The notes beneath the pieces are model-generated. The model did not search any database. It was not told the DNA's origin and saw only the letters and a program-made list of their open reading frames with translations. Positions 1-64,000 of a stretch of 64,000 nt of DNA are shown here, piece after piece; position 1 is the first letter of the stretch; every line of letters begins with the position of its first letter. This stretch comes from Lachnospiraceae bacterium AC2028. Its GTDB lineage: Bacteria; Bacillota; Clostridia; Lachnospirales; Lachnospiraceae. The translations under genes and the position numbers were made by a program. The stretch spans positions 1-64,000 of the forward strand of contig JNJD01000007.1 of NCBI GenBank assembly GCA_000702685.1, in the 5' to 3' direction.

Positions 1-169
1 GTTAACGATTTACTCACTGGCATATCCATTCATTACTGAATAGGTTTGTTTGTTCTCTGAATATTTCTATCCCGGTTTCGAGTCCCGGGGATGTATTTCT
101 ACATCTTTTAATAGGAATTTTTCAGGGATGCATTAGTATTGAATTATCAAGGAACTATTTTTTATAAAA

Positions 170-258
170 CGGAGAAGGAGGGATTTGAACCCTCGCGCCG
201 CTATTAACGACCTGCACCCTTTCCAGGGGTGTCTCTTCAACCACTTGAGTACTTCTCC
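170..258 (-). tRNA. tRNA-Ser (anticodon GGA)
   Basis: On the minus strand a complete class II cloverleaf can be read: the acceptor arm GGAGAAG pairs with CTTCTCC, followed by a discriminator G. The anticodon stem CACCC/GGGTG encloses the loop CTGGAAA, giving anticodon GGA. There is a long variable arm and a T-arm containing GGTTCAAATCC. The long variable arm and discriminator G are serine identity features. It would read UCC and UCU codons. CCA is not encoded. It lies 69 bp from a second serine tRNA in the same orientation. Confidence 0.95.
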
Positions 259-327
259 AAAGTACCTATGCTTGAATTAAAAGCAAGTATGTAAATGTCA
301 TAAACCGTAGGTCTTAACCGGTCTGAG

Positions 328-413
328 CGGAGAGGGTGGGATTCGAACCCACGCGCCCTTTCGGACAAACGGTTTTCAAGACCGCCTCGTTATGACCGCT
401 TCGATACCTCTCC
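328..413 (-). tRNA. tRNA-Ser (anticodon UGA)
   Basis: The minus strand gives a class II tRNA with acceptor GGAGAGG/CCTCTCC and discriminator G. The anticodon loop CTTGAAA gives UGA, and there is a long variable arm and a T-loop GGTTCGAATCC. It would read UCA and related serine codons. It sits just upstream, in transcription order, of the tRNA-Ser(GGA), so the two probably come from one primary transcript. Confidence 0.95.
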
Positions 414-560
414 AGGCTGTTAGAGCACAAAAAAATAAAAGCGCCAGCACAGCGGCAACGATTATATTAGCAAAATCACCCGCTATAGTCAACACAATTT
501 TCAAGTTTTTTTCAACTATATTTAGTGTATTAAAACCGGCTGAATAATTATACGAAAAAA

Positions 561-597
561 CACCCGCCAAAGCTATGCAAAACAGCCTCGGCAGGTG
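561..597 (-). terminator. Rho-independent terminator of the XRE operon
   Basis: On the minus strand a 13-bp stem (CACCTGCCGAGGC against GCTTTGGCGGGTG, with G-U pairs) is followed directly by a run of T. It lies 15 bp after the stop codon of the XRE regulator and closes that leftward unit before the tRNA genes. Confidence 0.85.
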
Positions 598-611
598 CTC
601 TTTTTCAATGA

Positions 612-812
612 TCAGACTTCATCATCCCAGAAGAGTTCATCCAGTGTTTTATTCAGAACTTTACATATTGAAATGCACAGATTGATCGTCGGATTATAAT
701 CGCCTTTTTCTATGGCACTTATGGTCTGTCTGGATACACCGCATTTTGCCGCAAGATCTTCCTGGGAGAGATCGAGCGACGCCCTTGCGGCTTTAAGCCT
801 AAGGTTCTTCAT
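612..812 (-). CDS. XRE-family helix-turn-helix regulator, 66 aa
   Basis: This small DNA-binding protein is essentially one Cro/C1-type helix-turn-helix (about residues 5-60). The signature LSQEDLAAKCGVSRQTISAIE covers helices 2-3, and NPTINLCISICKVL forms the following helices. The length and the acidic tail ending in LFWDDEV are typical of the short regulators that Clostridia encode beside a membrane protein. Its start is 4 bp after the stop of the membrane gene at 817-1344, so the two are co-transcribed and probably functionally paired. Known family members repress their own operon. The signal sensed here is not visible. Confidence 0.9.
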   Translation of the reverse strand: MKNLRLKAARASLDLSQEDLAAKCGVSRQTISAIEKGDYNPTINLCISICKVLNKTLDELFWDDEV

Positions 813-816
813 AAGC

Positions 817-1344
817 TCAATCCTCCTCTTCTTCTTTTTTACGCAAACGATCTCTGATACATGTTACCGCAACCATGAAGAACATCATTATGCCGCACAG
901 AAGAGTGACGAATCCGATGTTGAACTTTCCGTCAACATACATCGTACGGGTTGCGATGAAGAAAACCGCAAGAAGCAGATTGAGTGCACCTACTATGATA
1001 TAAGTCCTGAGCATGGTTTTCTTCCTGGCATTAAGTCCCACATCCGCATCATTCCATATGGAAAAGAAACCCTGGACAAAACCCGAAGGAAGCATCGCGA
1101 TGAATAAGGCTATGTATGGTTCAAACGGAACCGGTACATTCATAGCATACAGAACCATCAATATAAGATTAGATACGACAAGTGTATAGAATGCATATGT
1201 ATACGAGCGCCCTCTTGCAAGGATCTGCTTCTCATCGTACTTACCCATCAGTTTACCGTCCGTATGAATGGCCATGTACATCGCTGCCGTAATGAAGAGA
1301 CCGAAGATCACACCGATCAAAACAGCCAAGCCGGCAAAATTCAT
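817..1344 (-). CDS. Multi-pass membrane protein paired with XRE regulator
   Basis: The 175-residue protein has about four or five hydrophobic segments: near residues 4-26, 48-70, 76-95, 113-132 and 142-160. It has a charged loop (DEKQILARGRSYTYAF) after the first segment and a very acidic and basic C-terminus. No enzymatic motif is visible. The DE.Q...RG..Y.YAF loop resembles unnamed membrane proteins that Clostridia encode next to short XRE regulators, as here. A role in membrane stress or toxin/bacteriocin immunity is conceivable but unsupported. Confidence 0.75.
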   Translation of the reverse strand: MNFAGLAVLIGVIFGLFITAAMYMAIHTDGKLMGKYDEKQILARGRSYTYAFYTLVVSNLILMVLYAMNVPVPFEPYIALFIAMLPSGFVQGFFSIWNDADVGLNARKKTMLRTYIIVGALNLLLAVFFIATRTMYVDGKFNIGFVTLLCGIMMFFMVAVTCIRDRLRKKEEEED

Positions 1345-1393
1345 TTCTTTCTCCTTTCATTTCCGGACACGTATGAGTCCGGCAGCCGTTAAC

Positions 1394-1618
1394 TTATTTA
1401 TTGTAGAGCTTATCCCTATACTTGCAGATAAAGAAGAAGTTCATCGACTGAGCGACGATCAGCATGAGCATTCCCGGATTATGCATAGTCCACATACCGG
1501 CAAAAATATCAAGTGACAGAAATATGATTGCGAGTGCACAGAGTAACATGGAGATGATCCAGCATACGAATACATGTTTAGGAAGTTCCTTAAAGCTTGC
1601 AAAATTGATTTTTCTCAT
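1394..1618 (-). CDS. Small two-segment membrane protein, 74 aa
   Basis: The start at MRKINFASF is chosen because AAAGGA sits a few bases upstream of that ATG. The in-frame upstream extension to 1720 is basic and low-complexity and lacks such a site. The protein has two hydrophobic stretches (about residues 15-37 and 43-62) joined by WTMHNPG, and ends in KYRDKLYNK. I recognise no family. It lies 49 bp upstream of the membrane protein and XRE regulator on the same strand and probably belongs to that unit. Confidence 0.65.
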   Translation of the reverse strand: MRKINFASFKELPKHVFVCWIISMLLCALAIIFLSLDIFAGMWTMHNPGMLMLIVAQSMNFFFICKYRDKLYNK

Positions 1619-1798
1619 TTTCTTATTCCTTTCTCTGTAAAGAGTGTTCTTTTGTTTATTGTTCCTGATGTATTGTGTGTTTACCCGTCGGTAAAAACAT
1701 CTTTTGGAAGCTTCTGACATGATATTACATCATCGATAGCATAATGTCAACTATATTTTACATATTTCTTTTGTGAATTGCATTTTGCTAATAAAGAA

Positions 1799-1823
1799 TG
1801 CCTGCAGGAATGTCCTGCAGGCA
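1799..1823 (-). terminator. Terminator after AI-2E-family permease
   Basis: A perfect 11-bp inverted repeat (TGCCTGCAGGA, loop ATG) is followed on the minus strand by TTCTTTATT. It lies 30 bp after the stop of the permease gene, as expected for the end of that leftward unit. Confidence 0.8.
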
Positions 1824-1853
1824 TGATGGATACTGTATTTCAACGTTTTTAGA

Positions 1854-3023
1854 TCAATCCTCTTCTTCGCTCTCTTCTGTCGATTCTATCTTCTCTTTCC
1901 GGGCCTTGTGCTCCAGGAGAAGGGGCATGATGAGTTCTTCATAAGTAAATACCACTATTGCGGCAAAGGGGATCGCAAGAATGATGCCGGCTACACTGAA
2001 CAGCTTTCCGCCCACAACGATGGAAATGAGAACCCATGCTGCAGGTACACCCAGCGAATCTCCGAAGAGCTTGGGCTTGAGCACATAGCCGTCCACAAGC
2101 TGAAGCACCAGCGTAAAGATCAGGAATATGAGCGCCTGCATGGGATCGACCAGCACAAGTATGAATGCACCTATTGCGGCACCTATCATAGGTCCGAATG
2201 TAGGAATGAGATTGGTGACACCCACAAGCACCGAGATGAGAGGAACATAAGGGATCTGAGCGATCACCATAAATACCGCATTCACTACACCCACGATGAT
2301 ACCGTCAAGGATATCGAATCCCAGATATCTGATAAGGATCTCATGACACTTTTTCCAGAACGCAGTGTGGGAAGCATATTTCTTGTCGGTAAGAAGCGCA
2401 TGGCGTATGCGCCTTATGCTGTTTTTGAACTTCTCTTTATCCGCGATGAAATACACCGCAAGGATGAATCCTATAACAAGATTGAAAAGAGAACTTCCGA
2501 CGCTTACAGATGTGGAGAATATAGTTCCGATATTATCGGGGATGGTCTTGATAAGATCCGTAAAGCTCTTCTCCACCGATCTTTCTATATCTTCAACGTT
2601 GATACCGAACTTGGAAAGTGTAACCGAAAGCTTGTCAAGATTGGCTTCAAGGTTCTCAACATAAGCAGGTACATTGGATATCAGCACGGATATGCTCTGA
2701 ACCAGTGAAGGGATCAGTGCAATGCAGAGTAGTGCTCCGGCAAGTACAACCAAAAGGACAGTCAGTATCACGGCAAGCGTATGTCTGAATCTCTCCTTCT
2801 TCACTTTACGGAAGCAGCTCCTCTCGAAGAATTTACATATGGGATTCATAAGATATGCCATTACCGCTCCGCATATGACGGGAGAAACGACATCCTTGAA
2901 CGCCGCGAAAAAACTGCCTATGCCGGAAAAATGCGTGAGTATTACATAAAGCAAAACTGCAACACATGCGGCAAAGGTATAGGCAAACCAATTCTTCTCA
3001 AGTAATTCCTTCAGTTTCTTCAT
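1854..3023 (-). CDS. AI-2E family transporter (TqsA/YtvI-type permease)
   Basis: This is a 389-residue integral membrane protein with about eight hydrophobic segments. It shows the hallmark C-terminal stretch of the AI-2E transporter family, LIPTFGPMIGAAIGAFI, followed by a helical pair ending in EELIMPLLLEHKARK. A long amphipathic region (residues 105-160, rich in VEN/LDKL) separates the first three segments from the rest, as in relatives. Family members have been linked to autoinducer-2 export, sodium-proton exchange or sporulation, so the substrate cannot be assigned. It starts 47 bp after tex and may share that operon's transcript. The C-terminus is strongly acidic (STEESEEED). Confidence 0.88.
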   Translation of the reverse strand: MKKLKELLEKNWFAYTFAACVAVLLYVILTHFSGIGSFFAAFKDVVSPVICGAVMAYLMNPICKFFERSCFRKVKKERFRHTLAVILTVLLVVLAGALLCIALIPSLVQSISVLISNVPAYVENLEANLDKLSVTLSKFGINVEDIERSVEKSFTDLIKTIPDNIGTIFSTSVSVGSSLFNLVIGFILAVYFIADKEKFKNSIRRIRHALLTDKKYASHTAFWKKCHEILIRYLGFDILDGIIVGVVNAVFMVIAQIPYVPLISVLVGVTNLIPTFGPMIGAAIGAFILVLVDPMQALIFLIFTLVLQLVDGYVLKPKLFGDSLGVPAAWVLISIVVGGKLFSVAGIILAIPFAAIVVFTYEELIMPLLLEHKARKEKIESTEESEEED

Positions 3024-3070
3024 AAAACTGTCCTCGCTAACATGACATAAACGTCACAAAACGCACAGGG

Positions 3071-5452
3071 TTATTTTTTCTTCTGATGGGCAAGCATATA
3101 TCCGATGGTACCGGGAGCAAATTCCTCACTTCTTCCCGTGGACTTCCGATCGTCCCTGCGAGGTCTGTCTCCGTGATCCCTGCGGGGTCTGTCCTGCTGT
3201 TCCCTGCGTGGAGCGACGCTCTTCGGAGCTCCGGCACCGGGCACTTTCTTTTCCGAACTTCCGTCATCATCAAGTCTCATCGAAAGGGAGATCCTCTGCT
3301 TGACGGGATCAACATCCACAACCCTGACCTCGACGATATCGCCTACGGATACAACTTCAAGGGGATGCTTGATGTAGTGATCGGTCATTCTTGATATATG
3401 TACAAGTCCGTCCTGATGCACGCCGATATCAACGAATGCACCGAAATCGATGACATTTCTGACTGTTCCCTTGAGTATCATTCCGGGCTTGAGATCCTTG
3501 ATATCAAGCACGTCGCTTCTGAGGACGGGCTTGGGCATATCTTCTCTGGGATCTCTTCCGGGCTTTTCAAGTTCATGGAAAATATCCGTAAGGGTGATCT
3601 CTCCGATACCAAGCTCTTCGGAAAGCTTCACCTTATCGGCAGTAAGTTCATAAGCTTTGATCGCTTTCTCATCCTTGATCTCGCATCCCATCTTATCAAG
3701 AAGTTTTCTTGCGGCTTCATAGCTTTCGGGATGTACAGATGTCTGATCGAGAGGGTCCTTGCCTCCGTTAATGCGGAGGAAACCGGCACACTGCTCAAAT
3801 GCCTTGGGTCCGAGCTTCGGCACCTTCTTGAGCTGTGCTCTCGATTCGAATCTTCCGTTCTCTTCCCTGTATGTAACGATATTCTTGGCAAGTACCGCGG
3901 ATACACCGGATACATATTTAAGGAGTGCTGCGGATGCGGTATTGAGATCAACGCCCACACTGTTTACGGCATCTTCAACCACACCGCCGAGGGTCTCGGC
4001 AAGTTTCTTCTGGTCACAGTCATGCTGGTACTGTCCGACACCGATGGACTGGGGATCGATCTTTACAAGTTCTGCAAGAGGATCCTGAACTCTTCTTGCT
4101 ATCGAAGTTGCGCTTCTCTGTCCGACATCAAAATTCGGAAATTCCTCCGTGGCAAGTGCACTGGCGGAATAAACCGACGCACCCGCTTCATTGGTGATCA
4201 CATACTGAACATGTGATTCAGGTATCTCGCTTATGATCTCGGCAATTATCGCTTCGGATTCCCTGGATGCGGTTCCGTTACCCACGGATATGAGATTTAC
4301 ACCGTACTTTTTGATGAGAACCTTGACGATGTTCTTGGATTCTTCAACCTTGTTCTGAGGCTCGGTCGGATAAATGACACGTGTGTCAAGAACTTTACCG
4401 GTGGGATCGACGATCGAAAGCTTGCATCCGGTTCTGAACGCGGGATCCCAGCCAAGGACCGTACATCCTGCGATCGGAGGCTGCATGAGGAGCTGCTTTA
4501 GGTTCTTGCCGAATACATCGATCGCTCCGTCCTCGGCTCTCGATGTAAGATCGCTTCTGATATCTCTTTCAACCGCGGGTGCAATGAGTCTGTCATATGC
4601 ATCCTGAACGGTGGCTTTAAGAAGAGGTGTGGTGAATTCGTTGTCTGAAGTAATAGTCCTCTTTTCGAGATAACCGATTGCTTTCTCTTCGGGAGCCTGG
4701 ATCGATACGGTAAGTATCTTCTCGGCTTCGCCCCTGTTGATCGCAAGTACTCTGTGTCCCGCAACCTTGGATACGGGCTCGGAATAATCATAATAATTTG
4801 TATATACGGATTCCGCTCCGGCATCCTTGGCAACGGATAGCAGATTACCTTCCGCAACGGTAAGGTCTCTGAGATAGCTTCTTACATCCGCATCGTCGGA
4901 GATCCTTTCGGCGATGATATCGCATGCACCGGCTATGGCTGCCGCCGCATCGGGAACTTCCTTCTCTGCCGCTTTTACGGCAGCCTCCTTGGTATCATTC
5001 TCGGGAGTGATCTTGCCGGTGACATATTTTGCAGCTTCATCTTCAACGGGAGAAGATGCATTCTGCGCAAGAATAAACTCTGCAAGAGGTTCGAGTCCTC
5101 TTGCCTTTGCGGCCGATGCCCTTGTCTTTTTCTTTTGCTTATAGGGCCTGTAGAGGTCCTCGAGAGTAACGAGCTTTTCAGCAGCTTCTATCTTGGCTTT
5201 CAGTTCATCGGTAAGCTTTCCCTGCTCATCGATGGATGCGATGTATGAAGCTTTCTTTTCTTCCAGATTTCTGAGATAAACAAGTCTTTCGTGAAGGCTT
5301 CTGAGCTGTTCATCGTTTAAAGATCCGGTTACTTCCTTTCTGTATCTTGCGATAAAGGGAATGGTATTTCCCTCATCGATAAGTCCCACAGCGGCATCCA
5401 CCTGGGATTTCCTGATCTTCAGTTCTTCGGCGATCTTAAGAGATATGTCCAA
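3071..5452 (-). CDS. tex: Tex-type S1 RNA-binding transcriptional accessory protein
   Basis: The 793-residue protein has the Tex architecture: an N-terminal helical domain (IPFIARYRKEVTG), a YqgF/RNase H-like core (GWDPAFRTGCKLSIVD, about residue 335), tandem helix-hairpin-helix motifs (about 505-560) and an S1 RNA-binding domain (about 640-715, GTVRNVIDFGAFVDIG). It ends in an Arg/Asp/Pro-rich tail (RPRRDHGDRPRRDD) that could bind RNA. Tex associates with nucleic acids and affects transcription in several bacteria. The start is TTG, placed by a strong GGAGG six bases upstream. It overlaps the end of ispD by 17 bp, so translation is coupled. Confidence 0.95.
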   Translation of the reverse strand: MDISLKIAEELKIRKSQVDAAVGLIDEGNTIPFIARYRKEVTGSLNDEQLRSLHERLVYLRNLEEKKASYIASIDEQGKLTDELKAKIEAAEKLVTLEDLYRPYKQKKKTRASAAKARGLEPLAEFILAQNASSPVEDEAAKYVTGKITPENDTKEAAVKAAEKEVPDAAAAIAGACDIIAERISDDADVRSYLRDLTVAEGNLLSVAKDAGAESVYTNYYDYSEPVSKVAGHRVLAINRGEAEKILTVSIQAPEEKAIGYLEKRTITSDNEFTTPLLKATVQDAYDRLIAPAVERDIRSDLTSRAEDGAIDVFGKNLKQLLMQPPIAGCTVLGWDPAFRTGCKLSIVDPTGKVLDTRVIYPTEPQNKVEESKNIVKVLIKKYGVNLISVGNGTASRESEAIIAEIISEIPESHVQYVITNEAGASVYSASALATEEFPNFDVGQRSATSIARRVQDPLAELVKIDPQSIGVGQYQHDCDQKKLAETLGGVVEDAVNSVGVDLNTASAALLKYVSGVSAVLAKNIVTYREENGRFESRAQLKKVPKLGPKAFEQCAGFLRINGGKDPLDQTSVHPESYEAARKLLDKMGCEIKDEKAIKAYELTADKVKLSEELGIGEITLTDIFHELEKPGRDPREDMPKPVLRSDVLDIKDLKPGMILKGTVRNVIDFGAFVDIGVHQDGLVHISRMTDHYIKHPLEVVSVGDIVEVRVVDVDPVKQRISLSMRLDDDGSSEKKVPGAGAPKSVAPRREQQDRPRRDHGDRPRRDDRKSTGRSEEFAPGTIGYMLAHQKKK

Positions 5453-6182
5453 TTTTATCCTCCAATATCTTACCGGCTATAAGCACATCTACCGGTGTTG
5501 TGATCTTTATATTTTCATAGCTGCCCATTACAAGTTTGATCCCGGTACCGACAAACATGCTTACCATCCGGGCATCATCCGTTATCTCACTGTTTCTGTC
5601 TGCTTCGGATGCTTTTTCGCAGGCTTCATGCAGAATATCCGAGTAAAAAACCTGGGGAGTCTGCATATTCCAGACATGTTTGCGGGGCGGTTCGCTCGTA
5701 ACGATATCGTCATCATCCGCAAGCTTTACGGTATCCTTGCTCGGAACTGCCGCAACACATGCACCCGTAACTTCCACTCCTTCGAGGCACCTTCCGATGA
5801 TATCATCATCAAGGAACGGTCTCGCCCCGTCATGAACGAGGATTATCTCCGGCGTTCCGGTAAAGGCTTCACATTCTTTTCCTCTTTCGAAGATTGCCTT
5901 CACTCCGTTTACAACGGAAAGATATCTTTCCTCTCCGCCTTTAACTATCATGCTGACCTTGTCGAAACCGTATCTGCCCACAAGTTCCCTGATATGCGAC
6001 AGATCGTCTTCTCCGGAGACAAGGATGATATCATCTATGAGATCCGATCTCTGTGCTGCGTTCAGGCTGTGCCAGATGAGCGGCTTTCCTCCGAGTTCAA
6101 GAAATTGCTTATGAACGCCGGTTCCCATTCTGGTTCCCTTCCCGCCTGCGAGAAGAACAAGGGCATTGCTTTTCCGGCTCAT
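5436..6182 (-). CDS. ispD: 2-C-methyl-D-erythritol 4-phosphate cytidylyltransferase
   Basis: IspD transfers CMP from CTP to MEP in the non-mevalonate isoprenoid pathway. The nucleotide-binding start [10 protein letters not shown] (residues 11-20), the [10 protein letters not shown] segment, VHDGARPF (about 115-122) and the closing [13 protein letters not shown] are all canonical. The length of 248 aa is slightly above the usual 230. It overlaps tsaD by 4 bp (ATGA) and tex by 17 bp, in the middle of the leftward operon. Related sugar-phosphate cytidylyltransferases (TarI-like) share the fold, but no polyol-phosphate partner gene is nearby, so IspD is preferred. Confidence 0.88.
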
Positions 6183-7237
6183 ACCTTAAACACTCCCTTC
6201 CTCTCACCGATCGCCAGATTGGGGACCGCATTGAGATCCAGTCCGCTCCTGTATCCAAGGAGGTATTCATATGAACCCGCAACCCCTATCATTGCTCCGT
6301 TATCGGTGCAGTATACGGGTTCGGGATTCAGGAATTCTATTCCTCTCTCAGCGCACTCTTCTTCAAAGGCTTTTCTCAGCGATGAATTCGATGCGACTCC
6401 GCCCGCTATCGCAAACTTTTTGACACCTCTGTCACTTGCCGCCTGCATGCTGTGTCCCACAAGCGTATCGACGACAGCCTTCTGGAATGAAGCGGCAACA
6501 TCCGCGGTATTGATCTTCTCACCTTTCATATTGCAGGAGTTAAGATAATTCAGGACCGCGCTCTTAAGTCCGCTGAACGAAAAGTCATATTCATTCTCCC
6601 TGACCTTCGCCCTGGGGAATATGATCGCATCCGGATCACCTTCACGTGCCGCCTTATCTATCTTGGGGCCTCCCGGATAACCGAGCCCGATGGCTCTTGC
6701 CACTTTATCGAAAGCCTCTCCGGCCGCATCATCTCGGGTCCTTGCTATGATCTCATATTCACCGTATCCCGAAACGTTCACGAGATGGGAATGTCCCCCG
6801 GATGCTACGAGACACATAAACGGAGGTTCAAGACCGGGTGAGGAAATATAATTGGCGCAGATATGTCCCTCGATGTGATTGACTCCCACTACAGGGACGC
6901 CTGCTGCCCAGCCGAGTGCCTTGGCATGTGCAACTCCGACCAAAAGTGCACCGACAAGCCCGGGACCGTAGGTGACTGCTATGGCATCAAGGTCCTTAAG
7001 TCCTATGCCCGCTTCGGACAGAGCCTGTTTCACAACGAGGTTTATCTTCTCGATATGCCCCCTTGATGCAATCTCGGGAACAACTCCGCCGTAAACGGTA
7101 TGTATATCTATCTGCGAATAGATGACATTGGAAAGAACATTTCTGCATCCCCTGATGACCGACGCGGCAGTCTCGTCACAGGATGATTCAATGCCCAGAA
7201 CGAGCAGATCTTTATTTTCCGATAGATTGGTACTCAT
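6179..7237 (-). CDS. tsaD: tRNA N6-threonylcarbamoyltransferase TsaD
   Basis: TsaD transfers the threonylcarbamoyl group to A37 of ANN-decoding tRNAs (t6A). The sequence shows the ASKHA N-terminus [12 protein letters not shown], the metal-binding pair in NHIEGH, the central [12 protein letters not shown] and FSFSGLK, and the C-terminal [13 protein letters not shown] place the start at MSTNLSEN, 10 bp after the preceding stop. An in-frame GTG 42 bp further upstream would overlap the preceding gene by 32 bp. tsaE, tsaB and rimI lie in the same operon, so the TsaBDE set is complete here apart from TsaC/Sua5. Confidence 0.96.
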
Positions 7238-7247
7238 ATTCTCACGA

Positions 7248-7856
7248 TCAGTTCTCAGCGGATGAAGTATTTCCCTCACCCGTAAGGTCTACATTTTCAA
7301 GCAGATCCCAGCCGAATATCTTCCAGCGCTTATCGGTAGGATCCTTTCTCAAAAGATAGATAAGCTTTAGTGTATAGTTATTGTTGTTCTCGCTGATATT
7401 GTATGTGCAGAGAAGTCTTGCGAAATTATATCCGTCAATTTCGTAATAATCGACATTGGTGCTGGCTGCGGTCGAAGCGTTGGTTATCTTCCTGCCGGCT
7501 TCCTTGTACTCCCTGATATCCGAATGAAGCCTTACCAGATATGTTCCGGTCTCATTGATCGCCTGAAGGTCCGGATCAAAGAGATCCCTTGCCCTAATGC
7601 CGAGTTCGTCTATCTCATCGTTAGTAACATCATCGCTGTAATAACAGATCATGATGTCGTTGTAGTACTTCATCACTTCCTTGGGAGTGGGAGGATAATT
7701 GCTCACAAGGTCCCTGGAAAGAATCTTTTCCACGGCCGTCATCTCGGCTTCCTTGGCATCGGTCTTGGCCTTACCGGTCAGGTAAGAATAGTATCCTACA
7801 AGGCCGAATACAAGGATCAATATGATGATTGTCACTCTAATCTGTCCGGACTTCAT
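7248..7856 (-). CDS. Membrane-anchored extracytoplasmic protein of unknown function
   Basis: The 202-residue protein has one N-terminal transmembrane helix (about residues 8-25, [18 protein letters not shown]). A soluble extracytoplasmic domain follows, rich in Asp, Tyr and Asn, with the segments [15 protein letters not shown] and [14 protein letters not shown]. There is no lipobox. I recognise no enzymatic motif. The PPTP...YYNDIM pattern recalls small anchored proteins found in this operon context in Lachnospiraceae. It lies between RNase Z and tsaD with gaps of 32 and 10 bp, so it is co-expressed with the tRNA-modification genes. A functional link is not shown. Confidence 0.7.
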
Positions 7857-7888
7857 GGGATCCTTCCCGAATGCGTTAACAGTTTCCG

Positions 7889-8800
7889 TTAGTCTTCTTC
7901 AAAATTCAGTTCCCTGGTCTCGCCGTCTTTGGGTATCAGTGCGGCAGGGAATATCTCTTTTATCTCGGCTTCGTATCTTTTAGCCTTGCCCATCGAAGGT
8001 GAAAAGTGCGTTAGCCAGAGTTCCTGAACATTTGCCGAAGCGGCAATCTTTGCGGCTTCCTGCATGGTCATATGCTTCTTCTTAAGCGCCTTGGGAGCAT
8101 CCTCCGCATCACCGTACATTCCTTCGAGAATGCACAGATCACTTCCGGATGCGTTTTCCTCTATGGCGGGAACCGGTCTTGTATCGGTACAGTATGTGAT
8201 CTTGATGCCCTTTCTGTCCGGTCCCATTACCATTGAAGGCTCATAGGTCACATCACCCGTATTTATAATCTCTCCGTTCTGGAGCCTGCTCCAGAATTCA
8301 AGTGGAATGTTTGCCGCAACTGCGGCATCCTTATCAAATTTACCCGCACGGTCAACTTCGAAAGTGTATCCGTAGCAGGTAACGCTGTGGTTTACCTTGA
8401 AAGACTTAAGCCTGTAACCGAACATTTCAAAGGCTTCCCCGTCTCCGGAAAATTCCCTGAGCCTGACCTCAAAGGGAAGTTCGGGAGCGATTACCCTGAG
8501 ACCTCCGACCACTCTTTCAAGCCCCTTGGGGCCTATAATGGTAACCGGCTCCGTTCTGTCCGAATTTGCCATATCAAGGAGCAGTCCCGGAAGTCCGCTG
8601 ATATGATCCGCATGGTAATGCGTAAAGCAGATCACATCTATCGGGTTTGCACTCCAGCCTCTTTCTCTCATGGCGATCTGGGTACCCTCGCCGCAATCGA
8701 TAAGAAGCGAACTGCCGTTATATCTGATCATTAGAGAGGTCAGCCATCTGTATGGCAGAGGCATCATCCCTCCCGTTCCGAGCAGTGTTACATCAACCAT
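7889..8800 (-). CDS. rnz: Ribonuclease Z-like metallo-beta-lactamase fold nuclease
   Basis: RNase Z cleaves tRNA precursors after the discriminator base. The protein has the tRNase Z start (TLLGTGGMMPLP), the metal-binding motif FTHYHADHISGLPG (about residues 60-73), a central CTDTRP, and LTHFSPS near the C-terminus. The length of 303 aa suits the short RNase Z class. CCA is not encoded in the window's tRNAs, which fits a need for RNase Z maturation. It shares an operon with tRNA-modifying genes. A related phosphodiesterase of the same fold is the main alternative. Confidence 0.85.
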   Translation of the reverse strand: MVDVTLLGTGGMMPLPYRWLTSLMIRYNGSSLLIDCGEGTQIAMRERGWSANPIDVICFTHYHADHISGLPGLLLDMANSDRTEPVTIIGPKGLERVVGGLRVIAPELPFEVRLREFSGDGEAFEMFGYRLKSFKVNHSVTCYGYTFEVDRAGKFDKDAAVAANIPLEFWSRLQNGEIINTGDVTYEPSMVMGPDRKGIKITYCTDTRPVPAIEENASGSDLCILEGMYGDAEDAPKALKKKHMTMQEAAKIAASANVQELWLTHFSPSMGKAKRYEAEIKEIFPAALIPKDGETRELNFEED

Positions 8801-8821
8801 TTAAATACTCCGATAAGAACA

Positions 8822-9298
8822 TTACTGTTTGCTGCGGATCCACATTATGTTCGCATCTTCCTTGGGATCCTCGTAAAATCCGGGACGTATGCCTTCGGAT
8901 ACAAAGCCTGCTTTTTCATAAAGCTTTACGGCATATTCATTGCTTACTCTGACTTCCAGCGTAAATTCGGTCACGCCCTTCTGTCTTCCCATATCGAGAA
9001 GCCCGTCAAGGAGCTTGCCCGCAATACCGAGATTTCTGTACTCGGGAAGCACCGCAACATTGTCTATATCGCCCTCGGCACCGAGTATTCTCATACCGGC
9101 GGTACCGACTATCTTCCTCATTCCGTCTTCAAAAGTGACATCGGCAACGAGATAGAGCGCATCGGTCTCTCCGATCAGATGCCCGAATTCCCTTTCCGAC
9201 CACGGTCTCGAAAAACACTGTTTCTCGATGTTTGCAAGAGGTCCGATATCGCTGACCTCCATACGTCTGATCTTTACTTCCCTGATAGCCTGTTCCAT
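8822..9298 (-). CDS. rimI: Ribosomal protein S18-alanine N-acetyltransferase RimI
   Basis: A GNAT-fold acetyltransferase of 158 aa. RIRRMEVSDI-like strand 1, CFSRPWSEREF and the acetyl-CoA-binding NVAVLPEYRNLGIAGKLL are typical of RimI, which acetylates the N-terminal alanine of ribosomal protein S18. The glycine-rich loop reads RNLGIAG rather than R..G.G, a mild variant. The ATG at 9298 is preferred because GAGAGG lies 8 bp upstream; an in-frame GTG 9 bp earlier has no spacing to that site. It follows tsaB by 25 bp, a common arrangement (tsaB-rimI-tsaD). Confidence 0.9.
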   Translation of the reverse strand: MEQAIREVKIRRMEVSDIGPLANIEKQCFSRPWSEREFGHLIGETDALYLVADVTFEDGMRKIVGTAGMRILGAEGDIDNVAVLPEYRNLGIAGKLLDGLLDMGRQKGVTEFTLEVRVSNEYAVKLYEKAGFVSEGIRPGFYEDPKEDANIMWIRSKQ

Positions 9299-9323
9299 AG
9301 CCCCCACCTCTCATGAAACCAAC

Positions 9324-10046
9324 TTATGTAAGATCGAAATTCTTCGCGCCTTCCCTTTCAGCCTGGGATACTCTCAGATACTCCGGACTGTGGTCATCGG
9401 CATTTACCGTCTTGCCTTCCGCATACATTTCCGATGCAAGCACAGCCACCGATGCGGCATTCTGTCTGTTTAAATGAGCAGGCGCGAATACACAGGGAAC
9501 CTTCACTTTGCTTACGATCTCATCCCTGTACGCATCCACACCGTCTCCGAGGAATACGACTTCTTTTCCGAGCGAATTTATGAACTCCGTCATCTCGTCA
9601 AGCGCAAGCGCCGACTGCTCTTTATAGACAACGGTCCTGCCGTCTTCAAATCCGTAAACCGCGGAATAGACCTGGTTTCTTCTCGCATCCATCATCGGAC
9701 ATACGGCTCTCTTTTCGCATCTGAAGTTATATGCCAGTCCGAGCAGAGTGGGAACCTCTATGATCGGTACATCCGCAGCCATCGCTATAGCTTTGGCGGT
9801 TGCGGATCCTATCCTGAGTCCGGTAAAAGAACCCGGGCCTGCCGCTACAGCCACGGCATCGAAATCTCCGGCCTTTGAATCGGTCTGCTCACATATGTGG
9901 TCGATCATCGGAAGGAGCGTCTGCGAATGTGTTTTTTTGAAATCCGTCGAGCACAGTGCAAGTATGCGTTCTTCGCCGTTATCTCTTTTTTCAAGAACGG
10001 CGCAGCTTGCGACAAGTCCCGATGAATCAAGTGCAAGTATCTTCAT
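9324..10046 (-). CDS. tsaB: tRNA t6A biosynthesis protein TsaB
   Basis: TsaB is the TsaD-like, catalytically inactive scaffold that bridges TsaD and TsaE in bacterial t6A synthesis. The N-terminus ILALDSSG, the segment THSQTLLPMID, and GPGSFTGLRIGSATAKAIA (about residues 70-88) are diagnostic. The length is 240 aa, normal for the family. It overlaps tsaE by 4 bp (ATGA), so the TsaE and TsaB subunits are translationally coupled. Confidence 0.95.
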   Translation of the reverse strand: MKILALDSSGLVASCAVLEKRDNGEERILALCSTDFKKTHSQTLLPMIDHICEQTDSKAGDFDAVAVAAGPGSFTGLRIGSATAKAIAMAADVPIIEVPTLLGLAYNFRCEKRAVCPMMDARRNQVYSAVYGFEDGRTVVYKEQSALALDEMTEFINSLGKEVVFLGDGVDAYRDEIVSKVKVPCVFAPAHLNRQNAASVAVLASEMYAEGKTVNADDHSPEYLRVSQAEREGAKNFDLT

Positions 10047-10498
10047 AACCCGGTAACCGTTATCCTGCGGTAATCAAATCCCTTTTCGGGAACCTTTTCA
10101 ATGGATATCTTCACATAGGATTCGGGCAGGTATTCCTCGATATTGCATGCCCATTCGATAAGACATGTGCCCTCTCCGTAAAAATAATCCGTATATCCTA
10201 TCTCTTCCATCTCGGAAGGATCTTCTATCCTGTATGCGTCGTAGTGGTACAGATCGAGCCTTCCGCCCTCATATATCTTCATGATCGTAAAGGTGGGGCT
10301 GTTCACCGTTTCGGTGATCCCGAGGCCTTCGGCAAATCCCTTGGCAAATACCGTCTTGCCCACTCCGAGATCGCCCTCAAGCGAATATACGCTGCCGGGA
10401 GCGGCCGATGAACCGAATTCCCTGCCAAGCCTGAACGTATCGTCCTCAGAAAATGATTCGTATTCTTTTACGTTAGTTTCCGTAGCCATGCCGCTCAT
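10043..10498 (-). CDS. tsaE: tRNA t6A biosynthesis ATPase TsaE
   Basis: TsaE is the small P-loop ATPase that drives the TsaBDE cycle. The Walker A GDLGVGKTVFAKG (about residues 43-55), NSPTFTIMKIYEG and HYDAYRI follow the family pattern. At 151 aa it is full length. A second ATG three codons in (MATETN, at 10489) has a better spaced AGAGG and may be the true start. The first ATG overlaps the upstream stop as ATGA. Confidence 0.95.
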   Translation of the reverse strand: MSGMATETNVKEYESFSEDDTFRLGREFGSSAAPGSVYSLEGDLGVGKTVFAKGFAEGLGITETVNSPTFTIMKIYEGGRLDLYHYDAYRIEDPSEMEEIGYTDYFYGEGTCLIEWACNIEEYLPESYVKISIEKVPEKGFDYRRITVTGL

Positions 10499-10971
10499 CC
10501 TCTGATATTGACCTTTTCGGGAGGCATATGGGCCGCGATGGTCCTTATCACAAGTGCAGTCTTATCACCCAGCTGGTCCCTGGGAAAAATGGTCGCGCTC
10601 ACGGCTGATGTGAAAAGAAGAATGCTTCTTGATGTGGATACAGCCTTTATGCACTTATCCCACTCCACTGTCTGGGTCTGATCCTCCTGTGATACGGTAA
10701 GCCCGTCATCATCGAGAACATAGTGCAGAGGCTTCTTAAAAGCAGGAGTAAGGGCTGCCGTCTGTGCGCTCCTTATCCAGAGCGTTACCGGCAGATATAC
10801 GAGCACAGCCGCACCTATGACCGCCAGGGGGATATTTTTAGAATAAATACCGTAACAGACCGCAAGGACACCTGCGATCTCCGCGATGATATTTATCGGT
10901 TTTCCGTATGTATATTTCAGGTTGTAATCGTACAGCTCTTTGGCCGAGATCTTAACGTCACATTCAACCAT
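10495..10971 (-). CDS. YcxB-like membrane protein
   Basis: A 158-residue protein with an N-terminal beta segment (VECDVKISAKELYDYNLKYTYG), two closely spaced transmembrane helices (about residues 32-72), and a soluble C-terminal half ending in PPEKVNIRG. The order of two helices followed by a DGLTV/W.KC..AV..S/FPRDQLGD domain fits the YcxB-like family of unknown function. The start is MVECDV because AAGGA lies 7 bp upstream; the frame is open for 24 more codons upstream. It is the first gene of the operon that continues into tsaE, with which it overlaps by 4 bp. Confidence 0.72.
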   Translation of the reverse strand: MVECDVKISAKELYDYNLKYTYGKPINIIAEIAGVLAVCYGIYSKNIPLAVIGAAVLVYLPVTLWIRSAQTAALTPAFKKPLHYVLDDDGLTVSQEDQTQTVEWDKCIKAVSTSRSILLFTSAVSATIFPRDQLGDKTALVIRTIAAHMPPEKVNIRG

Positions 10972-11072
10972 TTCCGGATCCTTAAAATGCCTTTCAAATA
11001 AGCCCTGAAATCCCATTTTTTCATGAGGGCATAGTGACCACAAAATATCACTTTATTTTACATCCTGAGCAT

Positions 11073-11125
11073 AAAAAAAGCAATGTGCGGGCAGGGGGGG
11101 GGACCGGCCGCACAATTGCTTTTTT
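11073..11125 (-). terminator. Bidirectional-looking terminator with a poly-G loop
   Basis: The inverted repeat GCAATGTGCGG / CCGCACAATTGC has A- and T-runs on both sides, so it could work in either direction. It ends the leftward sugar transporter unit. The loop contains a run of nine G residues. Confidence 0.85.
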
Positions 11126-11160
11126 GTTCCCAAAGGGAGGGAGGATTATATATTTGTATA

Positions 11161-12351
11161 TCAGTCCTTTGAGATCAGTTTTCCGCCGCGCTTTGATACG
11201 ACATCAAAGATAACGGCTGCAAGGAGAACCAGACCTTTGACAACCTTCTGCATGTTCTGGTCAACTCCCATAAGTGACATACCAAGGTTGATGGTACCCA
11301 TGAGGACCGCACCGATGATAACTCCGGGAACGGTACCGATTCCGCCGTATGCAGAAGCTCCGCCGATGAAGCAGGAACCGATGGCGTCCATCTCATAGTT
11401 CTGTCCGTAAGTGGGCTGTGCGGAGGTAAGTCTTGCGATAGTTACCATTCCCGCAAGTGCTGCAAGCAGACCCATATTGGTGTATGCAAGGAAGTACACC
11501 TTGTTGGTATTGATACCGGAAAGCTTGGTAGCCTTCTCGTTACCGCCTACTGCGTAGAAGTAACGTCCGGTCTTGGTGCTGGAAGTGATGAAGCCGTATA
11601 CGATTATGACGATAAGTACCCATACAAGAACGGTAGGAATACCCTTGTGCTGTGAAAGTCTGAATGAGAAAGCAAGGATAACTGCGGAGATGAATACGAG
11701 CTTGCCCCAGAATGAAAGTGCTCCTTCAACCTCGTAGTGCTTCTTGAGTCTTGCTGCTCTGTTCTTGATCTGAAGTCCGATGAAAAGAGCTGTGGCAATG
11801 GCACCTGCCACCATACATGTCATATTGAATCCGTTAAACTTGAAGATATCGGGGATATAACAGTTGGCACCGCCGCCGAATACATTTACAAATGTGGTGC
11901 AGTTCTTGACGGAAATTGTCATACCGTTGAGGACTACGTTGGAAAGACCTCTGAAGATGAGCATTCCGGCAAGAGTAACAATGAAGGGAGGGATTCTTAC
12001 AAATGCGATCCAGAAAGCCTGGAAAGCACCGATGAGAATACCGACGATAAGCATGATTACAACTGCCAGATACCAGGGCACTTTGTAGGTGACCATGAGG
12101 GTTGCACCGACCGCACCGGTAAAGCAGACCACCGAACCTACGGAAAGATCGATGTTACCACCGGTCAGGATACACAGGAGCATACCGGTTGCAAGAATGA
12201 ACACGTATGCGTTCTGTGAGATAAGGCTGGATACGTTCATGGGAAGCAGAATGGTTCCCTTCGTAGCTACCGCGAAAAGTCCTATGACGAGGATCAGTAC
12301 AATGATCATCGTATATTTCTTAACGAAATCAAGTGTTTTTGTTTTGCTCAT
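11161..12351 (-). CDS. Monosaccharide ABC transporter permease (MmsB/GguB type)
   Basis: The 396-residue integral membrane subunit of a sugar ABC importer carries about ten hydrophobic segments. It has the family hallmarks GGNIDLSVGSVV (about residues 65-76), AFWIAFVRIPPFIVTLAGM, the EAA-like AVGGNEKATKLSGIN near 275, and IGSCFIGGASAYGGIGTVPG. The length and the large extra loop near 145-210 match GguB/MmsB rather than the shorter ribose permease RbsC. ATG at 12351 follows GGAG at proper spacing. It forms one unit with the ATPase (22 bp upstream) and the binding lipoprotein. Confidence 0.92.
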   Translation of the reverse strand: MSKTKTLDFVKKYTMIIVLILVIGLFAVATKGTILLPMNVSSLISQNAYVFILATGMLLCILTGGNIDLSVGSVVCFTGAVGATLMVTYKVPWYLAVVIMLIVGILIGAFQAFWIAFVRIPPFIVTLAGMLIFRGLSNVVLNGMTISVKNCTTFVNVFGGGANCYIPDIFKFNGFNMTCMVAGAIATALFIGLQIKNRAARLKKHYEVEGALSFWGKLVFISAVILAFSFRLSQHKGIPTVLVWVLIVIIVYGFITSSTKTGRYFYAVGGNEKATKLSGINTNKVYFLAYTNMGLLAALAGMVTIARLTSAQPTYGQNYEMDAIGSCFIGGASAYGGIGTVPGVIIGAVLMGTINLGMSLMGVDQNMQKVVKGLVLLAAVIFDVVSKRGGKLISKD

Positions 12352-12373
12352 TTTATTCTCCTTCAATCCTTCC

Positions 12374-13900
12374 TTAAGCAGTTTTGATTATGTGAGACAT
12401 GATTATTTCCTGACTTGCTTCGCTGCCCTTAAGTTCGGCAACCATCTTTCCTTCGTTCATGACGTAGATCCTGTCACACATACCGAGTATCTCGGGCATC
12501 TCGGAGGATATCATGATGACTGATTTTCCCGCCGCAACAAGGTCGTTCATTATGCAGTAGATCTCGTACTTTGCGCCGACATCGATACCTCTTGTCGGCT
12601 CATCCAGGATCAGGATATCGGGATCTGTGTACATCCACTTTGCAAGAAGAACTTTCTGCTGGTTACCGCCGGAAAGATTACCTACGTTCTGTTCTACGGT
12701 CGGACACTTGATACCCAGCTTTTCCCTGTATTCGGAAGCAACATTGTACTCTTCGTCTTTGTCGATTATTCCGTTCCTGCTGACACCGTTAAGATTTGCA
12801 AGTGTGGTATTTATCTTGATGGGATTCGAAAGGATAAGTCCGTTACCCTTTCTGTCCTCGGTAACATATGCAAGTCCGTGTGCTATGGCATCGTTTACGG
12901 AGTTAAGCTTTACTTCCTTACCGTCTATGTAAAGCTCACCGGAGATGTTCTCTCCATAGCTCTTTCCGAAAAGGCTCATTGCAAGCTCTGTTCTGCCCGC
13001 ACCCATGAGTCCGGAGATACCTACGATCTCACCCTTTCTGACGTTGAAATTGACATTATCGACAACCTTTCTCTCCGAATAGAGAGGATGATATGCGGTC
13101 CAGTTCTTAACTTCCAGCTTGATGTCAGAGATATGGGGCTCACGCTTCGGGAATCTGTCGGACATTTCACGTCCTACCATTCCCTTGATGATCCTGCTCT
13201 CCGAGAAGTCATCAACCTGCTTGTCAAGGGTTTCGATCGAGCAGCCGTCTCTGATGACTGTGATCTTGTCCGCAACATATGATACTTCGTTAAGCTTATG
13301 GGAAATGATTATGGAAGTCATTCCGTCCTTCTTGAACTTCAGGAGAAGCTCGAGAAGTGCTCTGGAATCCTCTTCGTTAAGTGATGATGTAGGCTCATCG
13401 AGAATAAGAAGCTTTGCGTTCTTGGCAAGTGCCTTTGCTATCTCTACAAGCTGCTGCTTACCAACGCCTATATCTTTGATAAGAGTCTGCGGTGATTCCT
13501 TGAGTCCTACAATATCAAGGTATTTTTTCGCAAGCTCGTAAGTTTCATTCCAATTGATAACGCCGCCGTTAGCGCGTTCGTTGCCGAGGAACATATTCTC
13601 GGCGATAGTCATATACGGAACGAGGGCAAGTTCCTGATGGATTATTACAATTCCGCAGCCCTCACTGTCTTTAATGGTATGGAAATTACATACTTCGTTG
13701 TTATATACAATATCACCCTCGTATGATCCGTACGGATATATTCCGCTCAGAACATTCATGAGAGTTGACTTTCCCGCGCCGTTTTCTCCGACAAGAGCGT
13801 GAATCTCGCCCCTTTCAACCTGAAGCTGAACATTGTCGAGGGCCTTGACTCCGGGGAATGTTTTGGTTATATTCCGCATTTCAAGTATATAGTCAGCCAA
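12374..13900 (-). CDS. Monosaccharide ABC transporter ATPase (MmsA/GguA type)
   Basis: A double-domain sugar importer ATPase of 508 aa. The first nucleotide-binding domain has Walker [13 protein letters not shown] and Walker [12 protein letters not shown]. The second has the usual degenerate P-loop of this class ([11 protein letters not shown]), an intact signature [14 protein letters not shown] and Walker [13 protein letters not shown]. This arrangement is typical of carbohydrate uptake transporter-2 ATPases (MglA, XylG, GguA). The pairing with a long permease and a ChvE-like lipoprotein suggests aldose uptake such as xylose, arabinose, glucose or galactose. The exact sugar cannot be read from sequence. 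Confidence 0.94.
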
Positions 13901-13944
13901 CTTAATTCCTCCTTCGCATACACGCTGCTGTCTCTACCCCATAA

Positions 13945-13970
13945 CACAGGCGGGGGTTAACCCGCCTGTG
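13945..13970 (-). promoter_or_regulatory. Intercistronic hairpin between binding protein and ATPase genes
   Basis: A perfect 10-bp inverted repeat (CACAGGCGGG, six-base loop, CCCGCCTGTG) lies 21 bp after the binding-protein stop codon and 44 bp before the ATPase start. On the minus strand it is not followed by a T-run, so it is unlikely to be a full terminator. It probably stabilises the binding-protein message or partly attenuates read-through. Confidence 0.65.
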
Positions 13971-13990
13971 CCAAAAATATGAACTAATGA

Positions 13991-15142
13991 TTACTTAAGC
14001 TGATCCTCGGTGTAGTAACCTGAATCGATGAGGAGCTCTTTGTAGTTGTTGATGTCAGCAAATACGGGCTCGCAGAGGTATGAAGGGATGATGCCGGTTC
14101 CGTTGTCATAAGTTTCCTTATCGTTAACGGGAGCCTCGCCGCCCTTAAGGATTGCGTCAACCATCTCAACAGTCTTAGCTGCAAGAGTACGGGTATCCTT
14201 GAAGATGGACATTGACTGCTTGCCTGCGATCATGTTCTGTACGCTTACGATATCGCAGTCCTGGCCGGTGATGATGGGCCAAGCGCCGGTGTAGTTGTTC
14301 TCAAGAGAGGTGGTAACACCCTGTGCGGTAGAGTCGTTGGAAGCCATAACAGCGTCAAGGGTAGTTCCGTCTGAATAGTAAGCAGAGATGATAGCATCAA
14401 ATCTGTTCTGTGCATTCTCGGTTGCCCAGTTAGCGGTTGCGCAGGTCTCGAAATCGGTCTGGCCGGATCTTACTACAAGCTGGCCGTTGTCGATGTAGGG
14501 CTGAAGAACTTCCATAGCGCCGCCCCAGAAGAATCTTGCGTTGTTGTCTCCGGGATCACCGGTGATGAGCTCGATGTTGAAGGGGCCTGCGCCGCTTGCA
14601 AGTCCGAGCTGCTGCTCGATGTACTGTCCCTGCTTGACACCAACGAGCTTGTTGTCGAAGGTAGCATAGTAGGTAACTGCATCGGAGTTCATGATGAGAC
14701 GGTCATAAGCGATAACAGGAATGTTATTCTCTTTTGCCTGCTCAAGAACGGTTCCGAGTGAATCGCCTTCGATGGAAGCGATAACGAGTACCTTACATCC
14801 TGAGTTGATCATGTTCTCGATCTGAGAAACCTGAGTGGGAACATCGTTAGATGCATACTGAAGATCTACTTCGTATCCAGCTGCCTCGAGCTGTTCCTTC
14901 ATGTTAGCGCCGTCCTGGTTCCATCTCTGGAGATCCTTGGTAGGCATTGCAACGCCGACTTTGATTGCGCCGTCAGCTGAAGGTGCGGGAGTGGTAACAT
15001 CGTCTCCGCCGTTATCAACTACCTGCTGCTGATCATTGCCTGTCTGACCGCCTGTAGTATCATTGCCGCTCTGTCCGCATCCTGCAAGGACTGCGGTAAG
15101 CATTGATGCTGCAAGCAACAAACTTAAAAGTTTCCTTTTCAT
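13991..15142 (-). CDS. ChvE-like sugar-binding lipoprotein
   Basis: The 383-residue solute-binding component has a lipoprotein signal peptide (MKRKLLSLLLAASMLTAVLAGC, lipobox LAGC, Cys22). A Gly/Thr/Gln-rich linker follows, then a periplasmic-binding-protein type I fold starting at IKVGVAMPTKDLQRWNQDG. VIASIEGDSLGTVLEQAKENNIPVIAYDRL and MASNDSTAQGV are typical of ChvE/XylF-type aldose-binding proteins. It is the first gene of the transporter unit and is followed by a hairpin. That fits the usual excess of binding protein over membrane subunits. Confidence 0.93.
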   Translation of the reverse strand: MKRKLLSLLLAASMLTAVLAGCGQSGNDTTGGQTGNDQQQVVDNGGDDVTTPAPSADGAIKVGVAMPTKDLQRWNQDGANMKEQLEAAGYEVDLQYASNDVPTQVSQIENMINSGCKVLVIASIEGDSLGTVLEQAKENNIPVIAYDRLIMNSDAVTYYATFDNKLVGVKQGQYIEQQLGLASGAGPFNIELITGDPGDNNARFFWGGAMEVLQPYIDNGQLVVRSGQTDFETCATANWATENAQNRFDAIISAYYSDGTTLDAVMASNDSTAQGVTTSLENNYTGAWPIITGQDCDIVSVQNMIAGKQSMSIFKDTRTLAAKTVEMVDAILKGGEAPVNDKETYDNGTGIIPSYLCEPVFADINNYKELLIDSGYYTEDQLK

Positions 15143-15261
15143 AATTTTTGCTCTCCCTTTCTTTTAGGAAATTTTTTTGTTGCACGTATAAAGTAACATG
15201 GACGAAGTGGAATTAATTTTTATGCGTCTTGAAATTTTTTTCATGATTTCGGCATCAAAAA

Positions 15262-15297
15262 AGCCGCACCGGGTATTTTTTGTCATCCGGTACGGCT
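15262..15297 (-). terminator. Terminator of the sensory operon
   Basis: On the minus strand the stem AGCCGTACCGG / CCGGTGCGGCT is followed by a run of six T. It separates the four-gene sensory operon from the transporter operon, so the latter must have its own promoter in 15143-15261. Confidence 0.85.
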
Positions 15298-15316
15298 GTC
15301 AGCAATAATTTACCCT

Positions 15317-16351
15317 TTATCTGGCATACAGATATACGTCTTCTTTCAGGTGAAATCCGCTGTTTACAATGACTTCGTCCATATTATCGGCCGTCACGGC
15401 TATCGGGTCGAGACCGATATAGGGAATGTCAAAGCTTCCGTCATTTATTGTGGTTATATCGTCTCCGGTCAGTTCCTCACCCCTTGCCAGGGCGATGGCA
15501 CACTCCGCGGCACGCTTTGCAAGTCTTTCGAAGGGCTTATATACGGTCATGGTCTGCGTGCCCTCCACGATCCTCTGGCAAGCCTCCAGATCCGCATCCT
15601 GGCCTACAACGGGGATCTCTCCCGCAAGTCTCTGTACGGAAAGAGCCTGTATGACCTGACCGGCAAGGTTGTCGTTACCGCACATTATCGCATCCACATC
15701 CGCCACAGTTTCGGGATGGCTGTATATATAATCACCCGCGATCTCCGCTCTCCAGCCGTCGCAGTGGATGGAATCAACTATCTCCATTCTGTATTTCGCA
15801 CACACATCCCTGAATCCCGCTTCGACAAGAGGTACATTATTGTCTGTGGGCGATCCTCCGAGCATAAGCACCTTGCCGCCCTGAAGTCCGTTTCGCAGGA
15901 ACGCTTCAGCCATAAGCTGACCGACCATATAATTATCAAAGGTTATATACAGATCCACATTCGAGTCCGTGATAAGCCTGTCATAGGCGATTATCTTGAT
16001 ACCGGCGTTTTTGGCCTTCTCCACCTGTTCCCTGAGGGATTCGGAGTCGATGCAGACAATGACGATGACATCCACGCCCTTATTTATGAAATATTCGATC
16101 TGTTCCTTCTGCTTTTCGATATCGCCGTTGGCATTCTGAACGTTAACGGTCGCACCGAGTTCCTTCGCAGTTGATACGAATACGTCCCTGTCTCTCTGCC
16201 ATCTCTCGATAACGAAAGAGTCAAAGCTCATTCCTATCTCGATCTGCTCCTCGCCCTGCGATGCATCCGATGCAGTTTCGCCGGCCGCTCCGGCACATGA
16301 AGACAAGAGCAGAAGTGCGGATACAATTATCGCCGTGATACTTCTTTTCAA
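15317..16351 (-). CDS. Second sugar-binding lipoprotein, in the sensory operon
   Basis: A 344-residue lipoprotein with a short signal peptide and lipobox LSSC (Cys19), then a type I sugar-binding fold (IEIGMSFDSFVIERWQRD, VDVIVIVCIDSESLREQV, AYDRLITDSNVDLYITFDN, MCGNDNLAGQVI, GQDADLEACQRIVEGTQTMTVYKP). It resembles the ChvE-like lipoprotein in layout but diverges strongly. It starts exactly at the response-regulator stop (no gap), so it is the last gene of the sensory operon. It could feed sugar to the kinase or be an alternative receptor for the transporter. Confidence 0.88.
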   Translation of the reverse strand: MKRSITAIIVSALLLLSSCAGAAGETASDASQGEEQIEIGMSFDSFVIERWQRDRDVFVSTAKELGATVNVQNANGDIEKQKEQIEYFINKGVDVIVIVCIDSESLREQVEKAKNAGIKIIAYDRLITDSNVDLYITFDNYMVGQLMAEAFLRNGLQGGKVLMLGGSPTDNNVPLVEAGFRDVCAKYRMEIVDSIHCDGWRAEIAGDYIYSHPETVADVDAIMCGNDNLAGQVIQALSVQRLAGEIPVVGQDADLEACQRIVEGTQTMTVYKPFERLAKRAAECAIALARGEELTGDDITTINDGSFDIPYIGLDPIAVTADNMDEVIVNSGFHLKEDVYLYAR

Positions 16352-17935
16352 TTATTTACCCTCTCTGTATTCCGTAGGCGTTACACCTACATTTTTCTTA
16401 AATGTCTTGCTGAAATAGTTGGGGTCGGAATAGCCGGACTTCGCACAGATCTCCTTCATGGAATACTGGGTTGTACTAAGGAGCTCCTTGGCTTTTTCTA
16501 TCCTCAGCTTGGTAAGATAATCGATGAAGTTCTCACCGGTACCTTCCTTGAATATCCTGCTCAGATAATATGAGCTGATATTAACTTCTCGGGAAACATC
16601 CTCAAGTGTGATATTGAGGGTGTAGTTTTTCTCAATGTACTTCTTCGCAGCTTCGATCGCATCATTGGAGCTTTCCTCCCGCTTGGTGGAGATATTCCTG
16701 CACGAGAATATGATCCTGTCGGAAAACCAGTTCCATAAGCTGTCGGTATCTTCTATCCCCATAAGAGTGGGAAGATAATCCCTGCGGTTGGATATGCTGT
16801 AGACCATACCGCCGCTTCTGTAAGATATATGCTCGGCACGGAGTGCAAACTCAAGTATCTTGAGTCTGATATCCATGATGTCCCCGCCCTTGATGTAATC
16901 GAAATATTCCCTGGCGGCATTTATCGCCGCATCGGTTCTTCCCTTTTCAACCTCTTCGAAGATCTTCTTTTCTATATCGACGGGATAATTCTCCGAGTAC
17001 TCGCAGCCGATGGGAAGATCGTCCGCATGCGCAACGGTGTTGGTAGTAAGAAGAAGCGAATTGACCGCATCACGGTATGAGCTTTCCATATCCCTGATCT
17101 TCTCGACTCTGCCGATACCGATCCTGAACGCTATGTCGGTCTTCTCCCTGAGCTTGTGGGCAAGATCCCTCGCCTTGGATATGACATTGACTCTGTCGTT
17201 ATAATCCATCGAAGGATCCGTAAAAGGAATGAGCACGGCTATCTTGTTGCTCATTACCGAGCCGACGATGCCTCCGAAATAATCCTTGATGTAATTCCTT
17301 ATATCATGATAATACTGCTGGAGCTTGACACCGGATCCCACAGCGTTGGTCATATGATTTCCCTCGGCCGCATCGCCGGAAACGATGACCATCATATATC
17401 CGTAGTCCTCGTTTATTTCCAGCATGGTCTTGTAATTGTCTATATCCTCATCAAAATATTCATGGAAGAGAATATTATAGATAAGTCCGTTCTCAAGGAT
17501 GGGGATGACCGTCTCGAGCTTTTCCTTTACGGCAAGATCGCTCTTGCGTCTGTTCTTTTCTTCATCAACCAATGCCATGGCCTTTTTGATCGCAGCGATC
17601 ATCAGGTTCTTGTCCATGGGCTTGGTGATGTATTCGATCGCACCGAGCTTTATCGCTTCCTGTGCATAGTCGAATTTGTCGTATGCGCTCATGATGATGA
17701 AGATGATATTGTCGTTGCCCGAACGTATCTCCTTCATTGCATCGAGGCCGTTGATGCCCGGCATCTGTATATCCATTATCGCAATATCCGGATGATATGT
17801 TTCGGCAAGCTCGATAACGGAGCGTCCGGTCTTCGCAGACTCGGTCTCGCACTCGCTTCCGAATTCTTTTTCGATTATGAACTTGAGCGAATCGATCACT
17901 ATTCCTTCATCGTCCGCAAGTAATATCTTGTACAT
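16352..17935 (-). CDS. YesN-type response regulator with AraC output domain
   Basis: A 527-residue regulator. The receiver domain (1-120) has acidic residues DD at 8-9, the phosphoacceptor Asp55 in AIMDIQMPG and Lys105 in ITKPMD. A long central region of about 290 residues carries no clear motif. The C-terminal two-helix AraC domain (about 425-525) contains NISSYYLSRIFKEGTGENFIDYL and CAKSGYSDPNYFSKTFKKNVGVTPTEYR. It is the partner of the kinase ending 2 bp upstream. The likely target is the promoter of the downstream sugar ABC transporter. Confidence 0.93.
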   Translation of the reverse strand: MYKILLADDEGIVIDSLKFIIEKEFGSECETESAKTGRSVIELAETYHPDIAIMDIQMPGINGLDAMKEIRSGNDNIIFIIMSAYDKFDYAQEAIKLGAIEYITKPMDKNLMIAAIKKAMALVDEEKNRRKSDLAVKEKLETVIPILENGLIYNILFHEYFDEDIDNYKTMLEINEDYGYMMVIVSGDAAEGNHMTNAVGSGVKLQQYYHDIRNYIKDYFGGIVGSVMSNKIAVLIPFTDPSMDYNDRVNVISKARDLAHKLREKTDIAFRIGIGRVEKIRDMESSYRDAVNSLLLTTNTVAHADDLPIGCEYSENYPVDIEKKIFEEVEKGRTDAAINAAREYFDYIKGGDIMDIRLKILEFALRAEHISYRSGGMVYSISNRRDYLPTLMGIEDTDSLWNWFSDRIIFSCRNISTKREESSNDAIEAAKKYIEKNYTLNITLEDVSREVNISSYYLSRIFKEGTGENFIDYLTKLRIEKAKELLSTTQYSMKEICAKSGYSDPNYFSKTFKKNVGVTPTEYREGK

Positions 17936-17937
17936 AC

Positions 17938-19416
17938 TCAGGTGTCTCCGCCTCTTTTAAGATAGATCGTGAATTTGGTTCCCTTACCTTCGCCCTCACT
18001 GGAAATGTCGAATACATCATCGCTTTCGGAGAAGAGCTTCAGCCTTGCGATAACATTATCCATACCGATGCCGTTTGATTCTTTCTTTTCCGGATCGGGC
18101 TGCTGTCCGTTCATGAGCTTCTCTATGGTATCGGCGCTCATTCCGATTCCGTTGTCTTCGATCCTTATGCAGGCAAGATCATCCATCGGATATACGCTGA
18201 GCTTGATCCTGCCTTCACCGAGCATATCCCTTATTCCGTGATTGACACAGTTTTCGACAAGCGGCTGGAGGATCATGCTGGGCATCTTTACATTAAGAAG
18301 CGAACTGTCGACTTCTTTTTCAAAATGTATGTCACCTGAAAAGCGCACGTTCAGGATGTAAATGTAATTATCTACCAGTTCGAGCTCCTCGCCCACGGTT
18401 ACGGTCTGGAAGCCTTTCTTTACGTTGTACCTGAAAAACTCCGCCATGACGCGGACGTATTCGCTCGTCCTGTCCGCACCCTCGAGCATTGCAAGCTGGG
18501 CACCCGCATTGAGCGTGTTGAAAAGAAAGTGCGGATTGATCTGGGACTGGAGATATTTAAGCTGTGCGTCCTTAAGATGCGCTTCCATAAGAAGCTCTTT
18601 TTCCTTCAGCAGTCTCTCCGTCTCAGCATTTTCCCTTACCTGCCTGATGTAGTTCTGGATACTGACCACCATCTGGTTGAATGCACGGGTAACGACACCG
18701 ACCTCATCCTCGGATTCAACGGTAAGAGGCGCAACATCGAAATTACCCTTACCGACTTCATCGGCTCTTCCCGCAAGAAGCTTCAAAGGTCTTATCAGGT
18801 TTGCGGTAAGTCTTATGATGAGCAGTGCATTTACGATGATGACCGCAATGAGGATAAGGTTTCCGCTTGTTTCGAATACCTTGAATGCCGAAATCATCTC
18901 ACGGTAGTTCTCGGAATTTTCCTTGAACTGCTCATTGTTCAGACTGTAGATGTATGTATTGATGTAACCGTAGAGCTTGGTAGCTTCATCGTAATGGCTT
19001 CTGTACTTTTCGACATTTCGACCGCGCTTGGCTTCGATAGTCTCACTGACCTCGGAAAGATATTCCGCACTCATATTGCGGATCGCATACTCCATCCTGT
19101 CGGGGAGGCTTCCCGTGATCTCACCGGAAAGAGCTTCAGCCTGATCCGAGTAGATCTGCGCCGAACGGTAATACTCTTCGAGCGAATCGCTGGTCTTCGC
19201 GTTGAGGTACTCGGTCATGGAATCCTGTACGCGGTTAAGCGAAACGGAAAGCTCATTAAGCCTCATGTTCTCCTGGTATACGGTATCTATACGGCCGCTC
19301 ATGATGTTGATACCGGCGAGAAGAACGATGTTGATGACAAAGACAAAAAGGTTTGCGATCAGCGATATGGCCGTCATCTTGATCTGAAGAGAGAGGTTTC
19401 TGAACCGTGTTATCAC
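17938..19416 (-). CDS. YesM/LytS-type sensor histidine kinase
   Basis: The 492-residue kinase has an N-terminal helix (about 12-37), an extracytoplasmic helical sensor region with no known motif (38-185), a second membrane helix (186-208), a HAMP domain, a coiled coil (RENAETERLLKEKELLMEAHLKDAQLKY) and the His_kinase domain with phosphorylatable His296 in INPHFLFN. The ATP-binding part shows PLVENCVNHGI and IRIEDNGIGMS. The extracytoplasmic part lacks a ligand-binding fold, which fits sensing through the anchored binding protein that overlaps its start by 4 bp. Confidence 0.93.
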   Translation of the reverse strand: MITRFRNLSLQIKMTAISLIANLFVFVINIVLLAGINIMSGRIDTVYQENMRLNELSVSLNRVQDSMTEYLNAKTSDSLEEYYRSAQIYSDQAEALSGEITGSLPDRMEYAIRNMSAEYLSEVSETIEAKRGRNVEKYRSHYDEATKLYGYINTYIYSLNNEQFKENSENYREMISAFKVFETSGNLILIAVIIVNALLIIRLTANLIRPLKLLAGRADEVGKGNFDVAPLTVESEDEVGVVTRAFNQMVVSIQNYIRQVRENAETERLLKEKELLMEAHLKDAQLKYLQSQINPHFLFNTLNAGAQLAMLEGADRTSEYVRVMAEFFRYNVKKGFQTVTVGEELELVDNYIYILNVRFSGDIHFEKEVDSSLLNVKMPSMILQPLVENCVNHGIRDMLGEGRIKLSVYPMDDLACIRIEDNGIGMSADTIEKLMNGQQPDPEKKESNGIGMDNVIARLKLFSESDDVFDISSEGEGKGTKFTIYLKRGGDT

Positions 19417-20459
19417 GGAGCACCTCCTTCCGACAGACCGTCCTTACTGTCCTTGGATATTATGGATATTCCCGCCGTCGAATACTGGTTGGTGTATCCG
19501 TAATCAAAATACTCCGTGAGCGCATCGATGCTTGATGTGCCCATCTGCGAAGTATCAGCGGATATGGTTGCATAGATAACACCCCTGTCGATACCGTTCA
19601 GTATTACTTCCGAATCATAATATCCGAGGATATCGACAAGTCCTACCTCATTATAGTCGACGACCATCTGATAGACCGCGACGGTATTAAGTTCCCCCAG
19701 GCATACAACTATCTCGGGAAGAGTACTTCTTTCCCTCAAAAGAAGACCCTTTATGGATTCCTCTGCGGAATATTCATTCGTGGAATCAACGGAATATGTC
19801 GAAAGTACGATCTGGGGATGAAGCATTTTTAGTTCCCCGTCTTCTTCGTCGATCGTTTCCTGGATCGCACTCAGGATGACATTCTGTCCGGTATTCATCG
19901 AATTTGCATCGACCAGCACGACCGCTTCGATACGGCCGCCCGTATATTCCCTCTCCGATGCAAGCCTCAGGATAAGTTCCCCGTAAAGCTTACCGAGATC
20001 GTTATTACTTACGCCCACGAAACTGAGTCTCTCGGAAGATGTATTGTCGGAATAAAGAGTGACAACTCCGATTCCGCGGTCCGTTGCCTCATTGATAAGT
20101 TCCGTCATCTCCGTACTTTCATCCGCGGAAACGATAATTCCGTCCACGCCCGATGCGATGGCGATCTCCATCAGTTCGTATTTCGTATAATCCCTCGACA
20201 GATTCCTGGAGATCATCTCAACATAATCCCCATGTTCCGCAGCGGCGGTCTGAGCCGCATCATAAACGGATTGCCAGAACGAAGAATCATTATCGGTTAT
20301 CATCGCATAATAGTGACCGCAGGGTTCGCTGTCTTCGGAAGAACCGAATCTGCGGCTGTATGAAATGAAATAAACGACCAATACGGCGGTAAGTGCCACT
20401 ATAACCGCCGTAATTATCATTATCACTATTGAATTCAGGGCTTTGACCCTTTTTTTCAA
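19413..20459 (-). CDS. Membrane-anchored sugar-binding sensor protein
   Basis: A 348-residue type I periplasmic-binding-fold protein held by an uncleaved N-terminal membrane helix (about residues 11-33); no lipobox is present. The domain begins at YYAMITDNDSSFWQSVYDAA and contains ASGVDGIIVSADESTEMTELINEA, NNDLGKLYGELI and VVCLGELNTVAVYQ. It overlaps the kinase by 4 bp. Known three-component systems in Clostridia (for example XylFII-LytS-YesN) use such an anchored binding protein to present a sugar to the kinase. That role is inferred here. Confidence 0.85.
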   Translation of the reverse strand: MKKRVKALNSIVIMIITAVIVALTAVLVVYFISYSRRFGSSEDSEPCGHYYAMITDNDSSFWQSVYDAAQTAAAEHGDYVEMISRNLSRDYTKYELMEIAIASGVDGIIVSADESTEMTELINEATDRGIGVVTLYSDNTSSERLSFVGVSNNDLGKLYGELILRLASEREYTGGRIEAVVLVDANSMNTGQNVILSAIQETIDEEDGELKMLHPQIVLSTYSVDSTNEYSAEESIKGLLLRERSTLPEIVVCLGELNTVAVYQMVVDYNEVGLVDILGYYDSEVILNGIDRGVIYATISADTSQMGTSSIDALTEYFDYGYTNQYSTAGISIISKDSKDGLSEGGAP

Positions 20460-20518
20460 ACCTGTACTCCGTAAAAAGATTTCTCAAATAAAATAACACA
20501 GATATGCCCCTAAAAACA

Positions 20519-20544
20519 ATGCGCGGCGTTTTTGCGCCGCGCAT
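20519..20544 (-). terminator. Terminator of ribU
   Basis: A perfect 10-bp GC-rich stem (ATGCGCGGCG / CGCCGCGCAT) is followed on the minus strand by TGTTTTTAG, 36 bp after the ribU stop. Confidence 0.88.
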
Positions 20545-20580
20545 CATATCATCGGTTGATTATTCAGGGGTTAATATAAG

Positions 20581-21345
20581 TTACTGCTTGGCTGTCTCCT
20601 TGACAAGATCCGCATGGATGCCTGCTCCCTTGAGCACGGGGCTGATCTTTTTATATACAAGGAGTGTCAGAAGCGAATTCAGGCTTCCCTTGATAAGATT
20701 CAGGGGAGCAACACAGGCAAATACGAAACTGTAAATGCTGTTTCCGACGAAGGGATTGACCTCGCTGCCCATTGCAAAGATAACCTCAAGGGGAATTCCG
20801 TAAAGCTTGGCGAATGCAGGAAGCAGATATACCGCATTGAACACGGTTCCGAATATGGTGATGCATATCGTTCCGACCAGGCACGAAAGAGTCGCGGTCT
20901 TTCTGGTCTTACGTGCATAGTAGATTATCGATGCCGGAAGAATGAATGAACATCCGACACAGAAATTGGCAACCTCTCCGACAAATGCGGTCGAAGTTCC
21001 CTTCATGAAAAGCTTAAGAACGATCTTGATGAACTCAATGAGAACGCCTGCTGCCGGGCCGAACGCATATGCTCCGATGAGAACAGGGAGCTCACTCATA
21101 TCCAGCTTGTAGAATGTCGGCGCGAAAGGCATCGGGATCTCAAAGAGCATAAGGAACGCCGATACCGCGGATAATAGTCCGACGGACGCCACTCTTCTGG
21201 CGGCGGAAGTCTTGTCGGTCATGCCGTTTTTCTTCTGGATAAGCTTCTCGGCGATTACCGAACAAACAAACAGCCCTGCAATGATAAGGATAAAGCTTAC
21301 CACATACAGAGCATTCGATGCTACCTGGTTAAACAGGTCTTTCAT
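20581..21345 (-). CDS. ribU: Riboflavin ECF transporter substrate-binding subunit RibU
   Basis: RibU is the S component that binds riboflavin and docks with the shared ECF energising module. The segment PFAPTFYKLDMSELPVLIGAYAFGP (about residues 74-98) is the family hallmark, followed by GEVANFCVGCSFILPAS and about six hydrophobic helices. At 254 aa it is longer than usual because of an extra N-terminal helix (about 12-32). The FMN riboswitch directly upstream, with the Shine-Dalgarno GGAGG just beyond the aptamer, supports both substrate and regulation. No EcfA or EcfT genes are in the window. Confidence 0.94.
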   Translation of the reverse strand: MKDLFNQVASNALYVVSFILIIAGLFVCSVIAEKLIQKKNGMTDKTSAARRVASVGLLSAVSAFLMLFEIPMPFAPTFYKLDMSELPVLIGAYAFGPAAGVLIEFIKIVLKLFMKGTSTAFVGEVANFCVGCSFILPASIIYYARKTRKTATLSCLVGTICITIFGTVFNAVYLLPAFAKLYGIPLEVIFAMGSEVNPFVGNSIYSFVFACVAPLNLIKGSLNSLLTLLVYKKISPVLKGAGIHADLVKETAKQ

Positions 21346-21360
21346 ATAATATTCCTCCTT

Positions 21361-21517
21361 CTTTCATCCGGACTTGAGACCTTTCGGTCATTCACCGTTG
21401 GTACCGGAGTTTCACCGGTTCAGCCCGTCTTTGACGGGGTCGCGGACTTTACGAACTGCGCTCATATGCGCCGCTCCTTTACCGCCAGTAGGGAGTCACA
21501 CCCTGCCCTGAAGTCAA
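21361..21517 (-). ncRNA. FMN riboswitch (RFN element)
   Basis: The minus strand carries the conserved RFN parts in order: CTTCAGGGCAGGGTG, ACTCCCTACTGGCGGTAA, AGTCCGCGACCC, a variable hairpin, TGAACCGGTGAAACTCCGG, TACCAACGGT and the closing AGTCCGGATGAAAG. P1 is formed by GACTT and AAGTC at the two ends. The aptamer ends next to GAAGGAGG of ribU with no T-run hairpin in between. Control by hiding the ribosome binding site is therefore more likely than transcription termination. Confidence 0.97.
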
Positions 21518-21524
21518 CGAATGG

Positions 21525-21576
21525 ATTATAGTACATGTCCCCTTATATTGCAATAGTCCATAAATAATGATAAATT
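21525..21576. promoter_or_regulatory. Divergent promoter pair sharing one palindromic -35 box
   Basis: The self-complementary hexamer TTGCAA (21548-21553) can serve as -35 for both strands. Leftward, 17 bp separate it from a perfect TATAAT (21525-21530 on the minus strand), placing the start at the 5' end of the FMN aptamer. Rightward, 17 bp separate it from TAAATT (21571-21576), upstream of the small operon at 21606. The leftward element is strong and the rightward one weaker. Confidence 0.6.
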
Positions 21577-21605
21577 CAATGTATACAAAGACTTTGCGGT
21601 GAGAA

Positions 21606-21983
21606 ATGATGACAGGTGATTCGCCTTATAATAATTACAATCCCGACAGGGGAAGGCATTCCTTCGAAATTGCATCCCTTGTTATGAGCATCATCTCGAT
21701 GGTCCTGCTCTGTACCGGGATTCTGGCGATACCCTTCGGAGCTCTCGGGATCTTATTTGCGGTGCTCAGCCGCAAGGATGGGTCCCCCCTCGGAAAAGCA
21801 GCACTGACCGGGGTGATCATATCAGTTGTATCAATGGTTACCGGAGCTCTCATAACCGTCTATGCGATCTATACGTTAATGACCGATCCTTCGGTTCTTG
21901 AAGAAGTAAGTCAGATGTATGCACGTTACGGCATAGAAATGCCGACATATCCCACATTTTCTTCGAAAGGAGGCTCATTATGA
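21606..21983 (+). CDS. DUF4190-like small membrane protein
   Basis: A 125-residue protein with a polar N-terminus (SPYNNYNPDRGRH) and two transmembrane helices (about 21-52 and 66-93) joined by a short basic loop (SRKDGSPLGKAALTG). The two-helix pattern with GALGILFAVLS...GKAALTGVIISVVSMV is reminiscent of DUF4190-type proteins of unknown function. Two adjacent ATG codons follow GGTGAG; either may start. Its stop overlaps the start of the HExxH protein (ATGA). Confidence 0.68.
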   Translation: MMTGDSPYNNYNPDRGRHSFEIASLVMSIISMVLLCTGILAIPFGALGILFAVLSRKDGSPLGKAALTGVIISVVSMVTGALITVYAIYTLMTDPSVLEEVSQMYARYGIEMPTYPTFSSKGGSL

Positions 21984-22471
21984 ATCTGTCCGTAAATTCA
22001 ATAGCGGAACGCATTCCCGGTTACAGTGAGTCTCAGGTAAGAAGGATTGCGGGTCCCACAGTCACTCCTATGGAAGAATCGGCTCTTAAGACCGGAAATC
22101 CCGGCAGAGTCAATAAAGCGGAGTGCCAGACATGTAAACAGAGAAAATATCAGGACGGCTCGGATGAAAACGTATCATTCAAGACCGCTCAGCATATGTC
22201 CCCTTCCGAAGCCGGAACGAGAGTCCGTGCCCACGAGCAGGAGCATGTTTCCAATGCATTCTCCAAAGCTTCCGAGAGCGGCGGCAAAGTTCTCCAGGCA
22301 TCCGTATCGATACATACGGCCATCTGCCCCGAGTGCGGACGCACATATATCTCCGGAGGAACGACAACTACCAAGATCAAATACCCTTCGGAAAACAATC
22401 CTTATCAGAAGAATATGAAGAACCTGCACAAACAGGCCACAGAGGGAATGAATTTCGATGCAGCAGTCTAA
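21980..22471 (+). CDS. Small putative zinc metallopeptidase (HExxH, SprA-related-like)
   Basis: A soluble 163-residue protein with a perfect HExxH motif, H85-E-Q-E-H89, in the context RVRAHEQEHVSNAF. Two cysteine pairs, C49-x2-C52 (ECQTCKQRKYQDGSDE) and C116-x2-C119 (AICPECG), could bind a structural metal. The KYQDGSDE...SFKT...AHEQEHV layout resembles the SprA-related family of putative metalloproteases. No signal peptide is present, so it is probably cytosolic. It overlaps its upstream neighbour by 4 bp and its downstream membrane-protein neighbour by 14 bp, which suggests a shared process. Peptidase activity is inferred from the motif only. Confidence 0.62.
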   Translation: MNLSVNSIAERIPGYSESQVRRIAGPTVTPMEESALKTGNPGRVNKAECQTCKQRKYQDGSDENVSFKTAQHMSPSEAGTRVRAHEQEHVSNAFSKASESGGKVLQASVSIHTAICPECGRTYISGGTTTTKIKYPSENNPYQKNMKNLHKQATEGMNFDAAV

Positions 22472-23225
22472 GTACCGTTCATCCGGTGAACTTAAAACCC
22501 GGGCACTTTCTGTAATGGCAGGCAGATACGGGGGAGCCGTAATGATGACTCTCTCGTATTTTATTTGGATATATCTTATCTCTTATGCGGGAAGCATTCT
22601 TTCCTCGGTCATATTGAAGATCCCCTATTTTTCATCGGTCACTTCCGATCCGGCGGCAGGCATCATCTTTTCCGTCATCTCCGCACTGATCACGATGTTC
22701 CTCGGTGTCATCGCAGAGATGTTCACCTGTGGGATCTGTCTGTACTACCTGAACATATCCACGGGACGTGACGCCCAGACTGCCGATATCTTCAGGGGGT
22801 TCCGCGAGAATCCGTCCGAAGTGTTCAAGGTTGCGGCATTTATACTGAGTCCCTCCCTTATCCTGTCGATCCCCGAGAATATCGTATCGGAGCTCTATAT
22901 GCAGACTTCCGATCCGAAATGGCTTTATCTGTCACTTGCCTTCTTTGGACTTGCTGCACTCGGAACCCTTTATGTACATCTGACATACGGCATCGCTTTC
23001 TTCGTCATGCTGGATTTCCCCTCATATACCGCAGGCCGCGTAATCCGGATAGCGAGACAGAAAATGACGGGAAACAGAATGAGACTCTTTATCCTGGATC
23101 TTCTTTTCATTCCGATGATAATCCTCGGGGTCCTTTCATTCGGCATAGGACTTGTATGGGTCTATCCCGTCATCAACGAAAGCAGGACTCTTTTCTTCCT
23201 GAATCTGATGAACCCGGATGCCTGA
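22458..23225 (+). CDS. DUF975-type multi-pass membrane protein
   Basis: The 255-residue protein has about six hydrophobic segments. It starts with a basic amphipathic lead (SSGELKTRALSVMAGRYGGA) and ends with a helical pair containing SFGIGLVWVYPVINESRTLFFLNL. That lead and ending match the DUF975 family of unknown function, common in Clostridia. The first 14 bp overlap the HExxH gene. The middle segment RIARQKMTGNRMRLFILDLLF is also characteristic. Confidence 0.78.
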   Translation: MQQSKYRSSGELKTRALSVMAGRYGGAVMMTLSYFIWIYLISYAGSILSSVILKIPYFSSVTSDPAAGIIFSVISALITMFLGVIAEMFTCGICLYYLNISTGRDAQTADIFRGFRENPSEVFKVAAFILSPSLILSIPENIVSELYMQTSDPKWLYLSLAFFGLAALGTLYVHLTYGIAFFVMLDFPSYTAGRVIRIARQKMTGNRMRLFILDLLFIPMIILGVLSFGIGLVWVYPVINESRTLFFLNLMNPDA

Positions 23226-23272
23226 TGCCTAAGGTCATATCCCGTTTGCGTAAAGCTCATATACAAAAAAAC

Positions 23273-23294
23273 AACCCGGCCGCCCGGCCGGGTT
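23273..23294. terminator. Bidirectional terminator between convergent genes
   Basis: A perfect 9-bp stem (AACCCGGCC / GGCCGGGTT, loop GCCC) has A-run and T-run flanks on opposite sides. It lies between the DUF975 gene and the convergent HD-GYP gene and can serve both. Confidence 0.9.
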
Positions 23295-23301
23295 TTATTT
23301 A

Positions 23302-24420
23302 TCAGGTCAGTTCTTCTATTCTCAGTTCCCTGCGCTTATTCAGATCGATGAATTCATTTCCGCATTTGACGACGGGTCTTGAATACTGTCCGGGATTCTG
23401 CATTATTATGGTTCCGGTCCTTCCGTCCGAAAGCCTGCAGGTATTCTGGATATATGTATAAGTGACGTTCTTGAGGAAGGTCATTATGATATCGGGATCG
23501 TATTTTTCAAGCCCCTCATCCTCGAAGATCTCCACAACCCTGAAGGGACATATGGGATCTCTGTAGACCCTTGCGCTGGTCATCGCATCGTAGACATCGG
23601 TAACTGCGGTAAGCCTTGCGAATCTGTCAGCCTTCTCTCCCCTGATCCTGAGAGGATAACCGCTTCCGTCATATCTTTCGTGGTGCATGATCGCGGTTGT
23701 CTTGATATGCTCGGGAAGATTCTTATCCTTGAGCATCCTGTATCCGTGCTCGGCGTGATGTCTTACTTCGATAAGTTCGTTTTCCGTAAGAGGCTCGACT
23801 TTATTGAGCACCTCTCTGGGTACCCTCATCTTGCCTATATCAAACAGGATGCCGCACATCATAGCCATTTCCTGGTCCTGTTTGCTCCATCTGAGCCATC
23901 CGGCAACGACAAAATTCAGAAGCGAAACGTTCATGCAGTGAGCAAAGGTGGAATCATCGAATCCTCTCATCGCATGAAGCATATCAATGACGGATACTCT
24001 CGATCCGGCCTTGGAGATCATCTCAAGAGGTTTCTCAAGAAGAAGAACGGGATCCACTTCAACGTTCTTGTCTACCATTTCGCTGACATGGAATTCAAGC
24101 GATTTCCTGCCTTCTTCATAATCAGCCTTGAACTCTTTGAAAAGCTCGGTATCCCTGATCTTCTCGTAATTGGTCTGCTCATCTTCGAGCTCTGCCGAAG
24201 CGGGGAAGATATCGGAATTATTATCCTCGGGTTCGGGAGCTGCCGAAGCGGGCACATCATCTTCAACATAAATGCTGAGGATCCCGTACAGCTCGAGTCT
24301 CGTTATCAGAGTCTGGGACAGCTTGGTACCCTTGGCAATGACCGTCTTGTTATCGTAATTGAGAACATCGCTTCCGACAACCATTCCCGGTTTTAACTTG
24401 GAAGTAGCGATCTTATTCAT
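23302..24420 (-). CDS. HD-GYP domain protein with altered HD doublet
   Basis: The 372-residue protein has an N-terminal domain (residues 1-55, LKPGMVVGSDVLNYDNKTVIAKGTKL) common in HD-GYP proteins, an acidic linker, and an HD-GYP domain (about 130-345). HD-GYP proteins are usually c-di-GMP phosphodiesterases. HHERYDGSGYPLRIRGE, RHHAEHGYRML and AVTDVYDAMTSAR are intact, but the usual LLHDIGK reads ILFDIGK: the metal-binding histidine of the HD pair is phenylalanine. The domain may therefore have altered metal use or act as a c-di-GMP sensor. AGGAGG precedes the ATG. Confidence 0.88.
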   Translation of the reverse strand: MNKIATSKLKPGMVVGSDVLNYDNKTVIAKGTKLSQTLITRLELYGILSIYVEDDVPASAAPEPEDNNSDIFPASAELEDEQTNYEKIRDTELFKEFKADYEEGRKSLEFHVSEMVDKNVEVDPVLLLEKPLEMISKAGSRVSVIDMLHAMRGFDDSTFAHCMNVSLLNFVVAGWLRWSKQDQEMAMMCGILFDIGKMRVPREVLNKVEPLTENELIEVRHHAEHGYRMLKDKNLPEHIKTTAIMHHERYDGSGYPLRIRGEKADRFARLTAVTDVYDAMTSARVYRDPICPFRVVEIFEDEGLEKYDPDIIMTFLKNVTYTYIQNTCRLSDGRTGTIIMQNPGQYSRPVVKCGNEFIDLNKRRELRIEELT

Positions 24421-24462
24421 ATGCTCAGCCTCCTGAACAGATACGGATCAATTAACTGATGC

Positions 24463-25602
24463 TCAGATATCTTCGTCATCTCCACCGACTTCAGCTCCGC
24501 CGGTGCTCTTCCACTTGAGATAGCTTACAATGAACTGGTCAAGTTTTCCGTCAAGTACGCCGAGTGCATCGGCCGTCTTGAATCCGGTACGCTTGTCGGT
24601 GACCATGGTGTAGGGCTGGAGGAAATAGCTTCTTATCTGGTTACCCCAGGCTATATCCTTGATCTCACCGGCAATGCCTTTGCTCTTTGCCTCTTCCTCT
24701 TCCATCTTCAGCTCGAAGAGTTTCGCACGGAGCATTTCAAATGCCTTATCCTTATTCTGGAACTGGCTTCTTTCGTTCTGGCAGGTAACAACGATTCCCG
24801 TGGGAATATGTGTAATACGGATTGCGGATGAAGTTTTGTTGATATGCTGGCCGCCCGCACCGCTGCTTCGGTAGGTATCTATACGCAGGTCCTTATCCTC
24901 AATGACGATATCATTGTTCTGGGGAATGACCGGCATTACCATGCAACTTACGAATGAAGTCTGGCGCTTCGCCTGGGCATTGAAAGGAGAGATCCTTACA
25001 AGTCTGTGGACTCCCTTCTCACTCTTCAGGTATCCGTATGCGTTGTCGCCGCTCACCTGGAATGATACGGACTTGATTCCCGCTTCATCTCCGTCGAGCT
25101 GATCAAGCACTTCTATCTTAAGGCCTTTCTTGTCGGCCCACTTGGAATACATTCTGAAGAGCATTCCGCACCAGTCGCAGCTCTCGGTACCGCCGGCACC
25201 CGCGTTGAGCTCGACGATGGCATCGGAATCATCGTACTCTCCGGAAAGGAGGGTCGAAAGTCTCAGCTGCTCAAACTTGGTAACAAAGCTGTCCAGCTCC
25301 TCCCTCGCTTCGGGAATGAGGGATTCATCCTCTTCTTCGTTACCCATCTCAACCAGAGTGAGTACATCATCGATACCTGTTTCAAGGCTCTTTACAAGAT
25401 CCCTGGTATCTTTCATATTCTTGAGCTCTTTCATCTTGGCATTTGCCTTATCGGGATCGTCCCAGAAACCGGGAGCTTCCATTTCCCTTTCGAGCTCTTC
25501 TATCTTTTTGGACTTACTCTCGAGATCGAGAGATTCTTTTACTTCCGCAAGAGGTGCCTTGTATGAAAGGATATCCTGCTTTATCTGATCAAGTTCTACC
25601 AT
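24463..25602 (-). CDS. prfB: Peptide chain release factor 2
   Basis: RF2 ends translation at UGA and UAA. The protein has the class I release factor core with GSGAGGQHINKTSSAIRITH (GGQ tripeptide near residue 245), the stop-recognition region near 195-210 and the C-terminal helical tail. Many prfB genes need a +1 frameshift at a UGA near codon 25. Here that place reads GAA TCT CTC GAT CTC GAG in one continuous frame, so the autoregulatory frameshift is absent. The start at MVELDQIKQD is chosen over an in-frame extension to 25653, which would run into a repeat element. Confidence 0.96.
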   Translation of the reverse strand: MVELDQIKQDILSYKAPLAEVKESLDLESKSKKIEELEREMEAPGFWDDPDKANAKMKELKNMKDTRDLVKSLETGIDDVLTLVEMGNEEEDESLIPEAREELDSFVTKFEQLRLSTLLSGEYDDSDAIVELNAGAGGTESCDWCGMLFRMYSKWADKKGLKIEVLDQLDGDEAGIKSVSFQVSGDNAYGYLKSEKGVHRLVRISPFNAQAKRQTSFVSCMVMPVIPQNNDIVIEDKDLRIDTYRSSGAGGQHINKTSSAIRITHIPTGIVVTCQNERSQFQNKDKAFEMLRAKLFELKMEEEEAKSKGIAGEIKDIAWGNQIRSYFLQPYTMVTDKRTGFKTADALGVLDGKLDQFIVSYLKWKSTGGAEVGGDDEDI

Positions 25603-25615
25603 AAATCCAGTCCCG

Positions 25616-25644
25616 GTGAACACAGGGACGGTTCCCTCGTTCAC
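25616..25644 (+). repeat. Copy A of a 29-bp palindromic repeat (GTGAAC...GTTCAC)
   Basis: This 29-bp element begins GTGAAC and ends GTTCAC around the core GGGACGGTTCC. It lies just upstream of prfB. The element at 25678-25706 is an inverted copy with a few differences. Both ends of each copy can pair, and the two copies can also pair with each other. Confidence 0.8.
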
Positions 25645-25677
25645 TGTTTTCAATTAATCATCGGTCTTATCTTGCCG

Positions 25678-25706
25678 GTGAACGCAGGAACCGTCCCCGT
25701 GTTCAC
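25678..25706 (-). repeat. Copy B of the 29-bp palindromic repeat, inverted
   Basis: Read on the minus strand it matches copy A from GTGAAC through GGGACGGTTCC to GTTCAC, with differences near position 9 and in the right arm. It lies between the secA stop and prfB with 33 bp between the copies. Neither copy has a clean T-run. Confidence 0.8.
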
Positions 25707-25723
25707 GTCCTTGTTCAGCGTAC

Positions 25724-28300
25724 TCAGAGCTTCATTCCGGGTCTTCCGTGGCAGGCCTTGAACTTCTTGCCGCTGCCGCAGGGGCAGGGATCGTTGGGAT
25801 AAACCTTCTGGGCCGATCTGGTCTTGGGAGCTCTGGGGCCGGAATCATCCTTGTTGGTACCGGTGACCTGAGCAACCTGCTCACGCTCCACTTTCTGTTC
25901 AACCTTTATATGCATAAGAAGCTTGACGGTATCTTCCTGAATGTTCTGGATCAGCTCGTCAAACATCGCATAACCCTGATTCCTGTATTCGATAAGAGGA
26001 TCCTTCTGGCCGTAGGATGCAAGTCCCGCACCCTGTTCCATGATGGCCATGTCATCGATATGACCCATCCACTTTCTGTCTATGGTACGAAGCAGGATGA
26101 CTCTCTCGACTTCACGGATTGCTTCGGGATCGGGGAATTCGGCTTCCTTGGTCTCATAGAACTTGACGGCCTCTTCCTTGAGAGCCTGCTTGATGCTGTT
26201 CTTTTTGAGCTTGCTCATTCTCTCCTTGGTAATGGGCTCGAGAGGAATGATGGGAAGAAGGATCTCATTGAGTTCCGTGAAATCCCAGTTATCGGATGAA
26301 ACATCATCATTGATGCAGATATCAACGCTTCTTTCGACGATGTCGGTGATCATCTTATAGATGTAATCCCTCATGCTCTCGCCGTCGAGAACCTTGCGTC
26401 TCTCTTCATATATGATCTGTCTCTGCTCGCTCATGACCTTGTCATATTCGAGGAGATTCTTACGGATACCGAAGTTGTTGGACTCGATCCTCTTCTGTGC
26501 GGTCTCGATGGCACCGGTAAGCGCCTTGTGCTCGATCTCCTGACCCTCGGGAATTCCGAGTGCATTGAACATCGAGATGAGTCTCTCGGAACCGAACAGT
26601 CTCATCAGATCGTCTTCAAGTGAGATATAGAATTTGGATTCACCGGGATCGCCCTGACGTCCGGAACGTCCGCGGAGCTGGTTGTCGATACGTCTTGATT
26701 CATGACGCTCGGTGCCGATTATCTTAAGACCGCCTGCGGCAAGTGCTTCCTCGTCAAGCTTGATATCGGTACCACGTCCTGCCATGTTGGTTGCAATGGT
26801 GACATTTCCGTGTATACCTGCCTGAGCTACGATCTCAGCTTCTCTTTCATGGAACTTCGCATTGAGGACTTCATGCTTGATGCCTGCCTTGCTGAAGATC
26901 CTGCTGAGCTCTTCCGATGCATCGATGTTGATCGTACCGATCAGAACGGGCTGACCCTTTTCGTGGGCTTCGATAGTTGCCTGAAGGATCGCATTCAGCT
27001 TTTCCTTCTTGGTCTTATATACCGCATCCTGAAGGTCTTTTCTGATGACGGGTTTATTGGTGGGAATGGTAACGACGGGCATTCCGTAGATCTCTCTGAA
27101 CTCCGCTTCCTCTGTGAGTGCGGTACCGGTCATGCCGGATTTCTTTTCGAAGAGATTGAAGAAGTTCTGGAAGGTTATGGTTGCGAGGGTCTTGGACTCG
27201 CGCTTTACCTTTACATGCTCCTTAGCCTCGATCGCCTGATGGAGACCGTCGGAGAATCTTCTTCCGGGCATGATACGTCCGGTGAATTCATCTACGATAA
27301 GGATCTGATCGTCCTTAACAACGTAATCCTGATCCTTGAACATCAGGTTGTGTGCTCTGAGTGCAAGGATGATATTGTGGTTGATCTCGGTATTCTCGGG
27401 ATCGGAAAGGTTCTCGATATGGAAGAACTGCTCGACACGCGCGGTACCTGCTTCGGTAAGATTGACTATCTTGTCCTTCTCATTGACAACAAAGTCGCCG
27501 GTCTCTTCCTGTGTGATACCCATGATGGCATCCATCTTGGAAAGTTCCTTGACGTCATCGCCGCGCTTGAGCTGTCTGGCAAGAAGATCGCACATCTCGT
27601 AAAGAGCAGTGGATTTGCCGCTCTGTCCGGAAATGATAAGAGGAGTTCTGGCTTCGTCAATAAGAACGGAGTCGACCTCGTCGATGATACAGAAATTAAG
27701 ATCCCTGAGAACAAGCTGCTTCTTATAGATAGCCATATTGTCCCTGAGATAGTCGAATCCGAGTTCGTTGTTGGTGACATAGGTAATGTCGCAGTTATAT
27801 GCCTGCTGTCTTTCCTCGGAATTCATCGAGTTAAGGACACAGCCTACGGTAAGTCCGAGGAATCTGTGTACTTCACCCATCCATTCGGCGTCACGGTTTG
27901 CAAGATAATCGTTAACGGTAACGATATGCACGCCCCTGCCGGTAAGTGCGTTGAGATAAGCGGGACAGGTGGACACGAGGGTCTTACCTTCACCGGTTCT
28001 CATCTCGGCAATGTTGCCCTGATGAAGAACGATGCCGCCTATGAGCTGTACCCTGAAGTGCTCAAGTCCTATGCTTCTCTTTGCTGCCTCTCTTACGACC
28101 GCAAAAGCCTCGGGAAGTATATCATCAAGGGTCTCGCCCTTTTCAAGACGTTCCTTGAACCAGGGAGTCTTTTTCCTGAGCTCCTCATCCGAAAGAGCCT
28201 GCATCTCGGGTCTCAGGCTTTCTATTTTATCAACGATAGGATAAATCTTTTTAAGTTCTCTATCGGAATAAGTTCCGAATATTTTTTCAACAAGTTTCAT
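25724..28300 (-). CDS. secA: Preprotein translocase ATPase SecA
   Basis: SecA drives protein export through SecYEG. At 858 aa it is full length. It shows Walker [11 protein letters not shown] (about residue 103), the DEAD-box-like DEVDS, the preprotein cross-linking region, the second helicase half with [12 protein letters not shown] and [13 protein letters not shown], and a C-terminal zinc motif [14 protein letters not shown] (CxCx8CH) that binds SecB or the ribosome in relatives. The linker before the tail ([18 protein letters not shown]) is short. It precedes prfB in the same direction, a frequent secA-prfB order in Firmicutes. Confidence 0.98.
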
Positions 28301-28388
28301 AATCTGTCTTTTACCTCACATCCGACTATTTTATCAGAAATGAGGGGTTCTTTCAATGAAAAGGATGTATACGGATCCGCGTGCCCGT

Positions 28389-29018
28389 TCAGAATCCGAG
28401 AGTATCATTTACGAGTATGACGTGGATCCTTCCCGCATGTCTCGAATATCTGGTGATCAGTATCTGGCAGCATATGGTGTCCGGAGATTTGCAGTTAAAG
28501 CAGGAGCCGGTCTTCGAACAGGGTGTCTGAAGCCCGAATCTCTGTGCGTTGATGGGTGCCGCGACATTTCTGGCCCTCTTCATTGCGGCATCGACATCGC
28601 TGCAGACCTTATTCATCCCGACAATGAATATCACCTTTTTGGGACCCTGTGCGATCATGGAAACCCTGTTTGAATTTCCGTCAATATTGATAAGAACGCC
28701 GTCCTCGGTCATCGCATTGGTGCTCGCAAGAAAAATATCCGCATCATAGGATTCCATCATTGCCGCTCTCTTATCGGCAGCCGCATCCCTGTCTATGAAG
28801 CTGTAATTCCCGTTCTTGACCGCTTCGACAAGTCCGATCTCATGGGCACTCATGGCTCCGCCCATCGCAATGCTTGACCCTTCGGGGATCAGTTCGAGCG
28901 CCTTCTTCAGTGCCTCTTCCTTATCCGCGGCATAATAACCGGTCATATTGCGGGATTCCAGTCCCTTGATGACTTTCTGTGCGAGCAGTTCATTTCTTTT
29001 GATGATGTTCTCGTTCAT
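28389..29018 (-). CDS. LUD-domain protein (lactate utilisation/YkgG-like)
   Basis: The 209-residue protein consists of a single LUD (DUF162) domain: LIPEGSSIAMGGAMSAHEIGLVEAV (about 42-66), ADIFLASTNAMTEDGVLINIDGNSNRVSMIAQGPKKVIFIVG (about 92-135) and a C-terminal TPCSKTGSCFNCKSPDTICC cluster. LutC-type proteins take part in lactate oxidation together with LutA and LutB, but those genes are not in the window. Stand-alone members of this subtype with a Cys-rich tail are common in Clostridia and have no settled role; the cysteines could bind metal. Confidence 0.85.
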   Translation of the reverse strand: MNENIIKRNELLAQKVIKGLESRNMTGYYAADKEEALKKALELIPEGSSIAMGGAMSAHEIGLVEAVKNGNYSFIDRDAAADKRAAMMESYDADIFLASTNAMTEDGVLINIDGNSNRVSMIAQGPKKVIFIVGMNKVCSDVDAAMKRARNVAAPINAQRFGLQTPCSKTGSCFNCKSPDTICCQILITRYSRHAGRIHVILVNDTLGF

Positions 29019-29126
29019 ATGCGTTCTCCTTTTCCCGTAAGGTATGCGGGCAAACCACTTAGGTCAATGATATACAAAATCATCGGGCATGTCGAATTAA
29101 TTAGTTATTAACTTAAAATTAAGTTC

Positions 29127-29168
29127 TTGAAAATACCTGTTATTTTATTTATAATGTAACCGCTTTCA
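29127..29168 (+). promoter_or_regulatory. Promoter overlapped by a LacI-type operator
   Basis: TTGAAA (29127-29132) and TATAAT (29150-29155) are separated by 17 bp, a near-consensus vegetative promoter. The 14-mer TGTAACCGCTTTCA (29155-29168) starts at the last base of the -10 box and fits the LacI/CcpA-family operator pattern TGNAANCGNTTNCA. A bound repressor would cover the transcription start. The downstream gene encodes a LacI-type DNA-binding domain, so autoregulation is the simplest reading. A CcpA site (catabolite repression) is the alternative. Confidence 0.8.
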
Positions 29169-29217
29169 TCAAAACAGCACATTTTCAGTATTTTTAACCG
29201 TATTTTTGGAGGGCGAA

Positions 29218-30837
29218 GTGAAAGATAATACCGTCACCATATATGATATTTCCGAAAAGGCCGGCGTATCCATCGCCACCGTATCCAGGGTTCTGAACAA
29301 TTCGGGATCCGTAAGCGAAAAGACCAAGAAAAAGGTCATGGATGCGATCAACGATACCGGATACACTCCCAATGCTTTCGCAAGAGGGCTCGGACTCAAT
29401 ACTCCCGGCAGACCGGTCAAGGCATTCATGGATGATGAATTCCTGCTCGAAAGTGCAACGGCATCCAAACTGTTCCACGAATATGCACAAAGCACACCCA
29501 TCCTCGATTACCACTGCCACATCTCTCCCAAGGAGATCGCGGAGGACAGACGTTTCGAAAACATCGCGCAGGTCTGGCTCGGCGGCGACCATTACAAATG
29601 GCGCTTCATGAGAAGCTGCGGGATCGAGGAAAAGTACATAACCGGCAAGGCATCCGACCATGACAAGTTCATTAAATGGGCAACATGTCTCGGAAAAGCG
29701 ATCGGCAATCCGCTCTATCACTGGAGTCATCTCGAGCTTCAGAGATACTTTGATTACCACGGACACCTCTGCGAAGAAACGGCTGAGGAAGTATGGGAGC
29801 TGTGCAACAAAAAGCTTGCCGAACCGGATATGAGCGCAAGAGGCCTGATCAAAAAGAGCGGCGTCACCCTTCTTTGCACCACCGACGATCCCATAGACGA
29901 TCTTCACTGGCATAAGCAGATAAGGGAAGATGAATCGTTCGACGTAAAGGTCCTTCCCGCATGGCGTCCCGACAGAGCCATGAACATCGAAAAGCACGAT
30001 TACAAGGATTATCTCAAGAAGCTCGCTTCCGTTTCGGGCGTCGGCAAGATCAAGACCTTCGAAGACCTCAAATCCGCTCTGAAAAAGAGAATGGAATTCT
30101 TCAAAGAACAGGGCTGTGTGGTTTCCGATCACGGTCTGGAATTCCTTATGTACTACCCTGCGACCGATGAGGAGATAGAGGCGATATTTGCCGCCAGACT
30201 TTATAACATGCCCGTCTCCAAGGAGGACGAATACAAGTTCAAGACGGCATTCATGTCCTTCATGGCATGCGAATACGTCAAGGCGGACTGGACGATGCAG
30301 CTCCACTACGGATGCAAGCGTGATAACAATACGGCGATGTTCAAGTCGATCGGTCCGGATACCGGATTCGACTGTATCAACAACCACACTCCTTCCGATC
30401 AGTGTGCCGATTTTCTCGATTCACTGGAAAAATTCGGAAATCTGCCGAGAACGATCCTTTACTCACTCAACCCGATCGATAATGCATACATCGGCACGAT
30501 CATCGGATGCTTCCAGGATTCCACAGCGGTAGGCAAGATCCAGCAGGGAAGCGCATGGTGGTTCAACGATCACATAAAGGGAATGACCGATCAGATAAAG
30601 TCACTTGCCGCACTCGGAAATCTCTCCGGATTCGTCGGAATGCTGACTGACTCCAGATCGTTCTTAAGCTACACGCGCCACGAGTATTTCCGAAGGATAC
30701 TGTGCAATATTCTCGGTGACTGGGTAGAAAAGGGAGAATTCCCCGAAGACTACAAGATACTCGGTAAGATCGTGGAAGACATCTCCTACTACAATGCGGT
30801 CAGATATTTCAAGTTCCCGCTCGAAGATAAGAAATGA
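29218..30837 (+). CDS. LacI-type DNA-binding domain fused to uronate isomerase (UxaC)
   Basis: A 539-residue fusion. Residues 5-50 are a complete LacI helix-turn-helix (TIYDISEKAGVSIATVSRVLN), and residues 51-61 keep the LacI hinge (PNAFARGLGLN). From residue 67 the protein is a full-length glucuronate/galacturonate isomerase: AFMDDEFLL, metal ligands H99 and H101 in DYHCH, WWFNDHIKGM, MLTDSRSFLSYTRHEYFRRIL. Residue 67 falls where the free enzyme starts: the HxH sits 66 residues later than in E. coli UxaC. GTG at 29218 follows GGAGG. UxaC converts D-glucuronate to D-fructuronate and D-galacturonate to D-tagaturonate. No other uronate genes are adjacent. The LacI sugar-sensing domain is missing; the enzyme takes its place. 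Confidence 0.93.
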   Translation: MKDNTVTIYDISEKAGVSIATVSRVLNNSGSVSEKTKKKVMDAINDTGYTPNAFARGLGLNTPGRPVKAFMDDEFLLESATASKLFHEYAQSTPILDYHCHISPKEIAEDRRFENIAQVWLGGDHYKWRFMRSCGIEEKYITGKASDHDKFIKWATCLGKAIGNPLYHWSHLELQRYFDYHGHLCEETAEEVWELCNKKLAEPDMSARGLIKKSGVTLLCTTDDPIDDLHWHKQIREDESFDVKVLPAWRPDRAMNIEKHDYKDYLKKLASVSGVGKIKTFEDLKSALKKRMEFFKEQGCVVSDHGLEFLMYYPATDEEIEAIFAARLYNMPVSKEDEYKFKTAFMSFMACEYVKADWTMQLHYGCKRDNNTAMFKSIGPDTGFDCINNHTPSDQCADFLDSLEKFGNLPRTILYSLNPIDNAYIGTIIGCFQDSTAVGKIQQGSAWWFNDHIKGMTDQIKSLAALGNLSGFVGMLTDSRSFLSYTRHEYFRRILCNILGDWVEKGEFPEDYKILGKIVEDISYYNAVRYFKFPLEDKK

Positions 30838-31938
30838 TCACTGGAAGATCCAGTTGTAGTAAGGGAGTATCCTGATATCGGTATTATACGCGCTCTTTAA
30901 AAAGAGAACGAAGAAAGCTATAAACGCACCACAGATAAGGACTGTCCACACAGTCCTTATTTTTTTATCCTCGATCTTTCTTATCAGGGAAGGGATAAAG
31001 AAGATATTTGTCACATTCAGATAGAAGCCTATACGTGAGATCTCCGGCATAAAGGAACAGAAGACATACAGAAGAAGTGCCCAGAGATTGCAGTAGAATC
31101 CGAACTTAAGCTTGGGATCTTCTTCCACCTTCTCCCGGTAGATCAGAGCAAATATGAATACCGCTGCAGCCTTGGCGATATTTGTAATGCTCGTCTGGCC
31201 GGTGTCAAACATCGATCCCTCATAAAACGGATAGAAAACAAAGATGATCCTGCGGTAAAGACCCGGCATGAAAAGAAGCGTCGCGCAGAAAATACCGATG
31301 ATCAGATGCCCTATCCGGTTCCAGTTCACGGTAGCAAGAAGATATAACGGGATGACGATCAGCACCGACTTATGGCAAAGCGCCGCAGCCGCGATGATCG
31401 CGAAGAATTTTATATAGTCTTTCTTCAGCACATATTTGACCGAATACATCGCTGCGGAAAGAGCCAGATAATATCTGACATTATTCAGGCTTCCGAAATA
31501 GTAGCCCGCAGTCATAAATATAAACAGGGAAAAAACAAACCACTCGCTCTGATCATAAATGGATTTAACCATCAGAAAGACGGTCACGAGTGAAAAGAAA
31601 GCGAATATCGGAAGGTAATTATCGTAATCAAGAAACCATTGAAGAAATCTGACGATATATCTGAAACCTATCTCATAGCTGACATGCCTGTCCTGTGCAA
31701 TGAGATTGAAATTGTCGCGGTACACCCAGTAATCGTTGCCGACCGCGATCCTGCATACGGATACGGCGGACAACAGGATAAAGATCGCAAGGGCGAGGAT
31801 CCTGTTTCTTGCGGTAAGCCTGGATGTGTATGGAGTTTGAAGCCTGAAATCGCCGGCAGGTGAAGTGCCTATCCCGAATGCCAGGAAGACCACCACTGCG
31901 GTCAGAGCGATATACAGGAACAATCCGTAGGTTATCAT
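30838..31938 (-). CDS. EpsG-family polysaccharide polymerase-like membrane protein
   Basis: A 366-residue protein with about ten transmembrane helices. It has the EpsG/Wzy-like pattern VGNDYWVYRDNFNLIAQDRHVSYEIGFRYIVRFLQ (about residues 65-100), then YFGSLNNVRYYLALSAAMYS and LCHKSVLIVIPLYLL (about 180-195), where the conserved H is typical. EpsG proteins act in exopolysaccharide assembly at the membrane. It overlaps the Wzz-like gene by 4 bp. Its stop codon directly abuts that of the convergent LacI-UxaC fusion, with no intergenic base. Confidence 0.83.
   Translation of the reverse strand: MITYGLFLYIALTAVVVFLAFGIGTSPAGDFRLQTPYTSRLTARNRILALAIFILLSAVSVCRIAVGNDYWVYRDNFNLIAQDRHVSYEIGFRYIVRFLQWFLDYDNYLPIFAFFSLVTVFLMVKSIYDQSEWFVFSLFIFMTAGYYFGSLNNVRYYLALSAAMYSVKYVLKKDYIKFFAIIAAAALCHKSVLIVIPLYLLATVNWNRIGHLIIGIFCATLLFMPGLYRRIIFVFYPFYEGSMFDTGQTSITNIAKAAAVFIFALIYREKVEEDPKLKFGFYCNLWALLLYVFCSFMPEISRIGFYLNVTNIFFIPSLIRKIEDKKIRTVWTVLICGAFIAFFVLFLKSAYNTDIRILPYYNWIFQ
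30937..30965 (+). terminator. Terminator of the fusion gene, inside the opposite gene
   Basis: A perfect 9-bp stem (AAGGACTGT / ACAGTCCTT, loop CCAC) is followed on the plus strand by ATTTTTTTA. It starts 100 bp after the fusion gene's stop. It lies wholly within the coding sequence of the convergent EpsG-like gene, where the minus strand encodes the segment KIRTVWTVLIC. Confidence 0.85.
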
Positions 31939-32990
31939 TTCTTATTCGCTGCGTCGTCCGCAAATCTTGACTTCCTGCCGATGTAATATGCCCTTATAAG
32001 AGCATCGTCCGAATCGGCAAGGATTGCACACATGGGTTCTTTGTCGCACCTGCTCAAAAGCGAGATCGCACGCTCATCGTTTTTGGGCATCTCTTTGGAA
32101 CTGAATACATAAACGACAGGCTTGTCACATTTATTGATAAGTCCGATCAGACCCTCCGATTCGGGATCGGACAGATCGAGTGCTTCATCTCCGGGTTTAG
32201 CGCCCGCTTTCTTAAGTTCTTCGATAACCGCGGAAATTTTTTCTTTTCCCAGAACGGAAGCTACGGTAAAGCCTTCATCTCCCGACAGATCCTCAAGGCT
32301 CTCGGAAAGATTCGCGCTTGTAAGCGTACCCGCAGCGGGAAGGTGATATCTTTTTTCGATTGTTTCGGGAAGGATGATCCTGTCATCCGAAAGAATACGG
32401 CACGAAACATAAAGTGCGGAGAAGAACAGTCCGGCAAACGCGCCGAGGATGATCGCACGTAAGACTCTTATATCGGGAGGCACGGGATTTACATCCTCGG
32501 GATCTCCGATGAGTCTCGTTGACATTATCTCCGGAAGACTCTGAGCATAAGCATCCACTCCCGTAACGGCGGCTTTCATTATCCTGACGCACATATCGGG
32601 ATCGGAATTTTCTACCTGAAGAGTAAGAACCTTTACGTCGGACTTAAGGGTCGCAAGGAAGGATGATCTTACCGTGCCCTCATCAAGTCCGGGATCTGCT
32701 CTTAAGATCTCGTCGACTACGGCGGAATCCTTCGACATCTGCTCCCAGGTATATTTATTGAAATAGATCAGCTCGTTGGAGCCCGCCTCGGGAATGTACT
32801 CGAGATAGACGTCTGTCTCGATCCGGTATTTCTTTTCCTGTGAGAGTCTGTAGATAAGATGTATCGCACAAACCGCCGCTGCCGCGAGCACGGCAGAGAT
32901 GATAACGATATGGATCCTTTTTATGAATCTGAGAGCAAAAAGTCTGCCGCTAACAGGTTCGTCACCGTATCTCATTTCCCAGAGTTTCAT
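31935..32990 (-). CDS. Wzz/YveK-like chain-length determinant protein
   Basis: The 351-residue protein has the polysaccharide co-polymerase layout: a transmembrane helix near residues 27-50, an extracytoplasmic alpha/beta domain (51-175), and a second helix (about 178-197) preceded by PVPPDIRVLRA. The C-terminal cytoplasmic part (about 200-351) resembles a BY-kinase-like domain in length but has no Walker A motif, so kinase activity is unlikely. The gene sits between a YczE-like protein (1 bp) and EpsG (4-bp overlap). Confidence 0.75.
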   Translation of the reverse strand: MKLWEMRYGDEPVSGRLFALRFIKRIHIVIISAVLAAAAVCAIHLIYRLSQEKKYRIETDVYLEYIPEAGSNELIYFNKYTWEQMSKDSAVVDEILRADPGLDEGTVRSSFLATLKSDVKVLTLQVENSDPDMCVRIMKAAVTGVDAYAQSLPEIMSTRLIGDPEDVNPVPPDIRVLRAIILGAFAGLFFSALYVSCRILSDDRIILPETIEKRYHLPAAGTLTSANLSESLEDLSGDEGFTVASVLGKEKISAVIEELKKAGAKPGDEALDLSDPESEGLIGLINKCDKPVVYVFSSKEMPKNDERAISLLSRCDKEPMCAILADSDDALIRAYYIGRKSRFADDAANKK

Positions 32991-32991
32991 C

Positions 32992-33675
32992 TTAATTCTC
33001 CGTTTTTTTGAAAATATGTTTATTCATGAACTTGCCCACGCATGTGATCGCAGGTCCGAGGAACAGTGCCATAAGAACGGTTCCGATATAAAGCTTTCCT
33101 CCGAGAAGGAATCCTATCAGAACGGCGAGGAGGTCATAAACTATCCTTACGATAAAAAAGGGGATCTTCTTAAATGCATCGCACAGGATCTTGCCGAGTC
33201 CGTCATAGGGGCTCAGTCCCATTCTTGAATTCATATAAACCGCTGCGCTTATAAGAAAGCCGGCGAGTCCGAGGATGAATGTCACCGGTCTTGCAACAGG
33301 TCCCATAAAGAATCCTTCGGGGAATACAAGTCCGATCACCCATCTTGTAAAGTCGACCGTATATCCGACCAGGATCATATTGGCAATGGATCCGGGACCG
33401 ATCTGTCTGATGCCGGTGATGAGTATCACAATGATGAACATCACCAGATTAAGTGCAAACTGCCAGTTGCCGAGAGTCGTTCCGATAGCGCCCGCTACAT
33501 TGACATTCATATATGTATAGGGATCCGTGCCGAGATCGGTCTCAAGGAGAAATCCCAGCGTGATGCCCATACAGAGAACACCGCATACGACCATTATCAC
33601 GTTCGCAATAAAAGCCTTTTTATCAGTCTTGAATCTTTCATATCCGGCCCATGACCGAAGATCGAATTTTTTCAT
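32992..33675 (-). CDS. YczE/YitT-like membrane protein
   Basis: The 227-residue protein has about six transmembrane segments. MGITLGFLLETDLGTDPYTYMN (about 32-53) and MNSRMGLSPYDGLGKILCDAF show the paired LG.DP / LGLSP..GL motifs of YczE/YitT-type membrane proteins of unknown function. The start at MKKFDLRSW overlaps the HAD phosphatase stop as ATGA; the open frame upstream is antisense to other coding sequence. A transport role is possible but unproven. Confidence 0.8.
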   Translation of the reverse strand: MKKFDLRSWAGYERFKTDKKAFIANVIMVVCGVLCMGITLGFLLETDLGTDPYTYMNVNVAGAIGTTLGNWQFALNLVMFIIVILITGIRQIGPGSIANMILVGYTVDFTRWVIGLVFPEGFFMGPVARPVTFILGLAGFLISAAVYMNSRMGLSPYDGLGKILCDAFKKIPFFIVRIVYDLLAVLIGFLLGGKLYIGTVLMALFLGPAITCVGKFMNKHIFKKTEN

Positions 33676-34319
33676 CCTGTGATCACTCCCGGAAGTTCGT
33701 GTAATGTAGGAATTGTTTTGTAAATATATGAAGCCATCTCCGGCTCTTCGTCCGTCTGGTCCGGAACAAATACAACCTTCAGTCCCGCCCTGTATGCGGA
33801 CATGATTCCGTTCGGAGCATCCTCTACCGCGAGACACTCATCCGGAGAAAAGCCGAGCGTTTTATACGCCTTCTCATATACATCGGGCGCCGGCTTTCCG
33901 AACTTGCAGTCGGCTGCGGAGCAGATCTTATCGAAATGCGTATCCAGGCCCAGGCTTCCGAGATATCTCATGGTCCTCTCCATATCGGTGGCCGTTGCGA
34001 CCGCCCTCAGGATGCCGTGCTCTTTAAGCCAGTCGAGCGCTTCGATCGCACCGGGTTTGACCTGTATTCCTTCTTTTTTCACAATATCTTCGTAAAGAAG
34101 CTTTCTGTAAGCCCTGACCTCGTCATAATCGAAGGAATCTCCGAACCACTCCCTGAACCTGTCATATGCAAAGGGCCTTCCGAGACTCCTGAGCTGCAGA
34201 TACATCTCTTCCGTCATATGAAATCCGAAATGCCCGCAGGCCGCCGGCCAGCATCTTCTATAGTATTTTTCCGTGTCCAGAACCGTACCGTCCAGATCAA
34301 AAATTACAGCGCGTATCAT
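33672..34319 (-). CDS. HAD-superfamily phosphatase/phosphomutase (beta-PGM-like)
   Basis: The 215-residue subfamily IA hydrolase has motif I DLDGTVLDTE (nucleophile Asp8, acid Asp10), a helical cap, motif II VATATD, motif III KPAPDVYEKA and motif IV VEDAPNGIMSAYRAGL. The VEDAPNGI sequence is close to the beta-phosphoglucomutase/sugar phosphatase group. The ATG at 34319 lacks a clear ribosome binding site. It is the first gene of a four-gene overlapping operon with polysaccharide genes, so a sugar-phosphate substrate is plausible. Confidence 0.88.
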   Translation of the reverse strand: MIRAVIFDLDGTVLDTEKYYRRCWPAACGHFGFHMTEEMYLQLRSLGRPFAYDRFREWFGDSFDYDEVRAYRKLLYEDIVKKEGIQVKPGAIEALDWLKEHGILRAVATATDMERTMRYLGSLGLDTHFDKICSAADCKFGKPAPDVYEKAYKTLGFSPDECLAVEDAPNGIMSAYRAGLKVVFVPDQTDEEPEMASYIYKTIPTLHELPGVITG

Positions 34320-34430
34320 AAGGTTTGAAATACTATTTCCTACTATGTTAAAATCATACCGATTAATTGTAATATTTACCGTATTTAACGTCAACTTTTG
34401 AAGCACCCGGGCTTCAACTCAGGAGAGAAA

Positions 34431-35183
34431 ATGCTCAGATTTTATTTGACCATATTCGTATCCATACCCTGGATCATCTACTTTATGATCAAATCCAGAT
34501 ATATCCTCAAGCACAAGGATTCATATCCCATCGAGGAAAGATATGCTTTCATCAAGAGAATGATGAAGCAGACCATGATCAACGGCCGTATCAGGACCAA
34601 ATACACGGGAACCGAGAACCTCCCCAAGGAAGGCGGATATGTAATGTTCCCCAACCACCAGGGTAAGTTCGATACGCTCGGCATTATGTATTCGCACGAA
34701 AGACCCTGCACGGTGGTCATGGACGAAGTAAGATCCAAGATGCCCCTTGCTGATGAGATGGTCGATATCCTCGACGGATGCAGACTCAACAAATCGGATC
34801 TGCGTTCCCAGGTCAAGAGCATCAAGGCGGTTTCCGACGAGGTTAAGAACGGAAGGATCTACATCATCTTCCCCGAAGGCGGATACTACCACAACAGGAA
34901 TACCGTACAGGAATTCCTTCCCGGTGCTTTCAAGGCAGCCATGATGGCAAAGAGTCCCATCGTTCCGGTTGCGATAGTCGATTCATACAGGGCATTCGGC
35001 ATCAACATCCTTAAAAAGATCACAACACAGGTCCACTACTTAAAGCCTCTGTATTACGAAGATTACAAGGATATGAAATCCAAGGAGATCTCCGATTACG
35101 TCAAGCTCCAGATCATGCTCAAGATCAACGAAGTCGTAACCGCCAAGGGCAAGAAAGCACCGAACGTCATACCGGAACAATAA
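34431..35183 (+). CDS. 1-acyl-sn-glycerol-3-phosphate acyltransferase (PlsC-like)
   Basis: A 250-residue membrane-associated acyltransferase with an N-terminal hydrophobic helix (about 2-22). The catalytic NHxxxxD box appears as NHQGKFD (about residue 78) and the substrate-binding FPEGG near 146 (usually FPEGT). This family makes phosphatidic acid from lysophosphatidic acid. ATG at 34431 follows AGGAGAGAAA. It is transcribed alone between divergent and convergent units. Confidence 0.88.
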   Translation: MLRFYLTIFVSIPWIIYFMIKSRYILKHKDSYPIEERYAFIKRMMKQTMINGRIRTKYTGTENLPKEGGYVMFPNHQGKFDTLGIMYSHERPCTVVMDEVRSKMPLADEMVDILDGCRLNKSDLRSQVKSIKAVSDEVKNGRIYIIFPEGGYYHNRNTVQEFLPGAFKAAMMAKSPIVPVAIVDSYRAFGINILKKITTQVHYLKPLYYEDYKDMKSKEISDYVKLQIMLKINEVVTAKGKKAPNVIPEQ

Positions 35184-35218
35184 TCAAAAGGCAGGTCCGC
35201 CGGACCTGCCTTTTGATT
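35182..35218. terminator. Terminator after plsC (stem GGCAGGTCC)
   Basis: The long inverted repeat AATCAAAAGGCAGGTCC / GGACCTGCCTTTTGATT (loop GCC) overlaps the plsC stop codon and has T- and A-rich ends in both directions. Its core arms are identical to those of the terminator at 40354-40378. Confidence 0.88.
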
Positions 35219-35233
35219 ATTCACAAGTCACGT

Positions 35234-35260
35234 GAGTCACGGGGACAGTCCCCGTGACTC
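35234..35260. repeat. 27-bp perfect palindrome (GAGTCACGGGGAC arms)
   Basis: Two 13-base arms around a single A, followed on the plus strand by CGTTTTTA. It lies directly after the plsC terminator and before the end of the convergent CPBP gene. The GGGGAC core resembles the repeats near prfB and the hairpin at 47936. Confidence 0.75.
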
Positions 35261-35265
35261 CGTTT

Positions 35266-36141
35266 TTATTCCCGCTCTTCTGCCGTTTGACCTTCTCCGT
35301 ATCTTGTCTCTAGAAGTTTTCCCACATGCCTTGTCTCAAAGAACATGTCTTTATATCTTATGACGAGATATGCCGCAACCGCGGTGACCACGATCGTCTC
35401 CACACATTTCGTCTCCGGCGTCATGGCGATCTTTTCCTGCATGAAGTTTACGAACAGGTGGTAGATCATGCACGCAAGGATCGAACGGTCACTTGCAAGA
35501 TATACCCATGTGATGATGAATCCGAGGGGAATTCCGCTCACGAAGAAATTGATCACATACAGGGGATTTACCATAAGGCCCGCCTGATAGGTTCCCTTGA
35601 TGAACAGAAGCGGAATATGCCAGCATGACCACAGTGCACCAAAGAGCATCGATTCCCAGAACCAGTTCATGTATGCACCGATAGAATCCTCACAGTATCC
35701 CTTCCAGCCCACTTCCTCTATGATCGAAGCGATCGTGACCGTAAGCAGTGCCCCCGCAACGCCAACGCCGGTAAATGAGAAATCTTCGGTAAAAGAAAAC
35801 TGGCTCAGGGGCTGGCCGAAAAGAAGCGAAAGCAGTATTGATGCGACAATGATGCAGGCGAACTGCACGATGGCGATAAGTACATTCTTCCACTTGACCT
35901 TGTAGAGTCCTATGAGCTTTATCTTCAGATCCTTCTTGAGAAGGTCATTTCCCGATACAAGCACGAAGACCGTCGATACTACCGCGGGAGCAAGAAGTCC
36001 GACCAGCATGAATACCGCACCGAGATTCTCCGACAGAAAAGCTGCGGGGATCCAGAATATCCACGTGAACAGATAAGCCAGTGCAAAGAACAGAACAGGC
36101 CTGTATCTGTATGGTTTATTTTCCGTTTTTATATTATTCAT
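35266..36141 (-). CDS. CPBP-family intramembrane protease-like protein
   Basis: The 291-residue protein has about seven or eight transmembrane helices and the CPBP (Abi/Rce1-like) motifs: EEVGWKGY (about 141-148; the usual EExxxR has Lys for Arg), FGALWSCWHIPL (about 165-176, catalytic His) and LVNFMQE near 235. Such proteins process prenylated peptides or give bacteriocin immunity in relatives. It lies 12 bp behind the MFS gene in the TetR-controlled unit, so expression in response to a toxic compound is plausible. Confidence 0.85.
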   Translation of the reverse strand: MNNIKTENKPYRYRPVLFFALAYLFTWIFWIPAAFLSENLGAVFMLVGLLAPAVVSTVFVLVSGNDLLKKDLKIKLIGLYKVKWKNVLIAIVQFACIIVASILLSLLFGQPLSQFSFTEDFSFTGVGVAGALLTVTIASIIEEVGWKGYCEDSIGAYMNWFWESMLFGALWSCWHIPLLFIKGTYQAGLMVNPLYVINFFVSGIPLGFIITWVYLASDRSILACMIYHLFVNFMQEKIAMTPETKCVETIVVTAVAAYLVIRYKDMFFETRHVGKLLETRYGEGQTAEERE

Positions 36142-36153
36142 ATTATCTCTCCT

Positions 36154-37392
36154 TCAATCCTTTCGATGTTCCAATTCCCTGATGCTCTTCGGAAAGCTTA
36201 TCGAAACCGAGACAAGCGCAAGACAGATCCCTGCTATGATCACGATCGCAGCCGCACCTCTTCCTACACCGCGTCCGCTCACACGGCCCAGTGCATCTGC
36301 CGTCACACCCGATACCGCATACGCGACCACATATCCGAGCTGTGACAGAAATCCGATCATCCCCCATGCTCTTCCCTGAGCCTCAGCCGGAATATTTGTG
36401 CGCATCAGATAATCCAGGCAGTTATTGGCAAACGGAAGTGCGGTGAAAAACAGAAAACCGAAAATGCATATTATATAAATGTTTTCAAAAAGTCCGAAGC
36501 CGGACATGAACACACCGGACAGCATAAGCGCCAGGCTGAGCACCCTGACATAATGCCCTTTAACTCCCCTGATGCCGAGGACAATGCCGCTTGCAAGCAT
36601 TCCGCAGGCACATATCGTTTCCGCGATGCCGAGCGTTTTCGCATCCGCAAAAGAAAGAATGAGCGGCTCTGCAAGTATCTGGAACATTCCCATAAAAAGA
36701 GTGATCGCCGACGAAACAAAAACCAGCATAAGGATGCCTTTCTTTTCACAAAGGATATCCCATCCGCCTTTAAGGCTCTTAAGGAACGCTTCATGTTGCT
36801 GCTGTGTTTTCCCGGTTCCTATCCCTTTTCTGACAACCGCTGCGCTGATCACGGTCAGCACAAAGGTGCAGATATCGATGATAAGAAGAAGCTTTACGTC
36901 ACTTACGGTCAGCAGAAAGCCGGCGATCACAGGAGAGAACAGATACCTTGCACTTCCGGCAAGAGAGACAAGTCCGCTGGCTTTGGAGTATTCGTCCTCC
37001 GTGAGCAGATCTGTGATGGTCGCCCTGAATGACGGTTCGAGCAGGGCGGAAAATACCGCGCTGACCGTTACACCTATGCATATCTGCAGCAGCGAGGCCT
37101 CACCTCTTATCATGCAGATCAGAATGTAGACCACGCCGAGCGCCGAACATCCGTCGCCTATCATCATCAGAAGTCTTCTGTCATATCTGTCTGCCAGGAC
37201 TCCGGCGGGAACGGAAAGGACAAGCGTCGGGAGAAATCCGAGAAGCGTGATCAGAGCCATGCCAGCCGCGCTTCCGGTCTTCTGGAATATGTATACGCCC
37301 AATCCGAAGCTTGTAAGACCTCCGCCGATCGATGAGATCAGTTCTCCGCTCCAGAGAAGTATGAACTTGGGAAAATTGCTTTTTGTTTTCAT
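36154..37392 (-). CDS. MFS efflux-type transporter
   Basis: The 412-residue protein has twelve predicted transmembrane helices. It has the MFS loop 2-3 motif PAGVLADRYDRRLLMMIGD (about 58-76) and the second-half equivalent AQGRAWGMIGFLSQLGYVV. The layout (LLWSGELISSIGGGLTSFGLGVYIFQKTGSA at the start) is that of the Bcr/MDR-like exporters of Firmicutes. It overlaps its TetR regulator by 4 bp, which strongly suggests drug or metabolite efflux under repression. Confidence 0.9.
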   Translation of the reverse strand: MKTKSNFPKFILLWSGELISSIGGGLTSFGLGVYIFQKTGSAAGMALITLLGFLPTLVLSVPAGVLADRYDRRLLMMIGDGCSALGVVYILICMIRGEASLLQICIGVTVSAVFSALLEPSFRATITDLLTEDEYSKASGLVSLAGSARYLFSPVIAGFLLTVSDVKLLLIIDICTFVLTVISAAVVRKGIGTGKTQQQHEAFLKSLKGGWDILCEKKGILMLVFVSSAITLFMGMFQILAEPLILSFADAKTLGIAETICACGMLASGIVLGIRGVKGHYVRVLSLALMLSGVFMSGFGLFENIYIICIFGFLFFTALPFANNCLDYLMRTNIPAEAQGRAWGMIGFLSQLGYVVAYAVSGVTADALGRVSGRGVGRGAAAIVIIAGICLALVSVSISFPKSIRELEHRKD

Positions 37393-37994
37393 TTCTTTCC
37401 CTGATTTCTTATCAGACCTCTTATGAAACTCATTGTTCCGGGCTCGGCTCCGAGAAGCTTCTCCGTCATGTCTATGAACACATCGATATCCTTCTTGGTA
37501 AACTTTCCGTCATCGAATATCTCATTGCTCACGATGAGCATCAGCCTTACACGCTCGGGAATATTATTACAATCAAAGATTCCTTCCCTGATCCCGTCCT
37601 TAACGATCCGTGTGAGGATCGGAACCACCGTTTCGATAAGCTTCTCTTTGATCTTGATATGCATAAGCACGTTCTCGGCCCGCATCAGAGCTCCTTCTAT
37701 GGGCTGCTCTTCGGGCGACGGGCTGAACGAAGCGATGACGGCTGCAATCTTCTGCGGTACGGGGATCGGAGCCGCCAGAACCTGTTCCGCAGTCATCTTC
37801 TCGGATTCGATCATCATGCCGATGACTTCCTCGAGCATCTGTTCCTTACTCTCGAAATAGTAATAATATGTTCCCTTTGCTATTCCGGCTTCTTCGATAA
37901 TGTCGTCCACCGAAGTGTTCTCATAACCACGTGTGATGAACATCCTGTATGCTATCGTGAGAAGCTCCTGTTTTCTTTTTTCACCTTTTCTCAT
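37389..37994 (-). CDS. TetR/AcrR-family repressor
   Basis: The 201-residue protein has an N-terminal TetR helix-turn-helix (residues 8-55: ELLTIAYRMFITRGYENTSVDDIIEEAGIAKGTYYYYFESKEQ) and a helical ligand-binding C-terminal domain with no recognised motif. It is the first gene of the operon with the MFS pump and the CPBP protein. Two matching palindromes flank its promoter, consistent with autorepression relieved by the pump's substrate. Confidence 0.93.
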   Translation of the reverse strand: MRKGEKRKQELLTIAYRMFITRGYENTSVDDIIEEAGIAKGTYYYYFESKEQMLEEVIGMMIESEKMTAEQVLAAPIPVPQKIAAVIASFSPSPEEQPIEGALMRAENVLMHIKIKEKLIETVVPILTRIVKDGIREGIFDCNNIPERVRLMLIVSNEIFDDGKFTKKDIDVFIDMTEKLLGAEPGTMSFIRGLIRNQGKK

Positions 37995-38032
37995 ATCGCG
38001 CTCTCCGTATTGATTTGTTCTGATGCATTTTT

Positions 38033-38109
38033 CGACCGCTGGTCGGTTTTTGTGTTTATATATTACCGCACCGGTTTTAACGTGTCAACATTTTTTCGAC
38101 CGTCAGTCG
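38033..38109 (-). promoter_or_regulatory. tetR promoter flanked by two 13-bp operators
   Basis: A minus-strand promoter TTGACA (38083-38088) with 17-bp spacing to TAATAT (38060-38065) is flanked by two related palindromes, CGACCGCTGGTCG (38033-38045, after the start) and CGACCGTCAGTCG (38097-38109, just upstream of -35). Both are embedded in T/A runs. Their centres are 64 bp apart. These are the likely binding sites of the TetR repressor. Confidence 0.8.
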
Positions 38110-38116
38110 AAAAATA

Positions 38117-38154
38117 CAAAAAAAGAAGACGAAGCCCGTAGGCCTCGCCTTCTT
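38117..38154 (-). terminator. Terminator of the DUF3298 lipoprotein gene
   Basis: On the minus strand a 14-15 bp stem (AAGAAGGCGAGGCC with GGGCTTCGTCTTCTT, loop TAC or smaller) is followed by TTTTTTTGTATTTTT. It lies about 55 bp after the lipoprotein stop and insulates the tetR promoter. Confidence 0.88.
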
Positions 38155-38208
38155 TGCGCGATCTGCAATTTATATTAACCGGGCTGAAAACAGCCGGATC
38201 TGCGAAGG

Positions 38209-40173
38209 TTATAAGCTGTCTCTTCCGAGAAGCTCCTCATAGGAAATGAATATATCGATATATCCCGCAGCATAAGGTCCCATTATGTAAGGAGGATAGT
38301 AATAAATGATGCCGTCTTCGGTATAATCGATATTTCCGTCATCGAGAAACGCATTTTCGTAAGCGTCGGAATAAATGGTCTCCTCATCACTTGTGTAGAA
38401 CGGGTTCATATTTTCATCAAGGCTCAGGTAGTACTCTTTCGTCTTGTCTGCGACAAGCGTCTTGAAATCCTTCTCTTTGCCCGAGTAGAAATCCGTGATC
38501 GATAATTCTTCGCCGGTCTCGAGATCGAAGAGATACTGATTTCTCGAAGGATATCCGTGCGCACCGCCGCCGTACCAGTATCCGCCCATATCAACGGTAA
38601 GGTACTTATCGCCTATGAAGTTCACTCCCGCAACGGTCCAGTCATCGGTCACACGGTACCATGTCGGATTTTCCCGGTGATCTTCGCAAGCGGAATCATA
38701 GTACGAATCCGATTCAAGGAAATTATCATTAACGAAAGTTTCCATGTTGGTACGCATATATTCGTTGATGATATCCGCACAGTCCGAGTACTTATCGTCA
38801 AGCACGAAACACTCGGCATATCTCTGATTGAGGACCGTTCCGCAATCGGGACATGCGTATGAATACGATGCATATTCAACGGTTCCGTAATCGAAGATAT
38901 CTACGCGCTCTACAAAGCAGTAAAGATCTTTAAAATCCGCTTTTCCGTCCGATACATCCGCGTAGACCCATTTAAGATCTCCGTCTTCGAAATCGATGAT
39001 ATAGATCTTGCCGTCCGCAACGGTGAAGCCTTCCGCACCCGGATAAACCTGACTGACTCCGGGAATGCTCTTTGCTTCGTACAGAAGTGTGTTATCTCCG
39101 CTTTCGATATCATATTCATAAATACGGTTGTGTGATATTCCGTATTCTTCATAGCTGCCGGTAAGATAGTACATCTTGCTTCCGTCTTTTCCGAGGAAGG
39201 TTGTGCTCTCAACATCTGATGCAATCGACTTAGCGCTTCCGTCTGCAATGTCATATACGTAAACGGTCGACAGATTGGTGCCGTAATCGCTCTCGGCATA
39301 GAAGAGATGATCCGTACCGTAGAACGATATGTACACATCTTCAGTACCGTCTATATGCTTTATGACTCCCTTTTCATTGATGACCGCATATCCGTCATCG
39401 GTGCTTCCGAGGACATAACCGTATTCTTTGAAAGAACGTGTATAGCTGTCGGGATTATCCCAGCCGCCGCTTCTCGATCCGATAAGTCTCATATTCTTGG
39501 ACGCGGCCGTTTCCAGGACCGGTCCGTATTCGGTTTCTTTTTCCGCAAAAGAATCGGACTTTGAATCATACTCAAAACATACTTCTTCAACGCCGAGAGT
39601 TCTGCCTTCATCGTAATCGTAACCGAGGTTATAATCGATATACAGGCGTCCGTCATAATAGTCACATGTCTCGATATAGTGGTTCTCGGTGTCTTCCCAG
39701 ATCGGATAGAGCTTGTGATCATCCTCGCTTACCGCATAGACAAGATAAATATATCCGCCGGTCGCTTCGGAATAGTTGGAATCCTTGAAAAAGAAGAATC
39801 CGTCAGCTTCACATACGATCCCGCTCTGAAGATACTGTTCTTCCGCACTGACGCGGTACAGATCCTTGTCCGATGCCGAAATGTTCTCTGCAAGATCCCT
39901 GCGGTTTATCTCGGAGACATTTCCGTCAGGATCGACAACAAAGAAAATATTCGAGGTTGCATCACGTGACAATAAGACGTTTGCGTCGGAAGACTTTTCT
40001 TCAGGCTTTTCATCCTCATCGTCCTCTTCGTCATCCTCTTCATCATCGTCTTCATCGTCTTCTTCGATGACGGTCTCTCCTTCATCGGGCTGAATGTCGG
40101 CAATGTTTCCGCATCCTGCAAATGTCAAAGCGGCTAAACCTATAAACAGGTATTGTATCAGTTTTCTTTTCAT
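38209..40173 (-). CDS. Large lipoprotein with C-terminal DUF3298 (RsiV-like) domain
   Basis: A 654-residue lipoprotein: signal peptide, then lipobox FAGC (Cys21), then an acidic low-complexity tract (Asp/Glu run near residues 28-58). A long middle region of repeated strand units (ISFYGTDHLFYAESDYGT, SKMYYLTGSYEEYG, DGKIYIIDFEDGDLKW) suggests a beta-propeller such as DUF5050. A C-terminal DUF3298-type domain (YLTVDMGGYWYGGGAHGYPSRN to IIYYYPPYIMGPYAAGYIDIFI) follows. DUF3298 domains occur in RsiV, which binds lysozyme. A sensing or wall-binding role is inferred only. ATG at 40173 gives the proper signal peptide. Confidence 0.8.
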   Translation of the reverse strand: MKRKLIQYLFIGLAALTFAGCGNIADIQPDEGETVIEEDDEDDDEEDDEEDDEDEKPEEKSSDANVLLSRDATSNIFFVVDPDGNVSEINRRDLAENISASDKDLYRVSAEEQYLQSGIVCEADGFFFFKDSNYSEATGGYIYLVYAVSEDDHKLYPIWEDTENHYIETCDYYDGRLYIDYNLGYDYDEGRTLGVEEVCFEYDSKSDSFAEKETEYGPVLETAASKNMRLIGSRSGGWDNPDSYTRSFKEYGYVLGSTDDGYAVINEKGVIKHIDGTEDVYISFYGTDHLFYAESDYGTNLSTVYVYDIADGSAKSIASDVESTTFLGKDGSKMYYLTGSYEEYGISHNRIYEYDIESGDNTLLYEAKSIPGVSQVYPGAEGFTVADGKIYIIDFEDGDLKWVYADVSDGKADFKDLYCFVERVDIFDYGTVEYASYSYACPDCGTVLNQRYAECFVLDDKYSDCADIINEYMRTNMETFVNDNFLESDSYYDSACEDHRENPTWYRVTDDWTVAGVNFIGDKYLTVDMGGYWYGGGAHGYPSRNQYLFDLETGEELSITDFYSGKEKDFKTLVADKTKEYYLSLDENMNPFYTSDEETIYSDAYENAFLDDGNIDYTEDGIIYYYPPYIMGPYAAGYIDIFISYEELLGRDSL

Positions 40174-40353
40174 ATCTATTACCCTCTCATTTCTCTGCAA
40201 GATACACGCAGATCAATTACGTTTATCATAATAGCATACGAAAAATGCCGGACAAGGCATTTGGGGCAACCTTAAGAAAGCCTTAATGAATGGGCATCCT
40301 GAGCACGGAACCGATATGTATCCGTTCTGAGAAAAAATGGAATCCATAGAAAA

Positions 40354-40378
40354 AAGGCAGGTCCGCAGGACCTGCCTT
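40354..40378 (-). terminator. Terminator with stem GGCAGGTCC
   Basis: A perfect 11-bp stem (AAGGCAGGTCC / GGACCTGCCTT, loop GCA) is followed on the minus strand by TTTTTCTAT. It ends the buk/ptb/zinc-ribbon unit and is nearly identical to the terminator after plsC. Confidence 0.88.
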
Positions 40379-40397
40379 CAATGTATTTACGTATTAC

Positions 40398-40829
40398 TTA
40401 GATTCTTCCGCCGCATCTGTGGCAATAGCTTCCGAAAGGATGGAAAAGATAACTGTTGCAGTGCGGACAACGGCTTATCGGTGTGAACACCCAGAGAGCT
40501 GATGAGAGCATTCCGCCGAATCCTGTCACCGCAACGATTCCCGCACACGCTTTGTATGCAAACGGCTGATTCATAAGCGGTGATGTACAGAATACCATCA
40601 GAAGAATGAACATGAGAATAATAAATCCCACTGTGAATGCCAGCCAGAGCATTCTTTTCGCACCGCGGTCGTTGATCAGCTTTTCCTCTTCGGAACTTGC
40701 TTTCCTGCGCTCTTCGCTTAATGCTTTATTAATGAGTACACGTTCATGATCAGTTATCTCGTGACGACAAAAAGGACAGATCTTGATATCTTCAGCAAGC
40801 AGTTCTTTGCATTTCGGACAACTTATCAT
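40398..40829 (-). CDS. Membrane protein with zinc ribbons at both ends
   Basis: The 143-residue protein has a zinc ribbon at the N-terminus (CPKCKELLAEDIKICPFC, residues 4-21), a charged helical stretch, two transmembrane helices (about 61-82 and 92-115), and a second zinc ribbon at the C-terminus (CPHCNSYLFHPFGSYCHRC, about 121-139). Both ribbons would face the cytoplasm if the helices form a hairpin. No family name is recognised. It follows buk by 20 bp with no terminator between and is probably co-transcribed with ptb-buk. Confidence 0.78.
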   Translation of the reverse strand: MISCPKCKELLAEDIKICPFCRHEITDHERVLINKALSEERRKASSEEEKLINDRGAKRMLWLAFTVGFIILMFILLMVFCTSPLMNQPFAYKACAGIVAVTGFGGMLSSALWVFTPISRCPHCNSYLFHPFGSYCHRCGGRI

Positions 40830-40849
40830 CAGCTTTCCTCCTTATTCGT

Positions 40850-41920
40850 TTATGCGTAAACTTTGGCTTCCTCTTCTCCGTTCATGACTCTGAGTCCGCC
40901 CTGTGCAAGTGCGAGAAGCTCGTCCTCTCCGGGATATACGGTTACGGGAGCGATCTTGCCGACTCTCTCGATCATAGCCTTGGTAACTCTCTCGTTATAT
41001 GCGATACCGCCGGTAATGATGATCTGATCTACATCCCCTTTAAGAACGGTCGACTCTGCTCCGATGTCCTTGCAGACCTGGAAGATGAATGCTTCCATAA
41101 CGATCCTGGCCTGCTCATCTCCTTCGTCCATTCTCTTCATTACTTCTCTCGCATCGTTGGTTCCGAGATATGCGTTGAATCCGCCCTGTCCGGTAGCCTT
41201 CTTGAGCATCTCTTTCTCGGAGTACTTGCCTGAGTAGCAGAGTCTGATGAGCTTTCCGGTAGGAAGTCCGCCGCATCTTTCGGGTGAAAGAGCACCGTCT
41301 CCTTCGAATGCGCTGTATACGTCGATGATCTTGCCGTACTCATGAGCACCTACGGAAACACCGCCGCCGAGGTGGGCAACAACAAGTCTGAGATCCTCAT
41401 ACTTCTTGCCTACGGACTTGGCATAACGTCTTGCCACTGCCTTCTGGTTAAGAGGATGGAAAATGGAAGTTCTGGGGCACTCGGGCATACCGGAGATACG
41501 TGCGACATCACAGAGCTCGTCAACTACAACGGGATCTACGATGAATGCTTTCTTGCCGATACCGTCAGCGATCTCCTTGGCAAGGATTCCGCCGAGGTTT
41601 GACGCATGCTGACCCTGAACGCCGATCTCAAGATCCTTGACTACCGCATCGGTAACCTCATAGGTTCCGCCGGGGATGGGCTTGAGAAGTCCGCCTCTTC
41701 CCACGATGAAATCAAATGAATTAACATCAATGTTACTGTTCTTAAGGAACTCAAGAATGATGTTCTTTCTGAAATCCTTCTGAGCGATTATTGAATCATA
41801 CTTGGAGATCTCTTCGGTTGAGTGACGGAGTGTTTCGTCAACAACACAGGTCTCGTCTTCGAAGATACCAACCTTGGTGGAGGTTGATCCGGGATTGATG
41901 ATAAGACTCTTAAGTGCCAT
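40850..41920 (-). CDS. buk: Butyrate kinase
   Basis: Buk converts butyryl phosphate and ADP to butyrate and ATP, the last step of one butyrate fermentation route. The 356-residue protein has the acetokinase-family nucleotide motifs LIINPGSTSTKVGIF (residues 5-19) and VVAHLGGGVSVGAH, plus butyrate-kinase features GRGGLLKPIPGGTY, HASNLGGILA and AFEGDGALSPERCGGLPTG. Branched-chain fatty acid kinases are close relatives. The 14-bp gap to ptb upstream supports Buk. Confidence 0.95.
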   Translation of the reverse strand: MALKSLIINPGSTSTKVGIFEDETCVVDETLRHSTEEISKYDSIIAQKDFRKNIILEFLKNSNIDVNSFDFIVGRGGLLKPIPGGTYEVTDAVVKDLEIGVQGQHASNLGGILAKEIADGIGKKAFIVDPVVVDELCDVARISGMPECPRTSIFHPLNQKAVARRYAKSVGKKYEDLRLVVAHLGGGVSVGAHEYGKIIDVYSAFEGDGALSPERCGGLPTGKLIRLCYSGKYSEKEMLKKATGQGGFNAYLGTNDAREVMKRMDEGDEQARIVMEAFIFQVCKDIGAESTVLKGDVDQIIITGGIAYNERVTKAMIERVGKIAPVTVYPGEDELLALAQGGLRVMNGEEEAKVYA

Positions 41921-41934
41921 AGCTGTTCTCCTTA

Positions 41935-42861
41935 TTATTTATTCATCTTTTTCATCTGGTCTGAAACAACTGCTGCCAGAGCGATGGAATTGACCTTAAC
42001 TTCCTTGGTGTCGGATCTTGAGGTAAGGATAACGGGAGCCTGGGTTCCGGTAAGGATGTTTCCGTTCTTTGCTCCGGGTACCATGTGAACGATCGACTTG
42101 TAAACAAGGTTTCCTGCGTGAATGTCGGTGAAAAGAAGGATGTCCGCACTTGCTGCGCAGGGTCTGTCGGTAGCTTTCTTTTCCTCTGCAGCTTCCTTAT
42201 AAAGAGCGATGTCGAGTGAAAGAGGTCCGTCAACGATGCATCCCTTGATCTTGCCTTCCTCGTTCATCTTGCGGAGCTCGTCTGCCTCAACGGTAACGGG
42301 CATCTTGGGATTTACGACTTCAACGGCTGCAAGAGGAGCAACCTTGGGATTTTCAACACCGCATGCGTTTGCAACTTCTACGGTGTAGTCGATGATGGCA
42401 ACCTTATCCTCGAGAGTGGGGTAAGGCATGAATGCTACGTCGGTAAGGAACAGAAGTCTGTCGATACCGGGAAGTTCGAATACACATACGTGTGAGAGAG
42501 GCTTTCCGGTACGGAGACCTACTTCCTTGTCGAGAACGCTCTTAAGGAAGGTCTTGGTATCCACAAGTCCCTTCATATACATATCAGCCTTGCCTTCGTG
42601 AACGAAGCTTACAGCCTTGAGAGCAGCTTCGGTGGGATCCTTAACGTCAACGATCTCATACTCGTCCAGTCTCATATCCAGCTCGGCTCCGATAGAACGG
42701 ATCTGATCCTCGTCACCTACAAGAATGGCATCGATAATGCCCATTCTGTGCGCTTCTCTTACAGCCTCAAGAACAGGCTTGTCCTGTGCTACGGCAACTG
42801 CCAGTTTTTGCTTGTTGAGTCCCTTGACCTTGGCAAGCAGATCCGCAAAATTCTTACTCAT
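41935..42861 (-). CDS. ptb: Phosphate butyryltransferase
   Basis: Ptb makes butyryl phosphate from butyryl-CoA and phosphate for Buk. The 308-residue protein fits the PTA/PTB family: AVAVAQDKPVLEAVREA, DAILVGDEDQIRSIG, HEGKADMYMKGLVDTKTFLKSVLD, LSHVCVFELPGIDRLLFLTDVAFMPYPTL and the closing DIHAGNLVYKSIVHMV..AKNGNILTGTQAPVILTSRSDT. AAGGAGACATATC precedes the ATG. A weak stem-loop followed by a T-run lies in its leader near 42890-42910. Confidence 0.95.
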   Translation of the reverse strand: MSKNFADLLAKVKGLNKQKLAVAVAQDKPVLEAVREAHRMGIIDAILVGDEDQIRSIGAELDMRLDEYEIVDVKDPTEAALKAVSFVHEGKADMYMKGLVDTKTFLKSVLDKEVGLRTGKPLSHVCVFELPGIDRLLFLTDVAFMPYPTLEDKVAIIDYTVEVANACGVENPKVAPLAAVEVVNPKMPVTVEADELRKMNEEGKIKGCIVDGPLSLDIALYKEAAEEKKATDRPCAASADILLFTDIHAGNLVYKSIVHMVPGAKNGNILTGTQAPVILTSRSDTKEVKVNSIALAAVVSDQMKKMNK

Positions 42862-42935
42862 GATATGTCTCCTTGTCTAAATAATTATGGAAAAAACGCA
42901 TTTATTCAATAAACGCACCATTCAAAATAATAGCA

Positions 42936-42965
42936 CCCGGCGGGCTTTATTACAATACCGCCGGG
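42936..42965 (-). terminator. Terminator after the VTC remnant
   Basis: A stem CCCGGCGG / CCGCCGGG with a 14-base AT-rich loop is followed on the minus strand by TATTATTTTG. It lies 29 bp after the stop codon of the 38-codon ORF and before ptb. Confidence 0.65.
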
Positions 42966-42994
42966 CGTGCATACCCACATTGACCATACTCTTA

Positions 42995-43111
42995 TTACAG
43001 AACTGCGGTGAACCTGATCCTGCCCTCCATCCTGTCCAGGAGATCCTGTCTCTGCCTTTCATCCAGGAGGTACTTGAGTTCGTATCTTTTGAAAACATTC
43101 TGATAATCCAT
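42995..43111 (-). pseudogene. 38-codon remnant resembling the start of a VTC polyphosphate polymerase
   Basis: On the minus strand an ATG preceded by a purine-rich AAGGACGGCAGG opens a 38-residue frame that begins MDYQNVFKRYELKYLLDER and closes with RIRFTAVL before TAA. The opening FKRYELKYLL...Q...LL..M matches the N-terminus of bacterial VTC-domain polyphosphate polymerases, which are normally over 200 residues. The catalytic core is absent. I therefore read it as a truncated remnant. A real short peptide, since it has a start signal and a terminator, cannot be excluded. Confidence 0.55.
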
Positions 43112-43215
43112 ATCCTGCCGTCCTTTCGTAAGGTCAGTTTATGGGGCGAACCTTAAATTAAACTTAAAGTATAAAAAGTTTTCAGATATCGACATTGCGG
43201 GATTAAAGTAATAAG

Positions 43216-45363
43216 ATGATTTCTATGACTGAAATTGCTGACAAAAAAGAAAATACGGCGATAAACCCCATAACGGAGGGAAAGATCGGGAAGGAAATGA
43301 TATTCTTCTTCCTGCCCCTTATGTTCGGTACCTTTTTCCAGCTTCTGTATAACACAGCCGACTCCGTCATCGTGGGTCAGTTCGTCGGAAAAGAAGCCCT
43401 GGCTGCGGTCGGAGGTTCAGCCGCGATATTGGTCAACGTATTCGTGGGAGGACTCACCTCCCTTTCTTCCGGTGCCACCGTCATCGTGGGCCAGTACTAC
43501 GGAGCGGGCAAAAAGGACGAAGTATCCAAAGCCGTTCACACCGGAATGGCCTTCGCCGTGATACTCGGCATCCTGATAACGGCGATCGGCATACCCACAA
43601 CAAGACTGATGCTGGAGGCGATGAACACCACCCCGGAATCGCTTGAGGGTTCGACGGTATATCTCAGGGTCTACATGGCGGGAATGCTCCCGAACCTTGT
43701 CTACAATATGGGAGCGGGGATACTCAGGGCTATCGGAGATTCCAAGAGACCTCTTTTATTCCTGATAATCTCTTCCATAGCCAATATCATCCTGGACCTT
43801 GTACTGGTACTCGGGCTCGGACTGGGCGTTTTCGGTGTCGCCCTGGCAACTATCCTTTCCCAGGCGATAAGCGCGGTCCTTACCATCATCGTGCTCGTCA
43901 GGGCAAGTGACTGCTACAGGCTTTATCCTCACCGTATCAGGATTCATTCCTTCTATCTTAAGAGAATACTGCTCATCGGCATCCCCTCCACGATCCATTC
44001 CCTTACATATACCGCATCAAATCTGATAATCCAGATTGCGGTCAACGGCTTCGGAACTGACACCGTGGCCGCATGGGTCGCAACGGGCAAAGCCGATCAG
44101 ATCTTCTGGATGGTGAGCAGCTCCATGGGCATCACCATCTCAACCTTTGTCGCCCAGAATTACGGCAAGGGAAGCATGGAGAGGGTCAAAAAGAGCAGTG
44201 TCTGCGGCGCACTCTATCACACTATCCTGACCACCGTCATAGTTACAGGCCTGCTTACCGTCGGCCCATTCGTACTGACATTCTTTACCAAGGACCCCGT
44301 GGTGCTTGATATCGCCACATACATGCTCAGATTCTTTGTGGTCTTCTACTTCACTTTCATACTGATCGAAGTCACCCATGCCGTGCTGAGGGGAATGGGA
44401 AATGCCACAGGCCCCATGATCATAAGCGTATTCGGCGTGTGCGGAATAAGGATCCTCTGGATCTTCACCGCCTTCAGGGTATACCGCACCATGCCCGTTC
44501 TTATGACATCCTATCCGATGTCATGGGGTATCAGCTCACTGATATCCCTTGTTTACCTGCTCGTTGTCCTGAAGCTGAAGGGCACCGGGAAGGACGCTTC
44601 CGCCAAAAGAAAACCTGTCATCCTTCCGCTTCTGTGCATTTTGGCGGGTGCCCTCTGCATACTCTACGGAATAACAGTCATGCTGGTAAACTCCGGATCA
44701 AAGTTCTTCTGCGTATGGTATGCGGGAGGCATCTGTTTCCTTCTGCTTTCTCTTTTCATACGTAAAAATATATTCGCAAAGCTTCCCAAGGCGGTTAACG
44801 CACTGCTTGCTGCCTGCGTATCGCTGGGAATCGTATTTGTCCTTCTGACACAGGGAATGGTAGTGTCGGGTTTTATGGACAGCGAAAAGGAAAACCTCGA
44901 CTACATCATAGTCCTCGGTTCACAGGTCAAACCCTCAGGCCCCGCGGTGGTAACAAGACTGAGGCTGGACAGGGCTTACGAATATGCCGTAAATAATCCG
45001 GATACCGTTATCATCGTTTCCGGAGGACAGGGTTCCAATGAACCGGCTACCGAAGCCTCGGTCATGAAGGAATACCTGGTAAGTAAGGGCATCGATGAAA
45101 GCAGGATAATCGCAGAGGACAAGTCAACCAACACCTCGGAGAACCTGCAGTTCAGCATGGCACTGACGGACGGCCTTCAGGATTCATCGGTCGGAATAGT
45201 ATCGAGTGAGTTCCATATGTTCAGGGCACTTGCTATTGCGAAAAAATGCGGCTATACCGATACATACGGCATACCCGCAAGATCCGTCAGGCTCTATCTT
45301 CCCAACAACATGCTCCGTGAGAGCATAGGAATTCTCAAGGATCTCCTTATGGGAAATCTGTGA
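43216..45363 (+). CDS. MATE efflux transporter fused to a DUF218 (YdcF-like) domain
   Basis: A 715-residue fusion. Residues 15-455 are a MATE/DinF-type transporter with twelve helices (PLMFGTFFQLLYNTADSVIVGQFVGKEALAAVGGSAA; the second half begins near IHSLTYTASNLIIQ). Residues about 470-550 add four more helices. Residues 555-715 are a DUF218 domain: DYIIVLGSQVKPSGPAVVTRLRLDRAY, IIVSGGQGSNEPATEASVMKEYL, EDKSTNTSENLQFS. The last two parts together equal a whole YdcF/SanA-like protein. MATE exports cations or drugs. DUF218 proteins are linked to envelope integrity and glycan-lipid metabolism. Starts at 43216 or 43225 are both possible. Confidence 0.88.
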   Translation: MISMTEIADKKENTAINPITEGKIGKEMIFFFLPLMFGTFFQLLYNTADSVIVGQFVGKEALAAVGGSAAILVNVFVGGLTSLSSGATVIVGQYYGAGKKDEVSKAVHTGMAFAVILGILITAIGIPTTRLMLEAMNTTPESLEGSTVYLRVYMAGMLPNLVYNMGAGILRAIGDSKRPLLFLIISSIANIILDLVLVLGLGLGVFGVALATILSQAISAVLTIIVLVRASDCYRLYPHRIRIHSFYLKRILLIGIPSTIHSLTYTASNLIIQIAVNGFGTDTVAAWVATGKADQIFWMVSSSMGITISTFVAQNYGKGSMERVKKSSVCGALYHTILTTVIVTGLLTVGPFVLTFFTKDPVVLDIATYMLRFFVVFYFTFILIEVTHAVLRGMGNATGPMIISVFGVCGIRILWIFTAFRVYRTMPVLMTSYPMSWGISSLISLVYLLVVLKLKGTGKDASAKRKPVILPLLCILAGALCILYGITVMLVNSGSKFFCVWYAGGICFLLLSLFIRKNIFAKLPKAVNALLAACVSLGIVFVLLTQGMVVSGFMDSEKENLDYIIVLGSQVKPSGPAVVTRLRLDRAYEYAVNNPDTVIIVSGGQGSNEPATEASVMKEYLVSKGIDESRIIAEDKSTNTSENLQFSMALTDGLQDSSVGIVSSEFHMFRALAIAKKCGYTDTYGIPARSVRLYLPNNMLRESIGILKDLLMGNL

Positions 45364-45429
45364 GATTACCGATGGCGAAGGATCTGTCGTAACTAAGTGA
45401 AATACCGGATTTAAAACGGAGGAACGAAT

Positions 45430-46368
45430 ATGGTCTTATCCATGGAAGAATTAAAGAATATCTATTTCGGAGCTTACGAATTCAAGATAACTGACGACGG
45501 ATACCTTCAGGCGTTCCAGTATTCCAAAAAACAGATCGAATACTTCCGTGGCGCCTTTGAGATGTGGTACGACCGCTGCACCGCTTCCACCGCCAAGACC
45601 CTGGAATTCACCACGTCCGCGGAAAAGGTTTCCTTTGACTATAAGATGATATGGAAGGGATCTCCGGATTCTTTCGAAATAGCTGTGGACAGTCTCATAT
45701 ACGGAATAGTTTATGTGAAGGATATCATGGATACCGGTACGGTTTCCTGGGATCTTCCCAAGGGAGAAAAGAATGTCATCATCTATCTTCCCGCGGATGC
45801 CACCGTGCTTATCAAAAATTTCACGGCAGATTCCGAAGTCAGAAGAGCCGCAAAAAATGAGAAGGTTCTGTGGCTGGGAGACTCCATCACACAGGGATAC
45901 GGCCCCTTAAGATCCTCCTGCACATATGTAAGTGTAGCGAACAGGATCCTGAATTACGACATCATCAACCAGGGCATAGGCGGATATATATATGACAAAA
46001 AATCCCTGATGAAAATGGAAGGTTACGCTCCCGACAGGATCATCGTTGCGCTGGGTACCAACCAGTACGGCGATAAGGACATGACAGCTGTAGAAGAATA
46101 CTATGAGACACTGATGAGCATATACGGGGACAAGATCCCCGTCATCTGCATAACTCCGCTCTGGAGAGGGGATTCGGCCGACGGTCTTCCCACTCTTATC
46201 TCTTTCTGCAAAAAGGTTGCGGAGATAGCGGGCAGGTACGGAAATGTCCGGGTGATAGACGGAATGAAACTGGTTCCCCACCTTTCCGAATACTTCCTGG
46301 ACAATCTTCACCCCAACTGTCTGGGCTGTGAGGAGTACGGAAGGAATCTGGCCGCACTTCTGAAATGA
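45430..46368 (+). CDS. Two-domain SGNH/GDSL hydrolase
   Basis: The 312-residue protein has an N-terminal beta-rich domain (about 1-135) like the jelly-roll of carbohydrate esterase family 2. A C-terminal SGNH hydrolase domain follows: block I LWLGDSITQG (catalytic Ser about 153), block III ALGTNQYG and block V DNLHPN (catalytic Asp/His). There is no signal peptide, so it acts in the cytoplasm, perhaps deacylating carbohydrates that have been taken up. GGAGGAACGAAT precedes the ATG. It follows the MATE-DUF218 gene by 66 bp and may be co-transcribed. Confidence 0.85.
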   Translation: MVLSMEELKNIYFGAYEFKITDDGYLQAFQYSKKQIEYFRGAFEMWYDRCTASTAKTLEFTTSAEKVSFDYKMIWKGSPDSFEIAVDSLIYGIVYVKDIMDTGTVSWDLPKGEKNVIIYLPADATVLIKNFTADSEVRRAAKNEKVLWLGDSITQGYGPLRSSCTYVSVANRILNYDIINQGIGGYIYDKKSLMKMEGYAPDRIIVALGTNQYGDKDMTAVEEYYETLMSIYGDKIPVICITPLWRGDSADGLPTLISFCKKVAEIAGRYGNVRVIDGMKLVPHLSEYFLDNLHPNCLGCEEYGRNLAALLK

Positions 46369-46429
46369 CCCGTTTTCGGAAATTTGTGATAGGATAGGGT
46401 TGTAGTTTCATTTTGAAGGGGGAAGAAAA

Positions 46430-47929
46430 ATGGACATCAATATGACCGAGTACAGTTCTTTCTTACGGGAGAACCGTGTTAAAGTTAACGGTTATCTTAA
46501 TAAGGTTCTGTGGTTCTTCGCGCTGACCGGACCGGCGATTGCGCTCGGAATCTACGGCGGAATATTCCTCGACATTACATACACCACCTGCATATGCATC
46601 TCAGTGGTGATGATTATTATGTCCCTGGTTCATCTGGTACTCTATAAGAAATTCCCCAGCAAAACATTCACCTGCGTATTTGCGCTCACATCCCTGGCAC
46701 TGCTTCTTGCTTATATGACATATTCCCATGTGAGCATATACCTTACATGGTTTCTTGTGCCTCTTCTGAGTCTTCTTTTCTGCGATAAATACCTGTACTA
46801 TTACGCATTCGCGCTCAACTTCATCCTGATGTGCGCGGCAACCTGGGCGAGGGCTCCCTATGAAGCGGCGCTCAGGCCGGAGTATGAAAGCCCCATAGCG
46901 TATTTTGCGGATACGATAAGCGGCTTTACCATCGAATCCATCATCATGTTCTCTTCCGGCTACATCATCGGAAAGCTGACCCTGAGCTATTTTAAGAGCA
47001 TGTTCGATCAGCATAAGAAGATCCTCGAACAGGAAAAGTCCATGCAGGAAAAGATGGAGATACTCGATTCCATGGCGGAGATCTACGACCACGTGAACCT
47101 TATCGATTTCGTCAACAATACCGAGACCTCCCTCAGAGATCCGGAACAGAAAAAGCACGGCATCGATCTGAGTGCGCAGACCCACACGCTCATGTACCAG
47201 ACGATCAAGAACCAGGTCATGCCCGACCAGACGGAGGCCTTCACAGACTTTACGAATATCAAGACCGTAAGATCGAGACTTTCACAGAAAAAGCTCATCA
47301 GTGCGGACTTCATCGATGTTGTCACCGGCTGGTTCAGAGCACAGTACATTACCGTCGACCAGACGCTGGACGGCATTCCAAACGTTGTTATCTTTACCGC
47401 ACGAAATGTCGATGAGGAGAAAAAGAGGGAGGAGCATCTCATCAGGATATCAATGACCGATGAGATGACAAGACTGTTTAACAGAAGATGCTATGACGAG
47501 GATCTGAAGGAATTCAGAAAAGGAGATCTTGCGGAGAATTTCGTTCTCTTTTCCATTGATGTCAACGGACTCAAGAAGGTGAACGATACGAAGGGACATG
47601 CCGCAGGCGATGAGCTCATCAAGGGTGCAGCGGACTGCATTGCACTTTCCGTGGCCAACAAGGGTAAAGCATACAGGACCGGCGGCGACGAGTTCATGGC
47701 CATCATCCATACGGACGATCCCGAGGCTCTTCGCGAGACCATCAAGGAAAAAGCTTCGGGATGGCGCGGAATGCACACGGACGAGATCACAATGTCCATC
47801 GGATATGCCACCGCCAAAAAGAATCCCGGCGCCTCCGTGGATGAACTGGAGCATGCCGCTGACGCGGACATGTACGCCGAGAAAGAAAAATACTACAAAG
47901 AACACGGCATCGACAGACGCCGTCACTAA
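46430..47929 (+). CDS. Membrane-bound diguanylate cyclase
   Basis: The 499-residue protein has about five or six N-terminal transmembrane helices (residues 25-190), a linker coiled coil (HKKILEQEKSMQEKMEILDSMAE), a PAS-like middle region (about 205-335) and a C-terminal GGDEF domain (about 340-495). The active-site sequence is RTGGDEF. No RxxD inhibitory site is present at the usual place just upstream (KGKAYRT), so product inhibition there is unlikely. It makes c-di-GMP in response to a membrane signal. Start ATG follows GGGGGAAG. Confidence 0.93.
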   Translation: MDINMTEYSSFLRENRVKVNGYLNKVLWFFALTGPAIALGIYGGIFLDITYTTCICISVVMIIMSLVHLVLYKKFPSKTFTCVFALTSLALLLAYMTYSHVSIYLTWFLVPLLSLLFCDKYLYYYAFALNFILMCAATWARAPYEAALRPEYESPIAYFADTISGFTIESIIMFSSGYIIGKLTLSYFKSMFDQHKKILEQEKSMQEKMEILDSMAEIYDHVNLIDFVNNTETSLRDPEQKKHGIDLSAQTHTLMYQTIKNQVMPDQTEAFTDFTNIKTVRSRLSQKKLISADFIDVVTGWFRAQYITVDQTLDGIPNVVIFTARNVDEEKKREEHLIRISMTDEMTRLFNRRCYDEDLKEFRKGDLAENFVLFSIDVNGLKKVNDTKGHAAGDELIKGAADCIALSVANKGKAYRTGGDEFMAIIHTDDPEALRETIKEKASGWRGMHTDEITMSIGYATAKKNPGASVDELEHAADADMYAEKEKYYKEHGIDRRRH

Positions 47930-47935
47930 AGAAAA

Positions 47936-47958
47936 GACACGGGGATCATCCCCGTGTC
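47936..47958. terminator. Terminator between convergent GGDEF and phosphoglucomutase genes
   Basis: A perfect 9-bp stem (GACACGGGG / CCCCGTGTC, loop ATCAT) is followed on the plus strand by TCATTTTAT. Its arms resemble the GGGGAC palindromes near prfB and at 35234. Confidence 0.75.
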
Positions 47959-48007
47959 TCATTTTATTCATTCGGATCCGCATCGATGTCATCGATCTCA
48001 CTCAGCC

Positions 48008-49753
48008 TTACTTCACAGCCTCGATCATTGCAAGTACCGCGGTTTTGATCTCGGCATTTGCATTAAGTGCTTCTTCCCTTGAAGCCTGTTTCGTATAGAA
48101 ATAGAATTTGATCTTGGGTTCGGTTCCGGACGGTCTTATCGCAAACCAGGTATCGGAATCGTCGAGGAAAAATCTCAGAGCATTCGTTCCGGGGATCTTG
48201 TTATCCGGATGCCTGATATCCTCACCGCCGTCCTTGTAATCGATGAGTCTTACGACTTTCCTGCCGGCTATCTCAGAAGGCGGGCAGTTCCTTACATGCT
48301 CCATCATCCTTCCGATCCTCTTTGAGCCTTCGATGCCCTCAAGGACAAGGTTCGGTTCGTCCTCCGCATAATATCCGTACTTTTCATACAGACCCATAAG
48401 GACCTGATAAAGGGTCTTGCCTTCTTTTTTCTTATAATATGCGGCCGCTTCCGCAACGAGCATTCCGGCGCTTATTCCGTCCTTGTCACGGATATCGGAG
48501 CATGCGGCATATCCCACGGATTCCTCATATCCGAAAAGGTATCTCTCATAATTCTTCTCAAGGAAAGGTATCAGGCCGCAGATATTCTTAAAACCGGTAA
48601 GTGATTCATACATCTTCACGCCGTAGCTTTCCGCCATGACCGAGGACATTGTCGATGTCACTATCGATTTGACCATAGCCCCGTTTTCGGGAAGAACGCC
48701 GGCATCCTTCATTCCGTCGAGGATATAACCGACAAGGATGTAACCTGTCTGGTTTCCGTTTAAAGGCAGGTATTCCCCGTTATCCATAAGAAGCTCAATG
48801 GCAAATCTGTCCGCATCGGGATCGGTTGCCATAAGCAGCTCCGCACCGGTCTTTTTACCGAGTTCTTCGGACATCTTAAATGCTTTCGGATCTTCGGGAT
48901 TGGGATATCCTACGGTCGTAAAATCGGGATCGGGATCACGCTGCTCTTCGACTATCGAAACATTTGTAAATCCCCTGTCCTTCATTACGGTCATGAAGGG
49001 AATGCTTCCGGCACCGTTCAGTGGGGTATAGACTATGGGAATCGAAAGATCGAGTTCTTTTCCCTTATGAATCGCAAGGCTTTCTATCCTGTCCAGATAT
49101 TTACGGTCATATTCTTCGGAAAGAACTATGATCAGATCCTCGGATACGGCCTTTTCATAAGCTTCTTCGAGGGAGGCGTCGAGCATCCTCATTCCCTTTA
49201 TGCCCGTAAAATAATCAACCGACTCGATGCATTCCGTCATACCGTCCGCTACCGTAGAGCTCACCTGGCAGCCGTCCTCCCAGTATGCCTTGAAGCCGTT
49301 ATATTCCCTGGGATTGTGGGATGCCGTGATATTGATGCCCGATACGCATCCGAGATGCCTTATCATGAATGCCAGTTCCGGAGTGGGACGAAGCGAAGGG
49401 AATGTATACGCCCTGATCCCGTTCTCGGCAAGTATCAGCGCGGTCATCTTCGAAAATCCCGCAGAAAAATGCCTGGGGTCATGCGCTATGACAACACCCT
49501 TTTTGCATGCATCCGGGCCTTTTTTAACAATATAATCGGCAATGCCCTGTGCCGCGCGTCCGACGGTAAAGCGGTTCATGCGGTTCGTTCCGACTCCCAC
49601 CTTGCCGCGAAGGCCCGCGGTTCCGAATGACAGATCCTTATAAAACCTGTCCTCAAGCTCGCCCTCATCGGTAACGGCTGTCAGCTCGGCATACAGAGGA
49701 TCTTCTTTTTCAAGACTGTTTTTCCATATCCGGACCGTATCTGAATAACCCAT
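48008..49753 (-). CDS. Phospho-sugar mutase (alpha-phosphoglucomutase type)
   Basis: The 581-residue enzyme interconverts glucose 1-phosphate and glucose 6-phosphate (PgcA-like). It has the phosphoserine loop TASHNPREYNGFKAYW (about 140-155), the metal loop DPDADRFA (about 307), the sugar loop EESVGY and the C-terminal phosphate-binding RPSGTEPKIKFY. The length and SFGTAGLRGKVGVGTNRMN near the start match the bacterial PGM/PMM group seen in Firmicutes. ATG at 49753 follows AGGGGG. It stands alone and supplies precursors for wall and capsule sugars. Confidence 0.94.
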   Translation of the reverse strand: MGYSDTVRIWKNSLEKEDPLYAELTAVTDEGELEDRFYKDLSFGTAGLRGKVGVGTNRMNRFTVGRAAQGIADYIVKKGPDACKKGVVIAHDPRHFSAGFSKMTALILAENGIRAYTFPSLRPTPELAFMIRHLGCVSGINITASHNPREYNGFKAYWEDGCQVSSTVADGMTECIESVDYFTGIKGMRMLDASLEEAYEKAVSEDLIIVLSEEYDRKYLDRIESLAIHKGKELDLSIPIVYTPLNGAGSIPFMTVMKDRGFTNVSIVEEQRDPDPDFTTVGYPNPEDPKAFKMSEELGKKTGAELLMATDPDADRFAIELLMDNGEYLPLNGNQTGYILVGYILDGMKDAGVLPENGAMVKSIVTSTMSSVMAESYGVKMYESLTGFKNICGLIPFLEKNYERYLFGYEESVGYAACSDIRDKDGISAGMLVAEAAAYYKKKEGKTLYQVLMGLYEKYGYYAEDEPNLVLEGIEGSKRIGRMMEHVRNCPPSEIAGRKVVRLIDYKDGGEDIRHPDNKIPGTNALRFFLDDSDTWFAIRPSGTEPKIKFYFYTKQASREEALNANAEIKTAVLAMIEAVK

Positions 49754-49893
49754 AATATCCCCCTGTGAAAAATACACAAAATTCAGATCTCTTTACGTAC
49801 TTTATTGTACCACATTATCCTTATCGGTTGACTTGAAACGCTCATAAACTATAATAAAATGGTCGGAAAAAATATGTAAATGAATGGAGCAAT

Positions 49894-51645
49894 ATGGTTA
49901 GCAGAATTTTGAAAGAGGTCAAGGAATACACGCTTCCTTCTCTCCTGACTCCGCTTTGTATGATCCTCGAAGTCGCCATGGAGATGATCGTGCCCTATCT
50001 GATGGCCTCGATAATCGATGACGGCGTTTATGCCGGTAATATGAATCATATCCTTAAAATAGGACTCTTTATGGTGATCGCTGCGGTTATCGGCTTTATA
50101 GGCGGTATCCTGGGCGGAAGGTTCGGAGCGGTGGCTTCGACCGGACTTGCAAGGAACTTAAGAAAGTCCATGTATGAAAACATACAGACTTTTTCTTTTT
50201 CCAATATAGATAAATTCTCCACATCAAGTCTCGTAACAAGACTTACCACCGATGTGACCAACATCCAGAATGCATACCAGATGATCCTCAGAATGGCGAT
50301 GCGTGCACCCGCGAGCCTTATCGTTGCAATGTGCATGGCCTTCTACATCAACGCCAGGATCGCCAGAGTCTATCTGATAGCGGTCATCATTCTTGCATTC
50401 ATCCTCGGATTCATCATCCACAGTGCTACCAGGATATTCAGACAGGCTTTCCCCAAATACGACAGACTCAATGAATCGGTTCAGGAAAACGTAACCGCCA
50501 TCCGCGTCGTCAAGGCATATGTCCGTGAAGACGAGCAGATCGACCGTTTCAAAGCCGCTTCAAATGCTATTTACAAGATCTTCTGCAAGGCTGAGGGCAA
50601 GGTTATCCTCAACAGCCCCATCATGATGCTGACCGTATATACCTGTATCCTTACCATCAGCTGGATGGGTGCCAGGATGATCAGTGTTGATGAGCTGACA
50701 ACGGGCGAACTGATGAGTCTTCTTACCTATTGTATGAACATTCTGATGAGCCTGATGATGCTCTCCATGATCTTCGTAATGATCACGATGAGTGCGGCAA
50801 GCGGTGAGCGTATAGTCGAAGTTCTCAATGAAGAGAGCGACCTTAAGAATCCCGAAAATCCCATTATGGAAGTAAAAGACGGATCGGTACGCTTCGAAAA
50901 CGCCGCCTTTGCCTACAATTTCGATAAGGGCGGCAAACCCGTTCTTGAAAACATCAATCTGGACATCAGATCCGGCGAGACGATAGGCATCATGGGAGCG
51001 ACAGGCTCTTCGAAGTCAACCCTCGTAAGCCTTATCAGCAGGCTGTACGATGTCACGGAAGGAAGCGTCAAGGTCGGCGGAGTCGATGTAAGGAAATATG
51101 ATCTCGAAGCGCTAAGAAACGCCGTTTCCGTTGTGCTTCAGAAAAACCAGCTCTTCTCCGGTACCATACTCGATAACCTCCGCTGGGGCAATGAGATCGC
51201 TACCGAAGAGGAATGCAAAAAAGCCTGTGAAATGGCATGCGCGGATGAATTCATCAGCAAAATGCCCGATGGATATAATACCCGTATCGAACAGGGCGGA
51301 AATAATGTATCCGGCGGTCAGAAGCAGCGTCTCTGCATAGCAAGGGCTCTGCTCAAGGATCCCAAGATCCTCATACTGGATGATTCCACATCGGCTGTCG
51401 ATACCGCGACCGATGCCAAGATACGCGAAGCCTTCAGAACACAGATCCCCGGTGTGACCAAGTTCATCATCGCACAGAGAATCTCCAGCATACAGGATGC
51501 CGACAGGATCATCGTTCTTGATAACGGCCATGTGAACGGCATCGGAACCCACGAAGAACTGCTTGAAAATAATGAGATATACCGTGAGGTATATGAGTCC
51601 CAGACCGGCGGGTCCGGAGACTTTGACGAAACGGAGGTGGACTAA
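49894..51645 (+). CDS. Heterodimeric ABC exporter, subunit with degenerate catalytic site
   Basis: The 583-residue half-transporter has six transmembrane helices (about 17-300) and one nucleotide-binding domain. Walker A is GATGSSKST (about 367-375), the signature VSGGQ is intact (about 472), and Walker B reads LILDDSTSA, so the catalytic Glu is Asp. Such asymmetry is known in BmrCD/TM287-288-type heterodimers, where one ATP site is inactive. Its TAA is followed at once by the ATG of its partner. Substrate is unknown; multidrug or peptide export is typical. Confidence 0.93.
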   Translation: MVSRILKEVKEYTLPSLLTPLCMILEVAMEMIVPYLMASIIDDGVYAGNMNHILKIGLFMVIAAVIGFIGGILGGRFGAVASTGLARNLRKSMYENIQTFSFSNIDKFSTSSLVTRLTTDVTNIQNAYQMILRMAMRAPASLIVAMCMAFYINARIARVYLIAVIILAFILGFIIHSATRIFRQAFPKYDRLNESVQENVTAIRVVKAYVREDEQIDRFKAASNAIYKIFCKAEGKVILNSPIMMLTVYTCILTISWMGARMISVDELTTGELMSLLTYCMNILMSLMMLSMIFVMITMSAASGERIVEVLNEESDLKNPENPIMEVKDGSVRFENAAFAYNFDKGGKPVLENINLDIRSGETIGIMGATGSSKSTLVSLISRLYDVTEGSVKVGGVDVRKYDLEALRNAVSVVLQKNQLFSGTILDNLRWGNEIATEEECKKACEMACADEFISKMPDGYNTRIEQGGNNVSGGQKQRLCIARALLKDPKILILDDSTSAVDTATDAKIREAFRTQIPGVTKFIIAQRISSIQDADRIIVLDNGHVNGIGTHEELLENNEIYREVYESQTGGSGDFDETEVD

Positions 51646-53553
51646 ATGCCGGGACCGGGTAGCAGAAACACTCTCGGAAGGCCCATGCCCAAAGCCAAGG
51701 ACCCCGGGAAGATGTTCAGACGCATAATGGGTTATGTCTTCAAGGATTATTCCAAACAGTACGCCTGCGTAATAGTCTGCATAATCCTTTCCGTACTCTG
51801 CTCACTGCAGGGAACGCTGTTTATGAAAGAGCTTATCGATAAATACATCACCCCGTATCTTCTCGATAAGGATACTCTTCCCAATTTTGTACCGCTCGCA
51901 CATGCCATAACAAGAGTTGCGGTCTTCTATCTCATAGGAGTCATCGCAAGCTTTACCCAGGCTAAGCTTCTTATAGGAATAACCCAGGGTACGATGGAGA
52001 AAATGCGTAACGAGCTCTTCGAAAAGATGGAGAAGCTTCCCATCAGATATTTCGATACCCACGCTCACGGCGACATCATGTCCATTTACACCAACGATAT
52101 CGATACCATGAGACAGATGATCTCCATGAGTATCCCCCAGTGCTTTAATTCGGCGATCACGATCGTATCCGTTCTCTTTTCCATGATCGTCCTGAGCAGA
52201 TGGATGACCCTTGTGACCATCGTAATGGTAGCGGTAATGCTCGGCTGCACCGGCTATGCTGCCAAGAACAGCGGAAAGCACTTCGTAAGACAGCAGAAAC
52301 AGCTCGGTACCGTTAACGGTTATATTGAGGAAATGATCACCGGACAGAAGGTCATCAAGGTCTTCTGCCACGAGGAAGCGGGCAAGGCAAGATTCAACGA
52401 GCTCAATGATGAACTCTTTGACGCCGCCAACAAGGCCAATACATACGCCAATGCGATGGGCCCCATAAACGCCCAGCTCGGCAACTTAAGCTACGTGCTC
52501 TGTGCCATAACCGGAGGAGCTCTCGCACTGACCGGTAATCTTTCGGTCGGATCCGTTGCTTCTTTCCTGAGCCTCAACAAGAGCTTCAATATGCCCATAT
52601 CCCAGGTTGCACAGCAGTTCAACTCGATCATAGTAGCTCTTGCGGGTGCGGAGAGAATATTTGAGCTCATGGACGAAACTCCCGAGACCGACGAAGGCTA
52701 TGTAACCCTCGTAAACGCAACCGAAGGCTTCGACGGAAAGCTTGCCGAAACCCTCGATCATACCGGAAAGTGGGCATGGAAGCATTATCACAAGGCCGAC
52801 AACACCACCGATTACAAGCCGCTTGAAGGAAATGTCGTCTTTGACGGAGTGGATTTCGGATATACCGATGAAAAGATGGTACTCCACGATATCAAGCTCG
52901 AGGCAAAACCCGGTCAGAAGATCGCATTCGTAGGATCGACCGGTGCCGGTAAGACCACGATCACCAACCTGATCAACCGCTTCTACGATATCCAGGACGG
53001 CAAGATCAGATATGACGGCATCAACATCAACAAGATAGTTAAGGCCGACCTCAGAAGATCACTCGGAATGGTTCTCCAGGAAACCAATCTTTTCACCGGA
53101 ACCATTGCAGATAACATACGTTTTGGAAAGCTCGGAGCCACCGATGAAGAAGTCATAGCCGCCGCCAAGCTGGCCAACGCCGATGAATTCATCACCAAGC
53201 TTCCCGACGGATACGACACAATGCTCACGGGTAACGGAGCAAGCCTTTCACAGGGCCAGCGCCAGCTTCTCGCCATCGCCAGAGCAGCTATCGCCGATCC
53301 TCCCGTTCTCATCCTCGACGAAGCTACCAGCTCGATCGATACCAGAACCGAAAGGATCGTTCAGGAGGGTATGGATAAGCTGATGAACGGAAGGACATCC
53401 TTCGTCATCGCCCACAGACTCTCCACGGTAAGAAATGCCGATTGCATCATGGTCCTTGAACAGGGCAGGATCGTTGAACGCGGAACCCACGAAGAGCTCA
53501 TCGGTCTCAAAGGAAGGTATTATACACTCTATACCGGTAATTCAATTGCATAA
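51646..53553 (+). CDS. Heterodimeric ABC exporter, catalytically competent subunit
   Basis: The 635-residue partner has six transmembrane helices (about 30-330), an insertion before the nucleotide-binding domain (about 345-395, ATEGFDGKLAETLDHTGKWAWKHYHKADN), Walker A GSTGAGKTT (about 428), signature LSQGQ (about 533) and an intact Walker B LILDEATSSID. With the preceding gene it makes an exporter having one consensus and one degenerate ATP site. The gap between the two genes is zero bases. Confidence 0.94.
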   Translation: MPGPGSRNTLGRPMPKAKDPGKMFRRIMGYVFKDYSKQYACVIVCIILSVLCSLQGTLFMKELIDKYITPYLLDKDTLPNFVPLAHAITRVAVFYLIGVIASFTQAKLLIGITQGTMEKMRNELFEKMEKLPIRYFDTHAHGDIMSIYTNDIDTMRQMISMSIPQCFNSAITIVSVLFSMIVLSRWMTLVTIVMVAVMLGCTGYAAKNSGKHFVRQQKQLGTVNGYIEEMITGQKVIKVFCHEEAGKARFNELNDELFDAANKANTYANAMGPINAQLGNLSYVLCAITGGALALTGNLSVGSVASFLSLNKSFNMPISQVAQQFNSIIVALAGAERIFELMDETPETDEGYVTLVNATEGFDGKLAETLDHTGKWAWKHYHKADNTTDYKPLEGNVVFDGVDFGYTDEKMVLHDIKLEAKPGQKIAFVGSTGAGKTTITNLINRFYDIQDGKIRYDGININKIVKADLRRSLGMVLQETNLFTGTIADNIRFGKLGATDEEVIAAAKLANADEFITKLPDGYDTMLTGNGASLSQGQRQLLAIARAAIADPPVLILDEATSSIDTRTERIVQEGMDKLMNGRTSFVIAHRLSTVRNADCIMVLEQGRIVERGTHEELIGLKGRYYTLYTGNSIA

Positions 53554-53636
53554 GTTATTTATAGATGGAGATGCGGCAAAACCCGCATAAAATCTATTTT
53601 TATAACGCATATTATTAAATATGAGGAGGACAGGTT

Positions 53637-55205
53637 ATGTACGACAAACAGTCCGGAACCATTTTACTGGGTAAGGCCGGAGACAAGAAGATCTGCATCT
53701 ATCCCAAAATGGCCAACCGTCACGGAATGATCTGCGGAGCCACCGGAACAGGTAAGACCATCACCCTGAAAGTCCTTGCCGAGAGCTTTTCCGATATGGG
53801 AGTTCCCGTATTCCTGGCAGACGTAAAAGGTGACCTTGCAGGCTTCTGCAAACCCGGCATAGATTCCGAAGATATGCAGAAAAGGATCGAGAGATTCGGA
53901 TTAAAGGAGGAAGGCTTTGCCTACGACTCCTATCCCACCAATTTCTGGGACGTATATGCCGAAAAGGGAATGCCCTTAAGAACCACCATTTCCGAGATGG
54001 GTCCCCTTCTCCTTGCAAGGATCCTCGGACTGAACGATACCCAGTCCCATGTTCTTGCCATGATCTACAAGATCGCCGATGACAACAACATGCTCCTTAT
54101 CGATACCAAGGACCTCAAGTCCATGCTCAACTATGTGGCCGACCACGCCAAGGAATATGCGGCAGATTACGGTTCCATCGCAAGGCAGAGCGTAAATGCC
54201 ATAATCAGGTCCCTTGTAACCCTGGAGAGCGAAGGTGCCGAGTATTTCTTCGGAGAGCCCGCACTTGATATCAACGACTGGCTGCGCAGGGATTCCGATA
54301 AAGGACCCATCCAGGTACTCGACTGCCAGAAGCTGATCAATCATCCCGATATGTACGCAACCTTCCTTCTCTGGATGATGAGTGAATTATTTGAGTCCCT
54401 TCCCGAAGTCGGCGACCTCGATAAGCCCAAAATGGTCTTCTTCTTTGATGAAGCACACATGTTATTTGATAATGCCCCCAAGGCTCTGATGACCCGTATA
54501 GAGCAGGTTGTAAAGCTTATCAGGTCCAAGGGAGTCGGCATCTTCTTCGTAACCCAGAATCCCGGTGACATCCCCGATGAGATCCTGGCCCAGCTCGGCA
54601 ACAAGATCGAGCATGCTCTTCACGCATACACCCCTGCGGAGCAAAAGAAAGCCAAGGCTGCCGCAATGAGCTTTGTGGTCAATCCCGAATTCGATACATA
54701 CGAAACTCTCCTTTCCCTCGGAACCGGAGAAGCTCTCGTATCAGTCCTCGATGAAAAGGGCGTTCCCACAATGGTTGAAAACACCAAGATCCTTCCTCCC
54801 TGCTCACAGATGGGCTCGATCGATGATGCGACAAGGGACAGCGTGATTAGGGGAAGCGGATTATTCAGCAGATACAGCGATTATTTCGACAGGGATTCGG
54901 CTTATGAATTCCTCCAGAGGAACCAGACACTTGTGGAAGGCGAAGTTCCCGCAGGACAGCAGCCCGCTGAGGCCGCAGCAGTGCCCGCACAGGGAGCAAA
55001 ACCCGCCAAGCCCGACAAGAACTCCATGAGCTACAAAACAGCCAAAGCCGCACAGAGCGTAGCCAAGACCGGAGCCGGAACTGTCGGCAGGGAAGTCGGT
55101 AAGACCGTGGGCGGAGCCATCGGAGGAAAATTCGGTAAAACGCTCGGCGGAAACATCGGATCGAGCATCGGAAGAAACTTCCTCGGAGTGTTCTTTAAGT
55201 CATAA
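53637..55205 (+). CDS. HerA-like ATPase (DUF853 family)
   Basis: The 522-residue P-loop ATPase of the HerA/FtsK superfamily shows Walker A GATGTGKT (about residues 36-43), FLADVKGDLAG, Walker B MVFFFDEAHMLF (about 265) and a sensor region FVTQNPGDIPDEILAQLGNKIEHAL. The tail has an Ala/Pro/Lys linker and a glycine-zipper-like end (VGKTVGGAIGGKFGKTLGGNIGSSIG). DUF853 proteins are widespread and poorly studied; a DNA-pumping or translocation role is inferred from the superfamily. AGGAGGACAGGTT precedes the ATG. It is separate from the ABC operon by 83 bp. Confidence 0.92.
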   Translation: MYDKQSGTILLGKAGDKKICIYPKMANRHGMICGATGTGKTITLKVLAESFSDMGVPVFLADVKGDLAGFCKPGIDSEDMQKRIERFGLKEEGFAYDSYPTNFWDVYAEKGMPLRTTISEMGPLLLARILGLNDTQSHVLAMIYKIADDNNMLLIDTKDLKSMLNYVADHAKEYAADYGSIARQSVNAIIRSLVTLESEGAEYFFGEPALDINDWLRRDSDKGPIQVLDCQKLINHPDMYATFLLWMMSELFESLPEVGDLDKPKMVFFFDEAHMLFDNAPKALMTRIEQVVKLIRSKGVGIFFVTQNPGDIPDEILAQLGNKIEHALHAYTPAEQKKAKAAAMSFVVNPEFDTYETLLSLGTGEALVSVLDEKGVPTMVENTKILPPCSQMGSIDDATRDSVIRGSGLFSRYSDYFDRDSAYEFLQRNQTLVEGEVPAGQQPAEAAAVPAQGAKPAKPDKNSMSYKTAKAAQSVAKTGAGTVGREVGKTVGGAIGGKFGKTLGGNIGSSIGRNFLGVFFKS

Positions 55206-55229
55206 AACTTAAAACCTTAACTGTTAAGT

Positions 55230-55258
55230 CCCCCGTGAGCAGATTTTTCTCACGGGGG
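55230..55258 (+). terminator. Terminator of the HerA-like ATPase gene
   Basis: A perfect 10-bp stem (CCCCCGTGAG / CTCACGGGGG, nine-base loop) is followed by ATATTTTT, 24 bp after the stop codon. Confidence 0.92.
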
Positions 55259-55357
55259 ATATTTTTATGCCCAAAAGAGACAGGGATTATCCGAAGAGTG
55301 AATTCGGGAAACGGAAAATCTCCTGTCTGTGCCGATTGGTTAACATAAAGACTGTTT

Positions 55358-55385
55358 TTGACATTTCTGTCAGCAGACATAATAT
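55358..55385 (+). promoter_or_regulatory. Orphan promoter (TTGACA-N16-TAATAT)
   Basis: A perfect -35 box and a good -10 box with 16-bp spacing predict rightward transcription from about 55392. The next rightward gene starts at 56144, so the transcript would have a very long leader or be non-coding. Confidence 0.55.
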
Positions 55386-55673
55386 CGTATAAAGTATTCG
55401 CATTTTATTTGCAAACATATATTATCATGAAAGAAATAACGCTAATTCTCTTGTCACATTTCCACTTTATGACACGGACGTCTGTGGAAAAATAGGAGTT
55501 TTGCTTGTATTTACAAGGTAAAGTTATCCACAATAATTGACATCATAAAAACTAACACGAGTGTCGTCATGAAATCTTTGTATACACAACACTTAATATA
55601 AAATCCTCATGTCATTTTTCGGCACCAAATCTGCCTCGAAAAAATCTTCTACGGACTTTTCTCCTCCCTCCTG

Positions 55674-55712
55674 CTTTTTGGAACCGGTTCTGCCGGGATA
55701 GTTTCCAAAAAG
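55674..55712 (+). other. Bulged stem-loop in the intergenic region
   Basis: CTTTTTGGAA pairs perfectly with TTCCAAAAAG. Inside, CCGG pairs with CCGG around the loop TTCTG, leaving a six-base bulge (GATAGT) on the 3' side. The 14 pairs without coding context suggest a structured RNA, but no family is recognised. Confidence 0.5.
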
Positions 55713-55795
55713 AGTCTTCCGGAACAGCTTTTGATCCGATCCACAGGTCTCGATCCGATTCTCCATATCTATTTTTACTCATCCGAATACTCTGT

Positions 55796-55823
55796 CGTTA
55801 AGTAGCCTATGTTTTACTTAACG
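55796..55823. repeat. Perfect 9-bp inverted repeat (CGTTAAGTA)
   Basis: The arms CGTTAAGTA and TACTTAACG flank a 10-base spacer. It could be an operator or an RNA hairpin; no T-run follows. Confidence 0.55.
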
Positions 55824-56143
55824 ATTATATGTAACATATGATATTTTACTAAATCTTCACAGGCAGCACCCTATCAATATTCTTTTTATGTGTTCAATTC
55901 ATATGCCGTTTTTTTCGATGATCGGTAATCGCTTCACCCGGTTCTTCCCAAACTGAAAATATTTGTTTTCCGATCTGCTCCGTCTCTCCGGGAACTCATT
56001 CCGATATCCGGCTCACGGATCGGAAAAAATACCCCTAAACGGTCCGAAAACTTAATGAATTTCCTCTTTTATAACGTGAAGATTTATATTAAAATGGTCT
56101 TACGCTTTAAAGGCGAATCACGTACTTCTGAAAGGAGTCTGTC

Positions 56144-56596
56144 ATGAGTAAAAAATTCGGTAAATTCCTGTTAGGTACTGCAGTTCTCGGCACTGTAGCC
56201 GCAGCAGCAGCTTATTATTATTATCAGAAGAAGGAAGAGCCCATCGTCCTCGACGGAGATGATGATGCCGAAGAGGCTCCCACCCGTTCATATACCTCTC
56301 TTGACGATATTTCAGAGGTAGCCAAGAAATTCACCGAGTCTGCCAAGACCACCGCCGGCAAGGTTTCCAAGAGCGCCAAAGAGGCTTATACCAAGGTAAA
56401 GGATAAGTTCCAGGCTTCATCCGACGATCTCGACGATCTTTTCGAGGATTTCGAGGATGATGAGGATGAGGAAGATGATTTCACCCCCCTCTCCGAGACA
56501 GCCAAGGAAGCCGTAAAGGAAACCGTAGGAAACGTTGAAGAATTCTTTGATGACAGCGACAACGCCGAAGGAACTTCCGAAGAAGTAGAGAAATAA
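56144..56596 (+). CDS. YtxH-like membrane-anchored acidic protein
   Basis: The 150-residue protein has an N-terminal membrane helix (about 8-28, LLGTAVLGTVAAAAAYYYY). A long soluble region of amphipathic helix repeats follows (AKKFTESAKTTAGKVSKSAKEAYTKVKDKF), and then very acidic runs (DDLDDLFEDFEDDEDEEDD). The helix-plus-repeat layout is that of YtxH-like stress proteins of Firmicutes, whose role is undefined. AAAGGAG precedes the ATG. It is monocistronic, between a long leader region and its own terminator. Confidence 0.75.
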   Translation: MSKKFGKFLLGTAVLGTVAAAAAYYYYQKKEEPIVLDGDDDAEEAPTRSYTSLDDISEVAKKFTESAKTTAGKVSKSAKEAYTKVKDKFQASSDDLDDLFEDFEDDEDEEDDFTPLSETAKEAVKETVGNVEEFFDDSDNAEGTSEEVEK

Positions 56597-56615
56597 GATA
56601 AATACGCAAGTTAAA

Positions 56616-56637
56616 GGGATAGCCCGAAGGCTATCCC
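56616..56637 (+). terminator. Terminator of the YtxH-like gene
   Basis: A perfect 9-bp stem (GGGATAGCC / GGCTATCCC) with the stable tetraloop CGAA is followed by CCTTTTTTATT, 19 bp after the stop. Confidence 0.93.
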
Positions 56638-56698
56638 CTTTTTTATTCAAATATCAGTGTTTATCCGGTTTGAGTCTTGGGAACAGCACCGTGACTCG

Positions 56699-58429
56699 TC
56701 AGTATTTTTCCCAGACAAGGCCTTTTTCCCTTGTAAATGCCCTGCTCTCTTCCATAGGCATGGGCTTGCCGAAATAGTAGCCCTGAGCCCTCACGCATCC
56801 GGTCTCCCGGAGGAATTTAAAGTGTTCTGCGGTCTCAACGCCCTCACACAGAGGTTCCAGTCCCATTCCGCAGGCACCCTTTATGATATAGGTCATAAGC
56901 TGGCCGGTTCTGGGATTATGATCGTATGAGCGGAGGAATATAAGATCCATCTTAAGCACATCGAATTCATATTCCGCAATGGTATTGAGTGACGAATACC
57001 CGCTTCCGAAGTCATCGAGCCACAGATGATAGCCCTTCGTACGCATCTTATCGCACTCATGGCTTATATATCTGACATTGTCATTGAGTGCACTCTCCGT
57101 TATCTCGATATCAAGCATACAGCGGGGGATATCGTACTCTCTTCTGGTATCTTCAAGTATTCCGAATATATCACAGAGCTCAAAATCAAGCCTTGAGATA
57201 TTGATGGATACGGGAACCACGTCCTCTCCGGCATCCCTGAGTGCCACGTAATCCTCACAGACCTGCTTGATGACGAACTGATCGACCAGGTGGATCAGAT
57301 GGAACTGCTCAAGAGTTTCGATAAAGTCGCCGGGATTCAGGAATCCGATCACGGGGTCTATCCAGCGGACCAGGGCCTCATATCCGCAGATCTCGCCGCT
57401 TCCGACCCTGATAACGGGCTGATAGAAGACCTTGATATATTCTTTGGCTACAGCTTCCTCAACATGATCAACGACATACTGCTGTCTTCTGAGTTTATCG
57501 CGCAGGGACTCGTCATATATGCAGTAATAGTAGTCATGTCTGCCCTTTATGCTGTTGCAGGCAAGTCTTGCGTGATCGCAGGAAAGTCCGACCTCCGGAC
57601 GTCTGTCTTCCGGAAAATATATACCCGCCTTGATACGTACTCTTGCGGAAGGATCCTCGGAATTAAGCATTGTCTTATATACTTTTTCGACAAGCTGCAG
57701 GACATCTTCCCTGGAATTTTTTGAAAAGACGACGAAATGATCGTCGGAAAATCTCGATACGGTGCTGTTCTTGAAAGCACTGACAATAGCCCTGCTCATG
57801 TCACAGAGCAGATCGTCGCCGGCGTTGAAACCGTGTCTTTCGTTATAGAGCTTGAAATTTGGGATATCAAAATGGATGAATGCCATATCTCCCTTCCAGG
57901 GCACAAGGGAACTGAGTTCCACTGTAACCTGATGATAGAAGAATGACATATTGAAGAGCCCCGTCAGGGGGTCGGTATCCTGATGGCTGCTCAGAAGCTC
58001 AGCTTCCGCAAAGGAATTGCGGTTTTTGTTAAAGAATTCGTTCTGATCGACGTCGACTATGAAAACATAGAAAAAACTCTTGCCGTTTCGCCAGTGAAGG
58101 AGATGTCCGAAGTCCTCGATGAACTTCTCCTCTCCGCTTTTTGTAAGAATACGATACCTTACATAGTCGTGTCTTTTGTCGGTGGCCGTAGTCTGTGCGA
58201 CTATCTGGTTCTCGACCTTATGGATGTCATCGGGATGAACCATACCCTTGAAGGTTCCGCCGACATATTCATAGAACTCTTCATAGGACTCACATCCGTA
58301 AAGCCTGACAATGTTATCCTCGGCGTAGAGTATCCTCTCGTCTCCCTCGGCTTCGTAGATAAAGAAACCTCCGGGCAAACCTGTAGGTATCAATCCGCCT
58401 GATTTGGTGGTAATAAAATCTTCTGCCAT
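56699..58429 (-). CDS. PAS-GGDEF-EAL protein, probable c-di-GMP phosphodiesterase
   Basis: The 576-residue cytosolic protein has an N-terminal PAS fold (about 10-130, ILYAEDNIVRLYGCESYEEF), a GGDEF domain with a degenerate active site (RFSDDHF instead of GGDEF, about 227) and a complete EAL domain (about 310-565). The EAL part keeps YEALVRW, SINIS, DIEITES, LDDFGSGYSSL, KMD and EGVET, all needed for catalysis. It should degrade c-di-GMP, with PAS sensing a signal and the dead GGDEF perhaps binding GTP. It is transcribed leftward and alone. Confidence 0.92.
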   Translation of the reverse strand: MAEDFITTKSGGLIPTGLPGGFFIYEAEGDERILYAEDNIVRLYGCESYEEFYEYVGGTFKGMVHPDDIHKVENQIVAQTTATDKRHDYVRYRILTKSGEEKFIEDFGHLLHWRNGKSFFYVFIVDVDQNEFFNKNRNSFAEAELLSSHQDTDPLTGLFNMSFFYHQVTVELSSLVPWKGDMAFIHFDIPNFKLYNERHGFNAGDDLLCDMSRAIVSAFKNSTVSRFSDDHFVVFSKNSREDVLQLVEKVYKTMLNSEDPSARVRIKAGIYFPEDRRPEVGLSCDHARLACNSIKGRHDYYYCIYDESLRDKLRRQQYVVDHVEEAVAKEYIKVFYQPVIRVGSGEICGYEALVRWIDPVIGFLNPGDFIETLEQFHLIHLVDQFVIKQVCEDYVALRDAGEDVVPVSINISRLDFELCDIFGILEDTRREYDIPRCMLDIEITESALNDNVRYISHECDKMRTKGYHLWLDDFGSGYSSLNTIAEYEFDVLKMDLIFLRSYDHNPRTGQLMTYIIKGACGMGLEPLCEGVETAEHFKFLRETGCVRAQGYYFGKPMPMEESRAFTREKGLVWEKY

Positions 58430-58491
58430 AAATCTCTCCCCTCATTATATGCAGAAACGATCACATTATTTACTTTTTATATAAGAGACCG

Positions 58492-59346
58492 CTACTTTTG
58501 GTCTTTGGCCGCTGTCAGCCGGTCCTTAAGATCTCTTACCTTGTCCTTGATCCTGGCATTGGCCGAAGGCGATGTAAGGATGCCGGATACCATCCTGCTG
58601 CAGGTTGTGTAATCCTTCAGATGGAATGAAAGCTGTGCGAGCAGATAATCCAGTGTGGTGGAATCCATTCCCGCAATAGGAGAACTCTCGGAAGTCCTTG
58701 CCTCCAAAAATCCCCTGTATGCATTCTCTTCGTACTCATCTTCCTGGGCCTGAAGAGATTCGATCATAGCCTTGTTATCGCCCTCCTGAGCTGCAAGGTA
58801 CTCCCTGTAGCTTCTGAGAAGCCAGGCCATTCTGAGGCATACATACGCTTTCTCGCTTACCTTGCCGCGCTTTACGACCGCACATGCAAGAGCCAGTTTA
58901 TAACGCTCCAGAGCCTGCTCATACGAATAGGTCTCATCATTATATTTGGTAAGGACGACATTACTGCTGATCTGCTCCTTGATCATCTTGACCTGAGTGG
59001 GAAGAAGCGATGTGAAATACCTTCCCAGGGCCGCATATCCGCAGATCGGGCACAGAAGAACATCGTATTTCTCTGCCGCAAATCCTTCGTAGATGGGGCG
59101 GAGATCGAAGTCCGTCTTCTTGAGCTTGGCCTTTCCGGTCTTCATTATCTTGGCGCTGAAGGGCTGGTCACAGACGGGACACTTGAAGCTCTTGTCATAG
59201 ATGAAGTCCGTCTCGGCAAACTCCGGCTCCTTGTGGACATTAGCTTCGGCAGCAGCCTTCTCTTCCTTTTTTTCTTTTTCGAAGATATCTACATTTTCAA
59301 GTTTTCCAAGACCAAGGCTTTCAAGCCCGGATAAAAGACCGGCCAT
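58492..59346 (-). CDS. DUF2225 protein with paired CxxC motifs
   Basis: The 284-residue soluble protein has a charged N-terminal lead (about 20-45), then a zinc-binding part with CPVC (about residue 57) and CPIC (about 99) as in DUF2225. A helical C-terminal region resembling tetratricopeptide repeats follows (YEQALERYKLALACAVVKRG, LSFHLKDYTTCSRMV). The family's function is unknown. The start is MAGLLSG because GGAGGG lies four bases upstream. It follows glnS by 25 bp and is probably in the same operon. Confidence 0.83.
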   Translation of the reverse strand: MAGLLSGLESLGLGKLENVDIFEKEKKEEKAAAEANVHKEPEFAETDFIYDKSFKCPVCDQPFSAKIMKTGKAKLKKTDFDLRPIYEGFAAEKYDVLLCPICGYAALGRYFTSLLPTQVKMIKEQISSNVVLTKYNDETYSYEQALERYKLALACAVVKRGKVSEKAYVCLRMAWLLRSYREYLAAQEGDNKAMIESLQAQEDEYEENAYRGFLEARTSESSPIAGMDSTTLDYLLAQLSFHLKDYTTCSRMVSGILTSPSANARIKDKVRDLKDRLTAAKDQK

Positions 59347-59371
59347 AATACCCTCCAAAAACTAAATCTGA

Positions 59372-61045
59372 TCAGTTTGATGCGGGAAGAGTGAATGAGC
59401 TCTTAAGTCCCACGATACGGTTGAAGACAAGCTTATCATCGGTCGAATCCTTGTAATCGACTACGAAGAAGCCGTTTCTTACGAACTGGAATCTGTCGAA
59501 AGCCTTCGCGCCTGCAAATGCGGGCTCAAGCTTGCAGTTTTCGCATACCTTAAGGGAATTGGGATTGAGGTTGACGTTACCGTTCTCGTCATATACACCC
59601 TTTTCCTCATCAACAAGGTTCTCGTAAAGCCTTACCTGCGCGGTGATCGCGCTCGAAGCGGGAACCCAGTGGATGGTGCCCTTGACTTTGCGTCCGTCGG
59701 CAGAAGTCCCTCCCTTGGTCTCGGGATCGTAGGTGCAGTGCACTACGGTCACCCTGCCTTCAGCATCCTTCTCACAGGATACTGCGGTAACATAGTATGC
59801 GTTCATGAGTCTGACTTCGTTTCCGGGGAAAAGCCTGAAATACTTCTTGGGAGGCTCCTCCATAAAGTCATCTCTTTCGATGTAAAGTTCTCTTTCGAAG
59901 GGAACCTGTCTGGTGCCGAGTTCTTCATTCTCGGGGTTGTTGGAAGCGGTTACCGTCTCGGTCTGTCCCTCCGGATAGTTGTCGATGACAAGCTTGATGG
60001 GATCGAGGACAGCCATATAACGCTTTGCAGAGGGCTTAAGATCCTCTCTTATGCAGTACTCAAGTGCGGCATAATCCGCGGATGCCTGGGACTTGGAGAT
60101 ACCGCAGAGCTCTACGAACTTCCTGATGGATGAGGGAGTGAATCCCCTTCTCTTGAGAGCCGCGATGGAAACAAGCCTGGGATCGTCCCAGCCGTCAACG
60201 GTTCCGTTTTCAACAAGCTTCTTGATATATCTCTTGCCGGTTACGACATTGGTAAGATACATCTTAGCAAACTCAATCTGTCTGGGAGGATTGGGATATT
60301 CAAGTTCCCTTACAACCCAGTCATAAAGAGGTCTGTGATCCTCGAATTCAAGGGTGCAGAGCGAGTGGGTGATGCCCTCGACCGCATCCTCGATGGGATG
60401 AGCGAAATCATACATTGGATAGATGCACCACTTGTCACCTGTCCTGTGATGGGTCATATGCGCAACACGGTAGATAACGGGATCTCTCATGTTGATGTTG
60501 GGAGACGCCATATCGATCTTGGCCCTTAAGGTCTTCTCACCGTCGGCGTATTTGCCCTCCTTCATCTCTTCGAAAAGAGTGAGGTTCTCTTCGACGGATC
60601 TGTTCCTTCCGGGATCGTCCTTGCCGGGCTGTTCGAAGGTTCCTCTGTACTCCCTGACCTCATCTGCGGTCAGATCGGAAACATATGCCTTGCCCTTCTT
60701 GATGAGTTTAATAGCACCCTCATACATCTGATCGAAATAATCGGATGCGAAAAAGAGTCTGTCCTCAAAGTCGGCACCCAGCCACATGACGTCAGCTTTA
60801 ATGGACTCGACGAACTCGGTCTTCTCCTTGGTGGGATTGGTATCGTCGAATCTGAGATTGAACTTGCCGCCGTACTCCTGTGCCATTCCGGAATTCAGGA
60901 TTATGCTCTTGGCATGTCCTATATGAAGATAGCCGTTCGGCTCGGGAGGGAACCTGGTCATAACATGATCAAATCTTCCGCTCGCGAGATCGGCATCGAT
61001 CTCATTTTCAATAAAGTGCTTTGAACGTTCTTCGGTATCGCCCAT
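59372..61045 (-). CDS. glnS: Glutaminyl-tRNA synthetase
   Basis: GlnRS charges tRNA-Gln. The 557-residue protein has the class I HIGH motif in [16 protein letters not shown] (about 31-46), NLRFDDTNP, the GlnRS-type [33 protein letters not shown] (about 215-245), and a KMSKS-region equivalent reading [11 protein letters not shown]. Two C-terminal beta-barrel anticodon-binding domains follow. The TGKR variant of the usual MSKR lies in an otherwise conserved context and is probably a lineage feature. Its start is 68 bp after the AICAR transformylase stop, with a hairpin between. Confidence 0.96.
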
Positions 61046-61074
61046 TTTATAACTCCTGATATTTTATCTTTGCA

Positions 61075-61104
61075 GGCAGATAATTCTTATGTGAATTATC
61101 TGCC
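61075..61104 (-). promoter_or_regulatory. Hairpin between AICAR transformylase and glnS genes
   Basis: A perfect 12-bp stem (GGCAGATAATTC / GAATTATCTGCC, six-base loop) lies 9 bp after the transformylase stop. The minus-strand sequence after it (TGCAAAGATAAAATATC) has no T-run, so it is a weak terminator or an mRNA-stabilising structure rather than a full stop. Confidence 0.55.
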
Positions 61105-61113
61105 ATGTGTTAT

Positions 61114-62292
61114 TTAATGATGGAAAAGTCTGATTCCGGTGAAGCACATGACCATACCGTACTTGTCACAGGCCTCAATGACGATATCGTCCCTCTTGGA
61201 TCCGCCGGGCTGTGCGATGTACTTTACGCCGCTCTTACGGGCTCTTTCGACATTGTCGGCGAAGGGGAAGAATGCATCGGATCCACAAATAACATCTGTA
61301 TTTTTAGCGAGCCATGCCTTCTTTTCCTCTCTGGTAAATACGGGAGGTTTCTCTGCGAAGATGGTCTGCCAGGTTCCTTCGGCAAGGACATCCTCGTACT
61401 CGTCTCCGATGTAAAGGTCAATCGCATTGTCACGGTCAGCTCTCTTGATGGTATCAAGGAACTTGAGACCGAGAACCTGGGGACTCTGGCGAAGGAACCA
61501 GTTATCTGCCTTGCTGCCGGCAAGTCTGGTGCAGTGGATACGGGACTGCTGTCCGGCACCGATACCGATTGCCTGTCCGTCTTTTACATAACATACGCTA
61601 TTTGACTGTGTATACTTAAGTACGATAAGGGAAACCTTCATATCGGCAAGAACATCTGCGGGGATGTCCTTATTCTTTGTAACAACATTTCCGGGAAGGA
61701 CCTCATCCGCATTCAGCTCGTTTCTGCCCTGCTCGAAGGTGATGCCGTATACCTGCTTCTTCTCGATCTCGGCGGGCTTATAATTCTCATCGATCTGAAT
61801 GATGTTGTAATTGCCGCTCTTCTTGCCCTTGAGGATCTCAAGTGCCTCGGGCTCGTAGCCGGGAGCAATGATGCCGTCTGAAACCTCGGGCTTGATCAGC
61901 ATGGCGGTGCTGACGTCACAAATATCGGAAAGAGCGATGAAGTCGCCGAAGGAGCTCATTCTGTCCGCACCTCTTGCTCTTGCGTAAGCACATGCAAGGG
62001 GGCTGAGCTCAGCCTTCTCATCAACCCAGTAGATCTTCCTGAGAGTATCGGAAAGGGGACGGCCTATAGCCGCACCTGCGGGTGATACATGCTTGAAGGA
62101 GGTTGCTGCGGGAAGTCCGGTAGCCTGCTTTAATTCCTTGACAAGCTGCCATCCGTTAAAAGCATCGAGGAAGTTGATATATCCGGGCTTACCGTTAAGA
62201 ACGGTAACAGGGAGGTCGCTTCCATCCTCCATAAAGATCCTTGAGGGCTTCTGATTGGGGTTACATCCGTACTTAAGCTGAATCTCGCTCAT
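61114..62292 (-). CDS. Stand-alone AICAR transformylase (PurH C-terminal half)
   Basis: The enzyme formylates AICAR to FAICAR with 10-formyl-tetrahydrofolate in purine synthesis. The 392-residue protein equals only the AICARFT part of bifunctional PurH: LKYGCNPNQKPSRI (residues 6-19), GYINFLDAFNGWQLV, ATSFKHVSPAGAAIG (about 64-78, catalytic Lys-His), KYTQSNSVCYVKDGQAIGIGAGQQSR, SDAFFPFADNV. It has no IMP cyclohydrolase domain. The missing activity is supplied by the PurO-type gene directly upstream. It has its own promoter. Confidence 0.93.
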   Translation of the reverse strand: MSEIQLKYGCNPNQKPSRIFMEDGSDLPVTVLNGKPGYINFLDAFNGWQLVKELKQATGLPAATSFKHVSPAGAAIGRPLSDTLRKIYWVDEKAELSPLACAYARARGADRMSSFGDFIALSDICDVSTAMLIKPEVSDGIIAPGYEPEALEILKGKKSGNYNIIQIDENYKPAEIEKKQVYGITFEQGRNELNADEVLPGNVVTKNKDIPADVLADMKVSLIVLKYTQSNSVCYVKDGQAIGIGAGQQSRIHCTRLAGSKADNWFLRQSPQVLGLKFLDTIKRADRDNAIDLYIGDEYEDVLAEGTWQTIFAEKPPVFTREEKKAWLAKNTDVICGSDAFFPFADNVERARKSGVKYIAQPGGSKRDDIVIEACDKYGMVMCFTGIRLFHH

Positions 62293-62354
62293 TCTTTCAT
62301 ACTCGCCTAAAAAGGCGTCCTTTCTGTGAAAATAATACAGTACTACAAATAGAG

Positions 62355-62383
62355 ATTATAACATATCATACCCCCGCGTGTAA
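62355..62383 (-). promoter_or_regulatory. Promoter of the AICAR transformylase gene
   Basis: On the minus strand TTACAC (62378-62383) and a perfect TATAAT (62355-62360) are separated by 17 bp, about 63 bp before the start codon. Confidence 0.6.
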
Positions 62384-62431
62384 TCCGTCATTTCTTAATT
62401 AATGCGAAATTAGACTGTCAATATAAAATAA

Positions 62432-62462
62432 GATCCCCGGTCCCATGTCGGGACCGGGGATC
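62432..62462 (-). terminator. Terminator of the PurO-type gene
   Basis: A perfect 13-bp stem (GATCCCCGGTCCC / GGGACCGGGGATC, five-base loop) is followed on the minus strand by TTATTTTAT, 18 bp after the stop. Confidence 0.9.
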
Positions 62463-62479
62463 CGCTGCGTTCATTCGGT

Positions 62480-63190
62480 TTATTTGTTCGCATTGATGAT
62501 GCGGCTCTCTGCGATGCCGGTCTCAATGTCGATGTATCTGACGAAGAGGGAGACTCTGTTGTCACGGTTGAGGGAATCCCAGATGAGGAGTGCGAAATCA
62601 TCAATATCATCGGAGATCTTGACGAACTCGGGCTCGCCTACGAAGCTGGGAAGGGGATCGCCGTCATGCTTGTAGGTGTGGATGAAATGTCCCTCGCCTG
62701 CCTTGGGCTTTCCGTAGGAATATGTGCAGTGGATGGGTTTGTCCTCACTGCCGTCCTCGCTTCTGATGATGGACATCTGATAATCGAACTTTCCGCCGTG
62801 TACATTGAGTACAGCAGAGATCCTGGGTGTGTAGTTGGGAGCATCGGGCTCAAAGGTACGGCTTCTGAGTGACTGCTCGAAGGTAAAGCCCTTATCAAGG
62901 CCGTTTCTGATGGTATCGGTCTGGTCACCGTTGGTAACGATGGTGGTGTGTCCGTCGACTCTTACGGGATGGTATATGATGAGGCTGGGATCACCGAGCT
63001 TCTTCTCATCAAAGGGTCTGGTCTCGATTCCGTTATCCTCGGGAACCTCTACGAAGATACGGTTCCTGCTGTTAACGCTCCTTCCCATTATGAAGTATGC
63101 GCATACGGCGTATTTTCCGTTGGCGCTCTCTCCCACGATTATTCCTCTTCCGGGATAGGAATTGGCTCTCAAGCTCGATTCAAGTGACAT
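62480..63190 (-). CDS. PurO-type IMP cyclohydrolase
   Basis: The 236-residue protein closes the FAICAR ring to IMP. NSYPGRGIIVGESANGKYAVCAYFIMGRSVNSRNR (about 11-45) and PNYTPRISAVL (about 115-125) follow the single-domain IMP cyclohydrolase family first known from archaea (PurO), which has no similarity to the N-terminal half of bacterial PurH. It lies just upstream of the stand-alone AICAR transformylase, so together they replace PurH, though a terminator and a promoter separate the two transcripts. Confidence 0.87.
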   Translation of the reverse strand: MSLESSLRANSYPGRGIIVGESANGKYAVCAYFIMGRSVNSRNRIFVEVPEDNGIETRPFDEKKLGDPSLIIYHPVRVDGHTTIVTNGDQTDTIRNGLDKGFTFEQSLRSRTFEPDAPNYTPRISAVLNVHGGKFDYQMSIIRSEDGSEDKPIHCTYSYGKPKAGEGHFIHTYKHDGDPLPSFVGEPEFVKISDDIDDFALLIWDSLNRDNRVSLFVRYIDIETGIAESRIINANK

Positions 63191-63204
63191 AATAATCCTC
63201 CTCT

Positions 63205-64000
63205 TTATTTACTCTGATCACCGATCACATATTTCTCTTCAAATTCGTCCCTCTTAAGGGGCTTGTCGTAATAATAGCCCTGGATGTATTTGATCTTCAT
63301 TCCGTTAAGCTTATCAAGCTGGGCTTTATTCTCGATACCTTCCACACAGATCCTGACCCCTATGGTCTCGGCCAGTTCGGCAACCATTCTTACGAATGAC
63401 TGTGCGTATGCGTCCGTATCCAGATCGCGTACGAAGCTCTGGTCAACCTTGATTATATCAAAAGGGATCTCCCTTATGTGGTTAAGCGATGAATAACCGG
63501 TACCGAAATCATCCAGCGCGATCGTACATCCGAGCGCCTTGATCCTTGTGAGGATCTCGATCATCCTGGGCATATCGTTGATTGCCAGGGATTCGGTAAC
63601 TTCCAGGCACAGATGCGAAGGATCGATGCCTGTCTTTTTGATGGTCTCTTCCACGGATTCGACTATATCGTTCTGAAGGAGCTGGACAACGCTCAGGTTT
63701 ACATTGACCTTGAAATCCTTACCGTATTCGTCATTCCATCCCCTGCAGTTCTCGCAGGCCTTCTCAAGGACATGCCCGCCGATAGGATTGATGAGTCCGA
63801 GATATTCCGCAAGAGGTATGAAGTCCGAAGGTGAGATGAATCCCATCTTGAGGCTATTCCATCTGACAAGTGCCTCGGCACCGACACATCTGGGCTCGGA
63901 GCCCTCAACATCGATGATGGGCTGGTAGTAAACTTCGAATTCCCTGTAGCCCGTGGTGGAAGCATCTCTCATGTTCTTTTCCATATCGAGACGTCTTCCG
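63205..64000 (-). CDS. EAL-domain c-di-GMP phosphodiesterase, 5' end outside the window
   Basis: The visible part is a complete EAL domain: YYQPIID, GAEALVRW, VNLSV, CLEVTESLA, LDDFGTGYSSLNHIREIPFD, IIKVDQSFV, CVEGIENKAQL, YIQGYYYDKPL. All catalytic positions appear intact. The frame continues past the window edge as GRRLDMEKNMRDA, the usual linker after a GGDEF domain, so the ATG at 63984 is internal. The full gene is likely a GGDEF-EAL protein. It ends 14 bp before the PurO-type gene start. Confidence 0.9.
   Translation of the reverse strand, partial: GRRLDMEKNMRDASTTGYREFEVYYQPIIDVEGSEPRCVGAEALVRWNSLKMGFISPSDFIPLAEYLGLINPIGGHVLEKACENCRGWNDEYGKDFKVNVNLSVVQLLQNDIVESVEETIKKTGIDPSHLCLEVTESLAINDMPRMIEILTRIKALGCTIALDDFGTGYSSLNHIREIPFDIIKVDQSFVRDLDTDAYAQSFVRMVAELAETIGVRICVEGIENKAQLDKLNGMKIKYIQGYYYDKPLKRDEFEEKYVIGDQSK

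Follow-up and report, generated by a model that had tools for sequence, protein, structure and literature searches.

A palindromic -35 hexamer shared by two predicted divergent promoters between an FMN riboswitch-ribU unit and a three-gene operon

Can a single -35 hexamer serve two promoters that face away from each other, and would such an arrangement tie the two transcription units together? The question is raised by a site between ribU (minus strand) and a three-gene operon (plus strand) of Lachnospiraceae bacterium AC2028, located in the window that we analyzed (a stretch of DNA of 64,000 nucleotides, contig JNJD01000007.1, positions 1 to 64,000). Read on the plus strand, ATTATA, 17 bases, TTGCAA, 17 bases, and TAAATT follow one another over 52 bases. 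Positions 21525-21576 are, we consider, likely to form one compact two-way promoter of the housekeeping (sigma-A) type, a reading that we set out below together with its rivals.

Layout of the element and its flanking genes

The features of the region are collected in Table 1. According to the original prediction, TTGCAA is self-complementary and lies 17 bp from a -10 box on each side, and direct reading of the letters shows this to be correct to the base. The extended -10 TG at 21568-21569 was absent from that description. At bacterial promoters, sigma region 4 docks on the -35 and region 2 engages the -10 of that side. In the leftward direction, TTGCAA-17-TATAAT carries 10 of the 12 consensus bases and was listed by a simple promoter scanner, while the hexamers of the rightward TTGCAA-14-TGaTAAATT carry 8 of 12 (4/6 each) and remained below the threshold of the scanner, which did not list them. 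The form expected of sigma-A (sigma-70 type) promoters was found in both directions: to the left as two hexamers ca. 17 bp apart and to the right as a -35 with, at ca. 17 bp, a -10 of the extended kind. The consensus sequences of SigD, SigF, and SigH do not appear to fit the element.

Promoter-like sites as such were not enriched, the scanner listing 5 versus 5.7 ± 2.7 in shuffled sequences. The two-sided palindromic element was found once in the real window and in none of 60 dinucleotide-preserving shuffles, a test that called for a palindromic hexamer with at least 4/6 matches, flanked to the left and to the right by a -10 box 17 bp away (matches of the two -10 boxes adding up to at least 10, with at least 4 each) and whose thresholds were chosen after the site was known. 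For the predicted element, conservation in 16/16 divergent loci (see below) is stronger evidence than this shuffle test.

Table 1. Features of the divergent region and of a second element of the same kind
Feature	Coordinates	Strand	Remarks
ribU-like ECF transporter S component	20581..21345	-	PF12822, E 2.1e-30
FMN riboswitch aptamer, leftward leader	21352..21519	-	RF00050, 79.6 bits vs gathering score 66.2
Leftward -10 box TATAAT (ribU direction)	21525..21530	-	Plus-strand ATTATA; scanner match 10/12
Leftward 17-bp spacer	21531..21547	-	Ungapped in 16/16
Palindromic core TATTGCAATA	21546..21555	.	Perfect 10-bp palindrome, center of divergent region
Invariant block TATTGCAATAG around shared -35	21546..21556	.	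11/11 columns invariant, 16 genomes
Shared -35 hexamer TTGCAA, palindromic	21548..21553	.	Own reverse complement; TTG to both strands
Rightward 17-bp spacer	21554..21570	+	21557-21562 free, 21563-21570 = conserved AATAATGA
Extended -10 TG, rightward promoter	21568..21569	+	TG in 16/16
Rightward -10 box TAAATT (operon direction)	21571..21576	+	TAAATT 15, TAGATT 1 of 16
ORF1, small membrane protein	21606..21983	+	No family above its cutoff
ORF2, HEQEH (HExxH) protein with CPECG motif	21980..22471	+	No family above its cutoff
ORF3, DUF975 membrane protein	22458..23225	+	PF06161, E 3e-15
Terminator-like hairpin, operon end	23273..23294	+	Sequence scan
Second shared -35 element, window's own genome	G000:C7:75356-75407 (L191:3357-3408)		TATAAT both sides

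The original prediction placed an FMN riboswitch-ribU unit to the left and a three-gene HExxH operon to the right, and the FMN riboswitch was confirmed. Leftward, the aptamer scored above the RF00050 gathering score and the protein matched the S-component family PF12822; its riboflavin specificity is suggested by the FMN riboswitch. The aptamer match stops next to the GGAGG of the ribosome-binding site, just ahead of the ATG, and this position makes translational control by the riboswitch probable. The RNA fold of the leader, with a z score of -0.91, was not informative. ribU is present in 29 of the 31 genomes of the genus. In one genome of the genus (G010; L007/L068), the promoter and the FMN riboswitch are followed not by ribU but by a distant S component, 24 to 26% identical, whose match contains one TAA.

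Rightward, the reading frames of ORF1, ORF2, and ORF3 overlap, and all of them end before the terminator-like hairpin. Neither ORF1 nor ORF2 had a Pfam or NCBIfam model above its cutoff. Two adjacent ATGs occur at 21606-21611, the alignment of relatives favoring the second; the start of ORF1 is probably the ATG at 21609, the one conserved in relatives. Counting that of the window, 37 of 59 genomes have the ORF2 protein, which carries HEQEH. ORF2, with its HEQEH and CPECG motifs, is common across Lachnospiraceae, 576 of 597 stretches with the pattern encoding relatives.

Conservation of the element and its unshared counterparts

Of the 31 genomes of the genus, 16 have ribU and ORF1 as divergent neighbors (with a different S component in G010). 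We aligned these 16 loci, leaving out L001, in which the locus of the window is present a second time, as well as the non-divergent loci. The 52 bases align without a gap in all 16, so that both 17-bp spacings are kept, and TTGCAA, TG, and all 11 bases of TATTGCAATAG are invariant. Five of the six columns are invariant in each -10 box, the leftward one reading TATAAT in 13 loci, TACAAT in 2, and TAAAAT in 1. Mean pairwise identity was 0.47 over positions 21536-21545 in the left spacer, 0.40 over the six free positions in the right one (21557-21562), and 0.51 over the rightward leader, while it reached 0.94 in AATAATGA (21563-21570) and 0.98 in TAAATT. Given that the predicted promoter elements are kept and the free spacer drifts, it is on these predicted elements that the constraint falls. 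There was time enough for drift, to judge from the flanking proteins, which are 45 to 89% identical to those of the window in these genomes, with the exception of the S component of G010 (24%). The 16 divergent loci fall into a single group with one change of state in a protein tree built from 33 rows, although with weak support (59/66), and this is most simply explained by one ancestral origin that was maintained, not by 16 independent events.

The invariant bases go beyond the hexamer, with TA on each side of it, the G that follows, and AATAA in the right spacer, and thereby exceed what a minimal promoter needs. Along positions 21563-21576, the non-consensus TAAATT is conserved rather than drifting toward TATAAT, a constraint in excess of the need of an ordinary extended -10.

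About half of the genus keeps ribU and the operon apart, which provides unshared versions of the same two units. At the 12 non-divergent ribU loci with an FMN riboswitch, the best -35 reads TTGACA in 6, TTGACG in 3, and TTGACT, TTGATT, and TTGCAT/CTTGCA in 1 each, and TTGCAA in none (0/12). This set omits L066, whose stretch lacks an FMN riboswitch, and L068, which is the same locus as L007. For the operon, 15 non-divergent loci were available, 14 of the genus and 1 of another genus; L027, L034, L036, L037, and L038 (no ORF1 match) and L035 (cut near the contig end) were omitted, and for L025 and L030, without an ORF1 match, the element scan helped to place the examined stretch. In 13 of the 15, an extended -10 (TG-n-TAnnnT) is preceded by a TTG-type -35, such a pair not being found in L031 and L033. 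The -35 of these 13 reads TTGATA in 5, TTGCTA and TTGTGT in 2 each, and TTGACC, TTGATT, TTGTCC, and TTGCCA in 1 each, at 17 bp from the extended -10 in 10 loci and 18 bp in 3. TTGCAA was again not seen (0/13), under a scoring that leans to TTGACA but in which TTGCAA with a good -10 would still have ranked first in the absence of a better box.

At the non-divergent loci, each unit thus has a predicted promoter of its own, and that of the operon has its extended -10 in the unshared state too. Palindromic TTGCAA goes with sharing and, across the loci compared, is seen only in the shared state. In this respect the original prediction, which had posited divergent promoters on one palindromic -35, stands: the arrangement is kept in 16/16 divergent loci, with TTGCAA only where the hexamer is shared. 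The shared and unshared versions within one genus also offer a ready test of how sharing a -35 affects promoter evolution and expression.

Recurrence of the geometry in the genus and in Clostridia

Using a degenerate pattern of the whole element, we obtained 31 matches in 21 of the 31 genus genomes and none with the control pattern. Sixteen of the matches are the present locus, 10 belong to a second locus, and 5 are others (3 apparently alike), only 1 of these 5 having ORFs of at least 80 amino acids that start on both sides. The second locus occurs in the window's own genome as well, on contig 7, 11 kb past the end of the window, as a perfect copy of the 17/17 geometry. It is flanked by divergent genes for an ABC transporter ATPase-like and a zinc-ribbon-like protein, labels that were given from the sequence and not from a family search. 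The second element is free of mismatches in 10 of the 11 genomes that have both flanking genes and is absent in G010.

Shorter parts of the element were also searched. A dispersed regulon operator was considered and rejected, TATTGCAATAG being no commoner elsewhere than its control. The only other TATTGCAATAG of the genome lies at G000:C6:40761-40771 (L192), where one strand reads TTGCAA-17-TATATT, resembling a one-way promoter. A looser motif of the operon promoter, with a gap two bases too short, gave 4 sites versus 5 for its control in the genome and loci scanned and carries no information.

We also counted the pattern in 391 Clostridia genomes with one mismatch allowed; related genomes were included, so that the counts are uncorrected for kinship. 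There were 148 sites at the 17/17 spacing, compared with 153 at 17/23 (76.5 per orientation), 129 at 17/13 (64.5 per orientation), and 18 at 23/23. These mis-spaced patterns served as controls in place of the reversed pattern, whose far larger excess was set aside, its middle word AACGTT being probably rare in AT-rich genomes. In these 391 genomes, a correctly spaced second box occurs ca. 1.9 to 2.3 times as often as a mis-spaced one, and a bootstrap over genomes placed the ratio of 17/17 to 17/23 at 1.5 to 2.5. The excess at 17/17 in Clostridia is thus genuine, though of moderate size; with a two-fold excess, chance would account for the second box at about half of the 17/17 sites. A multiplicative estimate (76.5 squared over 18, ca. 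325) lies above the observed 148 and speaks against a very large excess, but it was not relied on, base composition differing widely between genomes. In a check of flanking ORFs that took in 20 of the 148 sites at 17/17 and 17 of the 18 at 23/23, 8/20 versus 3/17 lay between divergent ORFs of at least 80 amino acids, and 2/20 versus 6/17 lay inside an ORF.

It is possible, although we would stop short of calling it probable, that the shared palindromic -35 at 17/17 spacing represents a recurrent and selectively maintained class of Clostridia promoters, distinct from those with a shared -10 and imposing either/or initiation at many divergent pairs; the present locus and the ABC-ATPase/zinc-ribbon pair would be two conserved examples. 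If the class proves regular, some divergent pairs of Clostridia would have coupled initiation that is hidden from annotation, and a search with one simple pattern (-10, 17, TTGCAA, 17, -10) could reveal them.

Interpretation and comparison with known promoters

We infer activity in both directions, the start sites, and mutual exclusion from the arrangement of the bases. The palindrome would offer TTG to both strands, so that sigma region 4 could dock either way round. Facing left, polymerase would melt TATAAT and start near 21518, producing the FMN-riboswitch/ribU RNA; facing right, it would melt the extended -10 TGaTAAATT and start near 21583, producing the ORF1-ORF2-ORF3 RNA. The geometry of one common -35 suggests that two polymerases would exclude each other: with room for one only, initiation would be either/or, and the balance would be set by the two -10 boxes.

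Other readings of the same bases have to be weighed against this two-way promoter. We regard it as very unlikely that TATTGCAATA serves chiefly as an operator, bound by a dimeric regulator of both units, with its role as a -35 being secondary. Such an operator would agree with a perfect 10-bp palindrome in the middle of the divergent region and with an invariant block (11/11) that extends past the hexamer, but it has no need of exact 17-bp distances to both -10 boxes in 16/16 loci. In addition, TATTGCAATAG has 64 matches on both strands of 31 genomes, 16 of which are this locus, and its reversed-pattern control has 53. Even when up to 3 mismatches are allowed, the genome contains the longer element just once, and the seven flanking ORFs that were tested include no DNA-binding regulator family. 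In another reading, TTGCAA is used by the leftward ribU promoter only, the operon is transcribed from its extended -10 without a -35 or from a different promoter, and the sharing is a by-product. This would agree with a rightward -35/-10 pair that, at only 8/12, is under the scanner threshold, and with the ability of an extended -10 to function when the -35 is poor or missing. However, non-divergent operon promoters also place a TTG-type box 17 bp (10 loci) or 18 bp (3 loci) from the extended -10, TTG and CAA are both invariant in the divergent clade, and nothing would keep the -35 of a promoter used leftward only from changing to TTGACA, as in 6 of the 12 non-divergent ribU loci. We therefore consider this by-product scenario highly improbable.

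A selected either/or switch, in which the shared -35 ties operon expression to ribU expression, appears unlikely to us. Sharing is kept across the clade and recurs at a second divergent pair, and a study of E. coli bidirectional promoters describes interference, with strong activation in one direction repressing the opposite one (PMC12825309). On the other hand, according to the same study, the basal activity of all five bidirectional promoters tested was too low for competition (PMC12825309). Moreover, the two units have no known functional connection, and they stand apart in about half of the genus. The FMN riboswitch acts on RNA after initiation, and FMN would therefore not be expected to change promoter occupancy or choice. 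The further suggestion of the original prediction, that the operon could be tied to ribU promoter use, is not supported, in view of the post-initiation action of the riboswitch and the low basal activity in E. coli. The two-way sigma-A promoter probably persists mainly because a change of the hexamer by either gene harms the other, and a regulatory coupling of the two units is possible.

It is a familiar situation in general that the -35 regions of divergent genes overlap. For bacterial bidirectional promoters, a symmetrical -10 common to both directions was reportedly described by Warman et al. 2021. Symmetry-based two-way promoters have been described mainly for shared -10 elements; a shared palindromic -35 was not found described in our literature coverage, which leaves most subscription papers outside, and older cases may exist. 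The FMN riboswitch (RFN element), an RF00050 aptamer leading an ECF S-component gene, is ordinary save for its promoter. In two papers, bidirectional promoters are defined by a shared -10 with divergent starts 7 to 25 bp apart (PMC10268837, PMC12825309). The element of the window resembles that class in its divergent transcription and in having one sequence-symmetric core element that serves both polymerase orientations with mutually exclusive binding, which is predicted here. It falls outside the definition in that the common element is the -35, the -10 boxes are separate and 40 bp apart, and the predicted starts lie ca. 65 bp apart. Another point of comparison is Pc/Pr of pLS20, which are likewise overlapping divergent sigma-A promoters, in a Gram-positive host (PMC4207663). 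There, in the reading favored by the authors, the -10 of each promoter falls on the -35 of its partner; the balance is set by a regulator and a DNA loop (PMC4207663), while the element of the window shares only the -35 and has no evident regulator. The shared palindromic -35 is a geometry different from both the shared -10 and the pLS20 forms described.
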